A stretch of 64,000 nt of DNA from a virus: positions 25,162-89,161 of the IMG/VR virus record IMGVR_UViG_3300010430_000014; one strand, given 5' to 3'. Below, piece after piece: positions 1 through 64,000 of this stretch (position 1 is the stretch's first letter; each line of letters begins with the position of its first letter). A program made the translations under genes and the position numbers. The notes under the pieces were generated by a model. It saw only the letters and a list, made by a program, of their open reading frames with translations. It ran no database searches and had not been told where the DNA came from.

Positions 1-68
1 ACCAAACTTCAATTGCAACATTGTGATAACTATCAAAAAACACTTAAAATAACGAAAGGAGAATGATT

Positions 69-707
69 ATGGAAGAAGAAAAATATGTTATAGGAATTGT
101 AGAGTCAAGTGGTGGTCGATTAGTAATTCACCTTGAAACAGGCAAAGTACTTAATTATTTTGTCGATGATGCAGATTATACAGCAGCATTTGCATCAATT
201 AATCATTTTAATATGGTTGAATGGCATGAACGTTATCCATTTGATCAAAATAGTGATTCATTTGATATCCTTGATTTAGGATACACAAATAAAGATGGAA
301 AATATATACCTCCCGATGAAGATTATCGAAGTCAATCTCATTGGGATCATGTCTATGAATTAAAACAAATATTAATTGATGAAGTAATATTACATATTCA
401 AAATGATCTTCATGAAGTTCCTGATACAGATCCAATTACACAACTCATTAATCAATTACCCATTCCTAATCTTTATCATTACCTATCTGAAAACATGACT
501 CACCAAAACAGATTCAAATATCTAATTGATCAAGGCTTAACTGAATTCAAACATAGTCATAAAGAGTGCAATGATCGTTTTGGATTAGCTTGCCCTCAGT
601 GTAGAACTCCAATTGATTCATTTGATGAATCTTTAATTGATCAATCAACACGATATTATTGTGATAAATGTAAAGTTATAATCACAATTCAACCATTGGA
701 GGATTAA
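69..707 (+). CDS. Hypothetical protein with C-terminal zinc ribbon
   Basis: I do not recognise the first 170 residues, which are acidic and rich in aromatic residues. The C-terminus carries two cysteine pairs, CPQC near residue 175 and CDKC near residue 198, the spacing of a zinc ribbon; this suggests nucleic-acid or protein binding (inference). Two in-frame ATGs lie 6 bases apart (63 and 69). The AAAGGAG ribosome site ends at 61, so the second ATG has the normal spacing and is chosen. It opens a run of small, tightly packed plus-strand genes. Confidence 0.7.
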   Translation: MEEEKYVIGIVESSGGRLVIHLETGKVLNYFVDDADYTAAFASINHFNMVEWHERYPFDQNSDSFDILDLGYTNKDGKYIPPDEDYRSQSHWDHVYELKQILIDEVILHIQNDLHEVPDTDPITQLINQLPIPNLYHYLSENMTHQNRFKYLIDQGLTEFKHSHKECNDRFGLACPQCRTPIDSFDESLIDQSTRYYCDKCKVIITIQPLED

Positions 708-708
708 T

Positions 709-909
709 ATGATACCTCAATTAGAAATAACTCAACAAGGATCAATATCAATTGAACAAGATCTATACATAGGTGTTCTAATTGGAGATTTTGGATTACA
801 AGTAGCAAAAGATGGTAGAATTTGGATCTGTTTAAATGATCAAGCTCTAATTAGATTTAAACCATTAACTAATGAAATGATAAAACTATTAAAAAAGAAA
901 GGAAATTGA
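709..909 (+). CDS. Small hypothetical protein
   Basis: A 66-residue protein that I do not recognise. It has alternating hydrophobic residues suggestive of a small beta fold (YIGVLIGDFGLQVAKDG) and a basic C-terminal helix. Its ATG lies one base after the stop of the preceding gene with GGAGG just inside that gene, so translation is probably coupled. Codon use and packing match the neighbours. Confidence 0.6.
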   Translation: MIPQLEITQQGSISIEQDLYIGVLIGDFGLQVAKDGRIWICLNDQALIRFKPLTNEMIKLLKKKGN

Positions 910-911
910 TT

Positions 912-1106
912 ATGGCATATCCAATTAAATATCTTAATGCAGAAGACTTTGTTCAAATGAAAGAAAACATTTCTGCAACAATCTTTGACTATGAACCTGA
1001 ATTAGCAGGAATTAGTTCATTTAGATTACATGAAGAAGATTGCAATGCTATTGCAGAACTCATTATGAAAAACCTCAATTATCAATGGGATGAAAAGGAG
1101 AATTAA
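912..1106 (+). CDS. Small hypothetical protein
   Basis: A 64-residue acidic protein without a recognised domain. A TTG at 906 and an ATG at 912 are in frame; AAAGGAAA just upstream fits the ATG, so 912 is chosen. It sits three bases beyond the stop of the previous gene and ends two bases before the next start, as expected for a member of a polycistronic early operon. Confidence 0.6.
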   Translation: MAYPIKYLNAEDFVQMKENISATIFDYEPELAGISSFRLHEEDCNAIAELIMKNLNYQWDEKEN

Positions 1107-1108
1107 TC

Positions 1109-1462
1109 ATGGCTAAAAAAATAATTCAATTAAGCAGACCTAAAGTATTTAATATTGAAACCTATAAACTGTGGGATATTACAGAAGAAAACCATCGAAG
1201 AAAATTAATATGTACTTCTCCTAAAGGTGATTCAATTGAATTTTCAATTGATATTAAACGAGAATCATTTGCACCTGAATTCAGTTGTATTTACAGAAAT
1301 AAAGATGGTCAAGGTTGTGTTCTATATAGAGCAAAACCAAATGATCATGTTCAAAAATTCTGGATTGATCTTGGAAGTGAATATTTTAAAAGAACTTCCG
1401 GCAATCAGGATTTCATTCGGGATAAGTTTCTAAAAGAATTCGACTTTAATTGGGAGGGTTAA
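1109..1462 (+). CDS. Hypothetical protein
   Basis: A 117-residue protein with a mixed alpha/beta pattern and a basic N-terminus (MAKKIIQLSRPKVF). No known family recognised. AAAAGGAG lies about 7 bases before the ATG. It is packed between two other unknown small genes in the same orientation, so a role in early takeover or DNA metabolism is plausible but not shown. Confidence 0.6.
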   Translation: MAKKIIQLSRPKVFNIETYKLWDITEENHRRKLICTSPKGDSIEFSIDIKRESFAPEFSCIYRNKDGQGCVLYRAKPNDHVQKFWIDLGSEYFKRTSGNQDFIRDKFLKEFDFNWEG

Positions 1463-1466
1463 TCAT

Positions 1467-1982
1467 ATGATTAAAAAAAGAAAATACTCTGACAAATGGA
1501 TATTGGCAATTAAATCTTATTCAAATGTTTCAGCAGATAAATATCTTGACATTGTTTTTTGTTATTTGCCTCATAATAAAATAACTCCATATGTTACATG
1601 GATCTACAATCATTCAGATGGTGGGTTTCATGAAGGACATTATTTCAATCTCATTAACAAAGCTATTCTTGATTTTTTAATAAGAGGTAAAAAAGCAGTA
1701 CGTTTCAATGATGATTGGATTAAACAACATGATGCAATTGAAACTCATTATGTTAGATATCTTAAAGAACATAGTTGTTGGGAAGAATGCAATGCTGAAG
1801 ATGCTCAAATGATCTCTGTTTATCTCCATAAGCCGGAAGGTGGAATTGAATGCATTTCAGATCATTATGATCCTAAAGATGCAATGCGGATTGTCCGGTG
1901 GATTTCCAATCAATATGAATTACCAATTCAATATCAACCTAAAGATGTTCATTATACTAAATTACAACCAATTATTAAATAA
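1467..1982 (+). CDS. Hypothetical protein
   Basis: A 171-residue soluble protein, rich in Tyr, Trp and His, that I do not recognise. GGGAGG lies about 8 bases before the ATG. There is no signal peptide or membrane segment. It is followed after nine bases by the ribbon-helix-helix gene. Confidence 0.6.
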   Translation: MIKKRKYSDKWILAIKSYSNVSADKYLDIVFCYLPHNKITPYVTWIYNHSDGGFHEGHYFNLINKAILDFLIRGKKAVRFNDDWIKQHDAIETHYVRYLKEHSCWEECNAEDAQMISVYLHKPEGGIECISDHYDPKDAMRIVRWISNQYELPIQYQPKDVHYTKLQPIIK

Positions 1983-1991
1983 GGAGAAATT

Positions 1992-2177
1992 ATGGCGCAA
2001 TTAACTAAACATATAAATGTACGAATTACTGAACCTGTTAGTAAACAAATTGATTCAATCAAAGAAGAATTGACTGAAAAAGATGCTATGATTTATACTC
2101 GATCTCAAGTGATCTTTATGTTGATTGTTAGAGGGATTGAAAAATACAATGAAAATCAATTAAATGAAATTAATTAG
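1992..2177 (+). CDS. Ribbon-helix-helix (CopG/Arc-like) DNA-binding protein
   Basis: A 61-residue protein with the layout of an RHH repressor: an N-terminal beta strand with alternating residues (KHINVRITEPV, residues 6-16), a first helix (SKQIDSIKEEL) and a second helix (RSQVIFMLIVRGIEKY, residues 38-53). Such proteins bind short palindromes as dimers of dimers. Its gene ends only 22 bases before a promoter whose spacer contains a perfect inverted repeat, so it is the obvious candidate regulator of the downstream operon and perhaps of itself (inference). Confidence 0.65.
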   Translation: MAQLTKHINVRITEPVSKQIDSIKEELTEKDAMIYTRSQVIFMLIVRGIEKYNENQLNEIN

Positions 2178-2199
2178 TTAAATCAACAGGTTTTAGAGC

Positions 2200-2228
2200 T
2201 TGACACCTGATTTAAGGTGTGTTATGCT
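2200..2228 (+). promoter_or_regulatory. Sigma70-like promoter
   Basis: TTGACA (2200-2205), a 17-base spacer and TATGCT (2223-2228) form a good sigma70-type promoter. The expected start is near 2235, leaving about 40 bases of leader before the ATG at 2278, with AAAGG just before it. A second TATAAT follows at 2231-2236 but would be 25 bases from the -35 box. The promoter likely drives the replication operon. Confidence 0.7.
2203..2220 (+). promoter_or_regulatory. Operator-like inverted repeat inside the promoter spacer
   Basis: ACACCT (2203-2208), six bases GATTTA, and AGGTGT (2215-2220) form a perfect inverted repeat lying between the -35 and -10 boxes. A protein bound here would block RNA polymerase. 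The RHH protein encoded directly upstream is the natural candidate ligand (inference). Confidence 0.55.
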
Positions 2229-2277
2229 TATATAATCAATCAAAAGACCATAACAAACAAACGAAAGGAAAAATTTT

Positions 2278-2763
2278 ATGAATGATTGGAAAAAATTCAA
2301 TAATGAAATCAAAGAAGCAATTGATCAGCCAAGTAAAAAAGATATGCTTCAAATGAATGATTTACACTTAGCTATTTATGAACTCGATCAAGAAAAAATT
2401 TCTTTATCCGAATCATTAAATAAAGTCGATGAACAATTAAAAATACATTATGATCGAGTTAGTGAATTACTTGATTCAAAAGATCCTCCCAATTGGGCAT
2501 GGACTTGGGAATTTAAAAAGTCTAATATTAAATGGAAAGAAGAATTCATTAATCGATTAGGCAAAGCTGAAGCAAACAAAATTCTATCCGTTGCCAAACA
2601 AAAATCTTATCCTAAGATTGGCATTCAATATATCGATCCTAATCCTGACCATATTCCCGAAACTCCAATTGCAAAATTAAAGAAAGGAAAACCTGTAAGA
2701 TTAGATCTACCCATTCCTAAATCCAATCCTTTATTTGATAGATTAGAAAAATTAAAAGGTTAA
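2278..2763 (+). CDS. Hypothetical protein, first gene after the promoter
   Basis: A 161-residue protein of unknown family. Residues 25-65 look like a coiled coil; residues 75-110 contain a Trp-rich segment (PPNWAWTWEFKKSNIKW). The C-terminus is proline- and lysine-rich. The start is set by AAAGGAAAA upstream of ATG 2278. As the first gene of the promoter at 2200 it should be among the earliest transcribed genes of this operon. Confidence 0.65.
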   Translation: MNDWKKFNNEIKEAIDQPSKKDMLQMNDLHLAIYELDQEKISLSESLNKVDEQLKIHYDRVSELLDSKDPPNWAWTWEFKKSNIKWKEEFINRLGKAEANKILSVAKQKSYPKIGIQYIDPNPDHIPETPIAKLKKGKPVRLDLPIPKSNPLFDRLEKLKG

Positions 2764-2769
2764 TCACAA

Positions 2770-3072
2770 TTGTATGTTCAATTACCACTCTGGAAATGTT
2801 ATCTTTATAGTCTTATCCAGAGATGGAGATTGTACAAAGCAATTAATACCAATCGCTATCGATGGGGTTTTAATAAAGAAGAAGTTCTTTTGTTACGTCA
2901 AATGTTTTCTAAATATATGGTGAAAGGAGGAATGAAAAAATTAAATGTAATTAGGTATGACCGATTGATTGATAAAGTCTTAGGTCATAGAATCGTGGTT
3001 GCTGATAAAGAAGAAATTGAATTAGCCCACAGGTTATTAATCATAAAAAAAATCAATTACAGGAGGTTAATC
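2770..3072 (+). other. Open in-frame 101-codon extension upstream of the SAP-like gene
   Basis: The reading frame of the next gene stays open upstream for 101 codons, to a TTG at 2770 with only a weak AAGG before it. It encodes a basic, aromatic segment (WKCYLYSLIQRWRLYKAI) unlike the acidic protein that follows. In-frame ATGs occur at 2902, 2917 and 2932, the last directly after AAAGGAGG. An AT-rich frame this long without stops is unlikely by chance, so it is probably translated, either as an extended form or as leftover of a fused small gene. Confidence 0.45.
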
Positions 3073-4392
3073 ATGGAAATTAAACAAGTTAAAGAATTTG
3101 GTAAAGAAGTTGGATTGAAGCTTGCTGAAATGAACAAATTGGCAGAAGATGAATTGATCCTTGAAATCATCCGTAATGTAGAACCTAAAATCCAATACAG
3201 CAAAGAACTTGTAGCATGGTATAATGAATTGGATGATGCTTTATTTGATAAAGCTGAAGCTGAATCAGGAGCTACTTCTGATGGAGAATCAGCAGCAAAT
3301 GGTGACGTTTCAATTGCCGATGTGATCGAAGTCATTGAAGGATACACAAAAGTTGCTGAATTGAAAGAAATCCTTACTGATAACGATGTTGCTCCATTAT
3401 TTGCAACATTCGATCCTGCACCTTTCAAAATGCCTAAGAAGTTAAAAGCTGCAATGATTGAACATCTACAAACACCTGCTGAAAAACCTGATACCAATGG
3501 TGATGATCAAACAGAAGAAATCCTTGAATTAATCAATGAAGCTGAAGATGAGGATGGATTAGTTACAATCTATGGTGAATATCAAACTGTATTCAATGAT
3601 ATGGAAGTGCCAGATGATATTGATGCAGAAGCACTTCAAACGGCAATGGTTGCTCACGTTGAATCAAAAAAAGGCACTACTCCCGAACCGGATAAACCAA
3701 TTTCATTGAAAGATCGATTGGCTAATAAAGGCAAAAGCAAAAAGGACAAACCTGAAGTTGATCTTGCTGAAAAATTTGATTGGTGGACACCTGATGCTGA
3801 TGGATTCAGTGTTGATGATGCATTTGCAAAAGTGGAAGAATTGAAAATGACTGAATTGCGTCAATTTGCAAAACACATTGGTCTTTCAATTGGTGTTGGT
3901 GGTGGTAATACAAAAGATGTGATTCTTGATAAGGTTGCCAGTAAGATTCAAGAAATTACTGAAGGTGTTACTCAATCTACTACTGCCGGAGAAATTGAAC
4001 TTACTGCTCAATTAATTAAAGATGCAGTAAAGGCAAAGGATCGGGAGGCTTTAGCTGAAATGTGTGAACAAGCAGACATTCAATTGAATGCACTCCAGAA
4101 AAAATCAATCCCTGGAATGGAAAAGAAATTGCTTGAAACAATCAAAGACAAAACTGATGATAAATCTACTACAACCAAAGGTAAAGCTAAACTATCTGCA
4201 AAAGAACCTATTTCAGATGCACAATCCGTTTATGCAATTATGGAAGCAATGGTTCTTGAAGGTAAATCGGAAGATGCAATCACAAAGAAAGTATCTCCTA
4301 TTTACAAAGAAAAAGGTCAATCAATTATCTTTATCAAAAAGCGTGTCAATACCATGACTCAGATTATTAAACTCGACAATAATCTGGAATAA
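3073..4392 (+). CDS. Acidic multi-segment protein with SAP-like helices
   Basis: Starting at the ATG 7 bases after a perfect AGGAGG (3061-3066) gives 439 residues. The protein alternates acidic linkers with helical segments. One of these (MTELRQFAKHIGL, then KDVILDKV) has the helix-turn-helix look of a SAP or HeH DNA-binding motif, and others (residues about 65-120, 310-350) are similar in kind. It shares the string SLKDRL plus lysines with the N-terminus of the SSB (SLQDRL). A DNA-associated role is inferred. A longer form from TTG 2770 (540 residues) is possible. Confidence 0.6.
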   Translation: MEIKQVKEFGKEVGLKLAEMNKLAEDELILEIIRNVEPKIQYSKELVAWYNELDDALFDKAEAESGATSDGESAANGDVSIADVIEVIEGYTKVAELKEILTDNDVAPLFATFDPAPFKMPKKLKAAMIEHLQTPAEKPDTNGDDQTEEILELINEAEDEDGLVTIYGEYQTVFNDMEVPDDIDAEALQTAMVAHVESKKGTTPEPDKPISLKDRLANKGKSKKDKPEVDLAEKFDWWTPDADGFSVDDAFAKVEELKMTELRQFAKHIGLSIGVGGGNTKDVILDKVASKIQEITEGVTQSTTAGEIELTAQLIKDAVKAKDREALAEMCEQADIQLNALQKKSIPGMEKKLLETIKDKTDDKSTTTKGKAKLSAKEPISDAQSVYAIMEAMVLEGKSEDAITKKVSPIYKEKGQSIIFIKKRVNTMTQIIKLDNNLE

Positions 4393-4413
4393 TCTTTTAA
4401 TCGATTATAACTT

Positions 4414-4443
4414 AGCAGGGGATTGAACTCTTGATCCCCTGCT
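4414..4443 (+). promoter_or_regulatory. Perfect hairpin before the exonuclease gene
   Basis: AGCAGGGGAT (4414-4423) and ATCCCCTGCT (4434-4443) form a 10-base-pair perfect stem; three further pairs, two of them G-U, can close the 10-base loop to a tetraloop. No T-run follows, so it is not a standard terminator. The right-arm core ATCCCCTGC is repeated at 4477-4485, inside the first codons of the next gene, giving an alternative pairing that would trap the ATG at 4464. Confidence 0.6.
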
Positions 4444-4463
4444 TATTATCTCATGGTGATAAC

Positions 4464-6035
4464 ATGACTTTTTATTATCCCCTGCCTCAATCAAAACAGA
4501 CCACAATTAAATATGATTGTGAAAAATGTGGACTGTATTCAAATACCAAATTAGAAACCCCTTTCTTTGAACCTATAATTGGAGAAAATTACAATGGATT
4601 GGTTATATTAGGACAGCAACCATCTAAAGATGATGATTTTAAATCAATTCCATTTTCAAATAAAAGAGCGCAATTAGTTAGAGCAACAGCATTTAAAAAT
4701 GGAGTTAATCTAAAAAAAGTAAGTGCATTTGTATATGCATTGCAATGTCATTCAGGAAAGAAAACTACTGATGTTCAATATAGATGTTGCCGTGAACGAT
4801 TAAAAACTCAATTAGAAGAATTAAAACCAAAGATGGTTATCTGCTGTGGAGAAATGGCATTTAAATCATTATTCGATCTAAAGAACAAAATCCCTCCAAC
4901 AAAACTCAGAGGAAGATTAATACCTAATTTTGAATTCAATTGCATAGTATTCACTCTACTTAATCCAAATGATGTTTATTCCTTTGACCGTCAATACTCA
5001 ATTAAATTAGATATAAAACGTGCATTAAAATTTTGGGTTAAGTATAACAAACGTAAAAGTGTCAATCAATTACTTGAAGAACGTAAAATTCTAAAAGATA
5101 CTCATATAATGGAAATCACAAACCCTGGAGAATTAGAAGGTTTGTTTTATTGTATTGGTAAAATGAAAAGAATAGCACTTGACTATGAAACAACCAATGT
5201 AAAACCATATGATAAATACTTTGAAATTACTCATATTCAATTCGGTAATGCTAATAATGGATGGGTAATTAATGAATCACTTTGGAAGAACTATCCTGTC
5301 TGGAAATTAATTAAAGAATTTATGCGTCATTTTTTAACAGATCCATCAATTGAAAAGATAATCCAGAATGTTAAGTTTGAAGAAAATTGTAGTCGATGGG
5401 TTTTTGGTATTGATAAAATAATAAATACTCAAGATCCAATGCTTGCTACTCATGTGATTGATGAACGTAGAGGATGTACTTCATTAGATTTTCAAAATTT
5501 AATTAGATTTGGAATTCCTCCTTATTCAGATACAGTTAAATCTTTTCTTAAAAAGAAAAACAAAGATGATAAACGTAATCGAATTCGACAAGCACCATAT
5601 GATGATATGATTACCTATGCCGGATTAGATGTAATTACAACTTTTCATAATTGGCTTTTCATTGAAAAAATATTACCTATTGCTTATCCTCAAGCTAATT
5701 TCGATTACCAATTTCTACATAGAGGGCATCAATTGTTTTCTAATATGACACACAAAGGAATCAATGCAGGAAATGATGAACTGGAAGAAATTGAAACTAC
5801 TTTAGTAAATCATATGGAAGATGTTTTAACACGTATTACTCAAATTCCTGAGTTTATTGAATACAACAAATATCTGGAAGACAAAACCAATCTTAAAAGC
5901 ACAAGCAATAAACAATTAAAAACACTTTCGATTAAAATGAAAGGAGATGGAAAATATGAAAAATCAATCGATAATGATGCAACAAACAATAATGAAAAAA
6001 AGAAAAAACCAATTAGAAGAAAGTTATCATTTTAA
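4464..6035 (+). CDS. UDG-like domain fused to PolA-type 3'-5' exonuclease
   Basis: 523 residues. Residues 19-170 resemble family 4 uracil-DNA glycosylase: Cys19, Cys22, Cys95 and Cys108 or 109 can bind an iron-sulfur cluster, but the usual GEAPG and final HP motifs are replaced by GQQPS and NP, so glycosylase activity is doubtful. Residues 235-400 are a DnaQ-like proofreading domain with all three Exo motifs: LDYET (Asp240, Glu242), NVKFEEN, and YAGLD (Asp389). Residues 410-500 look like the start of a polymerase thumb, then the chain stops with RRKLSF. The polymerase itself is a separate gene at 6621. An in-frame TTG at 4431 lies in the hairpin; ATG 4464 is preferred. Confidence 0.85.
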   Translation: MTFYYPLPQSKQTTIKYDCEKCGLYSNTKLETPFFEPIIGENYNGLVILGQQPSKDDDFKSIPFSNKRAQLVRATAFKNGVNLKKVSAFVYALQCHSGKKTTDVQYRCCRERLKTQLEELKPKMVICCGEMAFKSLFDLKNKIPPTKLRGRLIPNFEFNCIVFTLLNPNDVYSFDRQYSIKLDIKRALKFWVKYNKRKSVNQLLEERKILKDTHIMEITNPGELEGLFYCIGKMKRIALDYETTNVKPYDKYFEITHIQFGNANNGWVINESLWKNYPVWKLIKEFMRHFLTDPSIEKIIQNVKFEENCSRWVFGIDKIINTQDPMLATHVIDERRGCTSLDFQNLIRFGIPPYSDTVKSFLKKKNKDDKRNRIRQAPYDDMITYAGLDVITTFHNWLFIEKILPIAYPQANFDYQFLHRGHQLFSNMTHKGINAGNDELEEIETTLVNHMEDVLTRITQIPEFIEYNKYLEDKTNLKSTSNKQLKTLSIKMKGDGKYEKSIDNDATNNNEKKKKPIRRKLSF

Positions 6036-6621
6036 AGAAGAATTAGGTTCTCATTCATTTATTTACAAAGGAAAGAAAGCATTTATTTTAAACATAAATG
6101 AAAATATAACATTGATTAGTTCTTTTATGAAATATAGAAAAGAACTTTCTGATAGAACTAATTTAATTCATCAAAATAAATCAGTTAATTTTGATGATTA
6201 TTATAAATTCTTATTAAATTGTATGGGAATCATTGGTAATATGCTTGATGATGAAAAAATGGGATCTATTACTGCTTATTTAGATCATATTTGGAATGGT
6301 ATAAATAAAATAATAGAAAATAAAGATATAACTAACTTTGCAAAAGCTGTGGGAGAAATATCAGACATAATTACAATGATTGATTTTGTAACTGAAAAAA
6401 GTTTAAATAAAATAGATCAATCAGATATTAAACTGGCAATTGCTCAAGCTGCCATTAATGAATATAATCCTAATCTGGAAGTTCTTGATGTTCTTGAAAT
6501 CACAGATGATGGATCAATTAAAAGATTAAAAATTAAACAAAGTGAAATGGATAAACCTGAATCAAAAGAACAACAATATGATCTTAAACATATGATACCA
6601 TTGAATACAAAGGAAATCTAA
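5956..6621 (+). CDS. Unknown protein encoded between exonuclease and polymerase genes
   Basis: A 221-residue, mainly helical protein with no recognised family. It overlaps the end of the exonuclease gene by 80 bases and its stop shares a base with the polymerase start (TAATG), so all three are probably translated in a coupled way. AAAGGAG at 5940-5946 fits ATG 5956 better than ATG 5947. Near the C-terminus it has KRLKIK, close to terminal motifs of several neighbours. A role as a bridging subunit of a split polymerase is a hypothesis. Confidence 0.7.
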   Translation: MKNQSIMMQQTIMKKRKNQLEESYHFKEELGSHSFIYKGKKAFILNINENITLISSFMKYRKELSDRTNLIHQNKSVNFDDYYKFLLNCMGIIGNMLDDEKMGSITAYLDHIWNGINKIIENKDITNFAKAVGEISDIITMIDFVTEKSLNKIDQSDIKLAIAQAAINEYNPNLEVLDVLEITDDGSIKRLKIKQSEMDKPESKEQQYDLKHMIPLNTKEI

Positions 6622-7832
6622 TGATTAGTGAAGCAGACTTTAATTTCAATCTTAGATCTAATCCACAAATGCAGGAATTCTTATATGAATTTCTTGGATT
6701 GACTCCTATTACAGAACCTAATGCAAAAACAGGTAATTATAAAACAGATGAACCGACAATCATTCATTATGCAGAAAATGAAAATATTGAATTCTGTAAA
6801 TTGTTATTGCAATATAGAAAACTTAACAAAGCATTGAATACTTATATTGCAGATTTAAAAAGAAATATATCTGTACATGACAATCGCATTCATCATGAAT
6901 TATGGTTGAATATACCTGAAACCTATCGATCAAGTTCATCTGATCCAAATTTACACAATCAACCTAAACATGGTGATATACTCCCAAATTTAGCTTGGAA
7001 AATAATTAGAAAAGTATTTATTCGATTAGGTACAGATTGGTTTTTATGTGAATTTGATTATGATGGTGCAGAAGTTAAAGTTGCAGGTATGTTAAGCAAT
7101 GATCCACAAATGATTGAAGATCTAAACAATGATTTAGACATGCATTCACATTGGGCAATTAGATTATTCGGAATTAAAGGATTGTCTTATACACAAATAA
7201 AAGAACAACATGAAGTAGAGAGGTTTTTAGCCAAAAATAATTTCACCTTTGCAAATTTCTTTGGTGCAGGATTTAAATCAATTGCAGAAGAAATGCGAAA
7301 AAATGATTTTTATAAAAATTATATTCATTCAATTTACAATCAACGTGCAACAAAATTAGAAACATTCGATACTTACTTTGTTAATTATTCAATCAATCAT
7401 ATACAAAAGTGTCAAAATCAATTTTGGGATAGATACACTGTTTATAAAAAATGGCAAGAATTTTTAATTGACAGTTATTACAAAAAAGGATATGTAGAAA
7501 ATCCTTTTGGATTTAGAAGAAGATATCCATTAACTTATAATGAAGTAATTAATTTTCCAATTCAGTCTTCTTCATTTTTATTATTACTTGATTCTTTAAT
7601 TCAAATTGAAGATGAACTGATGAAAGGAGGTTGGGAATCACATTTAATCAATCAGATTCATGACTCAGGTATGGGAAATGTCTATAAGTATGAAGCAGGA
7701 GATTTCATTGATATGGTAGATAATAAAATGATTTATAAACCTCATTTACAATGGACTACCAAAGTCAAAATGAAAACTGATTGGGAATTCGGCAAAAACT
7801 GGCTCGATATGAAAAAAATTAAAACCAATTAA
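6621..7832 (+). CDS. Family A DNA polymerase, polymerase domain only
   Basis: 403 residues covering the palm and fingers of a PolA-type replicative polymerase. Residues 8-27 match the thumb element FNxxS..Q, SSSSDPNLHNQP (104-115) is the conserved pre-motif, and motif A is DYDGAEVKV (Asp146, Glu151). Motif B has Arg201, Lys205 and FFG (213-215), and NFPIQSSS (311-318) precedes motif C, HDS (347-349). Catalytic aspartates are present; motif C has Ser instead of the usual Glu. There is no exonuclease domain, which is encoded separately at 4464-6035. The protein should copy phage DNA in complex with that product (inference). Confidence 0.9.
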   Translation: MISEADFNFNLRSNPQMQEFLYEFLGLTPITEPNAKTGNYKTDEPTIIHYAENENIEFCKLLLQYRKLNKALNTYIADLKRNISVHDNRIHHELWLNIPETYRSSSSDPNLHNQPKHGDILPNLAWKIIRKVFIRLGTDWFLCEFDYDGAEVKVAGMLSNDPQMIEDLNNDLDMHSHWAIRLFGIKGLSYTQIKEQHEVERFLAKNNFTFANFFGAGFKSIAEEMRKNDFYKNYIHSIYNQRATKLETFDTYFVNYSINHIQKCQNQFWDRYTVYKKWQEFLIDSYYKKGYVENPFGFRRRYPLTYNEVINFPIQSSSFLLLLDSLIQIEDELMKGGWESHLINQIHDSGMGNVYKYEAGDFIDMVDNKMIYKPHLQWTTKVKMKTDWEFGKNWLDMKKIKTN

Positions 7833-7854
7833 ACAAACGAAAGGAGTAATGCTT

Positions 7855-9345
7855 ATGTTAAACTTAACTAACTATCAAAAGGCAGGGTATGGTTGTGTGT
7901 TTGTCGAAACAATGGAAATTAAACGTGCAATCAAATCAATTGAAATCGATGAACCATTTAAGAAAAAAATCTGGAGTCCTATTCGGGGCATCATCAATGA
8001 TATGCACCAATTCGATAAAGATCAACCAATAAGTCCAATTGATGTTCTTCGATTATCTGTCGGACAACAGGAAGATGGATCATTTGGCAATGCTCCACAA
8101 AACACCGCTTTTATTTTGGAAAATTTCGATGAATTCATTGAACAATTCGATGTAGTCCAGACTATCCTTGATATTTATGATCTATTAAAAGCCAATGCTA
8201 CCATGATTATTATGGTGGGATCTAATGCAGAGGCGATTCCCTCCAAACTTAAAGAATTCATCCCTGTTGAAAAATTTGAATTACCAAATGATGAAGAAAT
8301 CAAATTGATTGCTGATGGTATTGCCGAATCTTCAATTGAAGAATTAGGTGATAGCTATAAGGATAAATTTACAGTTAACAATTCAGTAATTGAAGCATTC
8401 AAAGGGTTGACTTGGGAAGAAATTGAAAACGCAGCAGCTAAATCAGCAGTTGAAACCCGATCATTCGATTATCGTCATATCATGGATCGTAAAGCAATGG
8501 TAATTAAAAAGACCGGATTCATGCAATTCATTGAACCTGAACCATTGGAAAATCTTGGTGGTCTGGATGAGTACAAAGAATATTGGCAATTAAGATCAGA
8601 ACCTTTCCTTAATGAATCATCCAATAAGCCTAAAGTCAAAGCTATCCTTTGTGCCGGATACCCTGGAACTGGAAAAACACTTGCTGCTAAAGTCCTTTGT
8701 TCTATTCTCAATTGGCCTGGGATCTTATTCGACATTGGTGCAATTAAAGAGGGTATTGTAGGTGAAACTGAGAAGAAGATGCGTAGAGCAACATATACAA
8801 TTGATTCCATTGGAAGATGCGTAATCATTATGGATGAAATTGAAAAGTTCTTTGGATCTGAAAGTAATACAATGGACAGTGGTGTTCAATCAGGAATGCT
8901 TGGACATATGCTTACATGGATGCAAGAAAGACAATCTGAAGGTATTCTATTTGGAACGGCAAATAAACTCGATGCACTTCCACCTGAATTCAAAAGAGCA
9001 GGTGGTCGATGGGATACTATCTTCTTTGTTAATTTACCTAATCCTAATGAAGTCAAAAAGATAATTGAAATTCACAATCGAAAATATAATGCTGATGTTC
9101 AAACAGATAATAAATTTTGCGCTCAATTATCTAATGATGGATGGTCTGGAGCAGAAATTGAACAATTGGTTAAAGATTCTCATTATGAACCAATTGAAGA
9201 AGCAATGATACATATTCCTGTTCTTTCCAAACATGAAGCTAAAAAGTTTCAAAGAACAAGAGAACAAGCACAATTGTTTCGATGGGCTAATGAAAAGAAA
9301 GAAACAACAGAAGTTAAAAAACCCCGAAAAATTAAACTTCAGTAA
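7855..9345 (+). CDS. Ycf46-like AAA+ ATPase
   Basis: 496 residues. The C-terminal half is a canonical AAA+ module: Walker A GYPGTGKT near 268-275, Walker B IIMDEI near 324-329, a sensor segment GTANKLDALPPEF and an arginine-bearing FKRAGGRWD. The N-terminal 220 residues have the Ycf46 pattern of a degenerate AAA domain ending in the GLTWEEIENA helix. Downstream genes encode Ycf35 and DUF2997 proteins, which accompany Ycf46 in bacteria, strengthening the call. ATG 7849 is too close to AAGGAG, so ATG 7855 is used. Substrate unknown; a chaperone-like remodelling role is inferred. Confidence 0.8.
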   Translation: MLNLTNYQKAGYGCVFVETMEIKRAIKSIEIDEPFKKKIWSPIRGIINDMHQFDKDQPISPIDVLRLSVGQQEDGSFGNAPQNTAFILENFDEFIEQFDVVQTILDIYDLLKANATMIIMVGSNAEAIPSKLKEFIPVEKFELPNDEEIKLIADGIAESSIEELGDSYKDKFTVNNSVIEAFKGLTWEEIENAAAKSAVETRSFDYRHIMDRKAMVIKKTGFMQFIEPEPLENLGGLDEYKEYWQLRSEPFLNESSNKPKVKAILCAGYPGTGKTLAAKVLCSILNWPGILFDIGAIKEGIVGETEKKMRRATYTIDSIGRCVIIMDEIEKFFGSESNTMDSGVQSGMLGHMLTWMQERQSEGILFGTANKLDALPPEFKRAGGRWDTIFFVNLPNPNEVKKIIEIHNRKYNADVQTDNKFCAQLSNDGWSGAEIEQLVKDSHYEPIEEAMIHIPVLSKHEAKKFQRTREQAQLFRWANEKKETTEVKKPRKIKLQ

Positions 9346-9346
9346 A

Positions 9347-9631
9347 ATGAATAAATATATACAACAATATTGGACAATTGATTATGAAGATCCTGATCCA
9401 TATCGAATATTAAAATGTCCTAATCCTAAATGTGGACATGAACAAGCAGAAACAAAATGGGTAGGATGGCATTCAATGGAAATTGAAGCTAAATGTCCTA
9501 AATGTAAATGTGTTTATCTACATGATTGTGAAACAGGAGCAAGTGATTTAATTTTTGTTAAAAATATAATGACATTAAAACAAAAATTAAATGCAATTAA
9601 ATTTAAATACCAATTAGAAAAAGGAGATTGA
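9347..9631 (+). CDS. Small zinc-ribbon protein
   Basis: A 94-residue protein with CPNPKC (Cys24, Cys29) and CPKC (Cys50, Cys53), plus extra Cys55 and Cys61, so it probably binds zinc. It begins one base after the stop of the AAA+ gene and ends one base before the Ycf35-like gene, which places it inside that cassette. It may be an adaptor that recruits substrate to the ATPase (inference). An upstream in-frame start would lie deep in the AAA+ gene and is not used. Confidence 0.65.
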   Translation: MNKYIQQYWTIDYEDPDPYRILKCPNPKCGHEQAETKWVGWHSMEIEAKCPKCKCVYLHDCETGASDLIFVKNIMTLKQKLNAIKFKYQLEKGD

Positions 9632-9632
9632 T

Positions 9633-10073
9633 ATGTCACATAATGAAATAATTGATTTAGAAATAGGTGATCTCAAAGTATTAGCTGCAACAGTTAAACG
9701 AATGAATGGCGAATTGATACTTAATAAAAAAACCTATCGTTGGTATGGACATAATGTTGGTGATTACCCTTTACCGGAAGGTGTTAAAGCAGAAGATCTT
9801 GGCAAATGTAAACATGCAATTGTATTTCCTGATATTGATTATCAAGTCGGAGTAATTGAATCTCGATCTAAAAAAGGAGCATATGAATTACTTTGGGATT
9901 TTTATGATCGTCAATTGAAAGAAAGAATGGGAGGAGAAAAAGGAATTGCACTTATTCAACATTATACAATGGTAAAAGCTAAAAATGCTGCTACTCAAAA
10001 AGGTAAAATATGTCGTGAATCAATGATTAAAACCAAAACAGGAATCAAACGCAAAATAGTAATCAACGTATAA
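9633..10073 (+). CDS. Ycf35-like (DUF1257) protein
   Basis: A 146-residue protein that follows the DUF1257/Ycf35 plan: MSH start, an IxDLxxL helix (residues 11-16), a central tryptophan with a glycine (WYGH), a YxVGV strand, then YELLWDFYD and a C-terminal GGEKG..LIQHYT helix. The family is uncharacterised and often encoded beside Ycf46 and DUF2997, as here. The last residues IKRKIVINV resemble the basic-hydrophobic ends of nearby proteins. AAAAAGGAG precedes the ATG. Confidence 0.75.
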   Translation: MSHNEIIDLEIGDLKVLAATVKRMNGELILNKKTYRWYGHNVGDYPLPEGVKAEDLGKCKHAIVFPDIDYQVGVIESRSKKGAYELLWDFYDRQLKERMGGEKGIALIQHYTMVKAKNAATQKGKICRESMIKTKTGIKRKIVINV

Positions 10074-10084
10074 AGGAGTCAATT

Positions 10085-10288
10085 ATGCAAAAACAAATAA
10101 TCATAGAAGTCGATGAAAATGGAAAGATCAATTTTGAAACTGACGGATTTGTTGGGCCAGAATGCGTTAATAATGATATAGTCAATCATATTAAAAATGC
10201 ATTAGGCAATGGACTTGGGCCAGATCTTAAACCTATATTTTATCAGAAAGGTCAAACAAAAACAGTTCATAAAAATCTCTGTGGTTAA
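10085..10288 (+). CDS. DUF2997 protein
   Basis: 67 residues with the DUF2997 signature: a strand-turn-strand IIIEVDENGKINFET followed by GFVGPEC and a helix. Family function is unknown, but it is the usual third member of the Ycf46/Ycf35 gene set. AAAGGAG lies just before the ATG. Together with the three upstream genes it forms a compact cassette. Confidence 0.75.
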   Translation: MQKQIIIEVDENGKINFETDGFVGPECVNNDIVNHIKNALGNGLGPDLKPIFYQKGQTKTVHKNLCG

Positions 10289-10316
10289 ACATAAAACAGG
10301 GGAATCATACTTTCAA

Positions 10317-10859
10317 ATGGATCTTTATAAAGTTATATTTATTATACCCTCAACTGGCAATCGAATTATATTTGATCAAGTTCAAGCTGAAGTTGAAATA
10401 CAAGAAAAAAATTATGAACATAAAAATGCATTTGGTGCAATTGATGCTATAATACCATTATCGCATTATTTAGATATTGTTCTTACAATACATCATCATG
10501 ATATAGCTCAATTGAATGAAGTTAAAGGACAATTATATTCAGAAGAATTATATCTTCATTTTAAAGATGCTCATCCTTGTTTAATTCGTGGAACAGTAAG
10601 AGCAATGACATTTGATAATCATAATGCAACAGTTAGATTCAAGGGTAATACAATTGATAAAACTTACGATGATTATATTACAGAAGCAACTACTCAATTA
10701 AATGAAGCTTTTGAATATACTTTAGAATCAGAAAATCCAATTGACGATGGTAAAACAGATTTTGATGAATGGAAAGAAGGTACAATTGTGAGTAAAGGAA
10801 TAAATCAAGCAGATAAAGAAAAGAAAGGTAAAGTAATTAAACGCAAACTTACTTTTTAA
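10317..10859 (+). CDS. Unknown protein ending in KRKLTF
   Basis: A 180-residue protein, beta-rich in its first 110 residues and acidic later, with a basic tail ending in IKRKLTF. I do not recognise it. A longer frame to 10209 would overlap the DUF2997 gene; the ATG at 10317, downstream of AGGGGA, is preferred. The final six residues are identical to those of the next gene product and nearly identical to the end of the exonuclease protein. Confidence 0.6.
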   Translation: MDLYKVIFIIPSTGNRIIFDQVQAEVEIQEKNYEHKNAFGAIDAIIPLSHYLDIVLTIHHHDIAQLNEVKGQLYSEELYLHFKDAHPCLIRGTVRAMTFDNHNATVRFKGNTIDKTYDDYITEATTQLNEAFEYTLESENPIDDGKTDFDEWKEGTIVSKGINQADKEKKGKVIKRKLTF

Positions 10860-10876
10860 AAGAAAGGAATAATGCT

Positions 10877-11770
10877 ATGCCGAAAATATCAAAAAACAAA
10901 AGCAATGAAATTAATATTTTTGACCTTGGAACCTTATGCCAATTTGAAACTCATTCATGGCAAGCACGTAAAACCATACCTAAAGAGATTAAAGAACGAA
11001 TGACTGAAGAAACTGAATGGGTATCTGGTTTTAGACGATTAATTAAAAAGGAACGTCTACAACCAATCAATTCAGTCATTACTTCAGTTCGGAACTATAT
11101 TTGGGATATCTCTTTGGAATTTCCAATTAAATCCGTTCATTTCATTTCCAATCAAGTTACAGAAGAAGCAGACATTAAACTCAGGGCATATGTTAAAATG
11201 CTTAAAAAAGAAGTTAATCTATTTGCCAAAGACTATGACAAATGGATTAAGGAATCTGAAAAAGCCTTAAAGAAAGACGGATTATTCGATAAGGGATTAT
11301 ATCCAATGAATGTTAGGAATTTATATTCAATTGAATGGAGATGGTTTGACATGACTATCCCTGCCGGAATTACTGATGAGATGTATAAGGTTGAATCTGA
11401 TCGTATTCAAAATATGATGGATGAAACAAGGCATAACTGCATTATCGCAATGCGTGAAGGATTTGGTCAATTGGTAATGCATTTAACCGATACTCTGAAT
11501 GGTAAATTGGATGGTGAAAAGCGCAGGGTCAGACCTGAATCATTGGAAAAGATTGACAAGTTCTTTGAAACCTTCAAATACAAAAATATATTCAATGATA
11601 ATCAATTGCAAGGTATAGTTACTCAAGCTAAAGATCTGTTGTCTGATGTAACTCCTAAAGATATTCGCAATGATGAATCATTGACCAAATTGATTCATTC
11701 TGAATTAAGTGATATGCAAAATGAACTTTCTAAAGCAACTGAAACATATAAACGTAAGTTAACCTTTTAG
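10877..11770 (+). CDS. DUF3150-like protein ending in KRKLTF
   Basis: 297 residues, largely alpha-helical, with the general pattern of DUF3150: an early aromatic-basic segment (SHSWQARK type, residues 21-28), a central stretch where Trp and Tyr residues mark strand segments (YPMNVRNLYSIEW), and a helical C-terminus. DUF3150 genes are often near AAA+ ATPases; here the Ycf46-like gene is 1.5 kb upstream. The C-terminal hexapeptide KRKLTF is shared with the preceding protein. Family assignment is moderate. Confidence 0.55.
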   Translation: MPKISKNKSNEINIFDLGTLCQFETHSWQARKTIPKEIKERMTEETEWVSGFRRLIKKERLQPINSVITSVRNYIWDISLEFPIKSVHFISNQVTEEADIKLRAYVKMLKKEVNLFAKDYDKWIKESEKALKKDGLFDKGLYPMNVRNLYSIEWRWFDMTIPAGITDEMYKVESDRIQNMMDETRHNCIIAMREGFGQLVMHLTDTLNGKLDGEKRRVRPESLEKIDKFFETFKYKNIFNDNQLQGIVTQAKDLLSDVTPKDIRNDESLTKLIHSELSDMQNELSKATETYKRKLTF

Positions 11771-11780
11771 GAGTTACCTA

Positions 11781-12224
11781 ATGGCATATGATCCAGAATT
11801 TTCAGTTGATCGATATAACCTTGAAATTGAAGCAGAACGTCAATCAGCATTGATGCGTAAATGGACTAAACGACAAGGAAGACATAAATCATTACTCAAA
11901 TCAGCACAAAAAAATCTGGATATTCTGGAAGGTGAATTAGCTGAAGAATATAGACGTAACAAAAAAACATATGGTATTCAAAAGGATACTGATCAAGTAA
12001 TCTTTCGATTAATTAAAGGTGATCCTAAATATGAAACTCAATACAAAGAAGTAATAAAATATCAACGATTGTATGATGATGCTAAATCAGCAGTAGATTC
12101 AATTGTTGAGAAAGGATGGATGATTAAAGAATTGGTTAAACTATGGTTAAATAATTATTATTCAAATCCAATTGTTAAAGAAAATGAAATTAAACCCAAA
12201 CGAATTATTTTAAAGGAGGATTAA
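11781..12224 (+). CDS. Coiled-coil hypothetical protein
   Basis: 147 residues, highly charged and mostly helical, with a likely coiled coil over residues 10-60. No known family recognised. It ends two bases before the SSB gene, whose AAGGAGG site lies in its last codons, so the two are probably co-translated. A role as an SSB or recombinase accessory factor is possible from context only. Confidence 0.6.
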   Translation: MAYDPEFSVDRYNLEIEAERQSALMRKWTKRQGRHKSLLKSAQKNLDILEGELAEEYRRNKKTYGIQKDTDQVIFRLIKGDPKYETQYKEVIKYQRLYDDAKSAVDSIVEKGWMIKELVKLWLNNYYSNPIVKENEIKPKRIILKED

Positions 12225-12226
12225 TT

Positions 12227-13423
12227 ATGTCATTACAAGATCGATTGAACAAAAACAAAGCAAAATTGGGATTAGGTACAAAATCTTCTGAAAGTGCAAT
12301 TGTTGATAAGTTTAAAAAGCGCAGTACAACTACATTGGAAAAAACATATGATGATAGAGATAAACAGACTAAATCAGGTGGAATGGGTAAAACTATTTTT
12401 GATCCTGAAATGCTTATAGAATATGGATTAGAAGAATGGCAACCTCATCAAACAGTAGGTGATCACTTTTTTGATATCATGCCTGTTTCATTCGATCCAT
12501 TGATTCCTTATTGCTTTGAAACATTAGTTCATTTTGCAGTAGGTTTCGCAAAAGATCAATACATTTGTCCTCATCATTCTCATAGAAAAACTTGCTATCG
12601 ATGTGAAGCTCAATCAAAACTCTATCGTAAAAAGGAAGAAATGCTTAAAATATGGTCAGAAGAACGATTCAAAGATGCAGCAAAACGATTGTATCCAAGA
12701 GATAGAGTTATTTTCTTAATCTGGAAACGTACTGAAGAATTACTGCAAGATGAACCATCTGATCTTACATTACGATTGTGGAATGCACCAAAAGAAGCAG
12801 TTCATAAAGAAATCCAAGCAAAAGTTAGAGATAAGATCAATCGAACAACATTGGATATTTCTGATATCTCTCCTAATGGTGAAGGTCGAACTGTTGGAAT
12901 GGAAATTGCAAAAAATAAAACATCAGCAGGTACATTTCCTGGGTATAGTGCATTTGAATTACATCCAAGAGAAAAACCAATTCCAAAGGAAATATTAGAA
13001 CAATTGAATAAAATCATAATTGATGCAGATGAAAATGGTTTTAATAACGCAATTGAAATGTTCATTCACTTCCCTACCTATGAAGAAATCAAAGAATCAA
13101 TGTTGACTGAAGAAGATGATGATGAAAAAACTCCTACTGCTTCTGACAAAAAATCATCATTAAAACAACAATTACAATCAAAAGACATAGAAGATGATAA
13201 TAACAAAACAGTTACCGTTGAAGAAGTTTTAAAAGAAATTGAATTAATATGTGCTGAATTACAAGAAATGCTTAATAAAAAATCTTCAATTGCATTTAAA
13301 GCATGGTGCAAAAATAATAATTACGAAGAAGCATTAGAATTTTCTGAACAGACAGCAGCAGTTGAAGCTATTATTGAAGATTTTTATGAAAAACAAATAG
13401 CTGAAGCAGATGTTGATATTTAA
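12227..13423 (+). CDS. gp32-like single-stranded DNA-binding protein
   Basis: 398 residues. A basic N-terminus (KKRSTTTL, residues 31-38) recalls the LAST motif of T4 gp32. A zinc site is formed by Cys114, a His cluster at 116-119, Cys123 and Cys126 within the predicted OB fold, as in gp32. Aromatic residues of the OB fold follow (VIFLIWKR, AGTFPGYSAF). An acidic linker (near 296-303) separates an additional helical C-terminal domain that gp32 lacks. The next gene is the recombinase. The protein should coat single-stranded DNA in replication and recombination. Confidence 0.75.
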   Translation: MSLQDRLNKNKAKLGLGTKSSESAIVDKFKKRSTTTLEKTYDDRDKQTKSGGMGKTIFDPEMLIEYGLEEWQPHQTVGDHFFDIMPVSFDPLIPYCFETLVHFAVGFAKDQYICPHHSHRKTCYRCEAQSKLYRKKEEMLKIWSEERFKDAAKRLYPRDRVIFLIWKRTEELLQDEPSDLTLRLWNAPKEAVHKEIQAKVRDKINRTTLDISDISPNGEGRTVGMEIAKNKTSAGTFPGYSAFELHPREKPIPKEILEQLNKIIIDADENGFNNAIEMFIHFPTYEEIKESMLTEEDDDEKTPTASDKKSSLKQQLQSKDIEDDNNKTVTVEEVLKEIELICAELQEMLNKKSSIAFKAWCKNNNYEEALEFSEQTAAVEAIIEDFYEKQIAEADVDI

Positions 13424-13454
13424 CTTTTAATTAATTATATAATAAGGAGCAATC

Positions 13455-14582
13455 ATGGCAAGAATTAAATTGGAATCCAAAATACCCAATTTACGTGAGC
13501 GATTAAAAACTTGCGAAATATTGCCAGAAGTAGAGATAGGTTTAAAAAAACCTCTCTATTTTGTGGATTCGGGTTCTTGGATGTTAAATTTAGCATTAAC
13601 AAATCAAGTGGATCAAGGTTATCCAGTCGGTAGAGTAATTAATCCAATTGGAGATTATTCTACCGGAAAAACCTTATTAGCATGTGAAGAAGTCAATTCA
13701 ATATGGTATTTGGAGCATATACTTAAAAATAAAAAAGTTAAAATCTATTATGATGAACCAGAACATGCTTTTGATTATCGATTAGCTGCAAAGTTTAATG
13801 TACCATTAAATGAAGTATATGGATTACGTGAAGATCTAAAAGGATACAAACATAAAAAAGGTGAAAAACCTTTTACACGATCACGTACAGTTGAAGATCT
13901 TTATAATAATCTTGATCGCATTACTAAAACTGAAAGTGATTATGACATTGTTCTTTATGTATTAGATTCACTTGATTCATTAAGAGATGCAAGAGAAATT
14001 AAACATCTTAAAACAAAAGGTATTGCTAAACAAGACATGGGAGGATCTAAAGCAAGGGTATTATCTCAATTGTTTCGTAATATGATTGAAGGTGTACATA
14101 ATTCAAATATTCTATTGTTTATCTTATCTCAAATCCGAATGAATGTCGGTGTAGTATTTGGAGATCCAAATGGAAGGGCAGGTGGCAAAGCTCTGGATCA
14201 TTATGCTTCACAAATGTTTATGCTCAAAGAAATTGGAAAAATTCAAACTGAGAAAAAAATCAATCAAGGAATTGAAGTTAGAGTTAAAATTAAAAAGAAC
14301 AAAACAGGTAGTCGTTACAATGATGTTGTTTTTAATATTTTACATGGATATGGAATTGATAACTATGGATCTGCTGTAAATTTTCTTTGGGATGAAAAAC
14401 AATTTGAACGATCCGGTAATTATCTTATTTTTAATGGAGAAAAAATGTATCGAGCAGATCTAATTGAATTAGCAGCTAACAATATAAATGTTGCAGATCT
14501 TTTAAAAGAAAAATTACAATTCTATTGGAATGAAATCGTTCTTGAAGCTGAGATTGATCGAAAACCTAAATGGGGAGGTTAA
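13455..14582 (+). CDS. RecA/UvsX-type recombinase
   Basis: 375 residues with a RecA core: Walker A GDYSTGKT (66-73), Walker B IVLYVLD (165-171) and, near residues 215-250, LSQIRMNVGVVFGDPNGRAGGKALDHYAS, which is loop L1/L2-like as in RecA and UvsX. It catalyses strand exchange on SSB-coated DNA. AAGGAG lies just before the ATG. It follows the SSB gene and precedes a nuclease candidate and Rad50/Mre11 genes, a recombination block. The N-terminus MARIKL resembles N-termini at 21313 and 21711. Confidence 0.9.
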   Translation: MARIKLESKIPNLRERLKTCEILPEVEIGLKKPLYFVDSGSWMLNLALTNQVDQGYPVGRVINPIGDYSTGKTLLACEEVNSIWYLEHILKNKKVKIYYDEPEHAFDYRLAAKFNVPLNEVYGLREDLKGYKHKKGEKPFTRSRTVEDLYNNLDRITKTESDYDIVLYVLDSLDSLRDAREIKHLKTKGIAKQDMGGSKARVLSQLFRNMIEGVHNSNILLFILSQIRMNVGVVFGDPNGRAGGKALDHYASQMFMLKEIGKIQTEKKINQGIEVRVKIKKNKTGSRYNDVVFNILHGYGIDNYGSAVNFLWDEKQFERSGNYLIFNGEKMYRADLIELAANNINVADLLKEKLQFYWNEIVLEAEIDRKPKWGG

Positions 14583-14583
14583 C

Positions 14584-14997
14584 TTGGATGATTTAAAAAA
14601 GTTTTTTGATTTTTTTTTGAGTGCAGATTCCAAAGAAAGAGAAGCAGTTTTTGGAAAAATACCCAATTTTCGTGGACTATTAAAAATCAATCAAGAGTTT
14701 AATTTTATTAAGCTAACGGATTTAATTCAATTATATGTCTATCTTTTTTATCCAAAGGATATTATTGTAGTTATTTTAGATCCTCAATTAGCAATAGAAT
14801 ATGTACCAAAAATTAAAATGTTAAAGAGGGATAATTTTGATGCATATTTAAAAGCCAAATATTGTAATTTTATTGTAATTGATTTTGAATCAATTGTAGC
14901 AGCAGAAGATTGGGTATTTTCTTTTCCTACTAATGAAATCAAATATGAAATTTATTCAAAAACAAAATTAGTTCGGAGTCAAGAAGGAAAAATATAA
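14584..14997 (+). CDS. Hypothetical protein with TTG start
   Basis: 137 residues, not recognised; a helical start (DDLKKFFDFFLSADSKER) followed by hydrophobic strands (IIVVILD, FIVIDFE). GGGGAGG at 14574-14580 lies at good distance from TTG 14584, and the nearby ATG at 14588 is out of frame with an immediate stop, so TTG is the start. It is packed between recombinase and nuclease genes. Confidence 0.6.
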   Translation: MDDLKKFFDFFLSADSKEREAVFGKIPNFRGLLKINQEFNFIKLTDLIQLYVYLFYPKDIIVVILDPQLAIEYVPKIKMLKRDNFDAYLKAKYCNFIVIDFESIVAAEDWVFSFPTNEIKYEIYSKTKLVRSQEGKI

Positions 14998-14998
14998 T

Positions 14999-15634
14999 AT
15001 GGCAAAAGGTGGAACATATGAAGGGGAAATATCAAAAGAACTATCTCTTTATTTAACCCATATGAAAACTGAAGATGGGATCTGGAGAACTGAACAATCA
15101 GGTGGTAGAGCAACAACTAAAGCAAAAGCTAATATGCAAGTGCGCCAAGATCAATATGGAGATATAACCTATACTATTCCAGAAACAAAATTCTGGTTCG
15201 ATATATTTTCAATTGAATGCAAAACGGGATATGCAAAGAAAACCAAATCAAAGAAAAAGAAAAGTACAACAGTAACAATGTGGTCACTTCTGGATTTAAT
15301 TGATTCACAACAAATAATGACTCAGTTTCATGAATTTTGGAATCAATGTCTTAATGATGCAATTGAATCAAAACGTGAACCAATGCTTATATTCCGTAGA
15401 AACAGACGATCTTCCTGTATTGCTATGCATATTGATATTTTTATAGGATTTATAAAACGTTTTGGAGATCCTACTTTTAATTTTATAACTGTTAATGGTG
15501 AGTTTTGTTATCTTCCAGTTACTATAATGAATTTACGACAATTTTTTGATTGGACTGAAGCTATTAATCCTATTGTAGTACAGAACTATATTGTACGACA
15601 ATTGATGCGGAGGAAAAAAAATGAAACGAAATAA
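14999..15634 (+). CDS. Putative PD-(D/E)XK nuclease
   Basis: 211 residues. An early helix with Glu (YEGEISKEL, 8-16), then an Asp-bearing strand and IECKTGY near residues 70-82, fit the E...D...ExK plan of PD-(D/E)XK nucleases, including Holliday-junction resolvase-like and repair enzymes. A lysine-rich loop follows. Position next to RecA, Rad50 and Mre11 genes supports a recombination or resolution role. The family assignment rests on motif spacing only. Confidence 0.5.
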   Translation: MAKGGTYEGEISKELSLYLTHMKTEDGIWRTEQSGGRATTKAKANMQVRQDQYGDITYTIPETKFWFDIFSIECKTGYAKKTKSKKKKSTTVTMWSLLDLIDSQQIMTQFHEFWNQCLNDAIESKREPMLIFRRNRRSSCIAMHIDIFIGFIKRFGDPTFNFITVNGEFCYLPVTIMNLRQFFDWTEAINPIVVQNYIVRQLMRRKKNETK

Positions 15635-16190
15635 CATAAACTGGATATTTAACAATCATTCAACAGAAAGGTTTTTTGAACGTACCTCTTTAAATTCAAC
15701 TAAAAAACAAATTGCTAAAGCAATAATTAATAAACAAATAACACCCTTCAAAAGAATAAATGTTACTCGATCTATGACTTACATTCATGTGAATAAAGAA
15801 ATCATTAAAACTGTTATGCATCGAAAGAAAAATAAAATCATTACAATCCTACCCTGGAAGTCCATCTATCAATACATTATCAAATTAGAAATTACTCAAT
15901 ATCAAAGTGGAGTATATACTATTCATCTATTCCCTGATTGTTACCTTGAAACTAATAAACCAAATGCTTTGACCAAAATATATAGAGAAAATATTGAAAA
16001 TATTGAATACAATCATCCATTATTCAATACAATATTTAATATAGCATGGTATTATTTTCAATTAGATGAAGAACATAAAACTATACAAAAGAAAAGGATA
16101 ACAGGGAATGAAACGTTTGAAATTAAAAGAAAAGCCAAAACGATTGAGCCTATCATCCGATACGGAATCGACCATTGCGAATTACATTGA
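15621..16190 (+). CDS. Hypothetical protein, DUF4258-like N-terminus
   Basis: 189 residues, strongly basic. Residues 10-70 (HSTERFFER, then a helix and paired strands) recall small DUF4258/RelE-like folds with an HxxxRxxER start, but I would not assign toxin function. The remainder is unknown. It overlaps the previous gene by 14 bases with GGAGG upstream of the ATG, and its end overlaps the next gene by 83 bases. Confidence 0.55.
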   Translation: MKRNNINWIFNNHSTERFFERTSLNSTKKQIAKAIINKQITPFKRINVTRSMTYIHVNKEIIKTVMHRKKNKIITILPWKSIYQYIIKLEITQYQSGVYTIHLFPDCYLETNKPNALTKIYRENIENIEYNHPLFNTIFNIAWYYFQLDEEHKTIQKKRITGNETFEIKRKAKTIEPIIRYGIDHCELH

Positions 16191-16449
16191 TAATATAGAA
16201 TATTTGTTAGACGAATATCATTTACACACAAAAATAAATGAAGATCTTCCCTATTATAAATGGATTAAATACACTGACCATTTACCATTAAATGAACATA
16301 GACCTATCTTAATTTACGATTCACATTATGATAACATATCTGAAGGTATCTCTTTTGTTGCTCTACAACATGGTTTATACAGTAAGTACATGAAATATGA
16401 TAAGTATTTACCTTCCCACTGGATGCGAATAAAAAAACCGGAGGATTAA
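16108..16449 (+). CDS. DUF551-like protein with N-terminal basic-hydrophobic motifs
   Basis: 113 residues. The C-terminal part follows the DUF551 pattern common in phages: WIKYTDHLPLNEHRPILIYD, a middle insert, and SHWMRIKKPED. The N-terminus holds two copies of a short motif, KRLKL (2-6) and KRLSL (11-15), like the termini of neighbouring DNA-metabolism proteins. It starts inside the previous gene (83-base overlap) with AAGGA 8 bases upstream. Confidence 0.6.
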   Translation: MKRLKLKEKPKRLSLSSDTESTIANYIDNIEYLLDEYHLHTKINEDLPYYKWIKYTDHLPLNEHRPILIYDSHYDNISEGISFVALQHGLYSKYMKYDKYLPSHWMRIKKPED

Positions 16450-16450
16450 T

Positions 16451-16660
16451 ATGCCTACAGAAAAAATATTAGAAGATAAAATAGTAATAACAGGAAAACG
16501 ATTAGAAGACATGCCAAATGATTTAAGAATAATTGCTGCATTGGTTAAACGTTTAGGCGGTGAAGTTATATTAGCAGATAAAGAAGTAGCAATCACTAAT
16601 TTTAAAGGAGTCATGCTTCAACTATCAAAACATGGTAGTGTAATTATAAAGGTTAAATAA
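16451..16660 (+). CDS. Small hypothetical protein
   Basis: 69 residues, unrecognised, with a helix (RIIAALVKRLGG) and several strands. It recalls the start of the Ycf35-like protein (LKVLAATVKRMNGELIL) over about 20 residues, which may be chance. GGAGG lies in the end of the previous gene, and its stop overlaps the Rad50 N-half start by one base (TAATG). Confidence 0.55.
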   Translation: MPTEKILEDKIVITGKRLEDMPNDLRIIAALVKRLGGEVILADKEVAITNFKGVMLQLSKHGSVIIKVK

Positions 16661-17730
16661 TGTATTTCACAGAACTCATAGTTAAAGCATTCGGATTGCA
16701 TGAAAGTGTAAAGGTTAAATTTACACAAGGATTGAATGTGCTTGTTGGTGAATCGGAAACTGGCAAAACTACTTTAATCAGAGCATTATACCTTTTAATT
16801 GAAAATCAACCAAGAGCAGGAGAAAAACTATATCACAATTGGGATATTGACGATCCAGTAGATATTCAATTAACCACTAATAAAGGTGATACAGTTAGAC
16901 GTAAAGATAATAAATATTATCTCAATGATGGTCGGCCTTTAAAAGCCTTTGGTTCATCTGTTCCAGAACCAATACGTCAATTGTTTAATTTTAAAGAAAT
17001 CAATTGGCAAAGACAAATGGATATACATTATCTTTTATTTTCTACCGGAGGTAAAGCAGCAAGGCTTTTAAATAAAGCAACTGGATTATCTGATCAAGAG
17101 ATAATCATTGCAGATATAAAAGAAAATTTATCTAAATCAAAATCTGAAATCAAACGATTGAAAAAAAATAATCATGAACATCAACAAACTATTGAAAGGT
17201 TAAAAAATGTAACTCGATATAAAATTAAAATTGAAGCAGTTTTGTATATAAAAGAAGAAGCAAAAGATTTACAATTAAAAGCAAATAAATTAGAAAATAT
17301 ATTAGTTCAACTTCAATTAATAGAGGAAATCAAAATGGATTATAATAAATTAAAACCTTATAGAATTAATTTGAATAAAATATTTAAAAAATTTGAAGAA
17401 GTTCAAGATTTTAAAGAATACGTTGAAGAACTTAGAACCATATTAACAAAAATAGAAGAAACTCATACTGTCGATCCTGATCTTGTACTGAATTATTTAG
17501 AAACATTACAAACCCTCCACAGCAGATTTTCAGAAAATTCTACAATGTTAAACAAAACCATTTTGTTAGAACGATTATTAGCAGATATTGAAACAACAAA
17601 GAAAATAAAAAATCAATTAACAACTGAAATTAAACAAGACAAAAAAGAAATAGACAATAAATTTATAGAATTAGGTTACTGTCCATTCTGTAATAGAAAG
17701 GTAAAAGATGGAGATACTTGTAGTTGCTGA
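16660..17730 (+). CDS. Rad50/SbcC N-terminal half ending at the zinc hook
   Basis: 356 residues. The N-terminus has the ATPase head of Rad50/SbcC (T4 gp46) with Walker A GESETGKT (30-37), then a long coiled coil. The chain stops right after a hook motif CPFC (341-344) and a second CSC (354-356). The returning coiled coil and the Walker B half are missing here and are encoded at 19486-20061. With Mre11 it should process DNA ends. The gene overlaps Mre11 by 23 bases. Confidence 0.8.
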   Translation: MYFTELIVKAFGLHESVKVKFTQGLNVLVGESETGKTTLIRALYLLIENQPRAGEKLYHNWDIDDPVDIQLTTNKGDTVRRKDNKYYLNDGRPLKAFGSSVPEPIRQLFNFKEINWQRQMDIHYLLFSTGGKAARLLNKATGLSDQEIIIADIKENLSKSKSEIKRLKKNNHEHQQTIERLKNVTRYKIKIEAVLYIKEEAKDLQLKANKLENILVQLQLIEEIKMDYNKLKPYRINLNKIFKKFEEVQDFKEYVEELRTILTKIEETHTVDPDLVLNYLETLQTLHSRFSENSTMLNKTILLERLLADIETTKKIKNQLTTEIKQDKKEIDNKFIELGYCPFCNRKVKDGDTCSC

Positions 17731-18646
17731 TAGTCATTTAACCGGACGCAATCCTATTGCACGTTTAGATGATCTTGTTGAACTCCAATTTGAAAAATGG
17801 AAAGAAATTGTACATCATGCAAATTATTATGATGTACCAATCATTCATGCCGGAGATATATTTAACGTTGCAGTAGTAGCAAACTCATTACTTACTCGAT
17901 TGGGAGAAATATTAAATAAATTAAAACAACCATTATATTTTGTTTGGGGCAATCATGATCTTCAATATCATTCACCTGAAATGTGGGATCGTACATCTCT
18001 TGGAGTACTTTGGAAAAACAATAATAAAGTAAAACATATCTCTGAATTTTTCATGAATTATAAAGCTAAAATTAATTGGGCATGGTGGGATTGGGGATCA
18101 GATGATATACAATGGTTAGGTAATCCTCCAAAATTATTGCTCAGTCATAAAGCAATTGTTAATGATAAATTAACTGGAACAAACTCATGGATTCAAAATG
18201 ATCGAGAATTCTGTCATCCAATAAAGGAAGTACATCCAAAATTTAAACTTGTTATCTGTGGTCATTGGCATAGAACTTATAACTATAACTATCAAGGTAC
18301 AAGGGTTATAAATCCTGGGCCAATGATCAGACGCACAGTTGATGAATGGTTAAAACCTTCAGTTATATTATTAAATATTGATACATTAATACATAAGAAA
18401 ATCTATTTAGACACCCCTGATCCAGAACTCATATTATCCAGAACACATATTGAACAGAAAATTGAAACCAGAACAGATAATATTGTCAAATTTGTTGATG
18501 CATTAAAAATTAAAAAGGAATCTAAAAAAGCATCGTTTATGAAAAATCTATTTCATAACTTAGATCAACATGAAATTCCACCAAGAGTTGAAAAGGTAAT
18601 TAGAGAAACAGTAATGAGATTAATAGAAAAAGGACAATTAAAATGA
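17708..18646 (+). CDS. Mre11/SbcD-type nuclease (gp47-like)
   Basis: 312 residues with the metallophosphoesterase motifs in order: DSH (8-10), GD (49-50), GNHD (81-84), a later SHK, and CGHWH near 197-201. These bind two metals in Mre11/SbcD/T4 gp47 nucleases. The partner ATPase halves flank it, at 16660 and 19486. It starts inside the Rad50 N-half gene at the end of the zinc-hook codons, with AAAGG upstream, and its end overlaps the next gene by 4 bases. Confidence 0.9.
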   Translation: MEILVVADSHLTGRNPIARLDDLVELQFEKWKEIVHHANYYDVPIIHAGDIFNVAVVANSLLTRLGEILNKLKQPLYFVWGNHDLQYHSPEMWDRTSLGVLWKNNNKVKHISEFFMNYKAKINWAWWDWGSDDIQWLGNPPKLLLSHKAIVNDKLTGTNSWIQNDREFCHPIKEVHPKFKLVICGHWHRTYNYNYQGTRVINPGPMIRRTVDEWLKPSVILLNIDTLIHKKIYLDTPDPELILSRTHIEQKIETRTDNIVKFVDALKIKKESKKASFMKNLFHNLDQHEIPPRVEKVIRETVMRLIEKGQLK

Positions 18647-19158
18647 CAAAAAGAAAATTATTTTTTAAAAACACAACTCCCTCTACTTCTTGTGATCATG
18701 TTCAACACCATTGGTTATCTGATTTATCGTGGAAAATGCAAACAGTAATAAACCAGGGGTTTCGTGCGCCTGATACACATTTTTGTAAAAAAGTTAAAAT
18801 AATATGTAGATGGATAAGATCAGTTGTGTTACAAAATGCAGACAAAGAACATACTTTCATGTGTACAAAAAAAGAAATGCCTGAAGTAGAAGAATTAGAA
18901 CATGAATTAAACTATTGCTCTGTTCATTTTGCCTCTCATTTTTTATATGCTTTAGAAATAATCGGTTATATGCATCCTGATTCAGAAATAAGAGCTTTGG
19001 GTATTAAATATTATGAAGGAATCACAAAAGATCTTTGGCATTTTAATTGTGAAACTAAAAAACAATTAAAAATACGTTTAGCAGATGTAGATCATACACC
19101 TGTTGTAAAAGAGTGTCCAAAAGAAGAATATAATGATAGATATATAAACTATGGATAA
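18643..19158 (+). CDS. Unknown Cys/His-rich protein with N-terminal KRKLFF
   Basis: 171 residues, not recognised. Conserved-looking aromatic and Cys/His content (SWKMQTVINQGFRAPDTHFC) suggests metal binding or a compact helical fold. The N-terminus MTKRKLFF resembles the C-terminal KRKLTF of two upstream proteins. It lies between Mre11 and the Rad50 C-half genes, so a link to end processing is possible. Confidence 0.6.
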   Translation: MTKRKLFFKNTTPSTSCDHVQHHWLSDLSWKMQTVINQGFRAPDTHFCKKVKIICRWIRSVVLQNADKEHTFMCTKKEMPEVEELEHELNYCSVHFASHFLYALEIIGYMHPDSEIRALGIKYYEGITKDLWHFNCETKKQLKIRLADVDHTPVVKECPKEEYNDRYINYG

Positions 19159-19215
19159 AAATAACTTGAATAAATTCAAAATTTAATTTTTAAAAATTTT
19201 TTATGGGGCAAATTA

Positions 19216-19467
19216 ATGAATACAATAGAAGATAAACTTATAAGAATGAAAAAACTTTTGGATGAAAAAAAAGATAAAAATTCAAAAGCAATTGCTCAAG
19301 AAGAATTACTTTTAAAACAATTAAAAGAGGAATTCGGAATAGATAATTTAGATGAAGGATATGAGTTATATGAGCAATTGATTGATGAAAAAAATGATAA
19401 AGAAAAAAGAGTTGCAAACGAAACAAATTCATTATATGATTCTATAACCAATGAGGGTTTAATATAA
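19216..19467 (+). CDS. Small coiled-coil protein before the Rad50 C-half
   Basis: 83 residues, almost entirely charged coiled coil. It directly precedes the Rad50 C-half gene (19 bases), and could supply part of the returning arm of a multi-chain Rad50, which is an inference from position and composition. The 57-base gap before it contains only AT-rich sequence with a weak 6-base-pair inverted repeat (TTGAAT/ATTCAA). Confidence 0.6.
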   Translation: MNTIEDKLIRMKKLLDEKKDKNSKAIAQEELLLKQLKEEFGIDNLDEGYELYEQLIDEKNDKEKRVANETNSLYDSITNEGLI

Positions 19468-19485
19468 ATACCACAGAGTAACACT

Positions 19486-20061
19486 ATGATAGAACAATTA
19501 TACGAAAACATTACAAATTTAGAAACCGAATTGGTGATAGCTGAACGGTTTCTGAATTCCAATAGGATCACCATTGCAAAGGAAAAATCTTTAATAGAAA
19601 CCTTTGAGATGGCAAAAGCATATATTATTCGTGTCGGAGAACACACACAAAAGGAGGTAAAGAAGTTCATTGAAGACACTGTAACTTTTGCTATACAAAC
19701 TGTTCATGGAGATGAATATAGTTTTATAGCAGATTTTAATTATGACAAAAGAGATCAACTTGAAATTAAATGGTTCATTAGTAAATATGGTAATCTTCTT
19801 GAACCACGTAAAGATACAATTTCTGGTAGTTTAACTGACGTTAGTGCTTTCTCACTCAGATTTGTCATTCATGCATTAGAAGAACCTGAACCTGCACCTA
19901 TCTTTATTATGGATGAACCATTTAAAAATTGTTCAAAGAAGTATATCCCTTTGGTGTCACAAATGGTAAAAGAAATTTCTAAATTATTAAACCTTCAGAT
20001 TGTTATGTGTAGTCACACTGATGAGTTAATTGAAATGGCAGACAATATTATTTATATGTAG
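19486..20061 (+). CDS. Rad50/SbcC C-terminal half
   Basis: 191 residues. A coiled coil (1-65) leads to the C-terminal ATPase half: signature-like SGSLTDVSAFSLRF (113-126), Walker B IFIMDEP (139-145) and a switch histidine at 177. No Walker A is present; it is carried by the protein at 16660. The two halves must associate to form an active site. No zinc-hook cysteine pair is present in this part. Confidence 0.8.
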   Translation: MIEQLYENITNLETELVIAERFLNSNRITIAKEKSLIETFEMAKAYIIRVGEHTQKEVKKFIEDTVTFAIQTVHGDEYSFIADFNYDKRDQLEIKWFISKYGNLLEPRKDTISGSLTDVSAFSLRFVIHALEEPEPAPIFIMDEPFKNCSKKYIPLVSQMVKEISKLLNLQIVMCSHTDELIEMADNIIYM

Positions 20062-20080
20062 ACCAGAGAGGACATTGACT

Positions 20081-20185
20081 ATGAAATGGAAACAAGTTGA
20101 GCATGAAAATCATAAAGGGTTAATAACAAACAAAGGACAGAATTATTTAAAAAAAATAAAAGACATATGTAAAAAATTATATTGA
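20081..20185 (+). CDS. Tiny basic protein
   Basis: A 34-codon frame (MKWKQVEHENHKG...), with GAGAGG about 9 bases before the ATG. It fits tightly between two genes and has the codon use of the region. Function unknown; its reality rests on the ribosome site and spacing. Confidence 0.4.
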   Translation: MKWKQVEHENHKGLITNKGQNYLKKIKDICKKLY

Positions 20186-20198
20186 TGGAGATATAGCC

Positions 20199-20606
20199 AT
20201 GTACTGTGAATGCTTTCAGGCTACTATGTCCGTCAATGCTTGCATAAGAAGACAAGGATGGGCAAAGTTATACAAAAAAGAAGTGACAGACAAACCTGTT
20301 CATGACCATTCACTAATTACCTGCCAAATGTGTACCACAGGTAAAAAGGTAATTAAAAATCCCGACTGTTTTATAAATAGAGATTATCAATCCTTAAAAA
20401 ATAAACACTTACAAACTATCAGATGTAGAGGATGGTTATTCAAAGATGGTATCTCTTATGAATCTTTATTTGATTCTTTTAATTATACTATGATTAAAAA
20501 AGGAGGAAATAACAATGGTGAAAATTCAGCAATCTTTAAACTCAATCAACAAGAACGAATTAATAGATTTGTTAGAAAACACAGGCGTCTTGCAAGAAGT
20601 AAATAG
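20199..20606 (+). CDS. Cysteine-rich hypothetical protein
   Basis: 135 residues. Cysteines at 3, 5, 15 and a CxxC near residues 42-45, plus later ones, suggest metal binding in the N-terminal half. The C-terminal third is basic and overlaps the next gene by 92 bases. GGAG lies before the ATG. No family recognised. Confidence 0.55.
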   Translation: MYCECFQATMSVNACIRRQGWAKLYKKEVTDKPVHDHSLITCQMCTTGKKVIKNPDCFINRDYQSLKNKHLQTIRCRGWLFKDGISYESLFDSFNYTMIKKGGNNNGENSAIFKLNQQERINRFVRKHRRLARSK

Positions 20607-21135
20607 AACTTTCTTTAACCCTTTAGGATTAAATTTAATTTTAAAACCAGATCTGACTTTAGATCTTCAAAAAGCAGACAATGATTATGGTATTGCTGTG
20701 CATACAATAGATAAATTTAAATTAGGTGCATTCAATGCTTACAGAATGAAAAGACATGAAAGAAGACAACAAAGACTTGGTTTTATTATTCAAACCCAAG
20801 ACTTTATTCGTGGTAACAAATTTGAAGAAGAAGATATTAATCTTGCTTCACCGGAATCCTTAAAATTAAATACATTATTACGTTGCATCGATAATATTGC
20901 TTATCGTGCAAAAAGAAGACTTATGGAAAACTCTCACGACAAAGACAAAGATGCACAATCAATAAATTATAGAGCATTATATCATAGTCTGGAAGTTGAT
21001 ATTGCCAATAGTAATTATGTTGATGCAATAGCAAAATCAGCTATTTTATTATTTGAATCAGAAATCGATGATAAAATTGAAAAGATAAAAAAAGATAAAG
21101 AAAAAAAGGATAAACTATTTAAAAAGGAAAAATAA
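20515..21135 (+). CDS. Hypothetical protein
   Basis: 206 residues; N-terminal mixed fold, basic middle (YRMKRHERRQQR) and a long lysine-rich coiled-coil tail (residues 180-206). Not recognised. AGGAGG about 6 bases before the ATG is one of the best ribosome sites of the region, so the start inside the previous gene is credible. The basic middle could contact nucleic acid. Confidence 0.6.
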   Translation: MVKIQQSLNSINKNELIDLLENTGVLQEVNRTFFNPLGLNLILKPDLTLDLQKADNDYGIAVHTIDKFKLGAFNAYRMKRHERRQQRLGFIIQTQDFIRGNKFEEEDINLASPESLKLNTLLRCIDNIAYRAKRRLMENSHDKDKDAQSINYRALYHSLEVDIANSNYVDAIAKSAILLFESEIDDKIEKIKKDKEKKDKLFKKEK

Positions 21136-21300
21136 ATGGCTAAGAAAAAATTAAAAAAGGTAAGAAAAAGATCATTAACCATTAGACTTAAAAAAGAAAC
21201 AGACAATCATTTATTTATTATCATTGCCATAAGTGATAATAATTTTAAATGGCATGAATTAAAATTAAAAATTCCAAAAAGCAGATTTAAAGAAATGTAA
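21136..21300 (+). CDS. Small basic protein
   Basis: 54 residues, very lysine/arginine-rich in the first 20 (KKLKKVRKRSLTIRLKK), then a hydrophobic strand. The ATG follows the previous stop directly and AAAGGAAAA precedes it. RKRSLTIRL resembles the short motif found at the ends of neighbouring proteins. May bind nucleic acid; unproven. Confidence 0.5.
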   Translation: MAKKKLKKVRKRSLTIRLKKETDNHLFIIIAISDNNFKWHELKLKIPKSRFKEM

Positions 21301-21312
21301 AGGAAATAATAA

Positions 21313-21723
21313 ATGGCACGATTAAGTCTTCAAACTAAAGGAGAAGAAAACTTAGTAATTGAACGAAAGATTTCTTCTAAAGATCCAAACTACATACAAG
21401 TAAATGATCCATCTAATTTCAATCTGTTAAGAGACAACAGACATAATGATGAATCTTTTTCCAGAGTGGACAGATTCATGGTTAATCATTACTGGAGAGT
21501 TGGTATTGAAATACTATATGAAAGAATATTCTATCCATCTCAATTTGGTTTTGAAGAAATAGAAGATGATAAATATCATCCTTATAAAAATATGTGTAAT
21601 CAATTAATAAAAAAAGGTATTGGTCTTTATGGTGATCGGCCTATACCTCAAATTAGAAAACCTGTTCAACGTCTTACATTAGAATGTAGACCAAAAAGGA
21701 TGAAATTAGAATGCAAAGACTAA
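21313..21723 (+). CDS. Hypothetical protein with motif copies at both ends
   Basis: 136 residues, unrecognised. The N-terminus MARLSL and the C-terminal copies QRLTL and KRMKL match the short basic-hydrophobic pattern seen in the exonuclease, RecA and other proteins here. The central part is aromatic and basic. It overlaps the FEN gene by 13 bases. A scaffold or adaptor role is speculation. Confidence 0.6.
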   Translation: MARLSLQTKGEENLVIERKISSKDPNYIQVNDPSNFNLLRDNRHNDESFSRVDRFMVNHYWRVGIEILYERIFYPSQFGFEEIEDDKYHPYKNMCNQLIKKGIGLYGDRPIPQIRKPVQRLTLECRPKRMKLECKD

Positions 21724-22601
21724 AATTAATACCAAATCTCGATGATGAAATCACTCTTATAATTGATGGTAGGTTCTTAGCATATCGAACCATGTATTCA
21801 CAACATGGTAAAATGTCTCATAAAGGAAATGATACTGGAATGATTTATGGATTTTTTAAATCCCTTCAGTCTATTGCTAATAAATTTGAAGTTACCAATA
21901 CAGTTATCATGTGGGATGTAACTCCATCAAAAGAAGGTATTCGTAGAGAAGAATATGAAGGTTACAAAGTCAGGGAATTAAAAGAAAAACCTGATCCTAA
22001 AGAAATAGCTATGAGAAAACAATTTGAATTTGATTATGAAGATCTTCTTTTTCTTACACATAAAATGGGATTCGCTGATTACGTTCTTCCACGTTATGAA
22101 GCTGATGATATCATAGCTTTATTTTGTAAATGCTTTGGTGGTAAAAAAATAATAGCTACCAGAGATGAAGACATGTATCAGTTAATCAATGAAAATACTA
22201 TGGTATATGATCCTGCTGCTAAAAAGAAAAAAGATTTAAAATGGTTCATGAAAACTTACGGTATCAACCCCGAACAATGGGTAGACTACAAAGCAATTGC
22301 CGGATGCAAATCAGATACCGTTCCAGGCATTCCAGGCATGGGCCATAAAAGAACATTAGATTATTTACAAGGTAAAAAGGATTATGAAAATAAAATAGTA
22401 GAACATGATAATTTATATCAATTATGTTATAATCTTGTTAAACTGCCTCATCCTTCATTAGATGGTCAAAGAATGCAATGGTTAAGAACTAATTTAGATG
22501 AAGAACAATTCATATCTTTTTGTCAATCATATAACTTTCAATCATTTTTAAATGAGATACATAACTTTTATATTTTTATGGAAGGAGGGAAATCTTGGTG
22601 A
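21711..22601 (+). CDS. 5'-3' exonuclease / flap endonuclease (FEN)
   Basis: 296 residues with the acidic active-site set of phage FEN/RNase H enzymes: Asp19, Asp69 (MWDV), Glu130 with Asp132 and Asp133 (YEADD), Asp152 and Asp154 (TRDED), Asp202, and a helix-three-turn-helix DNA clamp GIPGMG (206-211). It removes RNA primers and flaps; PolA-type chains often carry this as a domain, but here it is separate. The N-terminus MQRLKL matches the motif noted for other proteins. Confidence 0.9.
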   Translation: MQRLKLIPNLDDEITLIIDGRFLAYRTMYSQHGKMSHKGNDTGMIYGFFKSLQSIANKFEVTNTVIMWDVTPSKEGIRREEYEGYKVRELKEKPDPKEIAMRKQFEFDYEDLLFLTHKMGFADYVLPRYEADDIIALFCKCFGGKKIIATRDEDMYQLINENTMVYDPAAKKKKDLKWFMKTYGINPEQWVDYKAIAGCKSDTVPGIPGMGHKRTLDYLQGKKDYENKIVEHDNLYQLCYNLVKLPHPSLDGQRMQWLRTNLDEEQFISFCQSYNFQSFLNEIHNFYIFMEGGKSW

Positions 22602-23263
22602 GTCATAAACCTAAATTTGAAAAAGATTATTATGAAAGGTGCGCCAGTGAAGGTATGGACTATGCCTACTATGGTAATTGGCAAAAACAATATGTAAAGA
22701 TGGTAATATTCGTTACTCAAATTTATATGAATGATTTAAGTAATAAAGTTTTTCTTGATGTAGGTACTGCTTGTGGTGCTACCCTTCTTGCATTTAAAGA
22801 AACAAAAATATTTGAAAAATGTATAGGAATAGATACAAGTGAATTTCTGGTAGCATTAGGAAATGAAAAATTTAATTTTAAAAAAGGTGAATTAATTGTT
22901 GAAAACAGTACAACTATGGAATCGATCAAAGACAATTCAATTGATCTCTTACATTGTTCACAATTATTTGAATATTTAAGTGAAAGTGACGCAAATATTA
23001 CACTTGAACAATTTAAAAGAGTAATGAAAACTGGAAGTATAGGATTTATTAACATATCTACTATTAAAGAAAAACAAAACAAATCACAATTAACTATGCT
23101 ATCAGAAAAAGTATGGAAAGAAAAAATAAAAGAATATGGTTTTACTCTTAAAAAGGACACAATAAAATTAATGAAACAAGCAGCATTCTTCCCAGGAAAT
23201 GATAAGCGAAACTTCTATGAACATTATATTGATGATTGGAGTGTATTTACATTCACTAAATAA
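22595..23263 (+). CDS. Class I SAM-dependent methyltransferase (paralogue 1)
   Basis: 222 residues. After the YYGNWQKQY element (29-37) comes motif I, LDVGTACGATLLAF, then IGIDTSE and a motif IV-like SIDLLHCSQLFEYL, giving a Rossmann methyltransferase. The substrate is unknown. It is paralogous to the protein at 26051. TTG 22595 or GTG 22598 can be the start; AAGGAGGG suits both. The gene lies between FEN and helicase, so DNA or a small molecule may be the target. Confidence 0.75.
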   Translation: MVSHKPKFEKDYYERCASEGMDYAYYGNWQKQYVKMVIFVTQIYMNDLSNKVFLDVGTACGATLLAFKETKIFEKCIGIDTSEFLVALGNEKFNFKKGELIVENSTTMESIKDNSIDLLHCSQLFEYLSESDANITLEQFKRVMKTGSIGFINISTIKEKQNKSQLTMLSEKVWKEKIKEYGFTLKKDTIKLMKQAAFFPGNDKRNFYEHYIDDWSVFTFTK

Positions 23264-23285
23264 AGTAGAAAGGATATAGCCTGAA

Positions 23286-24674
23286 ATGGAACTGGACTTC
23301 AATAATCATTTCCTTAATCAAATAATATATCATTCTATTAAAGACGATACTTTTTTAAAAGCAATAAGGAATTCAATTCCTATTGAAATATATAAAACAA
23401 AAGATCGTAAATTTCTTATGCAAATGATATATGGTTATTATGATGACTTCAAAGAATCACCAAAAGAAAACTTTACAGATCTATTTAAAGAACAAGAATC
23501 TATTATCAATGAAGATCTCCAAAAAAAATGTATTAACTTATTTAATATAATTAATGAGATTACCGGATCAAATGGTGAATACATTCTTACCCGAATTAAT
23601 GATGCTGTTTATCACTTCCAATTAGAAGAAGCAAGTATTGACTTTGCATCATTAATAAAAGGACAAAAGTATAATGATGCTGTTGCTACTATTTTAAAAG
23701 CAATCAAACAACCAAAGGTGGTTGAAGATCCCTATTATAATTATTTTGAAGACAGATCATTTGTTGAAGAAAGAATAAAAGAAAAAAGATATAAAATGAT
23801 AACTCAAATTCCTATGTTAGATAATATAATAGGTGGGTTTCAATCTAAATGGTTAATCACTTGTCTTGGAGCAACAAAAACAGGAAAGACATGGATGCTC
23901 ATAGATCTTACTCTTGCTGCGGTATGGCAGGGGTTAAATGTTTTATTCATTTCCTTAGAAATGGGTAAAGAACAAATCGATGAACGTTTTGATATGGCAG
24001 TTGGCTTTATGTCATCAGAACCTAATGGTCAAGCTGAAATACTTCGCAAAATGAATGACAATTATGTTAAAACACTTGAAAAAGTTAATAGCATATATGA
24101 AGTTGAAAAAGTTATCAAAGCACGTAACACATATAAAAAATATTCATCTGGAGGAAATCTTGAAATAGTTGCATTCAATCGTGGTCGTTTAAATTATCAT
24201 GATGTAGATAGACTTCTCGATGAACTGGAAGAAAAGAAAGGATTTTATGCTGATGTGGTTGTCGTAGATTATTTAGGACAAATGAAAGAAACTGTTTCAG
24301 GTCAAACTAAAAAAGAAAGAATATCTGAAAACAGTATTGGTTTAAAAGAAATTGCAGGTACACGCAATGTAATATCAATCTCAGCAATGCAGGGTAATCG
24401 TAAAGCAATGACAGCTAAAGTATTCAAATCAAATCTGGTAGCTGATGATATTGATACTATATTTAATTCTGATTTGGTAGTTGCTATTTGTCAAACAGAA
24501 ATAGAAGAAAAAGAAAACAAAGCACGACTTTATATAGCTAATGCCCGACATGGCAAACAACATGGATCAGTAGGTATATATAGAGATCTTGCTATTGGTC
24601 AATTTTCTATTGATACCTTTGAGGTAAAAGAATTAACTCCCGATGAAGAAAAGGAAATAGGAATTGATTATTGA
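23286..24674 (+). CDS. DnaB-like replicative helicase
   Basis: 462 residues. A helical N-terminal domain (1-150) precedes a RecA-like motor: Walker A GATKTGKT (195-202), LFISLEMGKEQ as motif H1a, Walker B VVVVDYL near 322-328, and a late GKQHGSVGIYRD segment resembling the arginine-finger region. It should unwind the fork and recruit the primase encoded 3.5 kb downstream. Its 3' end overlaps the next gene by 11 bases. Confidence 0.85.
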   Translation: MELDFNNHFLNQIIYHSIKDDTFLKAIRNSIPIEIYKTKDRKFLMQMIYGYYDDFKESPKENFTDLFKEQESIINEDLQKKCINLFNIINEITGSNGEYILTRINDAVYHFQLEEASIDFASLIKGQKYNDAVATILKAIKQPKVVEDPYYNYFEDRSFVEERIKEKRYKMITQIPMLDNIIGGFQSKWLITCLGATKTGKTWMLIDLTLAAVWQGLNVLFISLEMGKEQIDERFDMAVGFMSSEPNGQAEILRKMNDNYVKTLEKVNSIYEVEKVIKARNTYKKYSSGGNLEIVAFNRGRLNYHDVDRLLDELEEKKGFYADVVVVDYLGQMKETVSGQTKKERISENSIGLKEIAGTRNVISISAMQGNRKAMTAKVFKSNLVADDIDTIFNSDLVVAICQTEIEEKENKARLYIANARHGKQHGSVGIYRDLAIGQFSIDTFEVKELTPDEEKEIGIDY

Positions 24675-26034
24675 AATTGAACAATATGATGCTCATAAAT
24701 GTAGATTAACTAATAGACTACAACAAAAAGTAGTCTGGAAAATACTCTCATGGTTTGATGAAGGAGTAGGTGTACAAAAGTCTATGCTCAGATGTATAGG
24801 TAAACATGGCTGTTATTTTTCAATAGGGTTATTACCATTTATATATAAGCAATTAAAAATACTTGGTCATGCTATGGAATATACCTATCTTGATTTTCCT
24901 ATTATAAAACATAAACTCATTCCTAAATTGCCAGGAATTAAATTTGAACCATATCAAAATAAGATTCTTTCTAAAATTGGTGCTAAGAAACGTGGTATCA
25001 TTGTCAGTCCAACAGGATCAGGCAAATCAATTGTTATTGGTGGTATAGTTGATAAATTAAGAGTACCAGAAACTATTATAGTTGTACCTACTAAAGATAT
25101 TTTTAATCAGTTAAGTCATGACTTTTCCAATTGGTTTCCAGATAAAAAAATAGGACAAATGGGAGATGGTAAAAAATTTATGGGAAAAATTACCATCAGT
25201 TTATTTCAAACTCTTAGAGAAATGAATCTCAAAAAAAATAAATCACAATTAGTTATTGTAGATGAGGCTCATCGTATTGCTGAATCTCACATTAAAATTT
25301 TATCTAAATTAAGATGGGCTAACTATCGATATGGTTTAACTGCTACTCCTCATATTCAAAAAAATTTTAAAAAATGGGCTAACATGATTGGATGTATTGG
25401 CCCTATTATATATGAAGCACAAGAAGAAGAAGTCACAGCAAGAGTAGTTCCAGTTCAAGTTAACATGATACACTTTCACGTTACTAAAAAACATTCACCT
25501 TATCAGAAATGCTTACGTGAAGACGTATTATTTAATAAGAAACGTAATACTAAACTTATTACAGCAGCAAAAATATTAGCATTAGACAAAGGGATGAACT
25601 GTCTATTTTTAATAGATGAAATTGAACAAGGTAAAGTAGTATTAAAAATAGCTGAACAAATGAATATCCCTACAGAGTTTGCTCATGGTAATAATAAAAA
25701 AGATCAAAATAATCAAATTAAAGAAAAACTTAATGAAGGAAAAACTAAATTTGTTATTGCTACTCAAGTATTTGGCCTTGGAACAAATATACCTAATATT
25801 GATTGTGTTGTTTTAGGCTCAGTTAAAAAAAGTTATATCGATACTATTCAAAAAATAGGTCGTGGTCGTAGACGTACATCTGTAAAGAATAAACTTATTG
25901 TTATTGATAGTATTGACAGAGTTTCCGGCAAACCTAAATTCTGTAACTATTTTTATGGATATTCTATGGAACGAATCAAACATTACAAATCTAAAAAATG
26001 GGAAATCAAAAGATTTTTAGCATCAACACTTTAA
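24664..26034 (+). CDS. Superfamily 2 helicase, UvsW-like
   Basis: 456 residues. An N-terminal 95-residue segment precedes the motor with Walker A SPTGSGKS (115-122), DEAH box (200-203), GLTATP motif III near 225 and motif VI IGRGRRR. This matches phage UvsW/DEAD-type helicases that remodel recombination and fork structures. The start is TTG 24664, within the last codons of the DnaB gene, with AAGGA upstream. No ATG fits the frame nearby. Confidence 0.8.
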   Translation: MIIEIEQYDAHKCRLTNRLQQKVVWKILSWFDEGVGVQKSMLRCIGKHGCYFSIGLLPFIYKQLKILGHAMEYTYLDFPIIKHKLIPKLPGIKFEPYQNKILSKIGAKKRGIIVSPTGSGKSIVIGGIVDKLRVPETIIVVPTKDIFNQLSHDFSNWFPDKKIGQMGDGKKFMGKITISLFQTLREMNLKKNKSQLVIVDEAHRIAESHIKILSKLRWANYRYGLTATPHIQKNFKKWANMIGCIGPIIYEAQEEEVTARVVPVQVNMIHFHVTKKHSPYQKCLREDVLFNKKRNTKLITAAKILALDKGMNCLFLIDEIEQGKVVLKIAEQMNIPTEFAHGNNKKDQNNQIKEKLNEGKTKFVIATQVFGLGTNIPNIDCVVLGSVKKSYIDTIQKIGRGRRRTSVKNKLIVIDSIDRVSGKPKFCNYFYGYSMERIKHYKSKKWEIKRFLASTL

Positions 26035-26050
26035 CAAAGGGAGAATAAGT

Positions 26051-26746
26051 ATGAAAAAGAAATTGTACGATGTAAATGAATTAAAAGAGTATGGAGAAAC
26101 ATGGTTTAATTGGGCTAAAGATGAAAGAGAAGTTGATTTAACTTACTATGGCAACTGGCAAAAAGATTTTGGAAAATTAATTATTGAACTGGCAGAACTT
26201 GAAGGGTCAATTGAAACAATTCTTGATGTAGGTTGTGCTACTGCTCTTAATTTAAGAGCTATCGATGAATTAGGTGTCTTTGGTAAATTGTATGGTACAG
26301 ATATTTCAGAATACATGATCAATATGATTCCTTCCCTTCATGACTTTGGATCTTATGCTGAATTTTATACTACTCCTGCATGGGATCAACCAATGATAAG
26401 TGATAACAGTATTGATTTTATTCTTTGTACTCATGTTCTTGAACATATACCTGATGAAGATCTCTTAGACAAAACATTAAAAGAATTTAAACGTATCCTT
26501 TATAAAGATGGTAAAATTATAATTATTATGCCTATCAAAACATCACCAGATGAAGAAAAAACACATTCTATTATTAAAAATTCAATTTGGTGGAGCAAAA
26601 CATTTTCAAAACATTTTAAATCAGAAACAACTAATGCACGTAAAAAATTTAAAGCAACTAAACTAAAACCAAATCGTAAACATAAAAATACTTTCTATGA
26701 TGAATATGATGAAGTCTGGAAAATATATAGGCTTATTCAAAAATGA
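26051..26746 (+). CDS. Class I SAM-dependent methyltransferase (paralogue 2)
   Basis: 231 residues. It has the same layout as the protein at 22595: TYYGNWQKDF, motif I LDVGCATALNLRAI, GTDISEYM, and DFILCTHVLEHI. The C-terminal 60 residues are very basic (RKKFKATKLKPNRKHKN), unlike paralogue 1, so it may act on nucleic acid or bind it. GGGAGAA precedes the ATG, and it overlaps the primase gene by 4 bases. Confidence 0.75.
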   Translation: MKKKLYDVNELKEYGETWFNWAKDEREVDLTYYGNWQKDFGKLIIELAELEGSIETILDVGCATALNLRAIDELGVFGKLYGTDISEYMINMIPSLHDFGSYAEFYTTPAWDQPMISDNSIDFILCTHVLEHIPDEDLLDKTLKEFKRILYKDGKIIIIMPIKTSPDEEKTHSIIKNSIWWSKTFSKHFKSETTNARKKFKATKLKPNRKHKNTFYDEYDEVWKIYRLIQK

Positions 26747-27783
26747 TAGACGATCCAAGATTAGAAAAAGCAATTGATGTATTCGACTTGCTTTCTTTTT
26801 TAGATGAATGCCAAGTGGATTATGCTCTTGAAGGTGAAAACATTGGTAGAAATTTTATTGGTGTTTCTCCCTGTCCTAATTGTGGTGATACAATGAATCA
26901 CTTTGGTATTCATCTTGAAAAGAAATTTGGAACTTGTTTTAAATGCAAATTTGGAATGAATACAATTTACATTGTTAAATACTTTGCACATCTACCTACA
27001 TTTGATGAAGCAAAAGAATTCCTTACAGATAAACTCGATGAAGGAGATTATGATCTTGTTGCCAGAGTTAAAGATATTATAAGAATAGAGAAAAAAGAAA
27101 AAACTTATACTCCTCCAAAGAAAGATCTCTTTCCTTATAATACTTATCCTATAACATATAAAACATTAAGAAGAAATAAATATATTAAAAATTTTTTTAA
27201 AGAACGTAAACTATATCTATGGCATGTCAATAGATATGATCTAAGAATGGGGGGTGTTCACAGTGATTGGCATGGATATATTTTATTTCCAATTTATTTA
27301 AGAGGTAAAATCGTATCCTGGCAAGCTCGACATGTACTTTCTAAACGGTATCATAATCCTCAAAATATGGGTGAATATATATACAATGAAGATAATATCA
27401 TAAAAAACAAACCTTTAATATTAGTTGAAGGATTCTTAGATCTCACAAGAGTTGATTCTTATTTAAAAATATATTATAATAATAGTATATCAGCTACTAC
27501 AGGATTTGTAAAAATGATTTCAAAAAAACAAATTCAAAGAATTATAAATTGTAAACCTTCTAAAATAATTGTTATGTTTGACGCTGATTCGTGGTTTGAT
27601 TATAATCGTATAAAATCTGAAGTTCCCATAGATGTTGATTTCACCATACTTCCCAAAGGTAAAGATCCGAATGATCTAAATTGGGATGAATTGAATGGAG
27701 TATTTAATGACATACTATCGGGATACGACACCGGAATACACAAATCCAGAAAAGGAAAAAATACTAAAATGGGATTACATTAA
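26743..27783 (+). CDS. DNA primase with zinc-binding and TOPRIM domains
   Basis: 346 residues. The N-terminus has a CHC2-type zinc site (Cys44, Cys47, His57 region, Cys65, Cys68). The TOPRIM core shows LILVEGFLD near 226 and IVMFDAD near 276, with PKGKDPND following, as in DnaG-like primases. It makes primers at the fork opened by the DnaB-like helicase. Shorter than bacterial DnaG and without an obvious helicase-binding domain. Confidence 0.85.
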   Translation: MIDDPRLEKAIDVFDLLSFLDECQVDYALEGENIGRNFIGVSPCPNCGDTMNHFGIHLEKKFGTCFKCKFGMNTIYIVKYFAHLPTFDEAKEFLTDKLDEGDYDLVARVKDIIRIEKKEKTYTPPKKDLFPYNTYPITYKTLRRNKYIKNFFKERKLYLWHVNRYDLRMGGVHSDWHGYILFPIYLRGKIVSWQARHVLSKRYHNPQNMGEYIYNEDNIIKNKPLILVEGFLDLTRVDSYLKIYYNNSISATTGFVKMISKKQIQRIINCKPSKIIVMFDADSWFDYNRIKSEVPIDVDFTILPKGKDPNDLNWDELNGVFNDILSGYDTGIHKSRKGKNTKMGLH

Positions 27784-27934
27784 CAAACATAAACGCTGTC
27801 CAAGATGTAAAGAAAGATTATTATTAAATAATAAAAAAAGAATAAGTATGATAGCAATTGTAATTGAATGTAGGAAATGCAATGTTACAATATGGTTCGG
27901 AAAAAATATCTGGTTCGGGGCTTTTTACTTATAG
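27707..27934 (+). CDS. Small zinc-ribbon protein overlapping primase
   Basis: 75 residues with CPRC and CRKC pairs 25-30 residues apart, a zinc ribbon. It starts 77 bases inside the primase gene; GGAG at 27697-27700 suits the ATG at 27707, although an in-frame ATG lies at 27695. Function unknown; similar to small phage zinc-ribbon proteins near replication genes. Confidence 0.5.
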   Translation: MTYYRDTTPEYTNPEKEKILKWDYINKHKRCPRCKERLLLNNKKRISMIAIVIECRKCNVTIWFGKNIWFGAFYL

Positions 27935-27947
27935 AGGAGGAAAGAAT

Positions 27948-28400
27948 ATGGATCTATTCAAACCTACCTATATAATAATACATCATTCATTAACAAAAGA
28001 TTCAAAGACAGTTTCATGGCAAGCAATTCGTAACTATCATGTTAACACATTAGGATGGCAAGAAATAGGGTATCACTATGGAATCGAATTGGTTAATGAT
28101 CAACATGAAATCCTGGTGGGCAGAATGGAAGGCACTCAAGGCGCACATTGCGTACAAAAAAGAATCAATCATAAGTCCATTGGCATCTGTTGTATTGGAA
28201 ATTATGATAATGATCTTCCAAATCTTGCTATTTGGAGTATGCTTCTTGATTTATGTACAAATATTTGCGTGAGATACGATATTCCGGCAGGAAATGTAAA
28301 AGGGCATAGGGAATATGCCTCTTACAAATCCTGCCCAGGAAACGCATTTAACATGGTTGATCTTAGAAATGATTTAGAAGCCTATCTATTGAATGAATAA
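27948..28400 (+). CDS. N-acetylmuramoyl-L-alanine amidase (endolysin)
   Basis: 150 residues, almost the size of T7 lysozyme (Amidase_2). Zinc ligands are His12, His120 and Cys129; Tyr42 and Lys127 take the catalytic positions. There is no signal peptide or wall-binding domain, typical of endolysins of Gram-negative hosts that need a holin. AGGAGG lies 6-7 bases before the ATG. It is the last plus-strand gene and overlaps the convergent lipoprotein gene by 15 bases. Confidence 0.9.
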   Translation: MDLFKPTYIIIHHSLTKDSKTVSWQAIRNYHVNTLGWQEIGYHYGIELVNDQHEILVGRMEGTQGAHCVQKRINHKSIGICCIGNYDNDLPNLAIWSMLLDLCTNICVRYDIPAGNVKGHREYASYKSCPGNAFNMVDLRNDLEAYLLNE

Positions 28401-28868
28401 TAATCGTTTAGCACCAGACCATCCATGACGATACATACAATCATCATATGTATTAATCATAAATGTAGATCTAAAATAACCAATTCTTGTACTCAATATC
28501 GAAATAGCTAATTCAACCTTTTCTCCCCAAATCTTTTCAGATACCATATAAGTGATCAACTGATCATGAGTTAAATTAGGATACCTATCATTATAAAAGA
28601 CAGCTACCCTACCCAAATAATCAGCAATCCATTCCTTTTTAATTACATCAGTAATCAACATAATTCTGGCAGTATCAATAAGGCCATAGTAAACTTCATT
28701 AAGAGGAACATTATATTCCTCCTGAATTTTAAGCAATAAAGAATTAGGTTTATCTGCCTCATACAATTGACAAAGAGTAGGTGGAATAGGTGGCGCACCA
28801 AATCCACCACCATTAGCACAACCAAAAGCAAACATACACAGTACTAATCCAATAATTAATTTTTTCAT
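28386..28868 (-). CDS. Putative lipoprotein
   Basis: 160 residues. Lys-Lys plus a hydrophobic stretch end in FAFGC (Cys about residue 17), a lipobox, followed by a Gly/Pro-rich linker and a helical soluble domain. It would be a lipid-anchored envelope protein. It lies beside the amidase gene, so a spanin-like or exclusion role is possible, but nothing in the sequence decides. ATGs at 28874 and 28868 are in frame; AAAGGAG spacing favours 28868. Confidence 0.65.
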   Translation of the reverse strand: MKKLIIGLVLCMFAFGCANGGGFGAPPIPPTLCQLYEADKPNSLLLKIQEEYNVPLNEVYYGLIDTARIMLITDVIKKEWIADYLGRVAVFYNDRYPNLTHDQLITYMVSEKIWGEKVELAISILSTRIGYFRSTFMINTYDDCMYRHGWSGAKRLLFIQ

Positions 28869-29701
28869 AACCATTTCTCCTTTAGTTTAAGTTGTTTATA
28901 AATTGTTCCTGATTTATATTCATTCACAGAAACAGTAGTGATATGTTTTGGTAAAAAATTATTATGCTTTTTTTGATTTTCAAGTCCTATAAGACGATCC
29001 GTTCCAAGCAATGCTGAAGCAAGGTATATTGGGCCAGAATCTACACCAACAAAAAACTTACATTTACCTGTTTCTTGTATCATTCTTAAAAGATTAGGTT
29101 CCGTATATCTCAATGAACATGATTTATTAATACAGTCAATATAATCTGCTTCAATAAAATCAGGATAATCACTTGCAAAATTAGGAGTCATATGAATTTC
29201 ATATGGTTTATATCCTGCACTAATTATCTCATGCCAAATTTCCTCTGCTACATCTACCGGACAAAACTTTTTATCCATTCCAGTATGACCAAACAAATGA
29301 ATTCCTACACGTTTAGAGTTATTTACCTTCCATCTATTTAACATCCGATAAGGTTTCCACGTAAATTCTTCCATACCTAATTCATAATAAGCACAAATAT
29401 AAGGTTTAGCTGCTTCTTCAGAAATAACTATAGGGATAGATGTATTCTTAGGATCAGGGTACATAACTTTATATACATAATCAAATTGATAACGTAAATG
29501 TGTAAAATCTTCAATCTCAATTATTTTTTTATTTATATATTTAAATTGTCTTTTAGGAGAAGTACCAAGAACTACTCTACAACGAGTTTGATCACGAAAT
29601 TCTTTAAAAACAGGTAAAAAATTAATAAGATCACCTAAACCATGTTCAAAAATAAATAAAACTTTACCTCTGGCATTTTTTACTTTATCAATTGGTTTCA
29701 T
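28865..29701 (-). CDS. GT9-family heptosyltransferase-like protein
   Basis: 278 residues. An N-terminal EHGLGDLINFLPVFKEF motif (19-35) and a C-terminal FFVGVDSGPIYLASALLG match the ADP-heptose:LPS heptosyltransferase family. Such enzymes add sugars to LPS core; in a phage the acceptor could be host LPS or a virion protein (inference). It overlaps the lipoprotein gene by 4 bases. A second GT9 gene is at 34741. Confidence 0.7.
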   Translation of the reverse strand: MKPIDKVKNARGKVLFIFEHGLGDLINFLPVFKEFRDQTRCRVVLGTSPKRQFKYINKKIIEIEDFTHLRYQFDYVYKVMYPDPKNTSIPIVISEEAAKPYICAYYELGMEEFTWKPYRMLNRWKVNNSKRVGIHLFGHTGMDKKFCPVDVAEEIWHEIISAGYKPYEIHMTPNFASDYPDFIEADYIDCINKSCSLRYTEPNLLRMIQETGKCKFFVGVDSGPIYLASALLGTDRLIGLENQKKHNNFLPKHITTVSVNEYKSGTIYKQLKLKEKWL

Positions 29702-29711
29702 TATTTCTCCA

Positions 29712-30566
29712 CTAAAACAACTTAGTTATAAATCCTTCAGCTTCTACTATATTATAAATATCATATGTATTAGAAATAACTATTTCATTATCTACTAATC
29801 CATCATAATTTAAGAATACTAATCGAGCAGACATAAGAGGAACATTCTCTCTCTCAGCAGATAAAGCTATCCAGTAACCATTGTTCTCTCGATCTTCTAT
29901 TACTCCTCTTGGATATCCTCCCAAATAAACAATGTTTTGTCCAAAATGAAATAGTCCTTTACCAGATTCACAAAAACATAATTCATCATTACGATTAAAA
30001 AACAATGAATTAGGTTGATTTATATTAGAGTATATCTTTCTATTATTTGATGACAATTCAATGATAGCACCATTTTCAAAATTTCCATCTCTCCATCCTT
30101 CACCAAAAAATGATGCATACCATCTACGATCCCAATTTATAAGAGAATTAAAATGTATATCTTGATCAAATTTATAATGATGAACATCTCTTATGATATT
30201 ATTTGTGGCAGGACTAAGTACTACTTGATTCATAGAATTAGTTCCTGTTGAACTTACATAAAATCGTCCTCTAAAAACAGAATTAATACTATGAATATCG
30301 GAAGATCTAATACAATTAGCTATTTTACACTGTTGATCAACTACATTTATTATTAATATTTTATCTTTCTTACTATTAGTTATCACAGAAACAACAAGAA
30401 AATCTCCTGAATAAGCAATTCCTTTTGTACCTACAATATCTTTAAAATCAGAAATTTCTACTGGCAACCAATTAATCTTTTCTGTTTCTGTGTTTAATAA
30501 TAAAAGTAAATGATCTTTATTTGTAACTGACTTAACATCATGAATACAACTCAAAATTAACCGCAT
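29712..30566 (-). CDS. Beta-propeller-like protein
   Basis: 284 residues with repeating strand patterns (GIAYSGDFLVVSV, SVFRGRFYVSSTG, LFFNRNDELCFCESG, GVIEDRENNGYWIALSA) as in beta propellers; it recalls DUF4915-like proteins. No signal peptide. It is located between a GT9 gene and tail-fibre genes, so it may act in glycan handling or be a virion adhesin. Function not assigned. Confidence 0.55.
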   Translation of the reverse strand: MRLILSCIHDVKSVTNKDHLLLLLNTETEKINWLPVEISDFKDIVGTKGIAYSGDFLVVSVITNSKKDKILIINVVDQQCKIANCIRSSDIHSINSVFRGRFYVSSTGTNSMNQVVLSPATNNIIRDVHHYKFDQDIHFNSLINWDRRWYASFFGEGWRDGNFENGAIIELSSNNRKIYSNINQPNSLFFNRNDELCFCESGKGLFHFGQNIVYLGGYPRGVIEDRENNGYWIALSAERENVPLMSARLVFLNYDGLVDNEIVISNTYDIYNIVEAEGFITKLF

Positions 30567-30587
30567 AATATTATCTCTCTACATAAT

Positions 30588-31130
30588 TTAATTAATGTTC
30601 TTCTGAGACATAACTTCTTGCACTACCAATTTAACCATCTCAACAGTTTCTTCTTTCCTATCTCTTGCTAAAATTGTTTTCATTTGAGTCATAAGCTCTA
30701 TCAATTTTGCATTCATAGTCGTAATTTCTGTTCGGGTATTCTCTCTTTTTCGATCAGCTTGATTTACAATTATTTTCAACTCAGAACTGATAGTATCAAG
30801 TTTTCTACAAAAAGTATTTTGAAATTCTTTTTGATGCATCTGACACTCCTCTCTTAATCCATGACACATAGGAACAGTTGGAAATTTAAGTTGATTATTA
30901 TGATCAAACAAAGTAGATTTACCAATAGGTTCTCTATCCTCCATTTTTTTAATTTTATAAAAAACATCATCCATTCTTTTTTCAAGAAGTGGAATTTTAC
31001 TTTTTAATACTATAAGAATAGATCCTGCAAAAGTTAAAATAGCAACAATTATAGTCCAATAATCTTTTATAAAATGAACAACTGCATGACTATCATTTGC
31101 TACATGAGTTATCGCATTTGGATCAGTCAT
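30588..31130 (-). CDS. Membrane-anchored coiled-coil protein
   Basis: 180 residues. One transmembrane segment (about 21-40, WTIIVAILTFAGSILIVL) is followed by a charged, mainly helical domain with coiled-coil potential up to the end. The layout suits a holin-accessory, spanin-like or anchoring protein; its position among fibre genes on the late strand fits a lysis or entry role. No firm family. Confidence 0.5.
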   Translation of the reverse strand: MTDPNAITHVANDSHAVVHFIKDYWTIIVAILTFAGSILIVLKSKIPLLEKRMDDVFYKIKKMEDREPIGKSTLFDHNNQLKFPTVPMCHGLREECQMHQKEFQNTFCRKLDTISSELKIIVNQADRKRENTRTEITTMNAKLIELMTQMKTILARDRKEETVEMVKLVVQEVMSQKNIN

Positions 31131-31149
31131 AAAAACATTAGCTCCTCTT

Positions 31150-32184
31150 TTAAGTTTTATTTAACTCAACCCCAAATTCACAGGCATTTATTTTTGCTTG
31201 AGTCCAGGGATTAGAATCATCTGGATCATCTTCCCAAATACTTTGTTTATAACCAAGAAAGTTTTCTCCACAAGGCCAATCCTGAGATCCATAATAATCT
31301 GATCCACCTGATCTAACCATATTTCTTAAATCTATATTACCAACAGATAACGTTCTTTGACCAACAGATTGTACTGACACTCCATAAATATTACTATCAT
31401 CTATATCCACATTTACATTCTCATAAGTATAAGTATCTTTTTCACCATCTGTATCCCCTTCTACATAATCTGCCGTTTCTATTGGATCTTCATCAACACA
31501 TTCGTAATTATCTCCTACTGATGGAGTTAATTGACTATAATTCCCATCTCCATTTGGAAAAATAGTATCTACTCTACAGTCTCCAAGAAAATCAGTTAAC
31601 CCAACAGCATCATTCATTATAACATACATATCATCTACTTTACATGCTGAATAAGCCTGATTGTAAACATATATTCCAACCATTGAATTAGCAGTAGAAT
31701 ATTTCGTATCTCCAGTATAGTCAACTATCTCATCTGTTCCATTTACTATTATCTGGTGTCTTCCACCAGAATCAGCCATTTTATAACGCCACTCAACATA
31801 ATACCATGTACCTTGTGTAATTGGATAATAAGTAGAAGGTTGATAAGAATTCCACTGTCTACTCCTAATTTCAGTTTTTGTCCAATAAACCCCCCATGCC
31901 TCTGTATATGATCCTGAAGCTATACACCTTATACCTCCTGGTTGTGTACCTCCATTTGAACAAATAGCAAGTCCAACAATAATTTCAGATCCAACAGAAA
32001 AACCAAAATCAGTAAAATAAATCCGTAAACCCATACTACTACTGGCACTATTTTTTTGAATCGCTTGTCCTCCAAATCGTCCGGCAACAATAGCTGAATC
32101 ACTTGCCCAAGAGCTTGAATGAAAAACTTTATTTACATCCCCTATAGCAAGACCTTCAAATCCCTGCATATAAATTAAACTCAT
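31150..32184 (-). CDS. LamG-like tail protein (paralogue 1)
   Basis: 344 residues, starting MSLIYMQGFEG, a start seen in phage virion proteins with a concanavalin/LamG-like jelly roll (residues 1-200). The second half shares DGNYSQLTPSVGDNYECVDED and the ending with the protein at 32484, showing paralogy. Likely part of a tail fibre or decoration; it may bind carbohydrate (inference). Confidence 0.65.
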   Translation of the reverse strand: MSLIYMQGFEGLAIGDVNKVFHSSSWASDSAIVAGRFGGQAIQKNSASSSMGLRIYFTDFGFSVGSEIIVGLAICSNGGTQPGGIRCIASGSYTEAWGVYWTKTEIRSRQWNSYQPSTYYPITQGTWYYVEWRYKMADSGGRHQIIVNGTDEIVDYTGDTKYSTANSMVGIYVYNQAYSACKVDDMYVIMNDAVGLTDFLGDCRVDTIFPNGDGNYSQLTPSVGDNYECVDEDPIETADYVEGDTDGEKDTYTYENVNVDIDDSNIYGVSVQSVGQRTLSVGNIDLRNMVRSGGSDYYGSQDWPCGENFLGYKQSIWEDDPDDSNPWTQAKINACEFGVELNKT

Positions 32185-32194
32185 TTTTTTTCTC

Positions 32195-32473
32195 CTAAGT
32201 AATTATTATTGTTTGTACACCTGAAGATGGTACATATACCTTTGAAAGAACTTGAACCATTTGATGAACAAGCTGTCCTTTATTAGCAGTATAAACAGAA
32301 GTCGGTCTTGAAATAGAATGAACTACTTGATGGGCAACTTGTATAGCATTAAAATTATCTATATCTTCTCTTAATACTTCAATAGTTGATTGAGTTATTT
32401 TAACTCCTTCATTACCCGTTTCTTCACGAAGAACTTCAATAGTTGATTGAGTTATTTTTCCTTCATCAGCCAT
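32195..32473 (-). CDS. Short virion-type repeat protein
   Basis: 92 residues made of four short repeats of about 20: two near-identical copies of KITQSTIEVLRE, then diverged ones (IQVAHQVVHSI, QLVHQMVQVLS). Such TQ..EVL repeats occur in phage structural proteins. It lies between the two LamG-like paralogues and is packed with them, so it is probably part of the same structure. Confidence 0.6.
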   Translation of the reverse strand: MADEGKITQSTIEVLREETGNEGVKITQSTIEVLREDIDNFNAIQVAHQVVHSISRPTSVYTANKGQLVHQMVQVLSKVYVPSSGVQTIIIT

Positions 32474-32483
32474 TTTTTACTCC

Positions 32484-33491
32484 TTAAATTGTAGATATAA
32501 ATGCACCTGCTTCCATAGCATTAATGTCTGCTTCTTCCCAAGCAGCAGCATCGTCAGGATTATCATCCCATATAGTTTGAAAAATTCGATAAGTAGTTTC
32601 TAACTCCTTTTCAACTGAATCATCATAATCTGAACCATTTACTCTAACAGTATTTTTTATTTTAACAGTATTCACATCTGTTTTTTGAGCAATATTATTT
32701 ACTGCAATACCTTTAATTGCTGATCCAGATAATGCAGGTATGCTTTCAAAAGTAAATGTATCCCGTTCATCTGCTGCATCTCCAGTTACATAATCAGAAG
32801 TATTCCACATAAGAGAATCATCGACACATTCGTAATTATCCCCTGCTGATGGAGCCATTTGACTATAATTCCCATCCCCATCAGGCCAAAGAGTTTCTAT
32901 TCGACATGGGCCATGAAATTGTGCATCATCAATCCAAAAATCATCTATATACATAGCTCCACGCATATGTACTGCTGTGATTGTTTCATTGCCACTAAGC
33001 AATGTATCTTGACTTGTTAAATTAATAACGGTAACTCCATTTTTCTTTACATGAACTACTCCTACGGTATCACTAAGAACAACATTAAACTCCCAATAAT
33101 TCCAATCAGCTTGAGGAAAAATAGTATCCACACTATCCCATAATTGTGTTCCTCCAGTTCCACGATAAATAATGAGTGATCCATCAGCTTGTATATCAAA
33201 ATGAACTTGAACAGCAGTTGAATTTGAAATACTTATATCTGGCTGTTGAGATTCATGATCTGATCTTATTGCTAATCCCATATAAATCTCACTCAATGAC
33301 AACCAATACCAATGAACTAATCGATCAGCAGCTAAAAGATTTAATACTCTTGCGCCAGTTCTTAATGTATCATCCTGCAAACCCTGCACCCAATACCCAC
33401 TTGAAGTATCAAATTTATATCGATCTGTATCATCAGCATGAGCAGATCCAATACGATGATGATCAAAACCGTCCATTCTTATTAATGCCAT
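32484..33491 (-). CDS. LamG-like tail protein (paralogue 2)
   Basis: 335 residues, MALIRMDGFDHH start, jelly-roll-like first half (an ITAVHMRGAMYIDDFWIDD strand pair near 190) and a C-terminal half with DGNYSQMAPSAGDNYECVDD shared with the protein at 31150. Probably a fibre or adhesin component. AAGGAG-like sequence precedes the ATG. Confidence 0.65.
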   Translation of the reverse strand: MALIRMDGFDHHRIGSAHADDTDRYKFDTSSGYWVQGLQDDTLRTGARVLNLLAADRLVHWYWLSLSEIYMGLAIRSDHESQQPDISISNSTAVQVHFDIQADGSLIIYRGTGGTQLWDSVDTIFPQADWNYWEFNVVLSDTVGVVHVKKNGVTVINLTSQDTLLSGNETITAVHMRGAMYIDDFWIDDAQFHGPCRIETLWPDGDGNYSQMAPSAGDNYECVDDSLMWNTSDYVTGDAADERDTFTFESIPALSGSAIKGIAVNNIAQKTDVNTVKIKNTVRVNGSDYDDSVEKELETTYRIFQTIWDDNPDDAAAWEEADINAMEAGAFISTI

Positions 33492-33517
33492 TTTCTTATC
33501 TCCTAACTAATTATTAT

Positions 33518-34291
33518 TTAAGTTCTAATACCCTCAATAGTAATAGCTACATCCTCCAAAGTGGCATCTGCTGATACAGGGCCAGTAACTTTTACAATAT
33601 CTCCGGCAATTAAAGTTATATCATTAGTCCAAGTAAATGATCCTGTGGTTACAGAATCTAAAATAGTGGCTGTACCTTTAGATACTCCATTAACTAAAAT
33701 ATCAAAATCTGCCTGTGCCGTAGGAGCAGTTCCACATTTTATTATACTATAAGGAAGACGTTTTCTTAATTTTACCGTTTCACTTCCGGCAACGGCATGA
33801 AGGGCAACTACTTGTGCATCAATCAATGTTCCAGGGATACTAATACCTATAATATATATATTTTTAAATTTTGTCGGTTTACTTTTACCTTTAGTATCCC
33901 CCACATCCCCCGATCCAGTATCCCAAAGAACAGTAGCCACTGGAACTTGAGTAGAAAGATTCCAAATAGTTTGACTTGCTACTAAAACACCAGAAGAATT
34001 ATAAGAAATATACCAAAGAGCATCAACATCATCTATCTGAACAGTATCAGCTTCAGTTTTTTCAAACCGAGTTCCAAATGCCCAAAAAACAAATGAATCT
34101 CCTACAGGAGTAATTGAAAATATTCTGGTTCCATCATCAAAAGATAATGTACTATTAGCAGGATCAACAAACCCCGTACCTTCCGTTACTTCCGTATAGT
34201 AATTATTAATTTCATTTACTACAGTATTATTCTCAATCGTTTCATTAATTATAGTCGATGATGCACCTAACGGTTTTATATTTGTTTTCAT
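33518..34291 (-). CDS. Two-domain tail protein
   Basis: 257 residues. An N-terminal short coiled coil (IINETIENNTVVNEI) leads to a FVDPANSTLSFDDGTRIFSI domain common at the start of long phage tail proteins. The second domain (residues 175-257, CGTAPTAQADFDILVNGVSKGTA... DATLEDVAITIEG) is a beta sandwich also seen in virion proteins. It appears to be a compact fusion of modules normally set in a longer protein. Confidence 0.6.
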   Translation of the reverse strand: MKTNIKPLGASSTIINETIENNTVVNEINNYYTEVTEGTGFVDPANSTLSFDDGTRIFSITPVGDSFVFWAFGTRFEKTEADTVQIDDVDALWYISYNSSGVLVASQTIWNLSTQVPVATVLWDTGSGDVGDTKGKSKPTKFKNIYIIGISIPGTLIDAQVVALHAVAGSETVKLRKRLPYSIIKCGTAPTAQADFDILVNGVSKGTATILDSVTTGSFTWTNDITLIAGDIVKVTGPVSADATLEDVAITIEGIRT

Positions 34292-34299
34292 TTTTCCTC

Positions 34300-34722
34300 C
34301 TAAACTCTTTGTTCACAATAAACTGTTCCGGCAACATCAAACACAAAAATAATTTGTTCAACATTATAATCTAATAAAATAATACGTTCTGTATTAGGAT
34401 GGCATGGAATTCCAGGGTAATTGGTTAATAAACCTAAATAAGCTAATACATTTGCACTACCTGAATTAAAAACAGACATTTCACTTGAATATAAATTTAT
34501 CTGAATAGTTTGATTATCACCTGATCCTGAACTTACTACAGTATCTTGTTGATAAATAGGATTATATCGTGGAAAATCATTAAGCTTTGTAAAATTAACA
34601 TCAGTTAAAATACGAGTAGTTTCTACATGTTCTCCTGGGTTAATTTTAAATACTCTTTTTCGGCCCCTAACAATAATAGTTTCTACAATAGTTTCTAATG
34701 TTTGATTTTCATAAATTGGCAT
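34300..34722 (-). CDS. Small virion-associated protein
   Basis: 140 residues, beta-rich, without a recognised family. A segment with Ser/Gly (VVSSGSGDNQTIQINLY) and hydrophobic strands suggests a virion beta-sandwich. It lies between tail genes in the same transcription unit, so a structural role is inferred from position. Confidence 0.5.
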   Translation of the reverse strand: MPIYENQTLETIVETIIVRGRKRVFKINPGEHVETTRILTDVNFTKLNDFPRYNPIYQQDTVVSSGSGDNQTIQINLYSSEMSVFNSGSANVLAYLGLLTNYPGIPCHPNTERIILLDYNVEQIIFVFDVAGTVYCEQRV

Positions 34723-34740
34723 AATCCCTCTCCCTATTAT

Positions 34741-35613
34741 TTAATTTATATAACTTAAAACCTCATTTACAATTCTTTCAGGTTTAATCATAGCAATACA
34801 CCTTCCATAAGGTTTACCATGCCAACGATTTTTACAATCTTCTGCATAGGAAATCCAACATCCTCTTTGCTGACAACAATCCAATAAACCAATAGTATCT
34901 AAATATCGATGACCAGGATAAGACTCCCATCTACAATCTTCTCTACCACCTGCAATTACAACACAAGGTTTATTAAAAGCAGCAGCAACATGCATATGCA
35001 TTGAGACATGCCCAATTGTACCTTCAGAATGAAATACCATTGAAAAAAAATCTCTTAAATTTGTTTGACCTATTATACTCTGAACATCATGATGAATAGG
35101 ATGAATATCATTTTGATTACCTGCCTGAACTAAATTAATACCTGCTTTTTTTAAATCCATAATAACTTTTTGCCATAAATCAGGAGGATATCCTTTTATG
35201 GGTATATCAATTTTTACTCCAGAATTAATTATCCAATAAGGTTTTTTAACCCTAAGACGATCAAGAATATTTTCTGACATTTCATCTTCGGTCAAATGAA
35301 TATCAGGACACATTGAAGTTTTTTGAATATTTAAACCATACATCTGATTAAGAAGATAAATAAAAGCATCTGAAAAATGAAAACCTAAAGGAGCAAGTTT
35401 ATCTCTTACTTTATTATATTCTAAATTTATTATAGGTACTCCTTTATTTTTAGAAAAATAAGTAATGTTAGGATTATTAAAAAATACTTCTGGATAACAA
35501 CTAAACACACCTGTACGCATAAGAGTAGGATAACTTTTATGTAAATCCCTAAGAGCAACAGAAAGCATCAAAAGATCTCCTGGTGCTTGCCATTGTTTAA
35601 ATATTATATCCAT
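34741..35613 (-). CDS. GT9-family glycosyltransferase (second copy)
   Basis: 290 residues. WQAPGDLLMLSVALRDL (8-24) and GHVSMHMHVAAAFNKPCVVIAGG near 200-222 correspond to the acceptor- and donor-side motifs of heptosyltransferase-like enzymes. Several cysteines near the C-terminus (CCQQRGCW) are unusual. It is not a close copy of the GT9 at 28865. Its start shares bases with the stop of the preceding gene (TAATG), so its expression is coupled to fibre genes. Confidence 0.7.
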   Translation of the reverse strand: MDIIFKQWQAPGDLLMLSVALRDLHKSYPTLMRTGVFSCYPEVFFNNPNITYFSKNKGVPIINLEYNKVRDKLAPLGFHFSDAFIYLLNQMYGLNIQKTSMCPDIHLTEDEMSENILDRLRVKKPYWIINSGVKIDIPIKGYPPDLWQKVIMDLKKAGINLVQAGNQNDIHPIHHDVQSIIGQTNLRDFFSMVFHSEGTIGHVSMHMHVAAAFNKPCVVIAGGREDCRWESYPGHRYLDTIGLLDCCQQRGCWISYAEDCKNRWHGKPYGRCIAMIKPERIVNEVLSYIN

Positions 35614-36815
35614 TATATTAACCTTATGTAATAGTGAAACCCATTATAATTCCTACCTGACATTTGTGGAACACAAAATCGAGTAGAAGGATCATAGTTA
35701 CCATATGGAAGTCGATAAACATAATCATATACCGTTTCTCCGGCATCCCATGCAATCATAAGCATATAATCTTCATACTTAGAGTCAAAATGAAAAGGAG
35801 GGCCAGTAACACCATTAAGAGAAGCAAAAACAGTTAAAGAATTACCATCTTTCATATAATAACCCTTATCATTTACTGCAAACTGTATCCAACAATCACC
35901 ATCCCATTTTGCTCCTCCCCAAAGTCCTTGACTACTTATAGGTAATCTACCATCCCACCAAATTGATCCCCAAGTAGTTCCATCATCAAATGATTCCCAC
36001 GCACAATTAGGAGAATAAGATACATCATCAATTCCAACAATCCATTTATCTGAATCTGGAAAATACATTACATTTACTGGATAACCACCTATATCATAAG
36101 GACGCATCATATAAGTCCAAGTGGTTTTACTTGTCCAATTAATGCCATCGGTTGAGTGATATATTGTTGGAGTAGTTGAATAATTAACAATCATTAATTC
36201 ATTATTAACTAAATCAACTGCTATTCCACTTGAAGTACAATTGGGTAATCCTGTTCGTGTTGTCCAATTAATTCCATCTGAAGAAGTACAATATGTTCCT
36301 CCTGAATTGGCACATAGTAACCATTGCGTTCCATCCCATATAAGATAATCCCAATTTCCAGAAGAAGGTAATGTTACTGAATTCCAAGTAATTCCATCAG
36401 ATGAATATGCTGCCTGAGTACCACCATATGCTGCTGCTACAAATTGACTATTCGCATAAGCGCATACTCTCCAATCACCTGATGCCGGAAGATTAACTGA
36501 ATATTCTGTCCAATTATCTCCACCATCAGATGTTCGCCAATGGTATCTTGTTGTTCCTCCTAACATTACAGCAATATCACCATTTACTGCTACTGTTTTA
36601 ATTTGTGCTGCCGGAGTATTTGTAAACCATATTTTTTCACATGTTTGAAATCTTAAAGGATGTAAATCAAAATTACCATTAATATAATCAGAATAATTAC
36701 TTTTAAGATAATCAGATCCATCACACAATACCCATCCTGCTCCTGGTGATCCAACAGAAGGAATAATTTGACCAAGAGGAAATTCTGCTACATTAGAAGT
36801 AGGATAAAGTTTCAT
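35613..36815 (-). CDS. Tail-collar fibre with inserted BNR-like propeller (copy 1)
   Basis: 400 residues. Residues 13-46 (PLGQIIPSVGSP, GWVLCDGSDY) are the beginning of a phage tail-collar domain, and the final 24 residues (FCVPQMSGRN, HYYIRLI) are its end. Between them lie five Ser-x-Asp-Gly-x-x-Trp repeats (SSDGITW, STDGINW types), Asp-box/BNR-like, that predict a beta propeller. The collar thus looks interrupted by an insertion. Expected to be a receptor-binding tip. Coupled by TAATG with its paralogue. Confidence 0.7.
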   Translation of the reverse strand: MKLYPTSNVAEFPLGQIIPSVGSPGAGWVLCDGSDYLKSNYSDYINGNFDLHPLRFQTCEKIWFTNTPAAQIKTVAVNGDIAVMLGGTTRYHWRTSDGGDNWTEYSVNLPASGDWRVCAYANSQFVAAAYGGTQAAYSSDGITWNSVTLPSSGNWDYLIWDGTQWLLCANSGGTYCTSSDGINWTTRTGLPNCTSSGIAVDLVNNELMIVNYSTTPTIYHSTDGINWTSKTTWTYMMRPYDIGGYPVNVMYFPDSDKWIVGIDDVSYSPNCAWESFDDGTTWGSIWWDGRLPISSQGLWGGAKWDGDCWIQFAVNDKGYYMKDGNSLTVFASLNGVTGPPFHFDSKYEDYMLMIAWDAGETVYDYVYRLPYGNYDPSTRFCVPQMSGRNYNGFHYYIRLI

Positions 36816-37984
36816 TAGACAATCCTTATATAGTTATGTACATTATTAATTCCAAAAGAATTATGAGGTCTTCTTGGTAATTGAAAATAAGTTGATTCAT
36901 CAAATTTATATTCTTCACAAACAGTCATATACCTATACCATCCTTCAATTATAACTATCTTTCCTGAAGAACTGTTATAAAGCATATCTGTTTGTGCTGA
37001 CTGATTACCAATGTTTTGATACCAGGGATAAAATGTTTTTAAATCTGGAGATCTAACCCCCACATCATTTGTAGACATTCCAAACCATTGATCCTTAAAA
37101 TATTTCCACCGAGTAACACTTTCTTGATTATCTCTATCATGTGACCAATTAGGCCCACCATAATACCAGATTTGTTTCCAATTATATCCATCATCAGAAA
37201 TCCATGTATGCCCTGCATTTATATGAGAATTCATCATAAAATATCCATTAGCATAAGATATTTTTGGCATATCACTAAATCCCCAAGGAAGATAAGGCAA
37301 AGTAACTCGATCCCAATTTGTTCCTCCATTACTTGAAATTAAAAAATAACTATTAGATATTGCTACCGTCAAACCACTACCATCACTACAAATAGCTTCA
37401 GGTGCTTGAAAAAATGTTCCTGCTGCTCCCCATGTAATCCCATCTGTAGATCGGTAGCATTGTGTTGTATCATCAGCAGCAAGAATGAAATAAGTTCCAT
37501 CCCAACAAATTCCTTGCCAATCATAAATTCCTGGCAAAGTTCGTGCTGTCCATGATGATCCATTATTAGATGTTGCTGCTGAAGTAGTATTTACTCCAAC
37601 TGTACACCACACAGATCCATTATAAGCAATGCTAAAGTAATCTTTTGAAGTATCAGGCAATGTTCCACTTGTCCATGTCACACCATCATCAGAATAAGCA
37701 AAATCACCCTCCCATCCTACAGCAACCCATCGACTACCATCATCTGCCATTTCCTCTAAACCTGAAGAATCAAATGCTGCATCTAAAGGTCTTATAATTT
37801 CTTGCTGTTCCCATGCATTAGGATTATCTGTTTCTAAAACAGATAATAAGGTGGCATATGTAGTTCGATTTAATAACTGCCCTTCCATTCTAAGCCAGTT
37901 ATCATTAGGAGGTTTAGTCGCTTCAATTATAGATCCAATAGGATATATTTCTTGTGTTTGAATTGATGGATGCAAAAGAGTCAT
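36815..37984 (-). CDS. Tail-collar fibre with inserted BNR-like propeller (copy 2)
   Basis: 389 residues, tandem paralogue of the next gene. Residues 14-48 (YPIGSIIEATKPPNDNWLRMEG) give the collar start and the last 25 (FQLPRRPHN, HNYIRIV) its end. Five propeller repeats (SDDGVTW, STDGITW, SSNGGTNW and others) lie between. The repeats have diverged from copy 1, consistent with different receptors. Likely a virion adhesin. Confidence 0.7.
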   Translation of the reverse strand: MTLLHPSIQTQEIYPIGSIIEATKPPNDNWLRMEGQLLNRTTYATLLSVLETDNPNAWEQQEIIRPLDAAFDSSGLEEMADDGSRWVAVGWEGDFAYSDDGVTWTSGTLPDTSKDYFSIAYNGSVWCTVGVNTTSAATSNNGSSWTARTLPGIYDWQGICWDGTYFILAADDTTQCYRSTDGITWGAAGTFFQAPEAICSDGSGLTVAISNSYFLISSNGGTNWDRVTLPYLPWGFSDMPKISYANGYFMMNSHINAGHTWISDDGYNWKQIWYYGGPNWSHDRDNQESVTRWKYFKDQWFGMSTNDVGVRSPDLKTFYPWYQNIGNQSAQTDMLYNSSSGKIVIIEGWYRYMTVCEEYKFDESTYFQLPRRPHNSFGINNVHNYIRIV

Positions 37985-38436
37985 TAGGTTACTCCATAAT
38001 CTATTGAAATATTATCTCCTGAAGATATTGATTCAAGGGATACCTTAAATGATTTTGCCCCAAAGATATTAGCAAAAACAATTATGTCTCCCCAAAATCT
38101 TCCTGATACTGATTTAGCAAGATTGTTTATAGTAATCAATTCTGTATATCCAATCTCAGTATCCCCACTATCAAAAAATAAAAATCGAATTGATGCTACT
38201 GCTGCGTTATCATTATATGTATTTTTCAATATGATATAATAACGTCCACGCACTTCAATAGCAGAAACAGGATATAATCCAGGTGTTCCTTGCGTAGCAG
38301 TAATAGAAGCAAGAGTAATTTCCCCCATGCCAGGAAGATCTCTTTCAATTTGTCTGGAAGTTCCACCAATAGACACCTGTACCGTTGAAACATTTTTGCC
38401 CGAACCTTCAGTTACGGCAATTTGTGACTCAGACAT
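37984..38436 (-). CDS. Small beta-rich virion protein
   Basis: 150 residues with strand-rich, low-charge sequence (VSTVQVSIGGTSRQIERDLPGMGEITLASI) typical of virion proteins. Its stop overlaps the start of the propeller fibre gene. No family recognised; it could be a fibre linker or chaperone. Confidence 0.5.
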   Translation of the reverse strand: MSESQIAVTEGSGKNVSTVQVSIGGTSRQIERDLPGMGEITLASITATQGTPGLYPVSAIEVRGRYYIILKNTYNDNAAVASIRFLFFDSGDTEIGYTELITINNLAKSVSGRFWGDIIVFANIFGAKSFKVSLESISSGDNISIDYGVT

Positions 38437-38446
38437 AATTTACTCC

Positions 38447-39079
38447 TTATACATCTTGACTATTAATAGTAATAACTAATTTTAATACCTCTGCTGCATT
38501 AAAAGGTCTGGAAGAACCAAAACGTGCTGCGGAAAACAATATACCAGATCCACTTGCTACATCACCTTTAGTTGAAACATTATTTAACATTCCACCATAA
38601 ATCGTATTTGATCCAGAGGTACAAGTAAATTCTGCCGGAGATGCAGAGTTATCAAGAGACTGTGAAGAAATAGCTCCTTCAACCCATTCCTCTCTTGTAG
38701 CTTCATCATAATTAGTAAATTCTGTACAGACAGGAACAGCATATGTCCATCCGGCAGCAGGGGTTGAATCAGAACCAAAGATAGCAATATACCAAGTAGC
38801 AGATTGTGAACCTGATTTAAAATAAACATCAAGTACATCATCCAAACTTTCATTGACTACCAAATTGTGAATTGCTTCTTTCCATCTTGGAACCCAAATA
38901 AGTTCACCAACATGATTTACACGATCTCTAATAACATTACCAAAAGTATCCACATAATTACCTACTTCAAAATTCCATATATTATAAAAACCAAAACTGC
39001 CCATTACCCCCATTTTCTTTAGCAGACCTATAACTGCTCTACGAACTAAGGGGTTATCTAAATTAATAGATTTTCGCAT
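38447..39079 (-). CDS. Phage structural protein
   Basis: 210 residues that follow a widespread phage structural pattern: WKEAIHNLVVNESLDDVLDVYF near 65-90, WYIAIFGSDSTPAAGWTY, a TREEWVEG element, and a terminal beta-rich part with FGSSRPFNAAEVLKLVITI. This type of protein is found near tail fibres. AGGAGG precedes the ATG. Confidence 0.6.
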   Translation of the reverse strand: MRKSINLDNPLVRRAVIGLLKKMGVMGSFGFYNIWNFEVGNYVDTFGNVIRDRVNHVGELIWVPRWKEAIHNLVVNESLDDVLDVYFKSGSQSATWYIAIFGSDSTPAAGWTYAVPVCTEFTNYDEATREEWVEGAISSQSLDNSASPAEFTCTSGSNTIYGGMLNNVSTKGDVASGSGILFSAARFGSSRPFNAAEVLKLVITINSQDV

Positions 39080-39096
39080 GAGAAATACCTCCTATA

Positions 39097-39768
39097 TTAA
39101 TTAAAATGTAATAATGTTTTAGCAAGACCTGCACCAGATCTTGTTTCCAACACATGTCCAATTTCACAAAAATGTTTATCAGTTGCAAAAGGTGCAGATG
39201 GAATAGCTTCAGATAATGCTTGTCCTGAAACTTCTCCAGTATCAGTAGTCAATCCAGTTCTTGCTAATTGTCCTCTGGTAGTACTGCCCCAATAATATAC
39301 ATCAGCTATTCCAGATACAACAATCCAAGCTAAACTTCCATCTGCTATTCCATCTTCATAAAATACTCCTATACAAGAAGGGGCATCAATTGGCACAAGA
39401 ATGACTGATTCATTATTTGAAGAATCACTTGTAACACAATATCCTTTAACAGAATTACTACCTGTTTCATTAGTCAATTGAACAGCTAATCCACCTTCCG
39501 GTGTAAATATTGCATTACCATTAAGCTGATTAACTACTTGCCATGAACTATTATAATAAACTTTTAACTGATCATTTCCTGTATCAAGCCAATGCATACC
39601 TACTGTCGGTGTTACATCAGGCCAATTGGTTGCATGTCCTGGTGGATTATCCCCAGGAAATCCAAGCAATGCTGCTTCAAGACGATCAGCATTGTTATTT
39701 AATTCTTCATCGTATCTTAATGTGCCATAAGCAGCTTTTGAAAAATAAAATGCTGTTGTGTATGCCAT
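39097..39768 (-). CDS. Tail fibre-associated protein
   Basis: 223 residues. The N-terminus (SKAAYGTLRYDEELNNNADRLEAAL) and GMHWLDTGNDQLKVYYNSSWQ resemble phage fibre proteins; the rest is a beta-rich domain with GLTTDTGEVSGQALS, as in proteins located at fibre ends. It is joined by TAATG overlap to the gene before it. Confidence 0.55.
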   Translation of the reverse strand: MAYTTAFYFSKAAYGTLRYDEELNNNADRLEAALLGFPGDNPPGHATNWPDVTPTVGMHWLDTGNDQLKVYYNSSWQVVNQLNGNAIFTPEGGLAVQLTNETGSNSVKGYCVTSDSSNNESVILVPIDAPSCIGVFYEDGIADGSLAWIVVSGIADVYYWGSTTRGQLARTGLTTDTGEVSGQALSEAIPSAPFATDKHFCEIGHVLETRSGAGLAKTLLHFN

Positions 39769-40517
39769 TATTCAAAATCTCCTTTATATAAAGAAGCAGT
39801 TATATCTAAATATTTTGCAGGCGACCACACATCATTTATGTCTACCTGATAAACTTCAAATCTTAAATTTGGTTCATAATATCCATTATCCGTTGTATTC
39901 ATTGAAACTGTGTATGCATACTGAGCAGATCCATCAGGATATAATTTATTCACAATAGTAATAGTATCAGTCCTAAGAGCAGCACTATCAGAAAGACGTA
40001 TAACTTTAACTTTAAATTCTTTAAGCTCATCAACTACATCCCCTTCTCCATAAGTTACTGTCTTTCCATATGGGGCAACTCCATAACCATAATTTAATTT
40101 TTTAGTTCGTGTTCTCCATCTTAACTGATAATCCATTTCCATATAAACATACCCACTATCAGCAAAACCTATATTTTCATCCATCTCTACATATATATCC
40201 ACAGTTTCAGAAATAATATCATCTAATCCTAACGCTTCAATGATCTCTGCTCGATCATATTGATATAATGTATCATTTAAACCAAGAATCTCTGTAATGC
40301 TCTCAGGTAATATAAGTGTCTGTACATCTCCTAATCCAATAGTATCAGTAAAAGACTCCTCAGTTATTGGAATAAGCAAATCACCAAGGCCAAGAATCTC
40401 ATCTAATTCTTCATATCCTATATACTCATAAGAAAGAACATCATTCAATCCAAGAGTTTCTTCTAAATATTCAATTTCTGGTAATTCTGCTCCACCAACA
40501 AACTTTAATACCTTCAT
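39768..40517 (-). CDS. Tail protein with GLxD repeats
   Basis: 249 residues. The first 130 contain six repeats of about 18-20 residues with the core LGLND or IGLGD (ETLGLNDVL, EILGLGDLL, TIGLGDVQ, EILGLNDTL, ALGLDDII, NIGFADSG). A beta-rich domain (residues 130-249) follows. The same core, VEYLFENLGLNDALS, opens the C-terminal LDALL region of the 1740-residue tip protein, linking the two repeat types. Confidence 0.6.
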   Translation of the reverse strand: MKVLKFVGGAELPEIEYLEETLGLNDVLSYEYIGYEELDEILGLGDLLIPITEESFTDTIGLGDVQTLILPESITEILGLNDTLYQYDRAEIIEALGLDDIISETVDIYVEMDENIGFADSGYVYMEMDYQLRWRTRTKKLNYGYGVAPYGKTVTYGEGDVVDELKEFKVKVIRLSDSAALRTDTITIVNKLYPDGSAQYAYTVSMNTTDNGYYEPNLRFEVYQVDINDVWSPAKYLDITASLYKGDFE

Positions 40518-40521
40518 AGCA

Positions 40522-40848
40522 TCACATCTTTAAAAGATTCCAATCAAAATCTCTACTTGTTCCATCTGTTTGTTCTAAAGTACAAATAATTTCAGTATCA
40601 ACAGGTATTGCCGGAGAATATTTATTTATTTCTAACTGAGAATTAGCAAATGTAGATTGATAAGCAAGTCTGGAAGTAGATCCAGTTTGATTTTTTGTTT
40701 TAATTCTCAATATAACTACATCCCCATCCACCAAATTATTCATATCAACAACCAAAACATAAACCCCTGCATCTGTCTCTGTATCCAAGGTATGCTCTGT
40801 ATCCACTATTGCTGTTTGGGTGTCTGATCCTACACTTGTTACTGCCAT
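40522..40848 (-). CDS. Small structural protein
   Basis: 108 residues, beta-rich, low in charge, with Thr/Asp runs; likely a small virion protein such as a fibre or tip subunit, judged by location and composition only. No family recognised. Confidence 0.5.
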   Translation of the reverse strand: MAVTSVGSDTQTAIVDTEHTLDTETDAGVYVLVVDMNNLVDGDVVILRIKTKNQTGSTSRLAYQSTFANSQLEINKYSPAIPVDTEIICTLEQTDGTSRDFDWNLLKM

Positions 40849-40859
40849 TTTTATTCTCC

Positions 40860-41684
40860 TTAACTAAATGTATATATTACAGCATCAAAATAACTATTTG
40901 CACCTGTTATTGAACAGGCCCCCCGTACAGAAAGTCTTGATCCAATAGGAATATGCATTGGAATAAAAGGCGTGGCTTGAGGAAGAATCATATCAACAGT
41001 AGTATGGGAAAGCATTCCCCAATCCGAAAATAATACTTCTTCTGATCCTGATCCTCCAATTCCAACATCTATATTCCAATATGCACTTGATCTTCCATAA
41101 TCTGATCTATTGCCAATTAATAAACAAAACCCTTTAGCATCCCTAATAGTTGATGCTGTAATTTGTGACCATGTTCCTTTTGTACCTGCTACTCCTCCAG
41201 GGTTAACATAAGTACCACCAGAATCAGCAGTATTAGCTCCATAAGTATCACATACTGCAAATCCTTTATTATAATTCCATCCCCCCCTTAACAAATTAAT
41301 ACTAACCCTAAAATTATTAGCAGAAGTATATTCCCCCTGGCTTCTACCTGATATTCTGGTTCCTGCTTTTACTCTTAATGGAAATTCATAAATTCTTCCA
41401 ACATGATAAGAAACACTTGGATTAGTTAATATATTTGATATTATATCAACTTCTGATCCTTCTGCTCCCATTGCTATATCAAATAAATTATCATTACTAC
41501 CATATGTAGTTGAATAAAATGTTATAAGCAATCCTTCAGTATCAAAAGGAATAGAAGCATCAATTTCATAATAACTTCCTTTTGTATGTGCAGCAGTAGG
41601 TTGAACAAGATTAGTGTACCAAATATTATCACCAATTGACTTGTAATCCTGTGCTAATTGTTTTAAACCTGCCCAATTTGTCAT
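40860..41684 (-). CDS. Beta-rich virion protein
   Basis: 274 residues, beta-strand-rich with an internal similarity: FPLRVKAGTRISGRSQGEYTSANNF and FIPMHIPIGSRLSVRGACSITGANSYF appear to be two copies of one domain of about 130 residues. It is placed next to the J-like tip gene, so it is probably a tip- or fibre-attached protein. Confidence 0.55.
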   Translation of the reverse strand: MTNWAGLKQLAQDYKSIGDNIWYTNLVQPTAAHTKGSYYEIDASIPFDTEGLLITFYSTTYGSNDNLFDIAMGAEGSEVDIISNILTNPSVSYHVGRIYEFPLRVKAGTRISGRSQGEYTSANNFRVSINLLRGGWNYNKGFAVCDTYGANTADSGGTYVNPGGVAGTKGTWSQITASTIRDAKGFCLLIGNRSDYGRSSAYWNIDVGIGGSGSEEVLFSDWGMLSHTTVDMILPQATPFIPMHIPIGSRLSVRGACSITGANSYFDAVIYTFS

Positions 41685-41693
41685 GATATTATC

Positions 41694-44600
41694 CTATAAC
41701 ATATTATTATTTAAAATCATCATAATTGAATCTTCTTCTACATCACTTATTAAAATAGCATCAAGATCAGTATCAATAGTTGATCCTGTTTTATTTAATA
41801 GTGCATCTAACTCAGTAACAACTGAAAGAAATTTTAATATAGCATCTAATTGAGTAGTAACTATTTCTTTTCCTTGTAATAAAACATCAAGATCAGTGGA
41901 AATTATTTTCGATTCCGTTAACATAGCATCTAATGCTGTTATAACAGAATTTAATTTTTTAATTAAAGAATCTAACGAAGTATCTAATGTTAATCCTGGT
42001 TTATTTAATATAGCATCAAGCTCAGTAACAATTCCCACTATATACAATATAGCATCCAGTTCAGTTGAAACAGAATTTAATTTTTTAAGAAAAGAATCCA
42101 ATGAAGTATTAATTGTTAAACCAATTTCATTTAAAAGAGCATCTAAAGAAATTTCTTCAGTTAATCCTAATCTACTTAACAATGAATCTAATGAAAGAGA
42201 AACTAAATCTTCCCCATATAAAATAGCATCCAGTTCAGTTGAAACTGGCGTTAATTTTGATACTAAAGCATCTAATAAAGTAGTAATAAAATCAATAGAA
42301 GATAAAGCATCATTCAAACCTAAATTCTCAAATAAATATTCAACTTCTGCAATTTCACCAATAGGAATATGAATCGATTCAGGAAAATAAGGCAATACAC
42401 CATAACCCACTATATCTATATCTGCTGATGGGGATATATCCACACCTACAGTTAAACCATGAATTGTAAATGATGATGCTTTAAAAGTTTGTGTTGTTCC
42501 TTCCCATCCTAAAGGAACTTCATAAAAGACTGTTGCATCAGATCTTAACTTTATATAAAGCTCATCATTTTCTATTACATGAGCAACTTGATCTGTATCT
42601 TTATATCCTCTTATTACATTAGTAAAAGCGTGATTAATGGTATCAATACCATGATAGTACATTAATTCATTTTCTATCCAGATAACCCCCTGAGAAGGAA
42701 ATGAGCCTGTCAGAGTTGTATTATCATAATATATCGTGGTATCATTTATTCCTATATCCTGGGCCAATAAAACAGAAGACACCGTTTCATTTACAACAGC
42801 TATATATTCATATTCAGTTCCTACTTTACGATAAATTCTTGCCCCGACAAAAAATCCACCATCTCCTTCAGGAGCATCAAAAGTGAAATATAATTTACCA
42901 GATTCAATATCCTCCTTAACTTCAAATCGTTCAACACCATACGGTACATATGGTTGAGGAAAACCACCACGACCATATCCATTTAAAACAGGAACACCAT
43001 TATCATGATATGTATATGGATTAAATTCTTCCAATTCAAATTTAACTTCAAAGTCAATTAATTCATCCATAGCTATTATTCTAAACCACTTATTTACCCA
43101 TCCAGTAATTTCATGGGTAACTCCTATTATCTCTCCCATACAAAGAGACATTCCCATTATATCAGTTTCAAATGCACAGATATGTATTTGATAATTCCAT
43201 TGATCAAGAATTCTTTGAGCCATACGTCCTGCCTGTGTAGCTCTTTTAATTCCATGCATTTTATAAAAATCAATTTTTTCTTCTTCTTCTAATACATCTA
43301 ATCGATATACATCTTCAACTTCAGCAACATCTTTTCTGTAATCTAATAACCTATTTTTAAATTCAATCCTAACTTTATTAGGTCTTCTTAAATATGATTT
43401 TTCTGCAAATGTAAAACTCCCTTCTCTTATATTATCTTTCCTTAAAGTAAATTGTTTTGCATCAGGCCAATAATCTTTTATACCATATCCCATATCTATA
43501 TAAGTAGATGTTTGTTCAATGATGACATTTGTTTGACCATCAGGATGATTCCAATGCTCCATTACCTCACCATAATCAATATCATCTCCCTTCCAATAGT
43601 TATCGGGATAAGCAGAAAAATCGGCATATATTTTTGAATAATCATCTGATTCTTGATTACTTGTAAATTGTGCTGATCCTTTTCCAAAATAAGCAACAGG
43701 TGTTTCATCCATATTAGGTATTATTAATTTATAAAGATAACCATCAGGCCAAGTACAAGGAGATATAAACCCTTGACAAGTAAGCAGTATATCTTGAATT
43801 ACATCATACATTTTTTTTGCTTGATCATAACATTGAGAAAATTGAAACCTCCGTTCTTTTACTTCAATGATTTCTCTCGGAGTATATATTTTTGCATCAA
43901 TTGATTTTTTACAAATAGAATCAGCATTAGAATAATCTAACTTATTAGTTAAACCATCTTGAAAATATTTTGGATCAGTATAATTATTCCAAAAATCCCG
44001 AATAATACTTGGAGGAGACTCATCACAATAGTACCATAAACCTGATCCATTTCCAAAAAATCCAGTTTTTGTATGTTTAAAAGTTGCACTCGCACCAATT
44101 CTATTCCACTGATATTTATAACCACTTTCTGCTTCTATTGGATATTTGGAAATCATGTACAACTCACCTGCCGGATTACTTTCAGAAGGAGGTATAAATT
44201 TCCATGCTTCATGCCGACCTGCTTGCCATGCAGTAGATCTTGTTATATAAAAATAAATATCATCTCTGACTCCATATTTTCCTATCTTATAACTACTTTC
44301 ACTTGAAAAACTACCCAAATCCATCGGCATGTATAATGGGCCTGTTGCAACTAATTTACGATATAATACTTTTCTAATACTTCTCCGGTCAATATCCAAA
44401 CCATATTTTGTAGCAGAAGCATATACTTGTTTATTTGAAAATTTTCCATCACCTAATTTAAGAAAATAAGTTCCCTGTTCACAAGCACTATTATATCCAC
44501 CAAAACTATCATAGCTTCTAAGTAAAGAATACCAAACATCTTCATATTGCTCAGTGGAAAAATCCCATTCTTTAACTGAAGTAGTTCCCATATAAATCCA

Positions 44601-46916
44601 TTGTGGTGCATGACCTGCTGCATACTGATTTCTTCTATTAATCTGTTCTTCAATGCCTGTAGTAAAATCAATTATATATGTATAAGCCTGTTTCCACGTT
44701 GGATAAGATGCACCATGAGAATAAACAAATGCTTGTTTATCAGTTGCACATGCATATACTACTATTGATGCACACCATATAGCTTGAGTAAAATAAGTAC
44801 CTATACGTGTTCTTGCTGCATCAAATGGTTCAATTACTCCAGTGTCTTTATGAATTTTCAAACAAACATGGTGTGAAGCTGCTCCTCCAAAATTTTCTCC
44901 TATATTTCCTGGTTGATAAGGCCAATCATTATCTTCTTCAGAAAATCCCAAATTAAGAAAAGTCTGAGTATAATCATAAGGATCTTGATCTAATGTAGGA
45001 TTTGTTATGGATGTATCATAGTCATTTGAAATTCGATCAAATCCAAAACAAATTCTTGAACCAGGAGTAGGGGTTGCCCCCAATGGAGATGATAAAGTAA
45101 CTTTTGTTCCATCTATTGCTGATATTGTTGATCCATAAATCCATTGATTAATAAAATGCACACGTTCCCATTGCTTGCCCCCTCCATAACTCCAAGGAGA
45201 AACAGGAGGAACATTACAAATTATTTCTGTAGATGTACTTCCTTCTCCCACTATTGCATAATCCGTTACGTGTTTAGGATATTTACATACTTGTACACGA
45301 TTACCCGAACTTGGAAATGCTGCAAACTCACCATCCACATCGATATAAGTACTTGTCTGAGTTATAATTTCCCTCCATAAATCATAACCATTTTGAGATA
45401 AAGAAGCATAACATTCTTTCCAATAATCATTAGGATATTGGGAAAAATCAGCGTACACCCTTGAATAAGTATTTGCACCTGCTACAATTGATCTCGTATC
45501 ATATAAAATAACATCCGTCATTACTTTTGCGCCAAAAAGATAAATATAATCTTCCCCCACCACCATACTTGAAAAATAATATCTTGGATTACTATTTTCA
45601 TTCTCTCCTGACGGATTACTAAATTCCTCATCATACAAAACAGAATGTACTCTATATTCTGGATCATCTAAATCATGATAATACAAATCAATTTTTGCCC
45701 CATACTCAGCATGATGATGTGCATATGTACCTGCATTGTACCAATTTCTAAATGTTAAAATATAAGCTCTATTATCTTTAACATCAGTCGCTTGTAATTT
45801 CGATCCTCCTTTTGCTACATTATCATAAAACCATTGATCTATATTGTCTATTTCCCATATTTCATAAGGATGATCACTGGCACAATGTCTAATTAAACGT
45901 TCACCAGGATCACAATAAGTAATTCCATAACCACCAAGAGCAGCACCATAACCATACCACATTTTATTTCTTCCATCTCGACAACCCCAATAAGTTGTCA
46001 TATCTGGATGTTTATATATTATAGATGGAAGAAGATCTTCTTGTAAATAATTAACACCATTGCCAGGAGTAGCAACTCCTCCCTTCATCGATTCAGGACT
46101 ATACCAAACACGATCTCTATTCATTTCAACTGTAAATGTAGGAAATACATTTAATTTACCCATTTCAAAATTACTTGGGTTCATTTCCTCCATATTTGCA
46201 AAATCAATGGAAAAATTAGATTGTTCAGGAGTAGTTTGTAAAGAAGTAAAATCAGCGATAAATCCTTTAAAATAAAATACTGTATTATCTTTTACAGGTT
46301 GATTAATTAATCCATCTACATTAACTTCATTATGAAAACCACCTTGACCACCATCAAGATAAGATAAAGGATAATAAGGATCTAAAGCATCATCATAATT
46401 TTCAAACATATCACTAAGCATCATCCAAAACCAAAAAGGCTTTTCATTAAATCTTATAACCCCTATCTCATAACCTGTTTCTGAATAACGACCTGAAAAA
46501 TTAACAGCAAATTCAGCCCAATGAGCTACTTTACTATCACTCATCATAGTAAAAAATTCTTGCCAAGCTACTCTACTTCCTGCATCACCTACATAGGGCA
46601 TATCACTGGCATTATAAATTCCAAAAGTAGCTTTATTCAAATAAATCACATGACCAGGACATATATCAGTACCAATTACATCCGGTACAGGATCTATTCT
46701 TGATCGTTCTAATTTATAATCAGGATTTCTATAATCTTTTACTTTTGGTGGATCAGGCTTAAATATATACCCCCCAATAGCCATGCCTATCTGCATTCCT
46801 GGGTATCCACCAATAATACCACCAATAATACCTCCGGCAATTGTACCTATAGTTTGTTTCTTGGTACGACTACCTTCACTTAAATCCATACTTTGTGTTG
46901 ATTGCTGTTGCCCCAT
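41694..46916 (-). CDS. Large J-like tail tip protein with propeller-like insert and LDALL tail
   Basis: 1740 residues. A Gly-zipper stretch (GGIIGGIIGGYPGMQIGMAIGG, about 29-50, low polarity) opens the protein. Core parts match the 744-residue paralogue at 46916, but about 690 residues (roughly 295-985) are inserted, Trp/Tyr-rich and propeller-like. A module YADFSxYPxxYW...QTSTYID occurs twice, once in the insert. Thirteen LDALL-type repeats fill the last 200 residues. It is the probable central host-contact protein. The start overlaps the paralogue's stop. Confidence 0.75.
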   Translation of the reverse strand: MGQQQSTQSMDLSEGSRTKKQTIGTIAGGIIGGIIGGYPGMQIGMAIGGYIFKPDPPKVKDYRNPDYKLERSRIDPVPDVIGTDICPGHVIYLNKATFGIYNASDMPYVGDAGSRVAWQEFFTMMSDSKVAHWAEFAVNFSGRYSETGYEIGVIRFNEKPFWFWMMLSDMFENYDDALDPYYPLSYLDGGQGGFHNEVNVDGLINQPVKDNTVFYFKGFIADFTSLQTTPEQSNFSIDFANMEEMNPSNFEMGKLNVFPTFTVEMNRDRVWYSPESMKGGVATPGNGVNYLQEDLLPSIIYKHPDMTTYWGCRDGRNKMWYGYGAALGGYGITYCDPGERLIRHCASDHPYEIWEIDNIDQWFYDNVAKGGSKLQATDVKDNRAYILTFRNWYNAGTYAHHHAEYGAKIDLYYHDLDDPEYRVHSVLYDEEFSNPSGENENSNPRYYFSSMVVGEDYIYLFGAKVMTDVILYDTRSIVAGANTYSRVYADFSQYPNDYWKECYASLSQNGYDLWREIITQTSTYIDVDGEFAAFPSSGNRVQVCKYPKHVTDYAIVGEGSTSTEIICNVPPVSPWSYGGGKQWERVHFINQWIYGSTISAIDGTKVTLSSPLGATPTPGSRICFGFDRISNDYDTSITNPTLDQDPYDYTQTFLNLGFSEEDNDWPYQPGNIGENFGGAASHHVCLKIHKDTGVIEPFDAARTRIGTYFTQAIWCASIVVYACATDKQAFVYSHGASYPTWKQAYTYIIDFTTGIEEQINRRNQYAAGHAPQWIYMGTTSVKEWDFSTEQYEDVWYSLLRSYDSFGGYNSACEQGTYFLKLGDGKFSNKQVYASATKYGLDIDRRSIRKVLYRKLVATGPLYMPMDLGSFSSESSYKIGKYGVRDDIYFYITRSTAWQAGRHEAWKFIPPSESNPAGELYMISKYPIEAESGYKYQWNRIGASATFKHTKTGFFGNGSGLWYYCDESPPSIIRDFWNNYTDPKYFQDGLTNKLDYSNADSICKKSIDAKIYTPREIIEVKERRFQFSQCYDQAKKMYDVIQDILLTCQGFISPCTWPDGYLYKLIIPNMDETPVAYFGKGSAQFTSNQESDDYSKIYADFSAYPDNYWKGDDIDYGEVMEHWNHPDGQTNVIIEQTSTYIDMGYGIKDYWPDAKQFTLRKDNIREGSFTFAEKSYLRRPNKVRIEFKNRLLDYRKDVAEVEDVYRLDVLEEEEKIDFYKMHGIKRATQAGRMAQRILDQWNYQIHICAFETDIMGMSLCMGEIIGVTHEITGWVNKWFRIIAMDELIDFEVKFELEEFNPYTYHDNGVPVLNGYGRGGFPQPYVPYGVERFEVKEDIESGKLYFTFDAPEGDGGFFVGARIYRKVGTEYEYIAVVNETVSSVLLAQDIGINDTTIYYDNTTLTGSFPSQGVIWIENELMYYHGIDTINHAFTNVIRGYKDTDQVAHVIENDELYIKLRSDATVFYEVPLGWEGTTQTFKASSFTIHGLTVGVDISPSADIDIVGYGVLPYFPESIHIPIGEIAEVEYLFENLGLNDALSSIDFITTLLDALVSKLTPVSTELDAILYGEDLVSLSLDSLLSRLGLTEEISLDALLNEIGLTINTSLDSFLKKLNSVSTELDAILYIVGIVTELDAILNKPGLTLDTSLDSLIKKLNSVITALDAMLTESKIISTDLDVLLQGKEIVTTQLDAILKFLSVVTELDALLNKTGSTIDTDLDAILISDVEEDSIMMILNNNML
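41703..42300 (-). repeat. LDALL repeats, 13 units, in the tip protein C-terminus
   Basis: About 13 coding units of 13-15 codons with the consensus (S/E/D)LDA(L/I)L..., for instance ELDAILYGEDLVSL and SLDALLNEIGLTINT. They are the same repeat type as in the 1281-residue protein at 59946. Counted by eye. Confidence 0.75.
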
Positions 46917-49150
46917 TATGCTATTGTAACTGCCTTTGTTGGAGAAGAAGCAAAATTTGCTGCCAAATTATGAATTGTCACCGATACACCTTTCACTGTC
47001 CAAATCTGACCAACTTCACTATCTTCAAAAGTAATAAATTCAGTATTAGTATCTTTCAACATACAATATTTATCTATTGTGTGTGCAACGTTATTTGTTC
47101 CTCTGGTACATCCAGTAAATTCATAATCGGGATCACCAGAAATTCCTGTATAAGTAATTAACTCATCTTCAATCCAAAAAGAACCTGAAGATGGAAATGA
47201 TCCGTATAAAGTAGAATTATCAAAAGGTATCGTTGTTACCGTATCATCAATGCCTGAAGCAAGTTTTACTGATGGTGTCACTTGACCAACAATTTTTTTC
47301 CATACCCAATCACCACCACCTACAGACACATATACTTTTGCTCCTACAAAATAATTATTATCATCAGGACGTTTAAATAAAATATAAATTTTATTCTCAG
47401 TAAGATCCTGCACAACATAAAAACGTTCAACTACATCAGGAGCAACATAAGGAGTTGGAGTAGCATTATCATCTACTGCTGTTACTTTAGGAATAGTATC
47501 ATTATAAACATTTGCATTATATTCAAAACAGGTAAATTTAATTTCATCGTTTTCTAATTCTTCCATTCCAATTATTCTAAACCATTTTGAATTCCATCCT
47601 GTTTGAATATGACTTATTCCTATAATATCACCAATAGCATGATAATAGCCTTGCATCCCTGTAATAAATTCACACCAATTTCTACTATATAAAGATGTAT
47701 CTGTAAAAAATTGAACCATTCGCATTGCTTGTGATTTTCTTTTTATCCCTCCTAATCTTACAGTTCTTAATTTTGTTTGCTCTCCAAGATCTAAATGAGA
47801 TTCTTCAAGATCTTTTTCTACAGCATCCCAAACATATTCATTTGTAAAAACATCATTTTCATCTTTAACTTTTCTTGACATATATTCAATTCTAAATTTA
47901 TTTGATACTTCAGAATCAGCACTATATTTAAAACCAAATGACGATTCTTTAATATTATCTTTTACTATTTCAAAAGGATCATTAAGATTTGGGGAGACTG
48001 AAAGATCTTCAAATAAATCAATATATGTTGAAGTCTGATCTTTAACTACAAATTTATATTCTGCTCCTGATATAGTTATTTTTCCTTCATCTCCAAACCA
48101 ATACAAATCAAGGTAATCAGAAAAATCTGCATAGAGTCTACTTACTGTACTTGATCCTCCTGCCACAAATTGATCTGTTGTTCCATCACTAAAAAAAGCA
48201 CAAGGTTCTTCATCTGCATTTTCAATAAGAGGTTCAAGTTTCCCTTGTCTTAATCGAATAATACCTCTACAAGTAAGCATTATATCAGTAATAATATCAA
48301 ATGACTTTGTTCTTGCATCAAAATAATTTGAATATCTAAAACGTGGTTCGTTTACAGGAGTATCATCCCAATCAATTATTTGAACTAATTCATCACAATA
48401 ATCTGATGCTATTTTCCAAGGACTACCTACTGTATCTGGATCTCCATTAAAAAATTCTGTTCCTATTTGTGTTCCCCATCTTGTATCAGTTAAAAAATTA
48501 TAAACAGCACGAATAGGATTTGCATCTTCTTCTCCTGATTCTATATTAAATCCTTTTATTTCAGCAGCAATATTAGGTAACTGTTGAAGAATCTGCCCCT
48601 CTACTTTTAAATGAACTAATGTATAAGCAGAATATTTGAAATTTATTGCTCCAAGAGCTTTATCTGCTTGCCAAGCAGCTATTGTAGAATCAATTGATTG
48701 TCCTGCCGATCCTACATAAGAAGTAAAAGATGCCGTATAACCTTCATCTGACATTGTTCCGGCACGTTTATCATCAATATAATATTGAACAAAAGAATCT
48801 ATTTCCCCTTCACAATGGACTACTGCAAAATCTGCTTCCATCCCAGGCGACCATTCGGGATTCTTTCTTGATCCTTCATTAAAATAATCAGATTTCAATT
48901 GACCGACCCAAACAACTCCACCATAAGATTTTACTTGTCCAAAACATAAAGGTACTGGAGTGGATGCCACAAATGAATTCTTACCCAAATCTCCCAAAGG
49001 AGGAGGAGGAGGAGCATTAGGTGGATCGATCCATAAACCAAGCTGCCCACCAATAGCCATACCTATCATTGCCCCAGGATAACCACCAATGACTCCACCA
49101 ATGACTCCACCAACTAACATTCCTACACTTTGTCCAGTTGTTTGCCCCAT
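46916..49150 (-). CDS. J-like tail tip protein
   Basis: 744 residues. It starts with a Gly-zipper hydrophobic stretch (GGVIGGVIGGYPGAMIGM), then phage tail tip (Phage-tail_3/J-like) sequence: VRLGGIKRKSQAMRMVQFF, GDIIGISHIQTGW, and a terminal fibronectin-like part (ERFYVVQDLTENKIYILF). In lambda-like tails J forms the central tip and receptor contact. It directly follows the NlpC/P60 gene, as lambda J follows K and I. The next gene is a larger paralogue. Confidence 0.8.
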   Translation of the reverse strand: MGQTTGQSVGMLVGGVIGGVIGGYPGAMIGMAIGGQLGLWIDPPNAPPPPPLGDLGKNSFVASTPVPLCFGQVKSYGGVVWVGQLKSDYFNEGSRKNPEWSPGMEADFAVVHCEGEIDSFVQYYIDDKRAGTMSDEGYTASFTSYVGSAGQSIDSTIAAWQADKALGAINFKYSAYTLVHLKVEGQILQQLPNIAAEIKGFNIESGEEDANPIRAVYNFLTDTRWGTQIGTEFFNGDPDTVGSPWKIASDYCDELVQIIDWDDTPVNEPRFRYSNYFDARTKSFDIITDIMLTCRGIIRLRQGKLEPLIENADEEPCAFFSDGTTDQFVAGGSSTVSRLYADFSDYLDLYWFGDEGKITISGAEYKFVVKDQTSTYIDLFEDLSVSPNLNDPFEIVKDNIKESSFGFKYSADSEVSNKFRIEYMSRKVKDENDVFTNEYVWDAVEKDLEESHLDLGEQTKLRTVRLGGIKRKSQAMRMVQFFTDTSLYSRNWCEFITGMQGYYHAIGDIIGISHIQTGWNSKWFRIIGMEELENDEIKFTCFEYNANVYNDTIPKVTAVDDNATPTPYVAPDVVERFYVVQDLTENKIYILFKRPDDNNYFVGAKVYVSVGGGDWVWKKIVGQVTPSVKLASGIDDTVTTIPFDNSTLYGSFPSSGSFWIEDELITYTGISGDPDYEFTGCTRGTNNVAHTIDKYCMLKDTNTEFITFEDSEVGQIWTVKGVSVTIHNLAANFASSPTKAVTIA

Positions 49151-49612
49151 CTAAAACTCCTTATAACGCATCATCCATGCTAATTTATCTATATAAGAAG
49201 GATGCAAAGAACCTAAACCTACTTTCTTATCTTTTTCTTTCCATCCACATTTAGCATGAACAAAATATTCTTGATCAATCATTATTCCGCTATGGTGTGC
49301 AGGATAATGATCACCATATAATCTAAATAAAGGTATATCCCCCTTATCTGGTAACTCATCATCAGATAAGAATCTAAAACCACAACCAACTAAAGCATTA
49401 TACAACCGTTCTTCACTATCGATATGTTTCCACCATTGAACAGAATATTCTTTACCATCATTCTTAGGTATAAAAATTCCTGCTCTGTTATAGGCCATAT
49501 AAAGCAATCCGGCACAATCAATACCTAATGTTGATCTGCCGGAATGTCTAAACGGAGTACCTATAAACTTTCTTGCATTCTGGACAACCCTATCTCTAAC
49601 ATCCTCCTGCAT
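49151..49612 (-). CDS. NlpC/P60 tail assembly peptidase (lambda K-like)
   Basis: 153 residues. NlpC/P60 catalytic set: Cys33 in IDCAGLLYMAY, His106 or His107 in HHSGIMID, and His119. Such proteins sit at the tail tip in lambda-like phages and may cut peptidoglycan at entry. The gene lies between the DUF2163-type gene and J-like gene, the standard place. AAGGAG precedes the ATG. Confidence 0.85.
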   Translation of the reverse strand: MQEDVRDRVVQNARKFIGTPFRHSGRSTLGIDCAGLLYMAYNRAGIFIPKNDGKEYSVQWWKHIDSEERLYNALVGCGFRFLSDDELPDKGDIPLFRLYGDHYPAHHSGIMIDQEYFVHAKCGWKEKDKKVGLGSLHPSYIDKLAWMMRYKEF

Positions 49613-49650
49613 ATCAAATTCACTCCTTATTAACCGTTATTCAGGATATT

Positions 49651-50475
49651 TTACATTATTGGTGCTTTAGGAACCCAAGGAAAACCACCATACTCAGCAT
49701 AGTTACTAAAATCATCTTCACATGTTTGATAATTTTTAGCGCACAATTTTACAGCATCTATATTAACACCACTTTCAATTGTATCATCAAATGGAATTCG
49801 TACAATAATCGTTCCTGAATCATTTTCTAAAATAGGTCTAACTGCTCCCATTAAAGCTCCATTTTTTATTTGAACAAATCCAGGTTGAAAATAATTTACC
49901 GCTTTTCCATGTGAACATGTTAAAGTAACACCATCTGACTGAGCAGATAAATTAACATTAGTCGTATAATTAGATAAATCTAATTCACATGTATCATCAT
50001 TACAAAAAGTCCAATTACAACCTGATTGATATATTCTTTTAGGATAAAGTCTATCGAGATAAGGAAAAGGATTTACTGTTAATGTAATCCAATGCTCATC
50101 TCCTTTAGGTTCATCTGTCCATCCTTGAAACAACATAACTTCAGCATCAACATCCCATTGATCCCACATATCCTGCACAGGAAAAACAAGATAAACTTTA
50201 ACTAATTTATTATTATACTTTCCTGACATTATAGCATTTTTAAATTGAAGATCTACATAATCCAATCCTAATTCTAACTCATTTAATATTGTACCTTCCT
50301 CAGATCTAATTGGATTACGCTTTATAGCTAAAGGAATATAATTACCAACTTGTACATTATTAGCTATAAATTTAACATCATCATCTCCATCAATTGAAAA
50401 TTTATATCCGGTTAAAGCAGTTACACCACTTTTATAAAATAAGTATAAATCATTTGCAGAAATATCTTTTGGCAT
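49651..50475 (-). CDS. Phage BR0599/DUF2163-type tail protein
   Basis: 274 residues. The C-terminal half carries the family signature: CNWTFCNDDTCELDLSNY, later KLCAKNYQTCEDDFSNY and a GGFPWVPKAP ending, with paired cysteines. This family is a tail tip hub component, encoded just before the NlpC/P60 gene as here. ATG 50475 (AGGGAG 8 bases upstream) is preferred over GTG 50484; it overlaps the previous stop as TAATG. Confidence 0.75.
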   Translation of the reverse strand: MPKDISANDLYLFYKSGVTALTGYKFSIDGDDDVKFIANNVQVGNYIPLAIKRNPIRSEEGTILNELELGLDYVDLQFKNAIMSGKYNNKLVKVYLVFPVQDMWDQWDVDAEVMLFQGWTDEPKGDEHWITLTVNPFPYLDRLYPKRIYQSGCNWTFCNDDTCELDLSNYTTNVNLSAQSDGVTLTCSHGKAVNYFQPGFVQIKNGALMGAVRPILENDSGTIIVRIPFDDTIESGVNIDAVKLCAKNYQTCEDDFSNYAEYGGFPWVPKAPIM

Positions 50476-50840
50476 TATAACCACTCCCTAAATGTTATAG
50501 TAAATTCCCAAATATTTGCTTTGTTATTAGGATTAGCAAATTCCATTGAATCATATTGAACCTGATAATATGTTCCGTATCCTGCATTCCAAATAGTAGG
50601 CAATATATTCCATTGAAAATTTGTTAATGGGCCTTGATTATCATTGTAATGAGCAAGTATTAATGCCATCTCAGCATTAGTTCTTCCACGTATTTCAACA
50701 CTCCATCCACGCATAGGCTCAGTTGATTTCAATCGAGTCTTACGTTTCCATCCTTCAAAATCTGTTTGTAAGACATTCCATTTAGGTGTATGAATATCTA
50801 TTGAATGTACCGGAAAATTAAAAGGATCACCTGCTGCCAT
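50475..50840 (-). CDS. Minor tail protein (lambda M / DUF2460-position)
   Basis: 121 residues, a beta-rich tail tip component by position: directly after the tape measure gene and before the DUF2163-type gene. Features are MRGWSVEIRGRTNAEMALILAHYNDNQGP and a strand-rich WEFTITFREW end. Family resemblance is to distal-tail or M-like proteins; not certain. Confidence 0.6.
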   Translation of the reverse strand: MAAGDPFNFPVHSIDIHTPKWNVLQTDFEGWKRKTRLKSTEPMRGWSVEIRGRTNAEMALILAHYNDNQGPLTNFQWNILPTIWNAGYGTYYQVQYDSMEFANPNNKANIWEFTITFREWL

Positions 50841-50850
50841 AATTTACTCC

Positions 50851-53800
50851 TTAATAAGCGTTTTGAATTCCTTTTCTAATAGGTTTATTCTGTTTTAAAC
50901 TTTTAACCATTTGACCTTGTATTGTATCAGAGTGCTTCATTAAGAATTGCACACCTGTTTGTGTATCAATAGAATTTATATGAATTGGCATATGATATTC
51001 AACTTTTTGTTGTGGTGCTGTTCTTTGCATTTTTTTCATAGGAGCAATAATTTCATCTTCTCCATATTTAGTATTCTCTCCAAAATTATATGTTTCACCA
51101 GATTGCAATCCTTTACCTACAATTGGTTCTGTAATTCGACCACCTTCAGCAAAACCATATCCTTGATAACCTCCGGTGTCCATTCCATAAGAACCTGCCC
51201 ATCCTGCTGCTCCTCCTGCCCCTCCACCATATGCTTTCATTGCTACTGATCCTATTGCTTTAGCCCATCCCAAAGCATCATTACCCATTTTAGCGTAACC
51301 CTGCATTGATGCACTACCTATACCACCACCTTGCATTATAGATTGAATAATTGCCATATTTCCATCAGATATTACTCCTGTCGTTTCTTTAACTGCATTA
51401 GTAGTTCCTTGCACCTTTGAAGAAAGAGATTGTCCAAAATCTTCAAACCCAGGAACTTCATTTACTATATAAACAGGTATAGGATCTCGTTCTATTCCCT
51501 CTTTACCAAGTAAAGGTATAGTATCCAATGAAGGTATTGCTTCAGGATTAGTTATATTAACAGGAATTGATTTAGTAGCAGTAATTTCTTGCGCTCCACC
51601 TTCTTTAACTTTACCACCAGGAAACATTCCAAAAAATCCTGCCATTGGTGATTCAGATCCAGATCCCAAAGCACCCATCAATTGATCTGTAATTGATCGT
51701 TTAATAACTATCTTCAAAACATCTTTGATAATTTGTTTTTGCAAAGCATCCAATGCATCTTGTACTGATTCAATACCATCTACAATTTGAGTTAAACTAT
51801 CAGTAAAACCATCTGACCATGATTTAGATGCTTCAACTATATCATTCCAAATGGGTTTTTGTTTTTTTAATAATTCTCTCTCAGTTACTTTAGTCAATTC
51901 TTTTAATTGTTCTTGAAGGGCTTTAACATATCGTTGTGCTTCTATTGATCCTTCTCTGGTTGACCATTGACCATCTTTAACCCATTTTTTATATGTTACA
52001 TCGATTTCCTTTTGAATATCTCCTAATGATTTTTTATAACTTGTTTTTAATTCAAGTATTTCACCTTTTAATTGTTCTATAGGTGAAAAACTTCCCATCA
52101 TATAAGCTGCCTTTTTAGTTGTTACTTCAAGTTCTGCTGTCGATGCTTTATGTGCCATACTCATACGTTCAATTTCAATACGTTCTTTTCTTGTAACATC
52201 AAGCAATTTTTTCATTTCATCATATTGTTTAGGCAACCAATTTTTTGCTAATTTTTCAGCTTTTAATTCAATCTTAGCAAATTCATTATTTATTTTTGTA
52301 ACATTATCAACTACACGATGAGAAGTTAACTGCTGTTGCATTGATTTAATTTCTTTAGCAGTTGCTTCTATATCATCTTGCTGTCTTTCACCAAATGCAG
52401 CTTGTAGTTGTTTTGAAAATTTTTCAAACTCTGCTCTAATAAGAGGATTTTTAACTCTAAGTTCATCTAATTTTGCAATTGTTTTAGTAAGCCATTTTTC
52501 AGTTTTTTCTGCTCTGGTTAAATCCTTTGGAGCAAGACTTTCCCAAAATGTTTTATATTCACGTTCCCATCCTGCCATCTTTTTTGATTTCTTTTTCCAC
52601 CAATCGTCTAATTGTTTTTGTTCCTTTTTTTGTAAAATAACAAAATATTCATTGACCTCAGTAAGTTCTTTTCTATATTCACCAATTAATTTTGCATACT
52701 GTACATATTTATTAGGATCTACATCTATTTCTCCTGCATTAACTTGTTTTCTCAATGATAATATTTTATTTATATTTGCTTCAAGTTGTTCTGCATATAA
52801 TGTATATTCCTTTGCAGCAAATTCTCTTGCTTGTTTAAATTTCTCCGGCCCCTCTAATCCTGCAAGAGTAGCTTGTTGCATTTTACCCATAAGTTGTCCG
52901 GCTTTTTCTCCCATCATCATCATATTATGGGGTAATTGCCATAACTCACCAAGATCTGATTTTTCAGGCCAAATACCTTGTGCTTTTTTACCCATATCTT
53001 CCATTTGTTCATTAATATCACTGATACCTTTATGTGCTGATTTAAACCATCCTCCTTCTCCTATCCATATATCTTTTATATCCTTATTAGCTTTTTCTCC
53101 TGCTTTAACAAAACCACCCCATCCTTTTTTCATTTTACTCCATGATAAATCAAAAACACCACCCCACATCTCTAATATACCTACCATTCTTCCTTTCCAA
53201 GCATCAATAGCAACAACAATAGATTTTATTAAAGCTGCAATAGCTTGAAGTATTATACCAATCATATTAAAAGCCTGTAAAATTACTTGCATTAAAAATA
53301 TTAATCCAGACGCTTCATTCTTAGTCTTTTTAGCTGCATCTGCCATTCCAAGCATTGAAGCAGCAGCAACATTTGCTGAACTTACCACACCACCTAAAGC
53401 TAATGCCATATTTCCAATAGAACTAACAATTGATACAGTAATATTAAATAATATTCTAAAGGCATTTAAAGTAGCAGTTATCATTGCAGCTAATTCTACA
53501 CCTTTTTCTGTTAATTGATAAAATCCATCTTCTGTTTTTGTTACAAATATATCAATTAACGCATTTAAATCTTTTACCCAATCCAACATAAACTTTTCAC
53601 CACCAATACGTGCTATAAGTTTCCCTACAGTAGCAATTCTATTTTTAACCTGTTCCCATTCATTTATCATTTGATTATTCATTTCAGAAAAAGGTCTAAG
53701 TGCTTCTGCAAGAACTTCAATTAAATTTTTTCCTTCTTTTTTACCATCATCAATTAACTTTGTAATATTAATACCCATAACCTGAAACATCTTAGCCAAT

Positions 53801-56352
53801 TGATCGGTTGCTCTTTGTCTACCCTGAATTACAGCATAAAGTTCCTGCCTCATTTGAACTCCGGCATTAGCCATACCTTCAGTCAATGCCTTAATAGCCA
53901 CACCAATAGTAGCTATCCTTTGTACATCCCGTTGTGTTTTAGGAACAATACCTGCTTGTGCAAGAGTTTTAGTCAGCATCAACATATCCTCAAGAGATAA
54001 AATAGTATCTGCTGCCACCATCTCTAATTGAGTCATTAATGATCTTGCATAATTATATGCCTTATCAAATGCTTCTTTTTGTTTTTCTACCATTTGAAAA
54101 GATATTGCTGCTGCTATTGAAAAAGCACTTTTACGATAATCAGATATTGAATCAAGCATTTTTATAATAGTTCGATTTACAAACCAAACTGCTCTTGTAA
54201 TAAGATATATAATTGCTGCAACCTGCCATCTAAAATTACGAACCATTTCCCAAGAATTTCTAATTGATCCTGCTAATGATTTTCGATGAGCAGTTGCCAT
54301 TCTTCTTTGCATTTGCATTGACAATTTTTCATATTCTCTTATATGTTGTCTTAGCACATTCATCTGTTCTTTCATCTTAGCTGTTTGTGCTGACATTCCT
54401 GCTCCACCTAAACCTGCTCTTTGTAATCTTCTCAACCTTTCTAATTGTTGATTTAATTCCACTACTCTATTTTTATAATTTTTAACCGCTTTTCCTACTT
54501 GCTCAATAAATGCTTGCCCTTCTTTTAAATGTTCTGGTTTAACCATTCTTTTTTTACTTAATTCATCAATGCGATTACCTATCATTTTATAAGATTGTTC
54601 AATTTTTTTCAAATTAGCTTCTATTGTTTTAGAAGGAATCATACTTTTAGCTACTGCATTTCTAATACGATTAACCGTTTGTATAATTTCTTTTTCAGAC
54701 CGTTTTATCGTTGCAATAGGTAAAACAGATCTTTTAATACTATCACCTATTTGCTTATGTATTTTTTCTAATTTTATCTGATATGCTCTCCATGATGCTG
54801 CTGATCTTTTATTTGCTGCAAGTACTATCTGTGTACCTGCATTAGCTATTTCTTTTTGTAAAGCTAATAACGTTTTACGGGCAGCAGCAATTTTAGAAGC
54901 ATGTTTTCTTTCACCTACTTCAATTTCCTTTAATTTTGCTTTAACAATAGCTACATTTTTTTCACTTACTGGCCCTATTTTACGCAATTCACCAACTATA
55001 CCTCTAATAGCAAATGCTATTTTATTTGCTTGAGCTATACCACCTTGTAAAAATTTATCTCTTTGCATTTGTGGTACTTTTGAAATTTCTTTTTGTGTTC
55101 TCAAATATTCTTGACGAAATTCTTTTATCTTAGTAATAACTGCTTCAAACCTACGAATTTGTGGTCGAGTATTTACTAAACCTGACTTCTCAAATATTTT
55201 TGCTTGTTTTAATAAATCTTGAAAATGCTTTTGTTTCTTTACCAAAGATGCATCTAATTCTTTTCCTTTCATAGCAGCTTGATAAAATGCATCTCCTGTT
55301 CTTTTTCCAGAAAGTCGTGCAAGGCTTTCAAGGTTCTTCCATCGAGTTTTAAACATCGATTCAAGGTTTAGACTTCTTAATTCTTTTTTAAATGCATTAA
55401 CTCCTGCTTGTGCTTGCTTTCTAAAAACCTCAGTAATAACTCCTTGTCCTGAACGAAACTTTTGAATCTTATTAAACATAAATTCATATTCAGATTCTAA
55501 AGTTTTTAAATTTCTTCTTGCTTGCATAACTGCTATTTTTTGTTCAGCAGCTAAACTTTTATTTGTCTGTTTTGACAATAATAATTTTTGTTTTTCATAA
55601 TGCTGTTGTGCTTTTATTCTTTGCTTATCATGTTGACTTAATAATTTATCTAAAACTTTAATTTGAGCAGCACGTTCCTTTAAAAACCTTGTTCCTGCTT
55701 CTACACCACCTGCTTTAGTCATAAATCTTTGCTGCTGCTGAAGTTCTCTAAACTTACTACGCATATCATTAACAGAATTATTCACCGCAACTGCTGCTGC
55801 TCTTGATCCTTGCATAATAGTTTTCATCGATTCATTAACAGCATTACTCAATCTTTTTACCACTAATTGTCTTGTTATTTTTGTAAATTTATCTATTTCT
55901 CCTTTAATTTTATTAAGTTCTTTCTTTATAGAATCCAAAAGCATTGTTTTTTCTTCTAAACCCAAATGTGGATCTTTTCCTACACCAACTGCTCTCTTTG
56001 TTAATGCTGCTTGTTGTCTTCTTCTTTGTTGTATTCTTTGATGTTGTTTATCAACAAGTGCTGTAATTCTCATTGATTCAGCACGAACACCCTGCATGGC
56101 ATCTCTTGTAAAAGCAAGTAATCCCTGAACTTCCTTTTTATTGCCTTTATACATGGCAGTAAAAGTTTTAGAAGTAGTTCTTGCAAGTTCATTCATACTT
56201 GAACCAACTTGGCGTGATAGCGTATTTGTATCTTTGGTAAATTTATCAAACGCACCAATTTGGTCTTTAAGAACTTTTTTAAAATTAGTTTGTAATTCTA
56301 AAACAATTTTCTGAATTTGTTCTTGTCCTGTACTTGAGATGCCTCCAGGCAT
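50851..56352 (-). CDS. Tape measure protein
   Basis: 1833 residues. The first 700 are helical, coiled coil and Lys/Gln-rich; then come hydrophobic segments (AAIIYLITRAVWFV near 710-725, others near 960-1070), a further long coiled coil and a Gly-rich C-terminus (GGAGGAAGWAGS). This is the profile of siphophage tape measure proteins, which set tail length; at roughly 1.5 Angstrom per residue the tail would be about 275 nm (inference). It follows the frameshifted chaperone genes as usual. Confidence 0.9.
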   Translation of the reverse strand: MPGGISSTGQEQIQKIVLELQTNFKKVLKDQIGAFDKFTKDTNTLSRQVGSSMNELARTTSKTFTAMYKGNKKEVQGLLAFTRDAMQGVRAESMRITALVDKQHQRIQQRRRQQAALTKRAVGVGKDPHLGLEEKTMLLDSIKKELNKIKGEIDKFTKITRQLVVKRLSNAVNESMKTIMQGSRAAAVAVNNSVNDMRSKFRELQQQQRFMTKAGGVEAGTRFLKERAAQIKVLDKLLSQHDKQRIKAQQHYEKQKLLLSKQTNKSLAAEQKIAVMQARRNLKTLESEYEFMFNKIQKFRSGQGVITEVFRKQAQAGVNAFKKELRSLNLESMFKTRWKNLESLARLSGKRTGDAFYQAAMKGKELDASLVKKQKHFQDLLKQAKIFEKSGLVNTRPQIRRFEAVITKIKEFRQEYLRTQKEISKVPQMQRDKFLQGGIAQANKIAFAIRGIVGELRKIGPVSEKNVAIVKAKLKEIEVGERKHASKIAAARKTLLALQKEIANAGTQIVLAANKRSAASWRAYQIKLEKIHKQIGDSIKRSVLPIATIKRSEKEIIQTVNRIRNAVAKSMIPSKTIEANLKKIEQSYKMIGNRIDELSKKRMVKPEHLKEGQAFIEQVGKAVKNYKNRVVELNQQLERLRRLQRAGLGGAGMSAQTAKMKEQMNVLRQHIREYEKLSMQMQRRMATAHRKSLAGSIRNSWEMVRNFRWQVAAIIYLITRAVWFVNRTIIKMLDSISDYRKSAFSIAAAISFQMVEKQKEAFDKAYNYARSLMTQLEMVAADTILSLEDMLMLTKTLAQAGIVPKTQRDVQRIATIGVAIKALTEGMANAGVQMRQELYAVIQGRQRATDQLAKMFQVMGINITKLIDDGKKEGKNLIEVLAEALRPFSEMNNQMINEWEQVKNRIATVGKLIARIGGEKFMLDWVKDLNALIDIFVTKTEDGFYQLTEKGVELAAMITATLNAFRILFNITVSIVSSIGNMALALGGVVSSANVAAASMLGMADAAKKTKNEASGLIFLMQVILQAFNMIGIILQAIAALIKSIVVAIDAWKGRMVGILEMWGGVFDLSWSKMKKGWGGFVKAGEKANKDIKDIWIGEGGWFKSAHKGISDINEQMEDMGKKAQGIWPEKSDLGELWQLPHNMMMMGEKAGQLMGKMQQATLAGLEGPEKFKQAREFAAKEYTLYAEQLEANINKILSLRKQVNAGEIDVDPNKYVQYAKLIGEYRKELTEVNEYFVILQKKEQKQLDDWWKKKSKKMAGWEREYKTFWESLAPKDLTRAEKTEKWLTKTIAKLDELRVKNPLIRAEFEKFSKQLQAAFGERQQDDIEATAKEIKSMQQQLTSHRVVDNVTKINNEFAKIELKAEKLAKNWLPKQYDEMKKLLDVTRKERIEIERMSMAHKASTAELEVTTKKAAYMMGSFSPIEQLKGEILELKTSYKKSLGDIQKEIDVTYKKWVKDGQWSTREGSIEAQRYVKALQEQLKELTKVTERELLKKQKPIWNDIVEASKSWSDGFTDSLTQIVDGIESVQDALDALQKQIIKDVLKIVIKRSITDQLMGALGSGSESPMAGFFGMFPGGKVKEGGAQEITATKSIPVNITNPEAIPSLDTIPLLGKEGIERDPIPVYIVNEVPGFEDFGQSLSSKVQGTTNAVKETTGVISDGNMAIIQSIMQGGGIGSASMQGYAKMGNDALGWAKAIGSVAMKAYGGGAGGAAGWAGSYGMDTGGYQGYGFAEGGRITEPIVGKGLQSGETYNFGENTKYGEDEIIAPMKKMQRTAPQQKVEYHMPIHINSIDTQTGVQFLMKHSDTIQGQMVKSLKQNKPIRKGIQNAY

Positions 56353-56362
56353 AACTATCTCC

Positions 56363-57054
56363 TTATCGTTGCCATTTTTTCAATTGACTTGCAGCATCAG
56401 GATTAAAATCCCAACTAATACTGGTTGAAGGATCTTGTCCACCAGATCTATAAATTAAACTTAATTTTCTTTCTTGATCCTCCAATTGCTTAACCCCTTT
56501 TGCCGGATCTGAAAAAGCAACAGCTACATCACTTACAAAAAGTTTACGTTGTCGAAGCATTTCAAAATCAATTGCCTGTTTAACATAAAAATATTTTTTA
56601 TAAGGCATTTGATCAAGATCTTCAAAAGTATATGCTCCTCCAAGGAAATTGATTATCGCTGCAAATTCCTTGCAACGTGCAATTAGTTTTTTTCCGAATC
56701 CTTATCTTCTTCTCCACTACCAATTTGACTGAAAACTAATTCCAATACTCTATTTTTCAGTCTTATAGGCCAATTTCCAAATTCTTCTTGATCTATTTGT
56801 TTAAGATTCTTGCCATCAATCTTACTGACACATTCATGTAAAATTGTATTTTGACAATCCAAAAGTTCAGCTTCTTCTTCATCAGTAAGAGATTCATCAT
56901 TTTCTGTCTTACTTAAAGTAGTAATTTTTTTACTAAGCCCCATAACCTTTTTCATTTTAACATCATTCATCGGAGGGATTTCAAACTTATCTCCCAACAC
57001 GTTAAAATGTACTGATTGAACAAGATCATTTAAGTCTATCGATTTCTCAGTCAT
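56363..57054 (-). CDS. Tail assembly chaperone, frameshifted long form (gpGT-like)
   Basis: The short chaperone frame (57054-56683) runs onto a slippery A AAA AAC just before its TAA. A -1 shift there enters an open frame (LIARCKEFAAIINF..., through MPYKKYF) that ends at 56363, giving about 230 residues. The T-part of 107 residues has no own ribosome site worth noting. This matches lambda G/GT, with the tape measure next. It would be made at a low ratio and dock the tape measure. Confidence 0.8.
56683..57054 (-). CDS. Tail assembly chaperone, short form (gpG-like)
   Basis: 123 residues, acidic and helical, ending in EEDKDSEKN. AGGAGG lies 6-7 bases before the ATG. It is the normal termination product of the frame whose -1 shift gives the long form. 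It sits between a small tail gene and the tape measure, as lambda G does, and should bind and shield the tape measure protein. Confidence 0.75.
   Translation of the reverse strand: MTEKSIDLNDLVQSVHFNVLGDKFEIPPMNDVKMKKVMGLSKKITTLSKTENDESLTDEEEAELLDCQNTILHECVSKIDGKNLKQIDQEEFGNWPIRLKNRVLELVFSQIGSGEEDKDSEKN
56686..56692 (-). other. Slippery heptamer A AAA AAC for -1 frameshift
   Basis: On the minus strand the codons GAA AAA AAC TAA contain the heptamer A_AAA_AAC in the correct phase, directly before the stop. Seven consecutive A precede the C. Three bases downstream, TTGCA-CGT-TGCAA (56682-56670) can form a small hairpin. This matches -1 sites in tail chaperone genes. Confidence 0.8.
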
Positions 57055-57105
57055 TGTAATACCTCCTTAATTAACAATTAGTTATTAGTTAAAACACATT
57101 AACCA

Positions 57106-57429
57106 CTACCCATCGAAAACATCAAAGTCAATATAAAATACCTCTTGACTTTCTTCCGCAGTTACTACTTTTATTTTTATTCTATATTCTTGATTATGTA
57201 CTCCTGCTCTAATATAAGGCTTTAAAATATTTCCCACAGTATATGTACATTTAATAACATCAAGAATAGTAGAGCTTTCATCGGAACCTGTTTCTTTATT
57301 TTTTGCAGTAAAATTTACAGAATTTAAAGTTTCAGTTCCTACCCAACTACTAATATCCAGTTGTGCAAAAAATTGAGAATAAGAGGGCTTTGACTTACCA
57401 ATTTGAAAGTACCTTTCATCATCATACAT
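57106..57429 (-). CDS. Small tail or connector protein
   Basis: 107 residues: YDDERYFQIGKSKPSYSQFFAQLDISSWVGTETLNSVNFTA and an IKIKVVTAEESQEVFYIDFDV end give a beta-sandwich of the type found in phage fibre/tail adaptor proteins. It precedes the chaperone genes. Assignment is by pattern and position. Its start overlaps the previous stop. Confidence 0.55.
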   Translation of the reverse strand: MYDDERYFQIGKSKPSYSQFFAQLDISSWVGTETLNSVNFTAKNKETGSDESSTILDVIKCTYTVGNILKPYIRAGVHNQEYRIKIKVVTAEESQEVFYIDFDVFDG

Positions 57430-57779
57430 TAGATATATACCTCATAATCCTTTCTGGTTATTAAAGTATTTCCTCTTGAAAATAACCAAAATCTATAATT
57501 ATTAGTCACAATACAATTTACATATTCTGATAAATTAAACCCAATTTTTTGTTTTAAAAAACCACGACCAAAACGCCTTATAAATCTTTCACCATTATTT
57601 ATATCAATTAAAATATCGTGTTTTGGCAGAATTGCAATTTTTGGCAAAAAAGTAATTCTAACAACTTCATCAGGATTTAAACTTTTCCAAGTATTTTCTG
57701 TTCCATCATCATTAAACTGTTTAAGAACAGTTCCATCAGCAGTTTCCATTTCATATCGATATACCACATTTGGTTTCAT
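57429..57779 (-). CDS. Hypothetical phage protein
   Basis: 116 residues, beta-rich, basic near residues 67-77 (FIRRFGRGFLKQK), with no family recognised. It is located in the tail module one base before the YkgJ-like gene on the reading order and shares its start/stop boundary with the next small tail gene. A tail completion role is only positional. Confidence 0.5.
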   Translation of the reverse strand: MKPNVVYRYEMETADGTVLKQFNDDGTENTWKSLNPDEVVRITFLPKIAILPKHDILIDINNGERFIRRFGRGFLKQKIGFNLSEYVNCIVTNNYRFWLFSRGNTLITRKDYEVYI

Positions 57780-58079
57780 TTAAATTTTCTCCATTGGTAA
57801 CTGACATATTTTTGCCAAAGCAGGATCTAACCTCCCATCATATATCCGGCAAACTTCAGGTCGTTTTATATAAATTTTACAACCTTCATCTGTTAACTGA
57901 GGACAAGGATGGTAAAGTAAAAAATAAACCCTATTATCTTTAACTGTTATTATTTTTATATTTCTTATTGCAGCAAATTGTTCATACAAATAATATGAGC
58001 CTTTGATCTCAAGATCAAAACTAATATTTTTACAACATTCAAGGCATTCAAGACAAATATTATTATTATTTTTCGACAT
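57780..58079 (-). CDS. YkgJ-type cysteine cluster protein
   Basis: 99 residues. CLECLECCKN (residues 8-17), then CP, C and C toward the end (PCPQLTDEGCKIYIKRPEVCRIYD) reproduce the YkgJ (Fe/Zn-chelating, CxxCxxCC) family. Such proteins often accompany glycan or modification enzymes. Here it overlaps the GT2-methyltransferase gene by 14 bases, suggesting a shared job, such as metal-dependent modification. Unusual inside a tail module. Confidence 0.7.
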   Translation of the reverse strand: MSKNNNNICLECLECCKNISFDLEIKGSYYLYEQFAAIRNIKIITVKDNRVYFLLYHPCPQLTDEGCKIYIKRPEVCRIYDGRLDPALAKICQLPMEKI

Positions 58080-59310
58080 ACCAAATAGTATCGATGGTTT
58101 TAATTTTTAAATTTTTCTTTTTAAAATAATCATCTACTGCTCTCACAACTTCAAGAAATCCAGAAGAATAATCATGACCACAAACAAGTTTTGTAGTTCC
58201 TGGTTCATAATTTTCTAAATCTTCCGTAACTTCTTTATACAAATGACCTCCATCAAAAAAAGTCATTTCAGATTGAAAAGGATCATCCGTAGAATTTAAA
58301 TGCTTAAATGCATTTGTACTGTTCATTTTCAAAACATCTAAATTATTAAAACAAGCAGTATTCCTTTTAAATATTTCATAAATGTTTACTCCATCTTCAA
58401 TTTCTTTAAAAGCACCACGATACAATTCACCACGTTCAGGTAATTGCACAGGATCATCAGTACCTTCAAAATGATCAATGGCAGTTACATGCCCCTCAGT
58501 ACAACCAGAGCATAATGCATGAGTACTCTTACCCTTCCAAGAACCGATTTCCACAATTGATTTCATCCTCTTTGCACTTTGATATAAAAAATTTTGTTCC
58601 CGAACACTCATCCATCCAAGAATATCATTGCAATAATGATAATCCATTGTAAGAGCTAATTGATGATCTAATTTTTTAATTGTTTTCTTTCCAATGTGTC
58701 CAATATCTACATTAGGAACACACGCCATTTCAATACCTTCAAGATTGCATCGATGGCAAAAAGACAAATCCTCACCTAACTCTCTACCATTATCCAATTG
58801 CCAAAAATTAAAAGGTCTTCCAAATTTTTTAATTCGTTTTTCATTAAGAAAATATTTAATAATTTCATTTTTAAAATAAGATACCCCAATAGGTACTCCT
58901 TTTACAAGCCAGGGTTTATTAGGAATATCGTTATCTTTATAAGAACGAAAGGCATAATCAGTTTCCACATTATCCTCTACAAACACAAGTGGAGGATGGG
59001 GAGAACGAACAGCATAATAAAGTCCACCAATAACAGGGGCCAAATCACATTCAATGAGTTTAACAACATCAGGAGGAGAAAACTCCATATCAGTATCCAA
59101 AGATATAAGATCGTATCCTTCCTTTAAAGCGTCATCAAAAAGAGCATTTCGTTGAGAAGAAATTACTGTTCCTTCTTTATACATAACATCCACAAAATAC
59201 CCTTTTTGAGCCAAATGAAAAATAAGGTTTGTAATAGCTAATTGAAATTTAGGTTCTGGTAAATTCTTATAATAAGGAACACCGATCATTATTTTTTTAT
59301 CATCATTCAT
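58066..59310 (-). CDS. GT2 glycosyltransferase fused to class I methyltransferase
   Basis: 414 residues. Residues 1-230 are GT-A-like: MIGVPYYKNLPEPKF, a donor-site SLDTDMEF (DxD near 73-75) and GEDLSFCHRCNLEG. Residues 250-414 are a Methyltransf_24-like domain: IVEIGSWKGKSTHAL, VTAIDHFEG, MTFFDGGHLYKEVTEDL, and CGHDYSSGF. It might build a methyl-capped sugar on a virion protein or other acceptor (inference). It lies between the candidate major virion protein and tail genes. Confidence 0.75.
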   Translation of the reverse strand: MNDDKKIMIGVPYYKNLPEPKFQLAITNLIFHLAQKGYFVDVMYKEGTVISSQRNALFDDALKEGYDLISLDTDMEFSPPDVVKLIECDLAPVIGGLYYAVRSPHPPLVFVEDNVETDYAFRSYKDNDIPNKPWLVKGVPIGVSYFKNEIIKYFLNEKRIKKFGRPFNFWQLDNGRELGEDLSFCHRCNLEGIEMACVPNVDIGHIGKKTIKKLDHQLALTMDYHYCNDILGWMSVREQNFLYQSAKRMKSIVEIGSWKGKSTHALCSGCTEGHVTAIDHFEGTDDPVQLPERGELYRGAFKEIEDGVNIYEIFKRNTACFNNLDVLKMNSTNAFKHLNSTDDPFQSEMTFFDGGHLYKEVTEDLENYEPGTTKLVCGHDYSSGFLEVVRAVDDYFKKKNLKIKTIDTIWYVEK

Positions 59311-59363
59311 GAGTTTTCTCCTCCTGATTAACCACTTTTTAATTATGTTAACAGAATTAACTT

Positions 59364-59858
59364 TTAAGTTTCATCATAAGCAAATGTTAATGTCTCTGGA
59401 GTTAAAGCCCCAGGACTTGCAGTATTTGTAACAGTCATTTGCAAACGAAGATGATCACCATAGTTTCCAGTATCAGTCTTTCCGGTAGTGTCATTTGTTT
59501 GATCCATATCAATAGCTGCACCATCGGTTTTTGTAAAAAGATCTGTTCCAGAAATATCGGCATCCGTCTGAGTTGCAAATGTCTGCAAAGTATCATACTG
59601 AACACCAACACCTGTTCCGAAACCACTTGAACCATCTGAATAGGCACGAAGATTAGTAAGATCAACTGAAGGCGCACCTGTAATATTAGCCCTCAATTGC
59701 TTTGTATAAGAATAATCCGTACCTGCCCCTGGAATTTGCAGACGATCAGCAGTATCAACTGTTGTGTCATCTGCCGATTTAAACCTGACAGTATCACTCG
59801 TTTTGTCTACCCCCTGAGTGTCCGTTGTCATTTCCCAAATTTGAACTGTTGCTGTCAT
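59364..59858 (-). CDS. Candidate major tail or virion protein
   Basis: 164 residues, Thr/Asp-rich, no Cys, strand-rich (VQIWEMTTDTQGVDKTSDTVRFKSADD, LRLQMTVTNTASPG). Its composition and codon use differ from the surrounding genes and are typical of abundant virion proteins. It has a TATAAT box in its own upstream region and AGGAG before the ATG. It may be the tail tube or a decoration protein; position upstream of the chaperones allows the former. Confidence 0.55.
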   Translation of the reverse strand: MTATVQIWEMTTDTQGVDKTSDTVRFKSADDTTVDTADRLQIPGAGTDYSYTKQLRANITGAPSVDLTNLRAYSDGSSGFGTGVGVQYDTLQTFATQTDADISGTDLFTKTDGAAIDMDQTNDTTGKTDTGNYGDHLRLQMTVTNTASPGALTPETLTFAYDET

Positions 59859-59917
59859 AATACTTCTCCTATTGTCATTCGCATACCGTAAAGCACCTCC
59901 TGACGTTTAAAGTTAAT

Positions 59918-59923
59918 ATTATA
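59918..59923 (-). promoter_or_regulatory. Possible -10 box upstream of the candidate major virion gene
   Basis: On the minus strand TATAAT (59923-59918) lies about 60 bases before the ATG at 59858, in one of the few larger gaps of this module. No good -35 box is found at 16-18 bases, so the promoter is uncertain; a phage-encoded activator could replace it. Confidence 0.3.
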
Positions 59924-59945
59924 GGAACTCATGTAACATAATTAA

Positions 59946-62900
59946 TTACGTGCCACATCGTTCCAACCCCAACATAAAAGATGGTTTTTCCAACAAACTT
60001 ATCATATCCGGCTTTTCAAGTAATGAAGTAAAACAATATCGAGAATTAGCCAAAACAATTACTGTATAAACAAGAGCATCCATAAAAGTTGATTCGTAAA
60101 AATTACCTTTTAATAAACCATCTAAATTTGTAAACTCAGTTATTTCTTTAACGATTATAGCGTCCATTTGCATTTCTAAAATATCACCGCCATAAAGAAC
60201 AGCATCTAAAAAAACTAATTTCTCTATATCCATTTTTTGCAATAAAGCATCCAACTCAACCGTTTTAGTTATACCCAATGTAACAAGTAATGCGTCTATT
60301 TCTGATGTTAAAGTAAATAATTTAAATATCTGAGAATCCATTACTGCCATTCTTTGAAGATTAACTTCTTGCAATAATGCATCCATAGAAATATTTTTTA
60401 AAATTATCTTTATAAGTAATGCATCTAATACTGATGATACAATATTTACTTTTACAAGCAATGCATCTAAATCTATAGTTGTTATAAGTCCTGTACCTTG
60501 AATCATTACATCCAACGAAGCATAATTTAACAAATCGGGTTTTATCAAAAAAGCATCCAATGATGTTATAATTTGACTTATTTCCATAGAATACAAAATT
60601 GCATCCAATGAAGTTGTTATTAATTTAGATGATTTTATCAAAGCATCTATAGATAAAGAAGTTTCAATGCCCAATTTAATTAAATAAGCATCTAAAGAAA
60701 TCTCCATTGTTCTTGTTTTATTTAATAATACATCCAAAGATAAGGATGCTATTTCATCAACAATTGTTAATAGACCATCCAGGGATATATTTTGTAATTG
60801 TTCTTTTTTAACAATGGCATCCAACGATGTATTTACCTCAATCCCTAATGAAGAAAGAAAAGCATCTAAGGATAAACTTACTGTAATTCCTACTTCATTT
60901 AATAATGCATCCAAATCTGCATCAATCAAAATTGTATCAAATAAAAAAGAATCCAATGAAGTTGATGTTGTTAACCCCATTTCCTTTAATAAAGCATCAA
61001 AACTAAAAGAAACTGTAATTGATTTTTTAAACAAAGCATCTAAAGAAACTCCAATTTCTATATACTGTTTTGTAAGAAGTGCATCTATCGAGAAATCCTT
61101 TACTAACCCGATCTTATTTAATAGGGCATCCAAATCAGTAGTAGTTAAATTTAATTTACTTAAAATTGAATCTAAAGAAGTTGATACTGTTAAACCCAAT
61201 TTATTAAGCAATGCGTCTAAATTAGTAGTAACTAAACCTGCTTGTTCTAATATAGCATCAAGTGAAGATTCAAAAGTCAAATTTAATTTTTGAAGATAAG
61301 CATCCAAGTCTGTAGTAACTAAACCCAATTTGCTTAGAATTGAATCTAATGAAGACTCTGAAGTTAGATTCAATCCTTTTAATAATGCATCCAGTGAAGA
61401 TTCAAAAGTTAAATCTAATTTTTGAAGGTAAGCATCCAGTTCATTGGTTTTTTCTATTCCTAATTTATTAAGTAATGCATCCAAATTAACAGTAACCAAA
61501 CCCAATTTACTTAACAATGCATCTAATGAAAGATCTTCTGTTAATCCTAATTTATTAAGCAATACATCAAAATTAGATTCAATAGTAAGATCTAATCCTT
61601 TTAACAATGCGTCTAATTCATTGGTTTTTTCTATTCCCAATTTACTAAACAACGCATCTAATGAAAGATCTTCTGTTAATCCTAATTTATTTAACAAGGC
61701 ATCTAAATTTGTAGTAACTAATCCCAATTTATTTAACAGGGCATCCAAAGAAGTTGATACTGTTAAACCCAATTTATTAAGTAGTGCATCCAAATTAACA
61801 GTAACCAAACCCAATTCACTTAACAATGCATCTAAAGAAAGATCTTCCGTTAATCCTAATTTATTTAACAGAGCATCAAGGTTAACAAAAATTACATCTG
61901 CCTGTATTAAAATCGCATCTAACGAAATATCAGAAGTTAAATTTAATTTATTAAGCAAAGCATCCAAGTCTGTAGTAACTAAACCCAATTTGCTTAATAG
62001 AACATCTAACGAAATATCAGAAGTTAAATTTAATCCTTTTAATAATGCATCCAAAGAAGAATCCACAGTTAAATTTAATTTTTGAAGATATGCATCCAGT
62101 TCATTAGTTTTTTCTATTCCTAATTTACTAAGCAACGCATCTAAAGAAATAATTTTCATATATGTTTTAACAAGGAATGCATCTAAATCAACAGTAGCTA
62201 AACCCAATTTATTTAATAATGCATCCAATGAAGATTCAAAAGTTAAATTTAACTTTTGAAGATAGGCATCCAAAGAAGAATCAAAAGTTAGATCTAATTT
62301 TTGAAGGTAAGCATCCAGTTCATTAGTCTTCTCTATTCCTAATTTATTTAATAAAGCATCGAGATCAGTAGTAACTAAATTTAATTTACTTAATAGAGCA
62401 TCCAGTGAAGATTCAAAGGTTAATCCTATTTTATTAAGTAGGGCATCTAATGAAGATTCAAAAGTTAAATTTAATTTTTGAAGATAAGCATCTAATTCAT
62501 TAGTCTTTTCTATCCCCAACAAAGAAAGAAAAGCATCCAATGAAAAATCTCTTACAACTAACTTACTGAGCAAAGCATCCAAGTCTGTAGTAACTAAACC
62601 CAATTTGCTTAGAATTGAATCTAAAGATGTATCAATCGTTAAACCTGTAACTTTTAATATTGCATCTAACTCAGTTGTCTTTTCAACATCTAATTTTTTC
62701 AACAATGAATCTAAAGAAGATTCAACAGTAAGATCTAATCCTTTTAACAACGCATCCAAAGAGGAATCAGCAGTTAGATTTAATTTTTGAAGATAAGCGT
62801 CTAATTCATTAGTAGTTAATCCTAATTTACTCAAAATTGAATCTAACGAAAGAGTTTCAATTTGTAAATATGTAAGCAAAGCATCTAATTCTGCTTGTTT

Positions 62901-63791
62901 TTCAATTGCCAATATTTGAAGCAAAGAATCTAAAGAAGCATCCTCAGTCAACCCTACCTTACTTAACAAAGCATCTAAATCAGTTGCTATTGTATATTCC
63001 TTTTGTAATTGAGCATCCAATGATGTTGTAACAGTTTTTAAAATACTCAAAATTGCATCCAATGAAATCTCTTTGGTTTCATCAACTACTTTTAATAAAG
63101 CATCCAATGAAATATTTTCAGTAATTTCCTCAGAAACAAAAGCATCCAATGACGTTGAAATGCTAAGTCCTAATTTATTTAATAAGGCATCCAAAGATAA
63201 AGATATTGTAATATCAGATTGTTTTAACAGAGCATCGAGATCAACAGTTTTTTCAATATCTATATTTTGTAATAAAGCATCCAAAGAAGATGATGCTGTT
63301 AACCCCATTTCTTTTAACAAAGCATCCAGGGATAATGATTCAAAGCCAGTTTCTTTAAGTAAAGCATCCAATGCAATTTCTTTAATTATACCTATCTTAC
63401 TTAATAATGCGTCTAAAGATAATTGTTTTTCAATAATCTCCTGTAATAAAGCATCCAAATTTATATCTTTAGTTTGCATATACACTAATAAAGCATCTAA
63501 ATTTATATCTTCAGATACTATCTTTTTTAAAAATGCATCCATTGCAGCTTCTTCAGTTAAATCTAATTTACTTAAATAAGCATCCAATGAAAGAGTTTTA
63601 GTCTGCAAATATGCAAGCACAGCATCCAAAGATAAAGTAACTGGAATTGTTTTTTGAAGATAAGAATCTAATGATACATTACTTGATAATACCTTTTTTA
63701 ATAAGGAATCTAAACTACTTGCCTCTGTGTAAGTCGTAAAACCTGCACTTACCTCAACGTTCCATATTATTTTATCTCCATGAATACCCAT
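59946..63791 (-). CDS. Giant LDALL-repeat protein
   Basis: 1281 residues. After MGIHGDKIIWNVEVSAGF come about 84 head-to-tail units of mostly 14-15 residues, consensus SLDALLxKLGLTxxx, with only about 60 residues of non-repeat sequence at both ends. The units alternate between types (ELDAYLQKLNLTFES, DLDALLNKLGIEKTN). No family known to me has a function; it could form a regular solenoid or fibre. Its position at the head-ward side of the tail module suggests a long fibre or virion part. The start overlaps the previous stop (TAATG). Confidence 0.75.
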   Translation of the reverse strand: MGIHGDKIIWNVEVSAGFTTYTEASSLDSLLKKVLSSNVSLDSYLQKTIPVTLSLDAVLAYLQTKTLSLDAYLSKLDLTEEAAMDAFLKKIVSEDINLDALLVYMQTKDINLDALLQEIIEKQLSLDALLSKIGIIKEIALDALLKETGFESLSLDALLKEMGLTASSSLDALLQNIDIEKTVDLDALLKQSDITISLSLDALLNKLGLSISTSLDAFVSEEITENISLDALLKVVDETKEISLDAILSILKTVTTSLDAQLQKEYTIATDLDALLSKVGLTEDASLDSLLQILAIEKQAELDALLTYLQIETLSLDSILSKLGLTTNELDAYLQKLNLTADSSLDALLKGLDLTVESSLDSLLKKLDVEKTTELDAILKVTGLTIDTSLDSILSKLGLVTTDLDALLSKLVVRDFSLDAFLSLLGIEKTNELDAYLQKLNLTFESSLDALLNKIGLTFESSLDALLSKLNLVTTDLDALLNKLGIEKTNELDAYLQKLDLTFDSSLDAYLQKLNLTFESSLDALLNKLGLATVDLDAFLVKTYMKIISLDALLSKLGIEKTNELDAYLQKLNLTVDSSLDALLKGLNLTSDISLDVLLSKLGLVTTDLDALLNKLNLTSDISLDAILIQADVIFVNLDALLNKLGLTEDLSLDALLSELGLVTVNLDALLNKLGLTVSTSLDALLNKLGLVTTNLDALLNKLGLTEDLSLDALFSKLGIEKTNELDALLKGLDLTIESNFDVLLNKLGLTEDLSLDALLSKLGLVTVNLDALLNKLGIEKTNELDAYLQKLDLTFESSLDALLKGLNLTSESSLDSILSKLGLVTTDLDAYLQKLNLTFESSLDAILEQAGLVTTNLDALLNKLGLTVSTSLDSILSKLNLTTTDLDALLNKIGLVKDFSIDALLTKQYIEIGVSLDALFKKSITVSFSFDALLKEMGLTTSTSLDSFLFDTILIDADLDALLNEVGITVSLSLDAFLSSLGIEVNTSLDAIVKKEQLQNISLDGLLTIVDEIASLSLDVLLNKTRTMEISLDAYLIKLGIETSLSIDALIKSSKLITTSLDAILYSMEISQIITSLDAFLIKPDLLNYASLDVMIQGTGLITTIDLDALLVKVNIVSSVLDALLIKIILKNISMDALLQEVNLQRMAVMDSQIFKLFTLTSEIDALLVTLGITKTVELDALLQKMDIEKLVFLDAVLYGGDILEMQMDAIIVKEITEFTNLDGLLKGNFYESTFMDALVYTVIVLANSRYCFTSLLEKPDMISLLEKPSFMLGLERCGT
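60040..63720 (-). repeat. Coding tandem repeat, about 84 units of 42-45 bases
   Basis: By eye, about 84 units of LDA-type sequence. Central units are nearly identical at base level (many copies of LDALLNKLG), while those at the ends are diverged, consistent with recent expansion in the middle. The repeat should recombine readily, so length may vary between relatives. Confidence 0.8.
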
Positions 63792-64000
63792 TAGGCTACC
63801 GATACAATATAGGAATCAATGTCTTTTGCTGTTGAAGGTAAAGTCATTTCTGAAGCGTACCCATAAGCAGCAAGTCCGTAGGTATAAACACCTGCAAAAA
63901 CGTAAGTACCATCTCCATGAATACCAAATTGATCGCCTTTAATATGTTCCGTAGACAAACGAACAAAATTACTTCCATCAAAAGTAAATACTTCAATACC
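63791..64000 (-). CDS. Partial structural-type protein (5' end outside window)
   Basis: 69 C-terminal residues of a gene that continues beyond base 64000. The sequence is strand-rich, with Gly/Tyr runs (IHGDGTYVFAGVYTYGLAAYGY) typical of virion proteins. GIHGDG recurs as GIHGDK at the start of the next protein. Its TAA overlaps the next ATG. Confidence 0.65.
   Translation of the reverse strand, partial: GIEVFTFDGSNFVRLSTEHIKGDQFGIHGDGTYVFAGVYTYGLAAYGYASEMTLPSTAKDIDSYIVSVA

Follow-up and report, generated by a model that had tools for sequence, protein, structure and literature searches.

The DNA analysed here, below called the window, is a stretch of 64,000 nucleotides at the right-hand end of a virus contig of 89,161 bases (IMG/VR record IMGVR_UViG_3300010430_000014). 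Its most conspicuous feature is a minus-strand open reading frame whose product consists of short repeats over nearly its whole length (Table 1). As described in an earlier note made from the same DNA, the unit has the consensus SLDALLxKLGLTxxx. Its 84 copies form one unbroken chain from residue 26 to about residue 1249, with spacings of 15 (46 times), 14 (36 times) and 16 residues (once). In 2000 shuffles of the residues of the protein, the LDAxL motif occurred at most 9 times and the longest chain comprised 2 units, compared with 84 and 84 in the real sequence. There are 209 bases between the start of the array gene and the contig end, which truncates the gene upstream of it. Of this gene, 69 codons remain, and its TAA stop codon overlaps the ATG of the array gene (TAATG), so that the two genes are probably translationally coupled. 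Elsewhere in the window, a DNA polymerase of the phrog_17 family is distributed over two plus-strand ORFs, 4431-6035 and 6621-7832, which match profile positions 471-888 and 898-1237, respectively; between them lies a 224-aa ORF (5947-6621) with no match in Pfam, and the arrangement would correspond to either a split polymerase or an insertion.

Table 1. Features of the window discussed in the text (positions are those of the window)
Feature	Position	Strand	Remarks
249-aa protein with about five LGLGD/LGLND units	39768..40517	-	
Second J-like tail-tip protein, 1740 aa	41694..46916	-	Partial NF040662 match, Phage-tail_3
LDAL array of the second J-like protein, 13 units in its C-terminal tail	41727..42278	-	One relic LGLGD-type unit before, MMILNNNML after
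First J-like tail protein, repeat-free	46916..49150	-	
Probable tape-measure protein, 1833 aa	50851..56352	-	Suggested by length and position
c3, homologue of the GP4 gp77 fibre-tail adaptor (PF23148)	57106..57429	-	
c2 protein, 116 aa	57429..57779	-	Conserved in 23 loci of the module
Small CxxCxxCC (PF03692) protein	57780..58079	-	
c4, glycosyltransferase-like and Methyltransf_24 protein	58066..59310	-	Part of the module in 7 loci
Partner protein c1, 164 aa, no known family	59364..59858	-	43 loci in viral contigs
LDAL-array protein, 1281 aa	59946..63791	-	ORF and translation
C-terminus without repeat, residues 1250-1281, motif SRYCFTSLLEKP..SLLEKPSF	59949..60044	-	Putative anchor; motif in orthologues of seven records
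84 LDAxL units, residues 26-1249	60045..63716	-	Unit list, spacings 14/15/16; shuffle control
N-terminus without repeat, 25 aa	63717..63791	-	Adhesin-like domain at this place in relatives
Upstream gene, 3' end only, cut by the contig end	63791..64000	-	Propeller-like by eye

A sequence profile of the unit was built from 944 distinct units of 14 or 15 residues. The motif behind this profile demands the aspartate of LDAxL; counted without that demand, the aspartate is kept in about 95% of units, and even between very divergent viruses the LDA core persists in about 95% of units. Position 1 of the 944 units is mostly S, D, N, T or E, proline is practically absent from positions 2-8, and position 10 of the 15-residue units is glycine (64%), aspartate (16%) or asparagine (7%), 87% together, followed by a hydrophobic residue. 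Such residue patterns are typical of a helix with an N-cap and a Schellman C-cap, and each unit is therefore probably a short capped helix of two turns followed by a short extended link. The AlphaFold model of 11 central units contains one helix of 7-10 residues per unit (mean pLDDT 61, pTM 0.40), whereas the model of the C-terminal end, which is poor (pLDDT 55, pTM 0.25), fuses the first units into one long helix. The cap signatures favour short separate helices over a triple beta-spiral or a continuous helix, while the two structural models disagree. A Foldseek comparison of a low-confidence model with solved structures gave no fold match (best E=7.7), and the unit may represent a new solenoid or fibrous fold.

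The statement of the earlier note that no described fold or function is known for this repeat agrees with all the databases searched, as Pfam, PHROGs, NCBIfam and the PDB contain no credible match to the array. The best Pfam hit, UBA_6 (PF18039), scores 33.7 bits versus 23.5 when summed over repeats, but membership in this family calls for one stretch that scores alone over most of the 42-position profile, and no single stretch passes, the best one being 22 residues long; six further array proteins gave no match to UBA_6. The hit to PHROG 2737 (E=4.4e-7) is also summed over repeats, and no single stretch passes (35 residues of the 86-position profile); among blocks of arrays, 8 of 46 match this profile, the best at 6.6e-5, and the genome search gave no match to it. 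The match of the array to PHA_granule is again a sum over repeats. Against the PDB, the single sequence found nothing and the best E value of the profile was 0.13. A tblastn search of 50,697 named phages with three different arrays returned no hits. In a control BLAST with the filter on and the same database size, known relatives were recovered at E <= 1e-9, with the exception of the weakest one (L150), so that such relatives would be detectable among named phages, except perhaps the weakest. A literature search for the LDAL motif yielded nothing relevant.

Most pattern hits in bacterial genomes are unrelated low-complexity sequence. The weak relative L150 (NCHQ01000017.1), from a Rhodospirillales MAG, has an LDAL-like array with a tape-measure-like gene a short distance downstream; the array lies near tail genes and looks real, and may link distant members of the family to Rhodospirillales as hosts. 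Another MAG, from Bathyarchaeota (L179, CP070659.1), contains 12 LDAL-like units in an array that adjoins masked sequence and runs antisense inside a GTPase-like gene; this array is not trusted and is possibly a misassembly.

The whole array protein, used as a seed, recovered no relatives in viral contigs, and the successful route to array loci was a pattern of three LDAxL units at the DNA level. At the protein level, searching with the array identified arrays in contigs G010, G012, G013, G014 and G015. Homologues in other virion modules, which the earlier note had called for, do exist: dozens of uncultured phages have related arrays next to the same set of small genes for virion attachment. 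The partner gene c1 directly follows the array in G010, G013, G014 and G015, where its product is 50-71% identical to that of the window. Searching viral contigs with c1 alone gave 43 loci, of which 30 were left after removal of duplicates and weak hits, and an array lies near c1 in about 25-27 of these 30, mostly directly upstream. Of the 26 distinct array contigs found by the DNA pattern, about 22 contain c1, and none of the 21 pattern hits without an array does. The usual order of the module is array, c1, optional c4, c2 (118 aa) and c3, and in several genomes head-tail connector genes come next; the array gene of G012 is located a few genes past a tail-tube-like gene. By synteny, the array gene is an appendage-module gene with an attachment partner, as is asked of a tail fibre or tailspike. 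Close relatives of the J-like protein occur in genomes that have neither array nor c1, such as the 108-kb G008, and the module is thus dispensable. The c4 glycosyltransferase-methyltransferase fusion found within the fibre module in seven loci could modify the fibre. In the window, the fibre module includes the PF03692 protein, and another small Cys-rich protein, c8, is encoded in the module of three other loci.

Neither c1 nor c2 has a match in the PDB, Pfam or named phages. Four c3 orthologues (L089, L090, L091 and L241) pass the PF23148 cut-off of 27 with scores of 28.2-38.6, a fifth (L092) scores 26.9, and the copy in the window, at 18.7, is below the cut-off; the profile of the c3 family matches the tail entry of Ralstonia podophage GP4 in the PDB (8jou_D, E=1.8e-6). 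Since homologues of the GP4 adaptor gp77 (PF23148; PDB 8JOU) are encoded near the array gene, attachment probably works as in GP4. The two systems differ in other respects: no LDAL array was found in GP4, in line with the lack of named-phage matches, and GP4 is a podophage, whereas the genomes with arrays have genes for J-like tail proteins and for a probable tape measure, which points to long-tailed phages.

Orthologues of the array protein have in common the last few units, which align position by position, and the C-terminal motif LLDAIIYSAL..PRYTFxSxLExPxF (G000, G010, G012, G013, G014, G015, L210 and others), while their N-termini are different. At the N-terminus, a Laminin_G_3 domain scores above the cut-off in two relatives (L233 and L215), and beta-helix and BNR-repeat matches under the cut-off are found in two more (L214 and L023). 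The array protein of the window has just 25 residues in this place and no in-chain binding domain. In L203, a propeller-like segment, a junction with a similar TTYT sequence and the array are encoded in one ORF, which raises the possibility that in the present virus the distal part is a separate product, that of the coupled upstream gene. The comparison of these ends suggests that a spacer of differing length joins a conserved C-terminus on the virion side to a distal N-terminus that varies.

A genome-wide search for the LDAL repeat revealed a second site, at the C-terminus of the second J-like protein (Table 1). Four relatives of this protein (L052, L053, L054 and L064; 42-53% identical) have LGLGD units in the C-terminal tail instead, with four to ten recognisable units, mostly of 18-19 residues. 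The C-terminal end MMILNNN-L is common to the window copy and three of the four relatives (L052, L053 and L054), and one LGLGD-type unit (VEYLFENLGLND) is kept directly ahead of the LDAL units of the J-like protein. In view of this relic, an LGLGD array seems to have been swapped for an LDAL array in the same J slot. Both repeat types are present in this virus, given the LGLGD/LGLND units of the 249-aa protein. The LGLGD repeat of about 18 residues, with the core ESLGLGDS in the four relatives and in the 249-aa protein, possibly consists of short capped helices too. The two adjacent J-like proteins are paralogues, the first one matching residues 1019-1506 of the second at 38% (L046). The second LDAL carrier resembles Lambda J and TipJ through its partial NF040662 match and Phage-tail_3; to our knowledge, arrays of LDAL or LGLGD units at the C-terminus are not a known feature of these families.

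The earlier note also described the central units as near identical and the ends as degenerate, and took this for a sign of recent and probably continuing expansion. The trend itself is confirmed, with a mean match to the 12-position consensus of 6.5 in units 1-20, 8.5 in units 21-62 and 5.7 in the last 22, but as a sign of recent expansion it was overstated. For the best copies of four-unit blocks, identity reaches 80-86% at the protein level and 79-84% at the DNA level; for the best copies of eight-unit blocks it is 74-77% in DNA. The longest exact DNA repeat in the array is 52 bases. In the best block copies, 63-79% of synonymous codons are identical, compared with 52% expected at random. 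With such substantial synonymous divergence between block copies, an array that has recently expanded and is still changing is not borne out, and an identity of only 79-84% in DNA implies that the expansion is not recent. Judging from copies such as residues 549-665 and 769-885 of the protein, the array has grown through duplication of blocks of units, some time ago. Pairs of contigs from single viruses are uninformative on length change because the array stretch is identical in the only pairs found. Between genomes, the number of units does differ, as had been anticipated, ranging from 7 to about 120 (about 15-fold).

The explanation that we favour, with moderate confidence, is that the array protein is the shaft, or spacer, of a fibre attached to the virion, with the C-terminus on the virion side and the N-terminal end held away from the particle. 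The interpretation of the earlier note, a fibre or elastic element of the virion module, is partly supported: synteny with the adaptor homologue and the LDAL repeat on the tail-tip J protein argue for a fibre or tether. We infer that the conserved C-terminal segment would be docked on the virion through c1, c2 and the gp77-like adaptor c3, and that the 84 short units, each a predicted two-turn capped helix with a short extended link, would keep the opposite end off the particle. In relatives this end is a domain of carbohydrate-binding type (laminin-G lectin or beta-helix); in the present phage, with its short N-terminus, the binding part may be encoded by the adjoining upstream gene, to which the array gene is probably coupled in translation. 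The LDAL unit also lengthens the tail-tip J protein. Length evolves through block duplication of units, and the type of unit can be exchanged. The sequences themselves show the arrays, the module, the homology to the adaptor, the exchange of cassettes and the differences in unit number.

The strong hydrophobic pattern of the units and their near-invariant L-D-A-x-L, with the aspartate at about 95%, amount to more constraint than a plain linker needs, and no binding domain is fused to the array in this genome. Both observations could be expected if the array were an adhesive surface, in which many near-identical amphipathic units attach with high avidity to a surface polysaccharide or to the envelope of the host, and the number of units sets avidity, not reach. 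This explanation appears unlikely, as the lectin- or beta-helix-type domain ahead of the array in relatives looks like a payload on a shaft, and the exchange of the unit for another repeat on J speaks against a specific binding role there. The position of the array a few genes after a tail-tube-like gene in G012, and of the module next to head-tail connector genes in several genomes, would also fit an element that decorates the tail tube or neck or surrounds it like a sheath, not an outward fibre; however, the adaptor homologue is a fibre-tail adaptor, the LDAL repeat hangs from the C-terminus of J and the length of the array varies about 15-fold, so that we regard this explanation as improbable. 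Finally, block duplication and the wide differences in unit number would be compatible with a coding repeat that has expanded near-neutrally and plays no structural role, but the conservation of the LDA core (about 95% of units, in viruses that are very divergent), the position-by-position alignment of the C-terminal units of orthologues and the strong association with the module make this highly improbable.

A fibre shaft, as favoured here, is in itself an ordinary kind of structure; what is new is the repeat family and the swappable cassette. Repeats of about 15 residues also build the length-tunable shafts of the trimeric fibres of adenovirus (triple beta-spiral) and YadA (15-residue coiled coil). 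The LDAL units have no sequence match to these shafts, and their predicted helices, capped at both ends, differ from a beta-spiral or a continuous coil. The nearest description is that of an extra structural module of Alishewanella phage LSH1, gp34-gp35-gp36, for which a payload, a GP4-like fibril protein and an Ig-fold attachment protein have been proposed; the proposed payload would have a polysaccharide-lyase-like N-terminal domain and has a poorly predicted, possibly repetitive C-terminal part (PMC13243795). This poorly predicted part stands in the place of the array, the likeness being one of layout only.

On a more general level, we tentatively propose, as a possibility that we rate below the shaft itself, that uncultured tailed phages follow a cassette logic. 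Fixed ends, either the core of the tail tip or a C-terminal anchor with its partner and adaptor, would be joined by interchangeable arrays, variable in length, of short capped-helix units of at least two types (LDAL of 14-15 aa and LGLGD of about 18 aa), and reach would be set by the number and type of units independently of receptor specificity. The present analysis provides a genomic context and a testable role for a large family of repeats; phages from the environment carry it widely, but searches of named phage records and structure libraries did not find it. LDAL arrays may explain fibre regions that are poorly predicted, and the three small proteins of the module are likely attachment partners. 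The apparent swap of repeat types in one orthologous slot would represent a natural experiment on what a fibre shaft requires.
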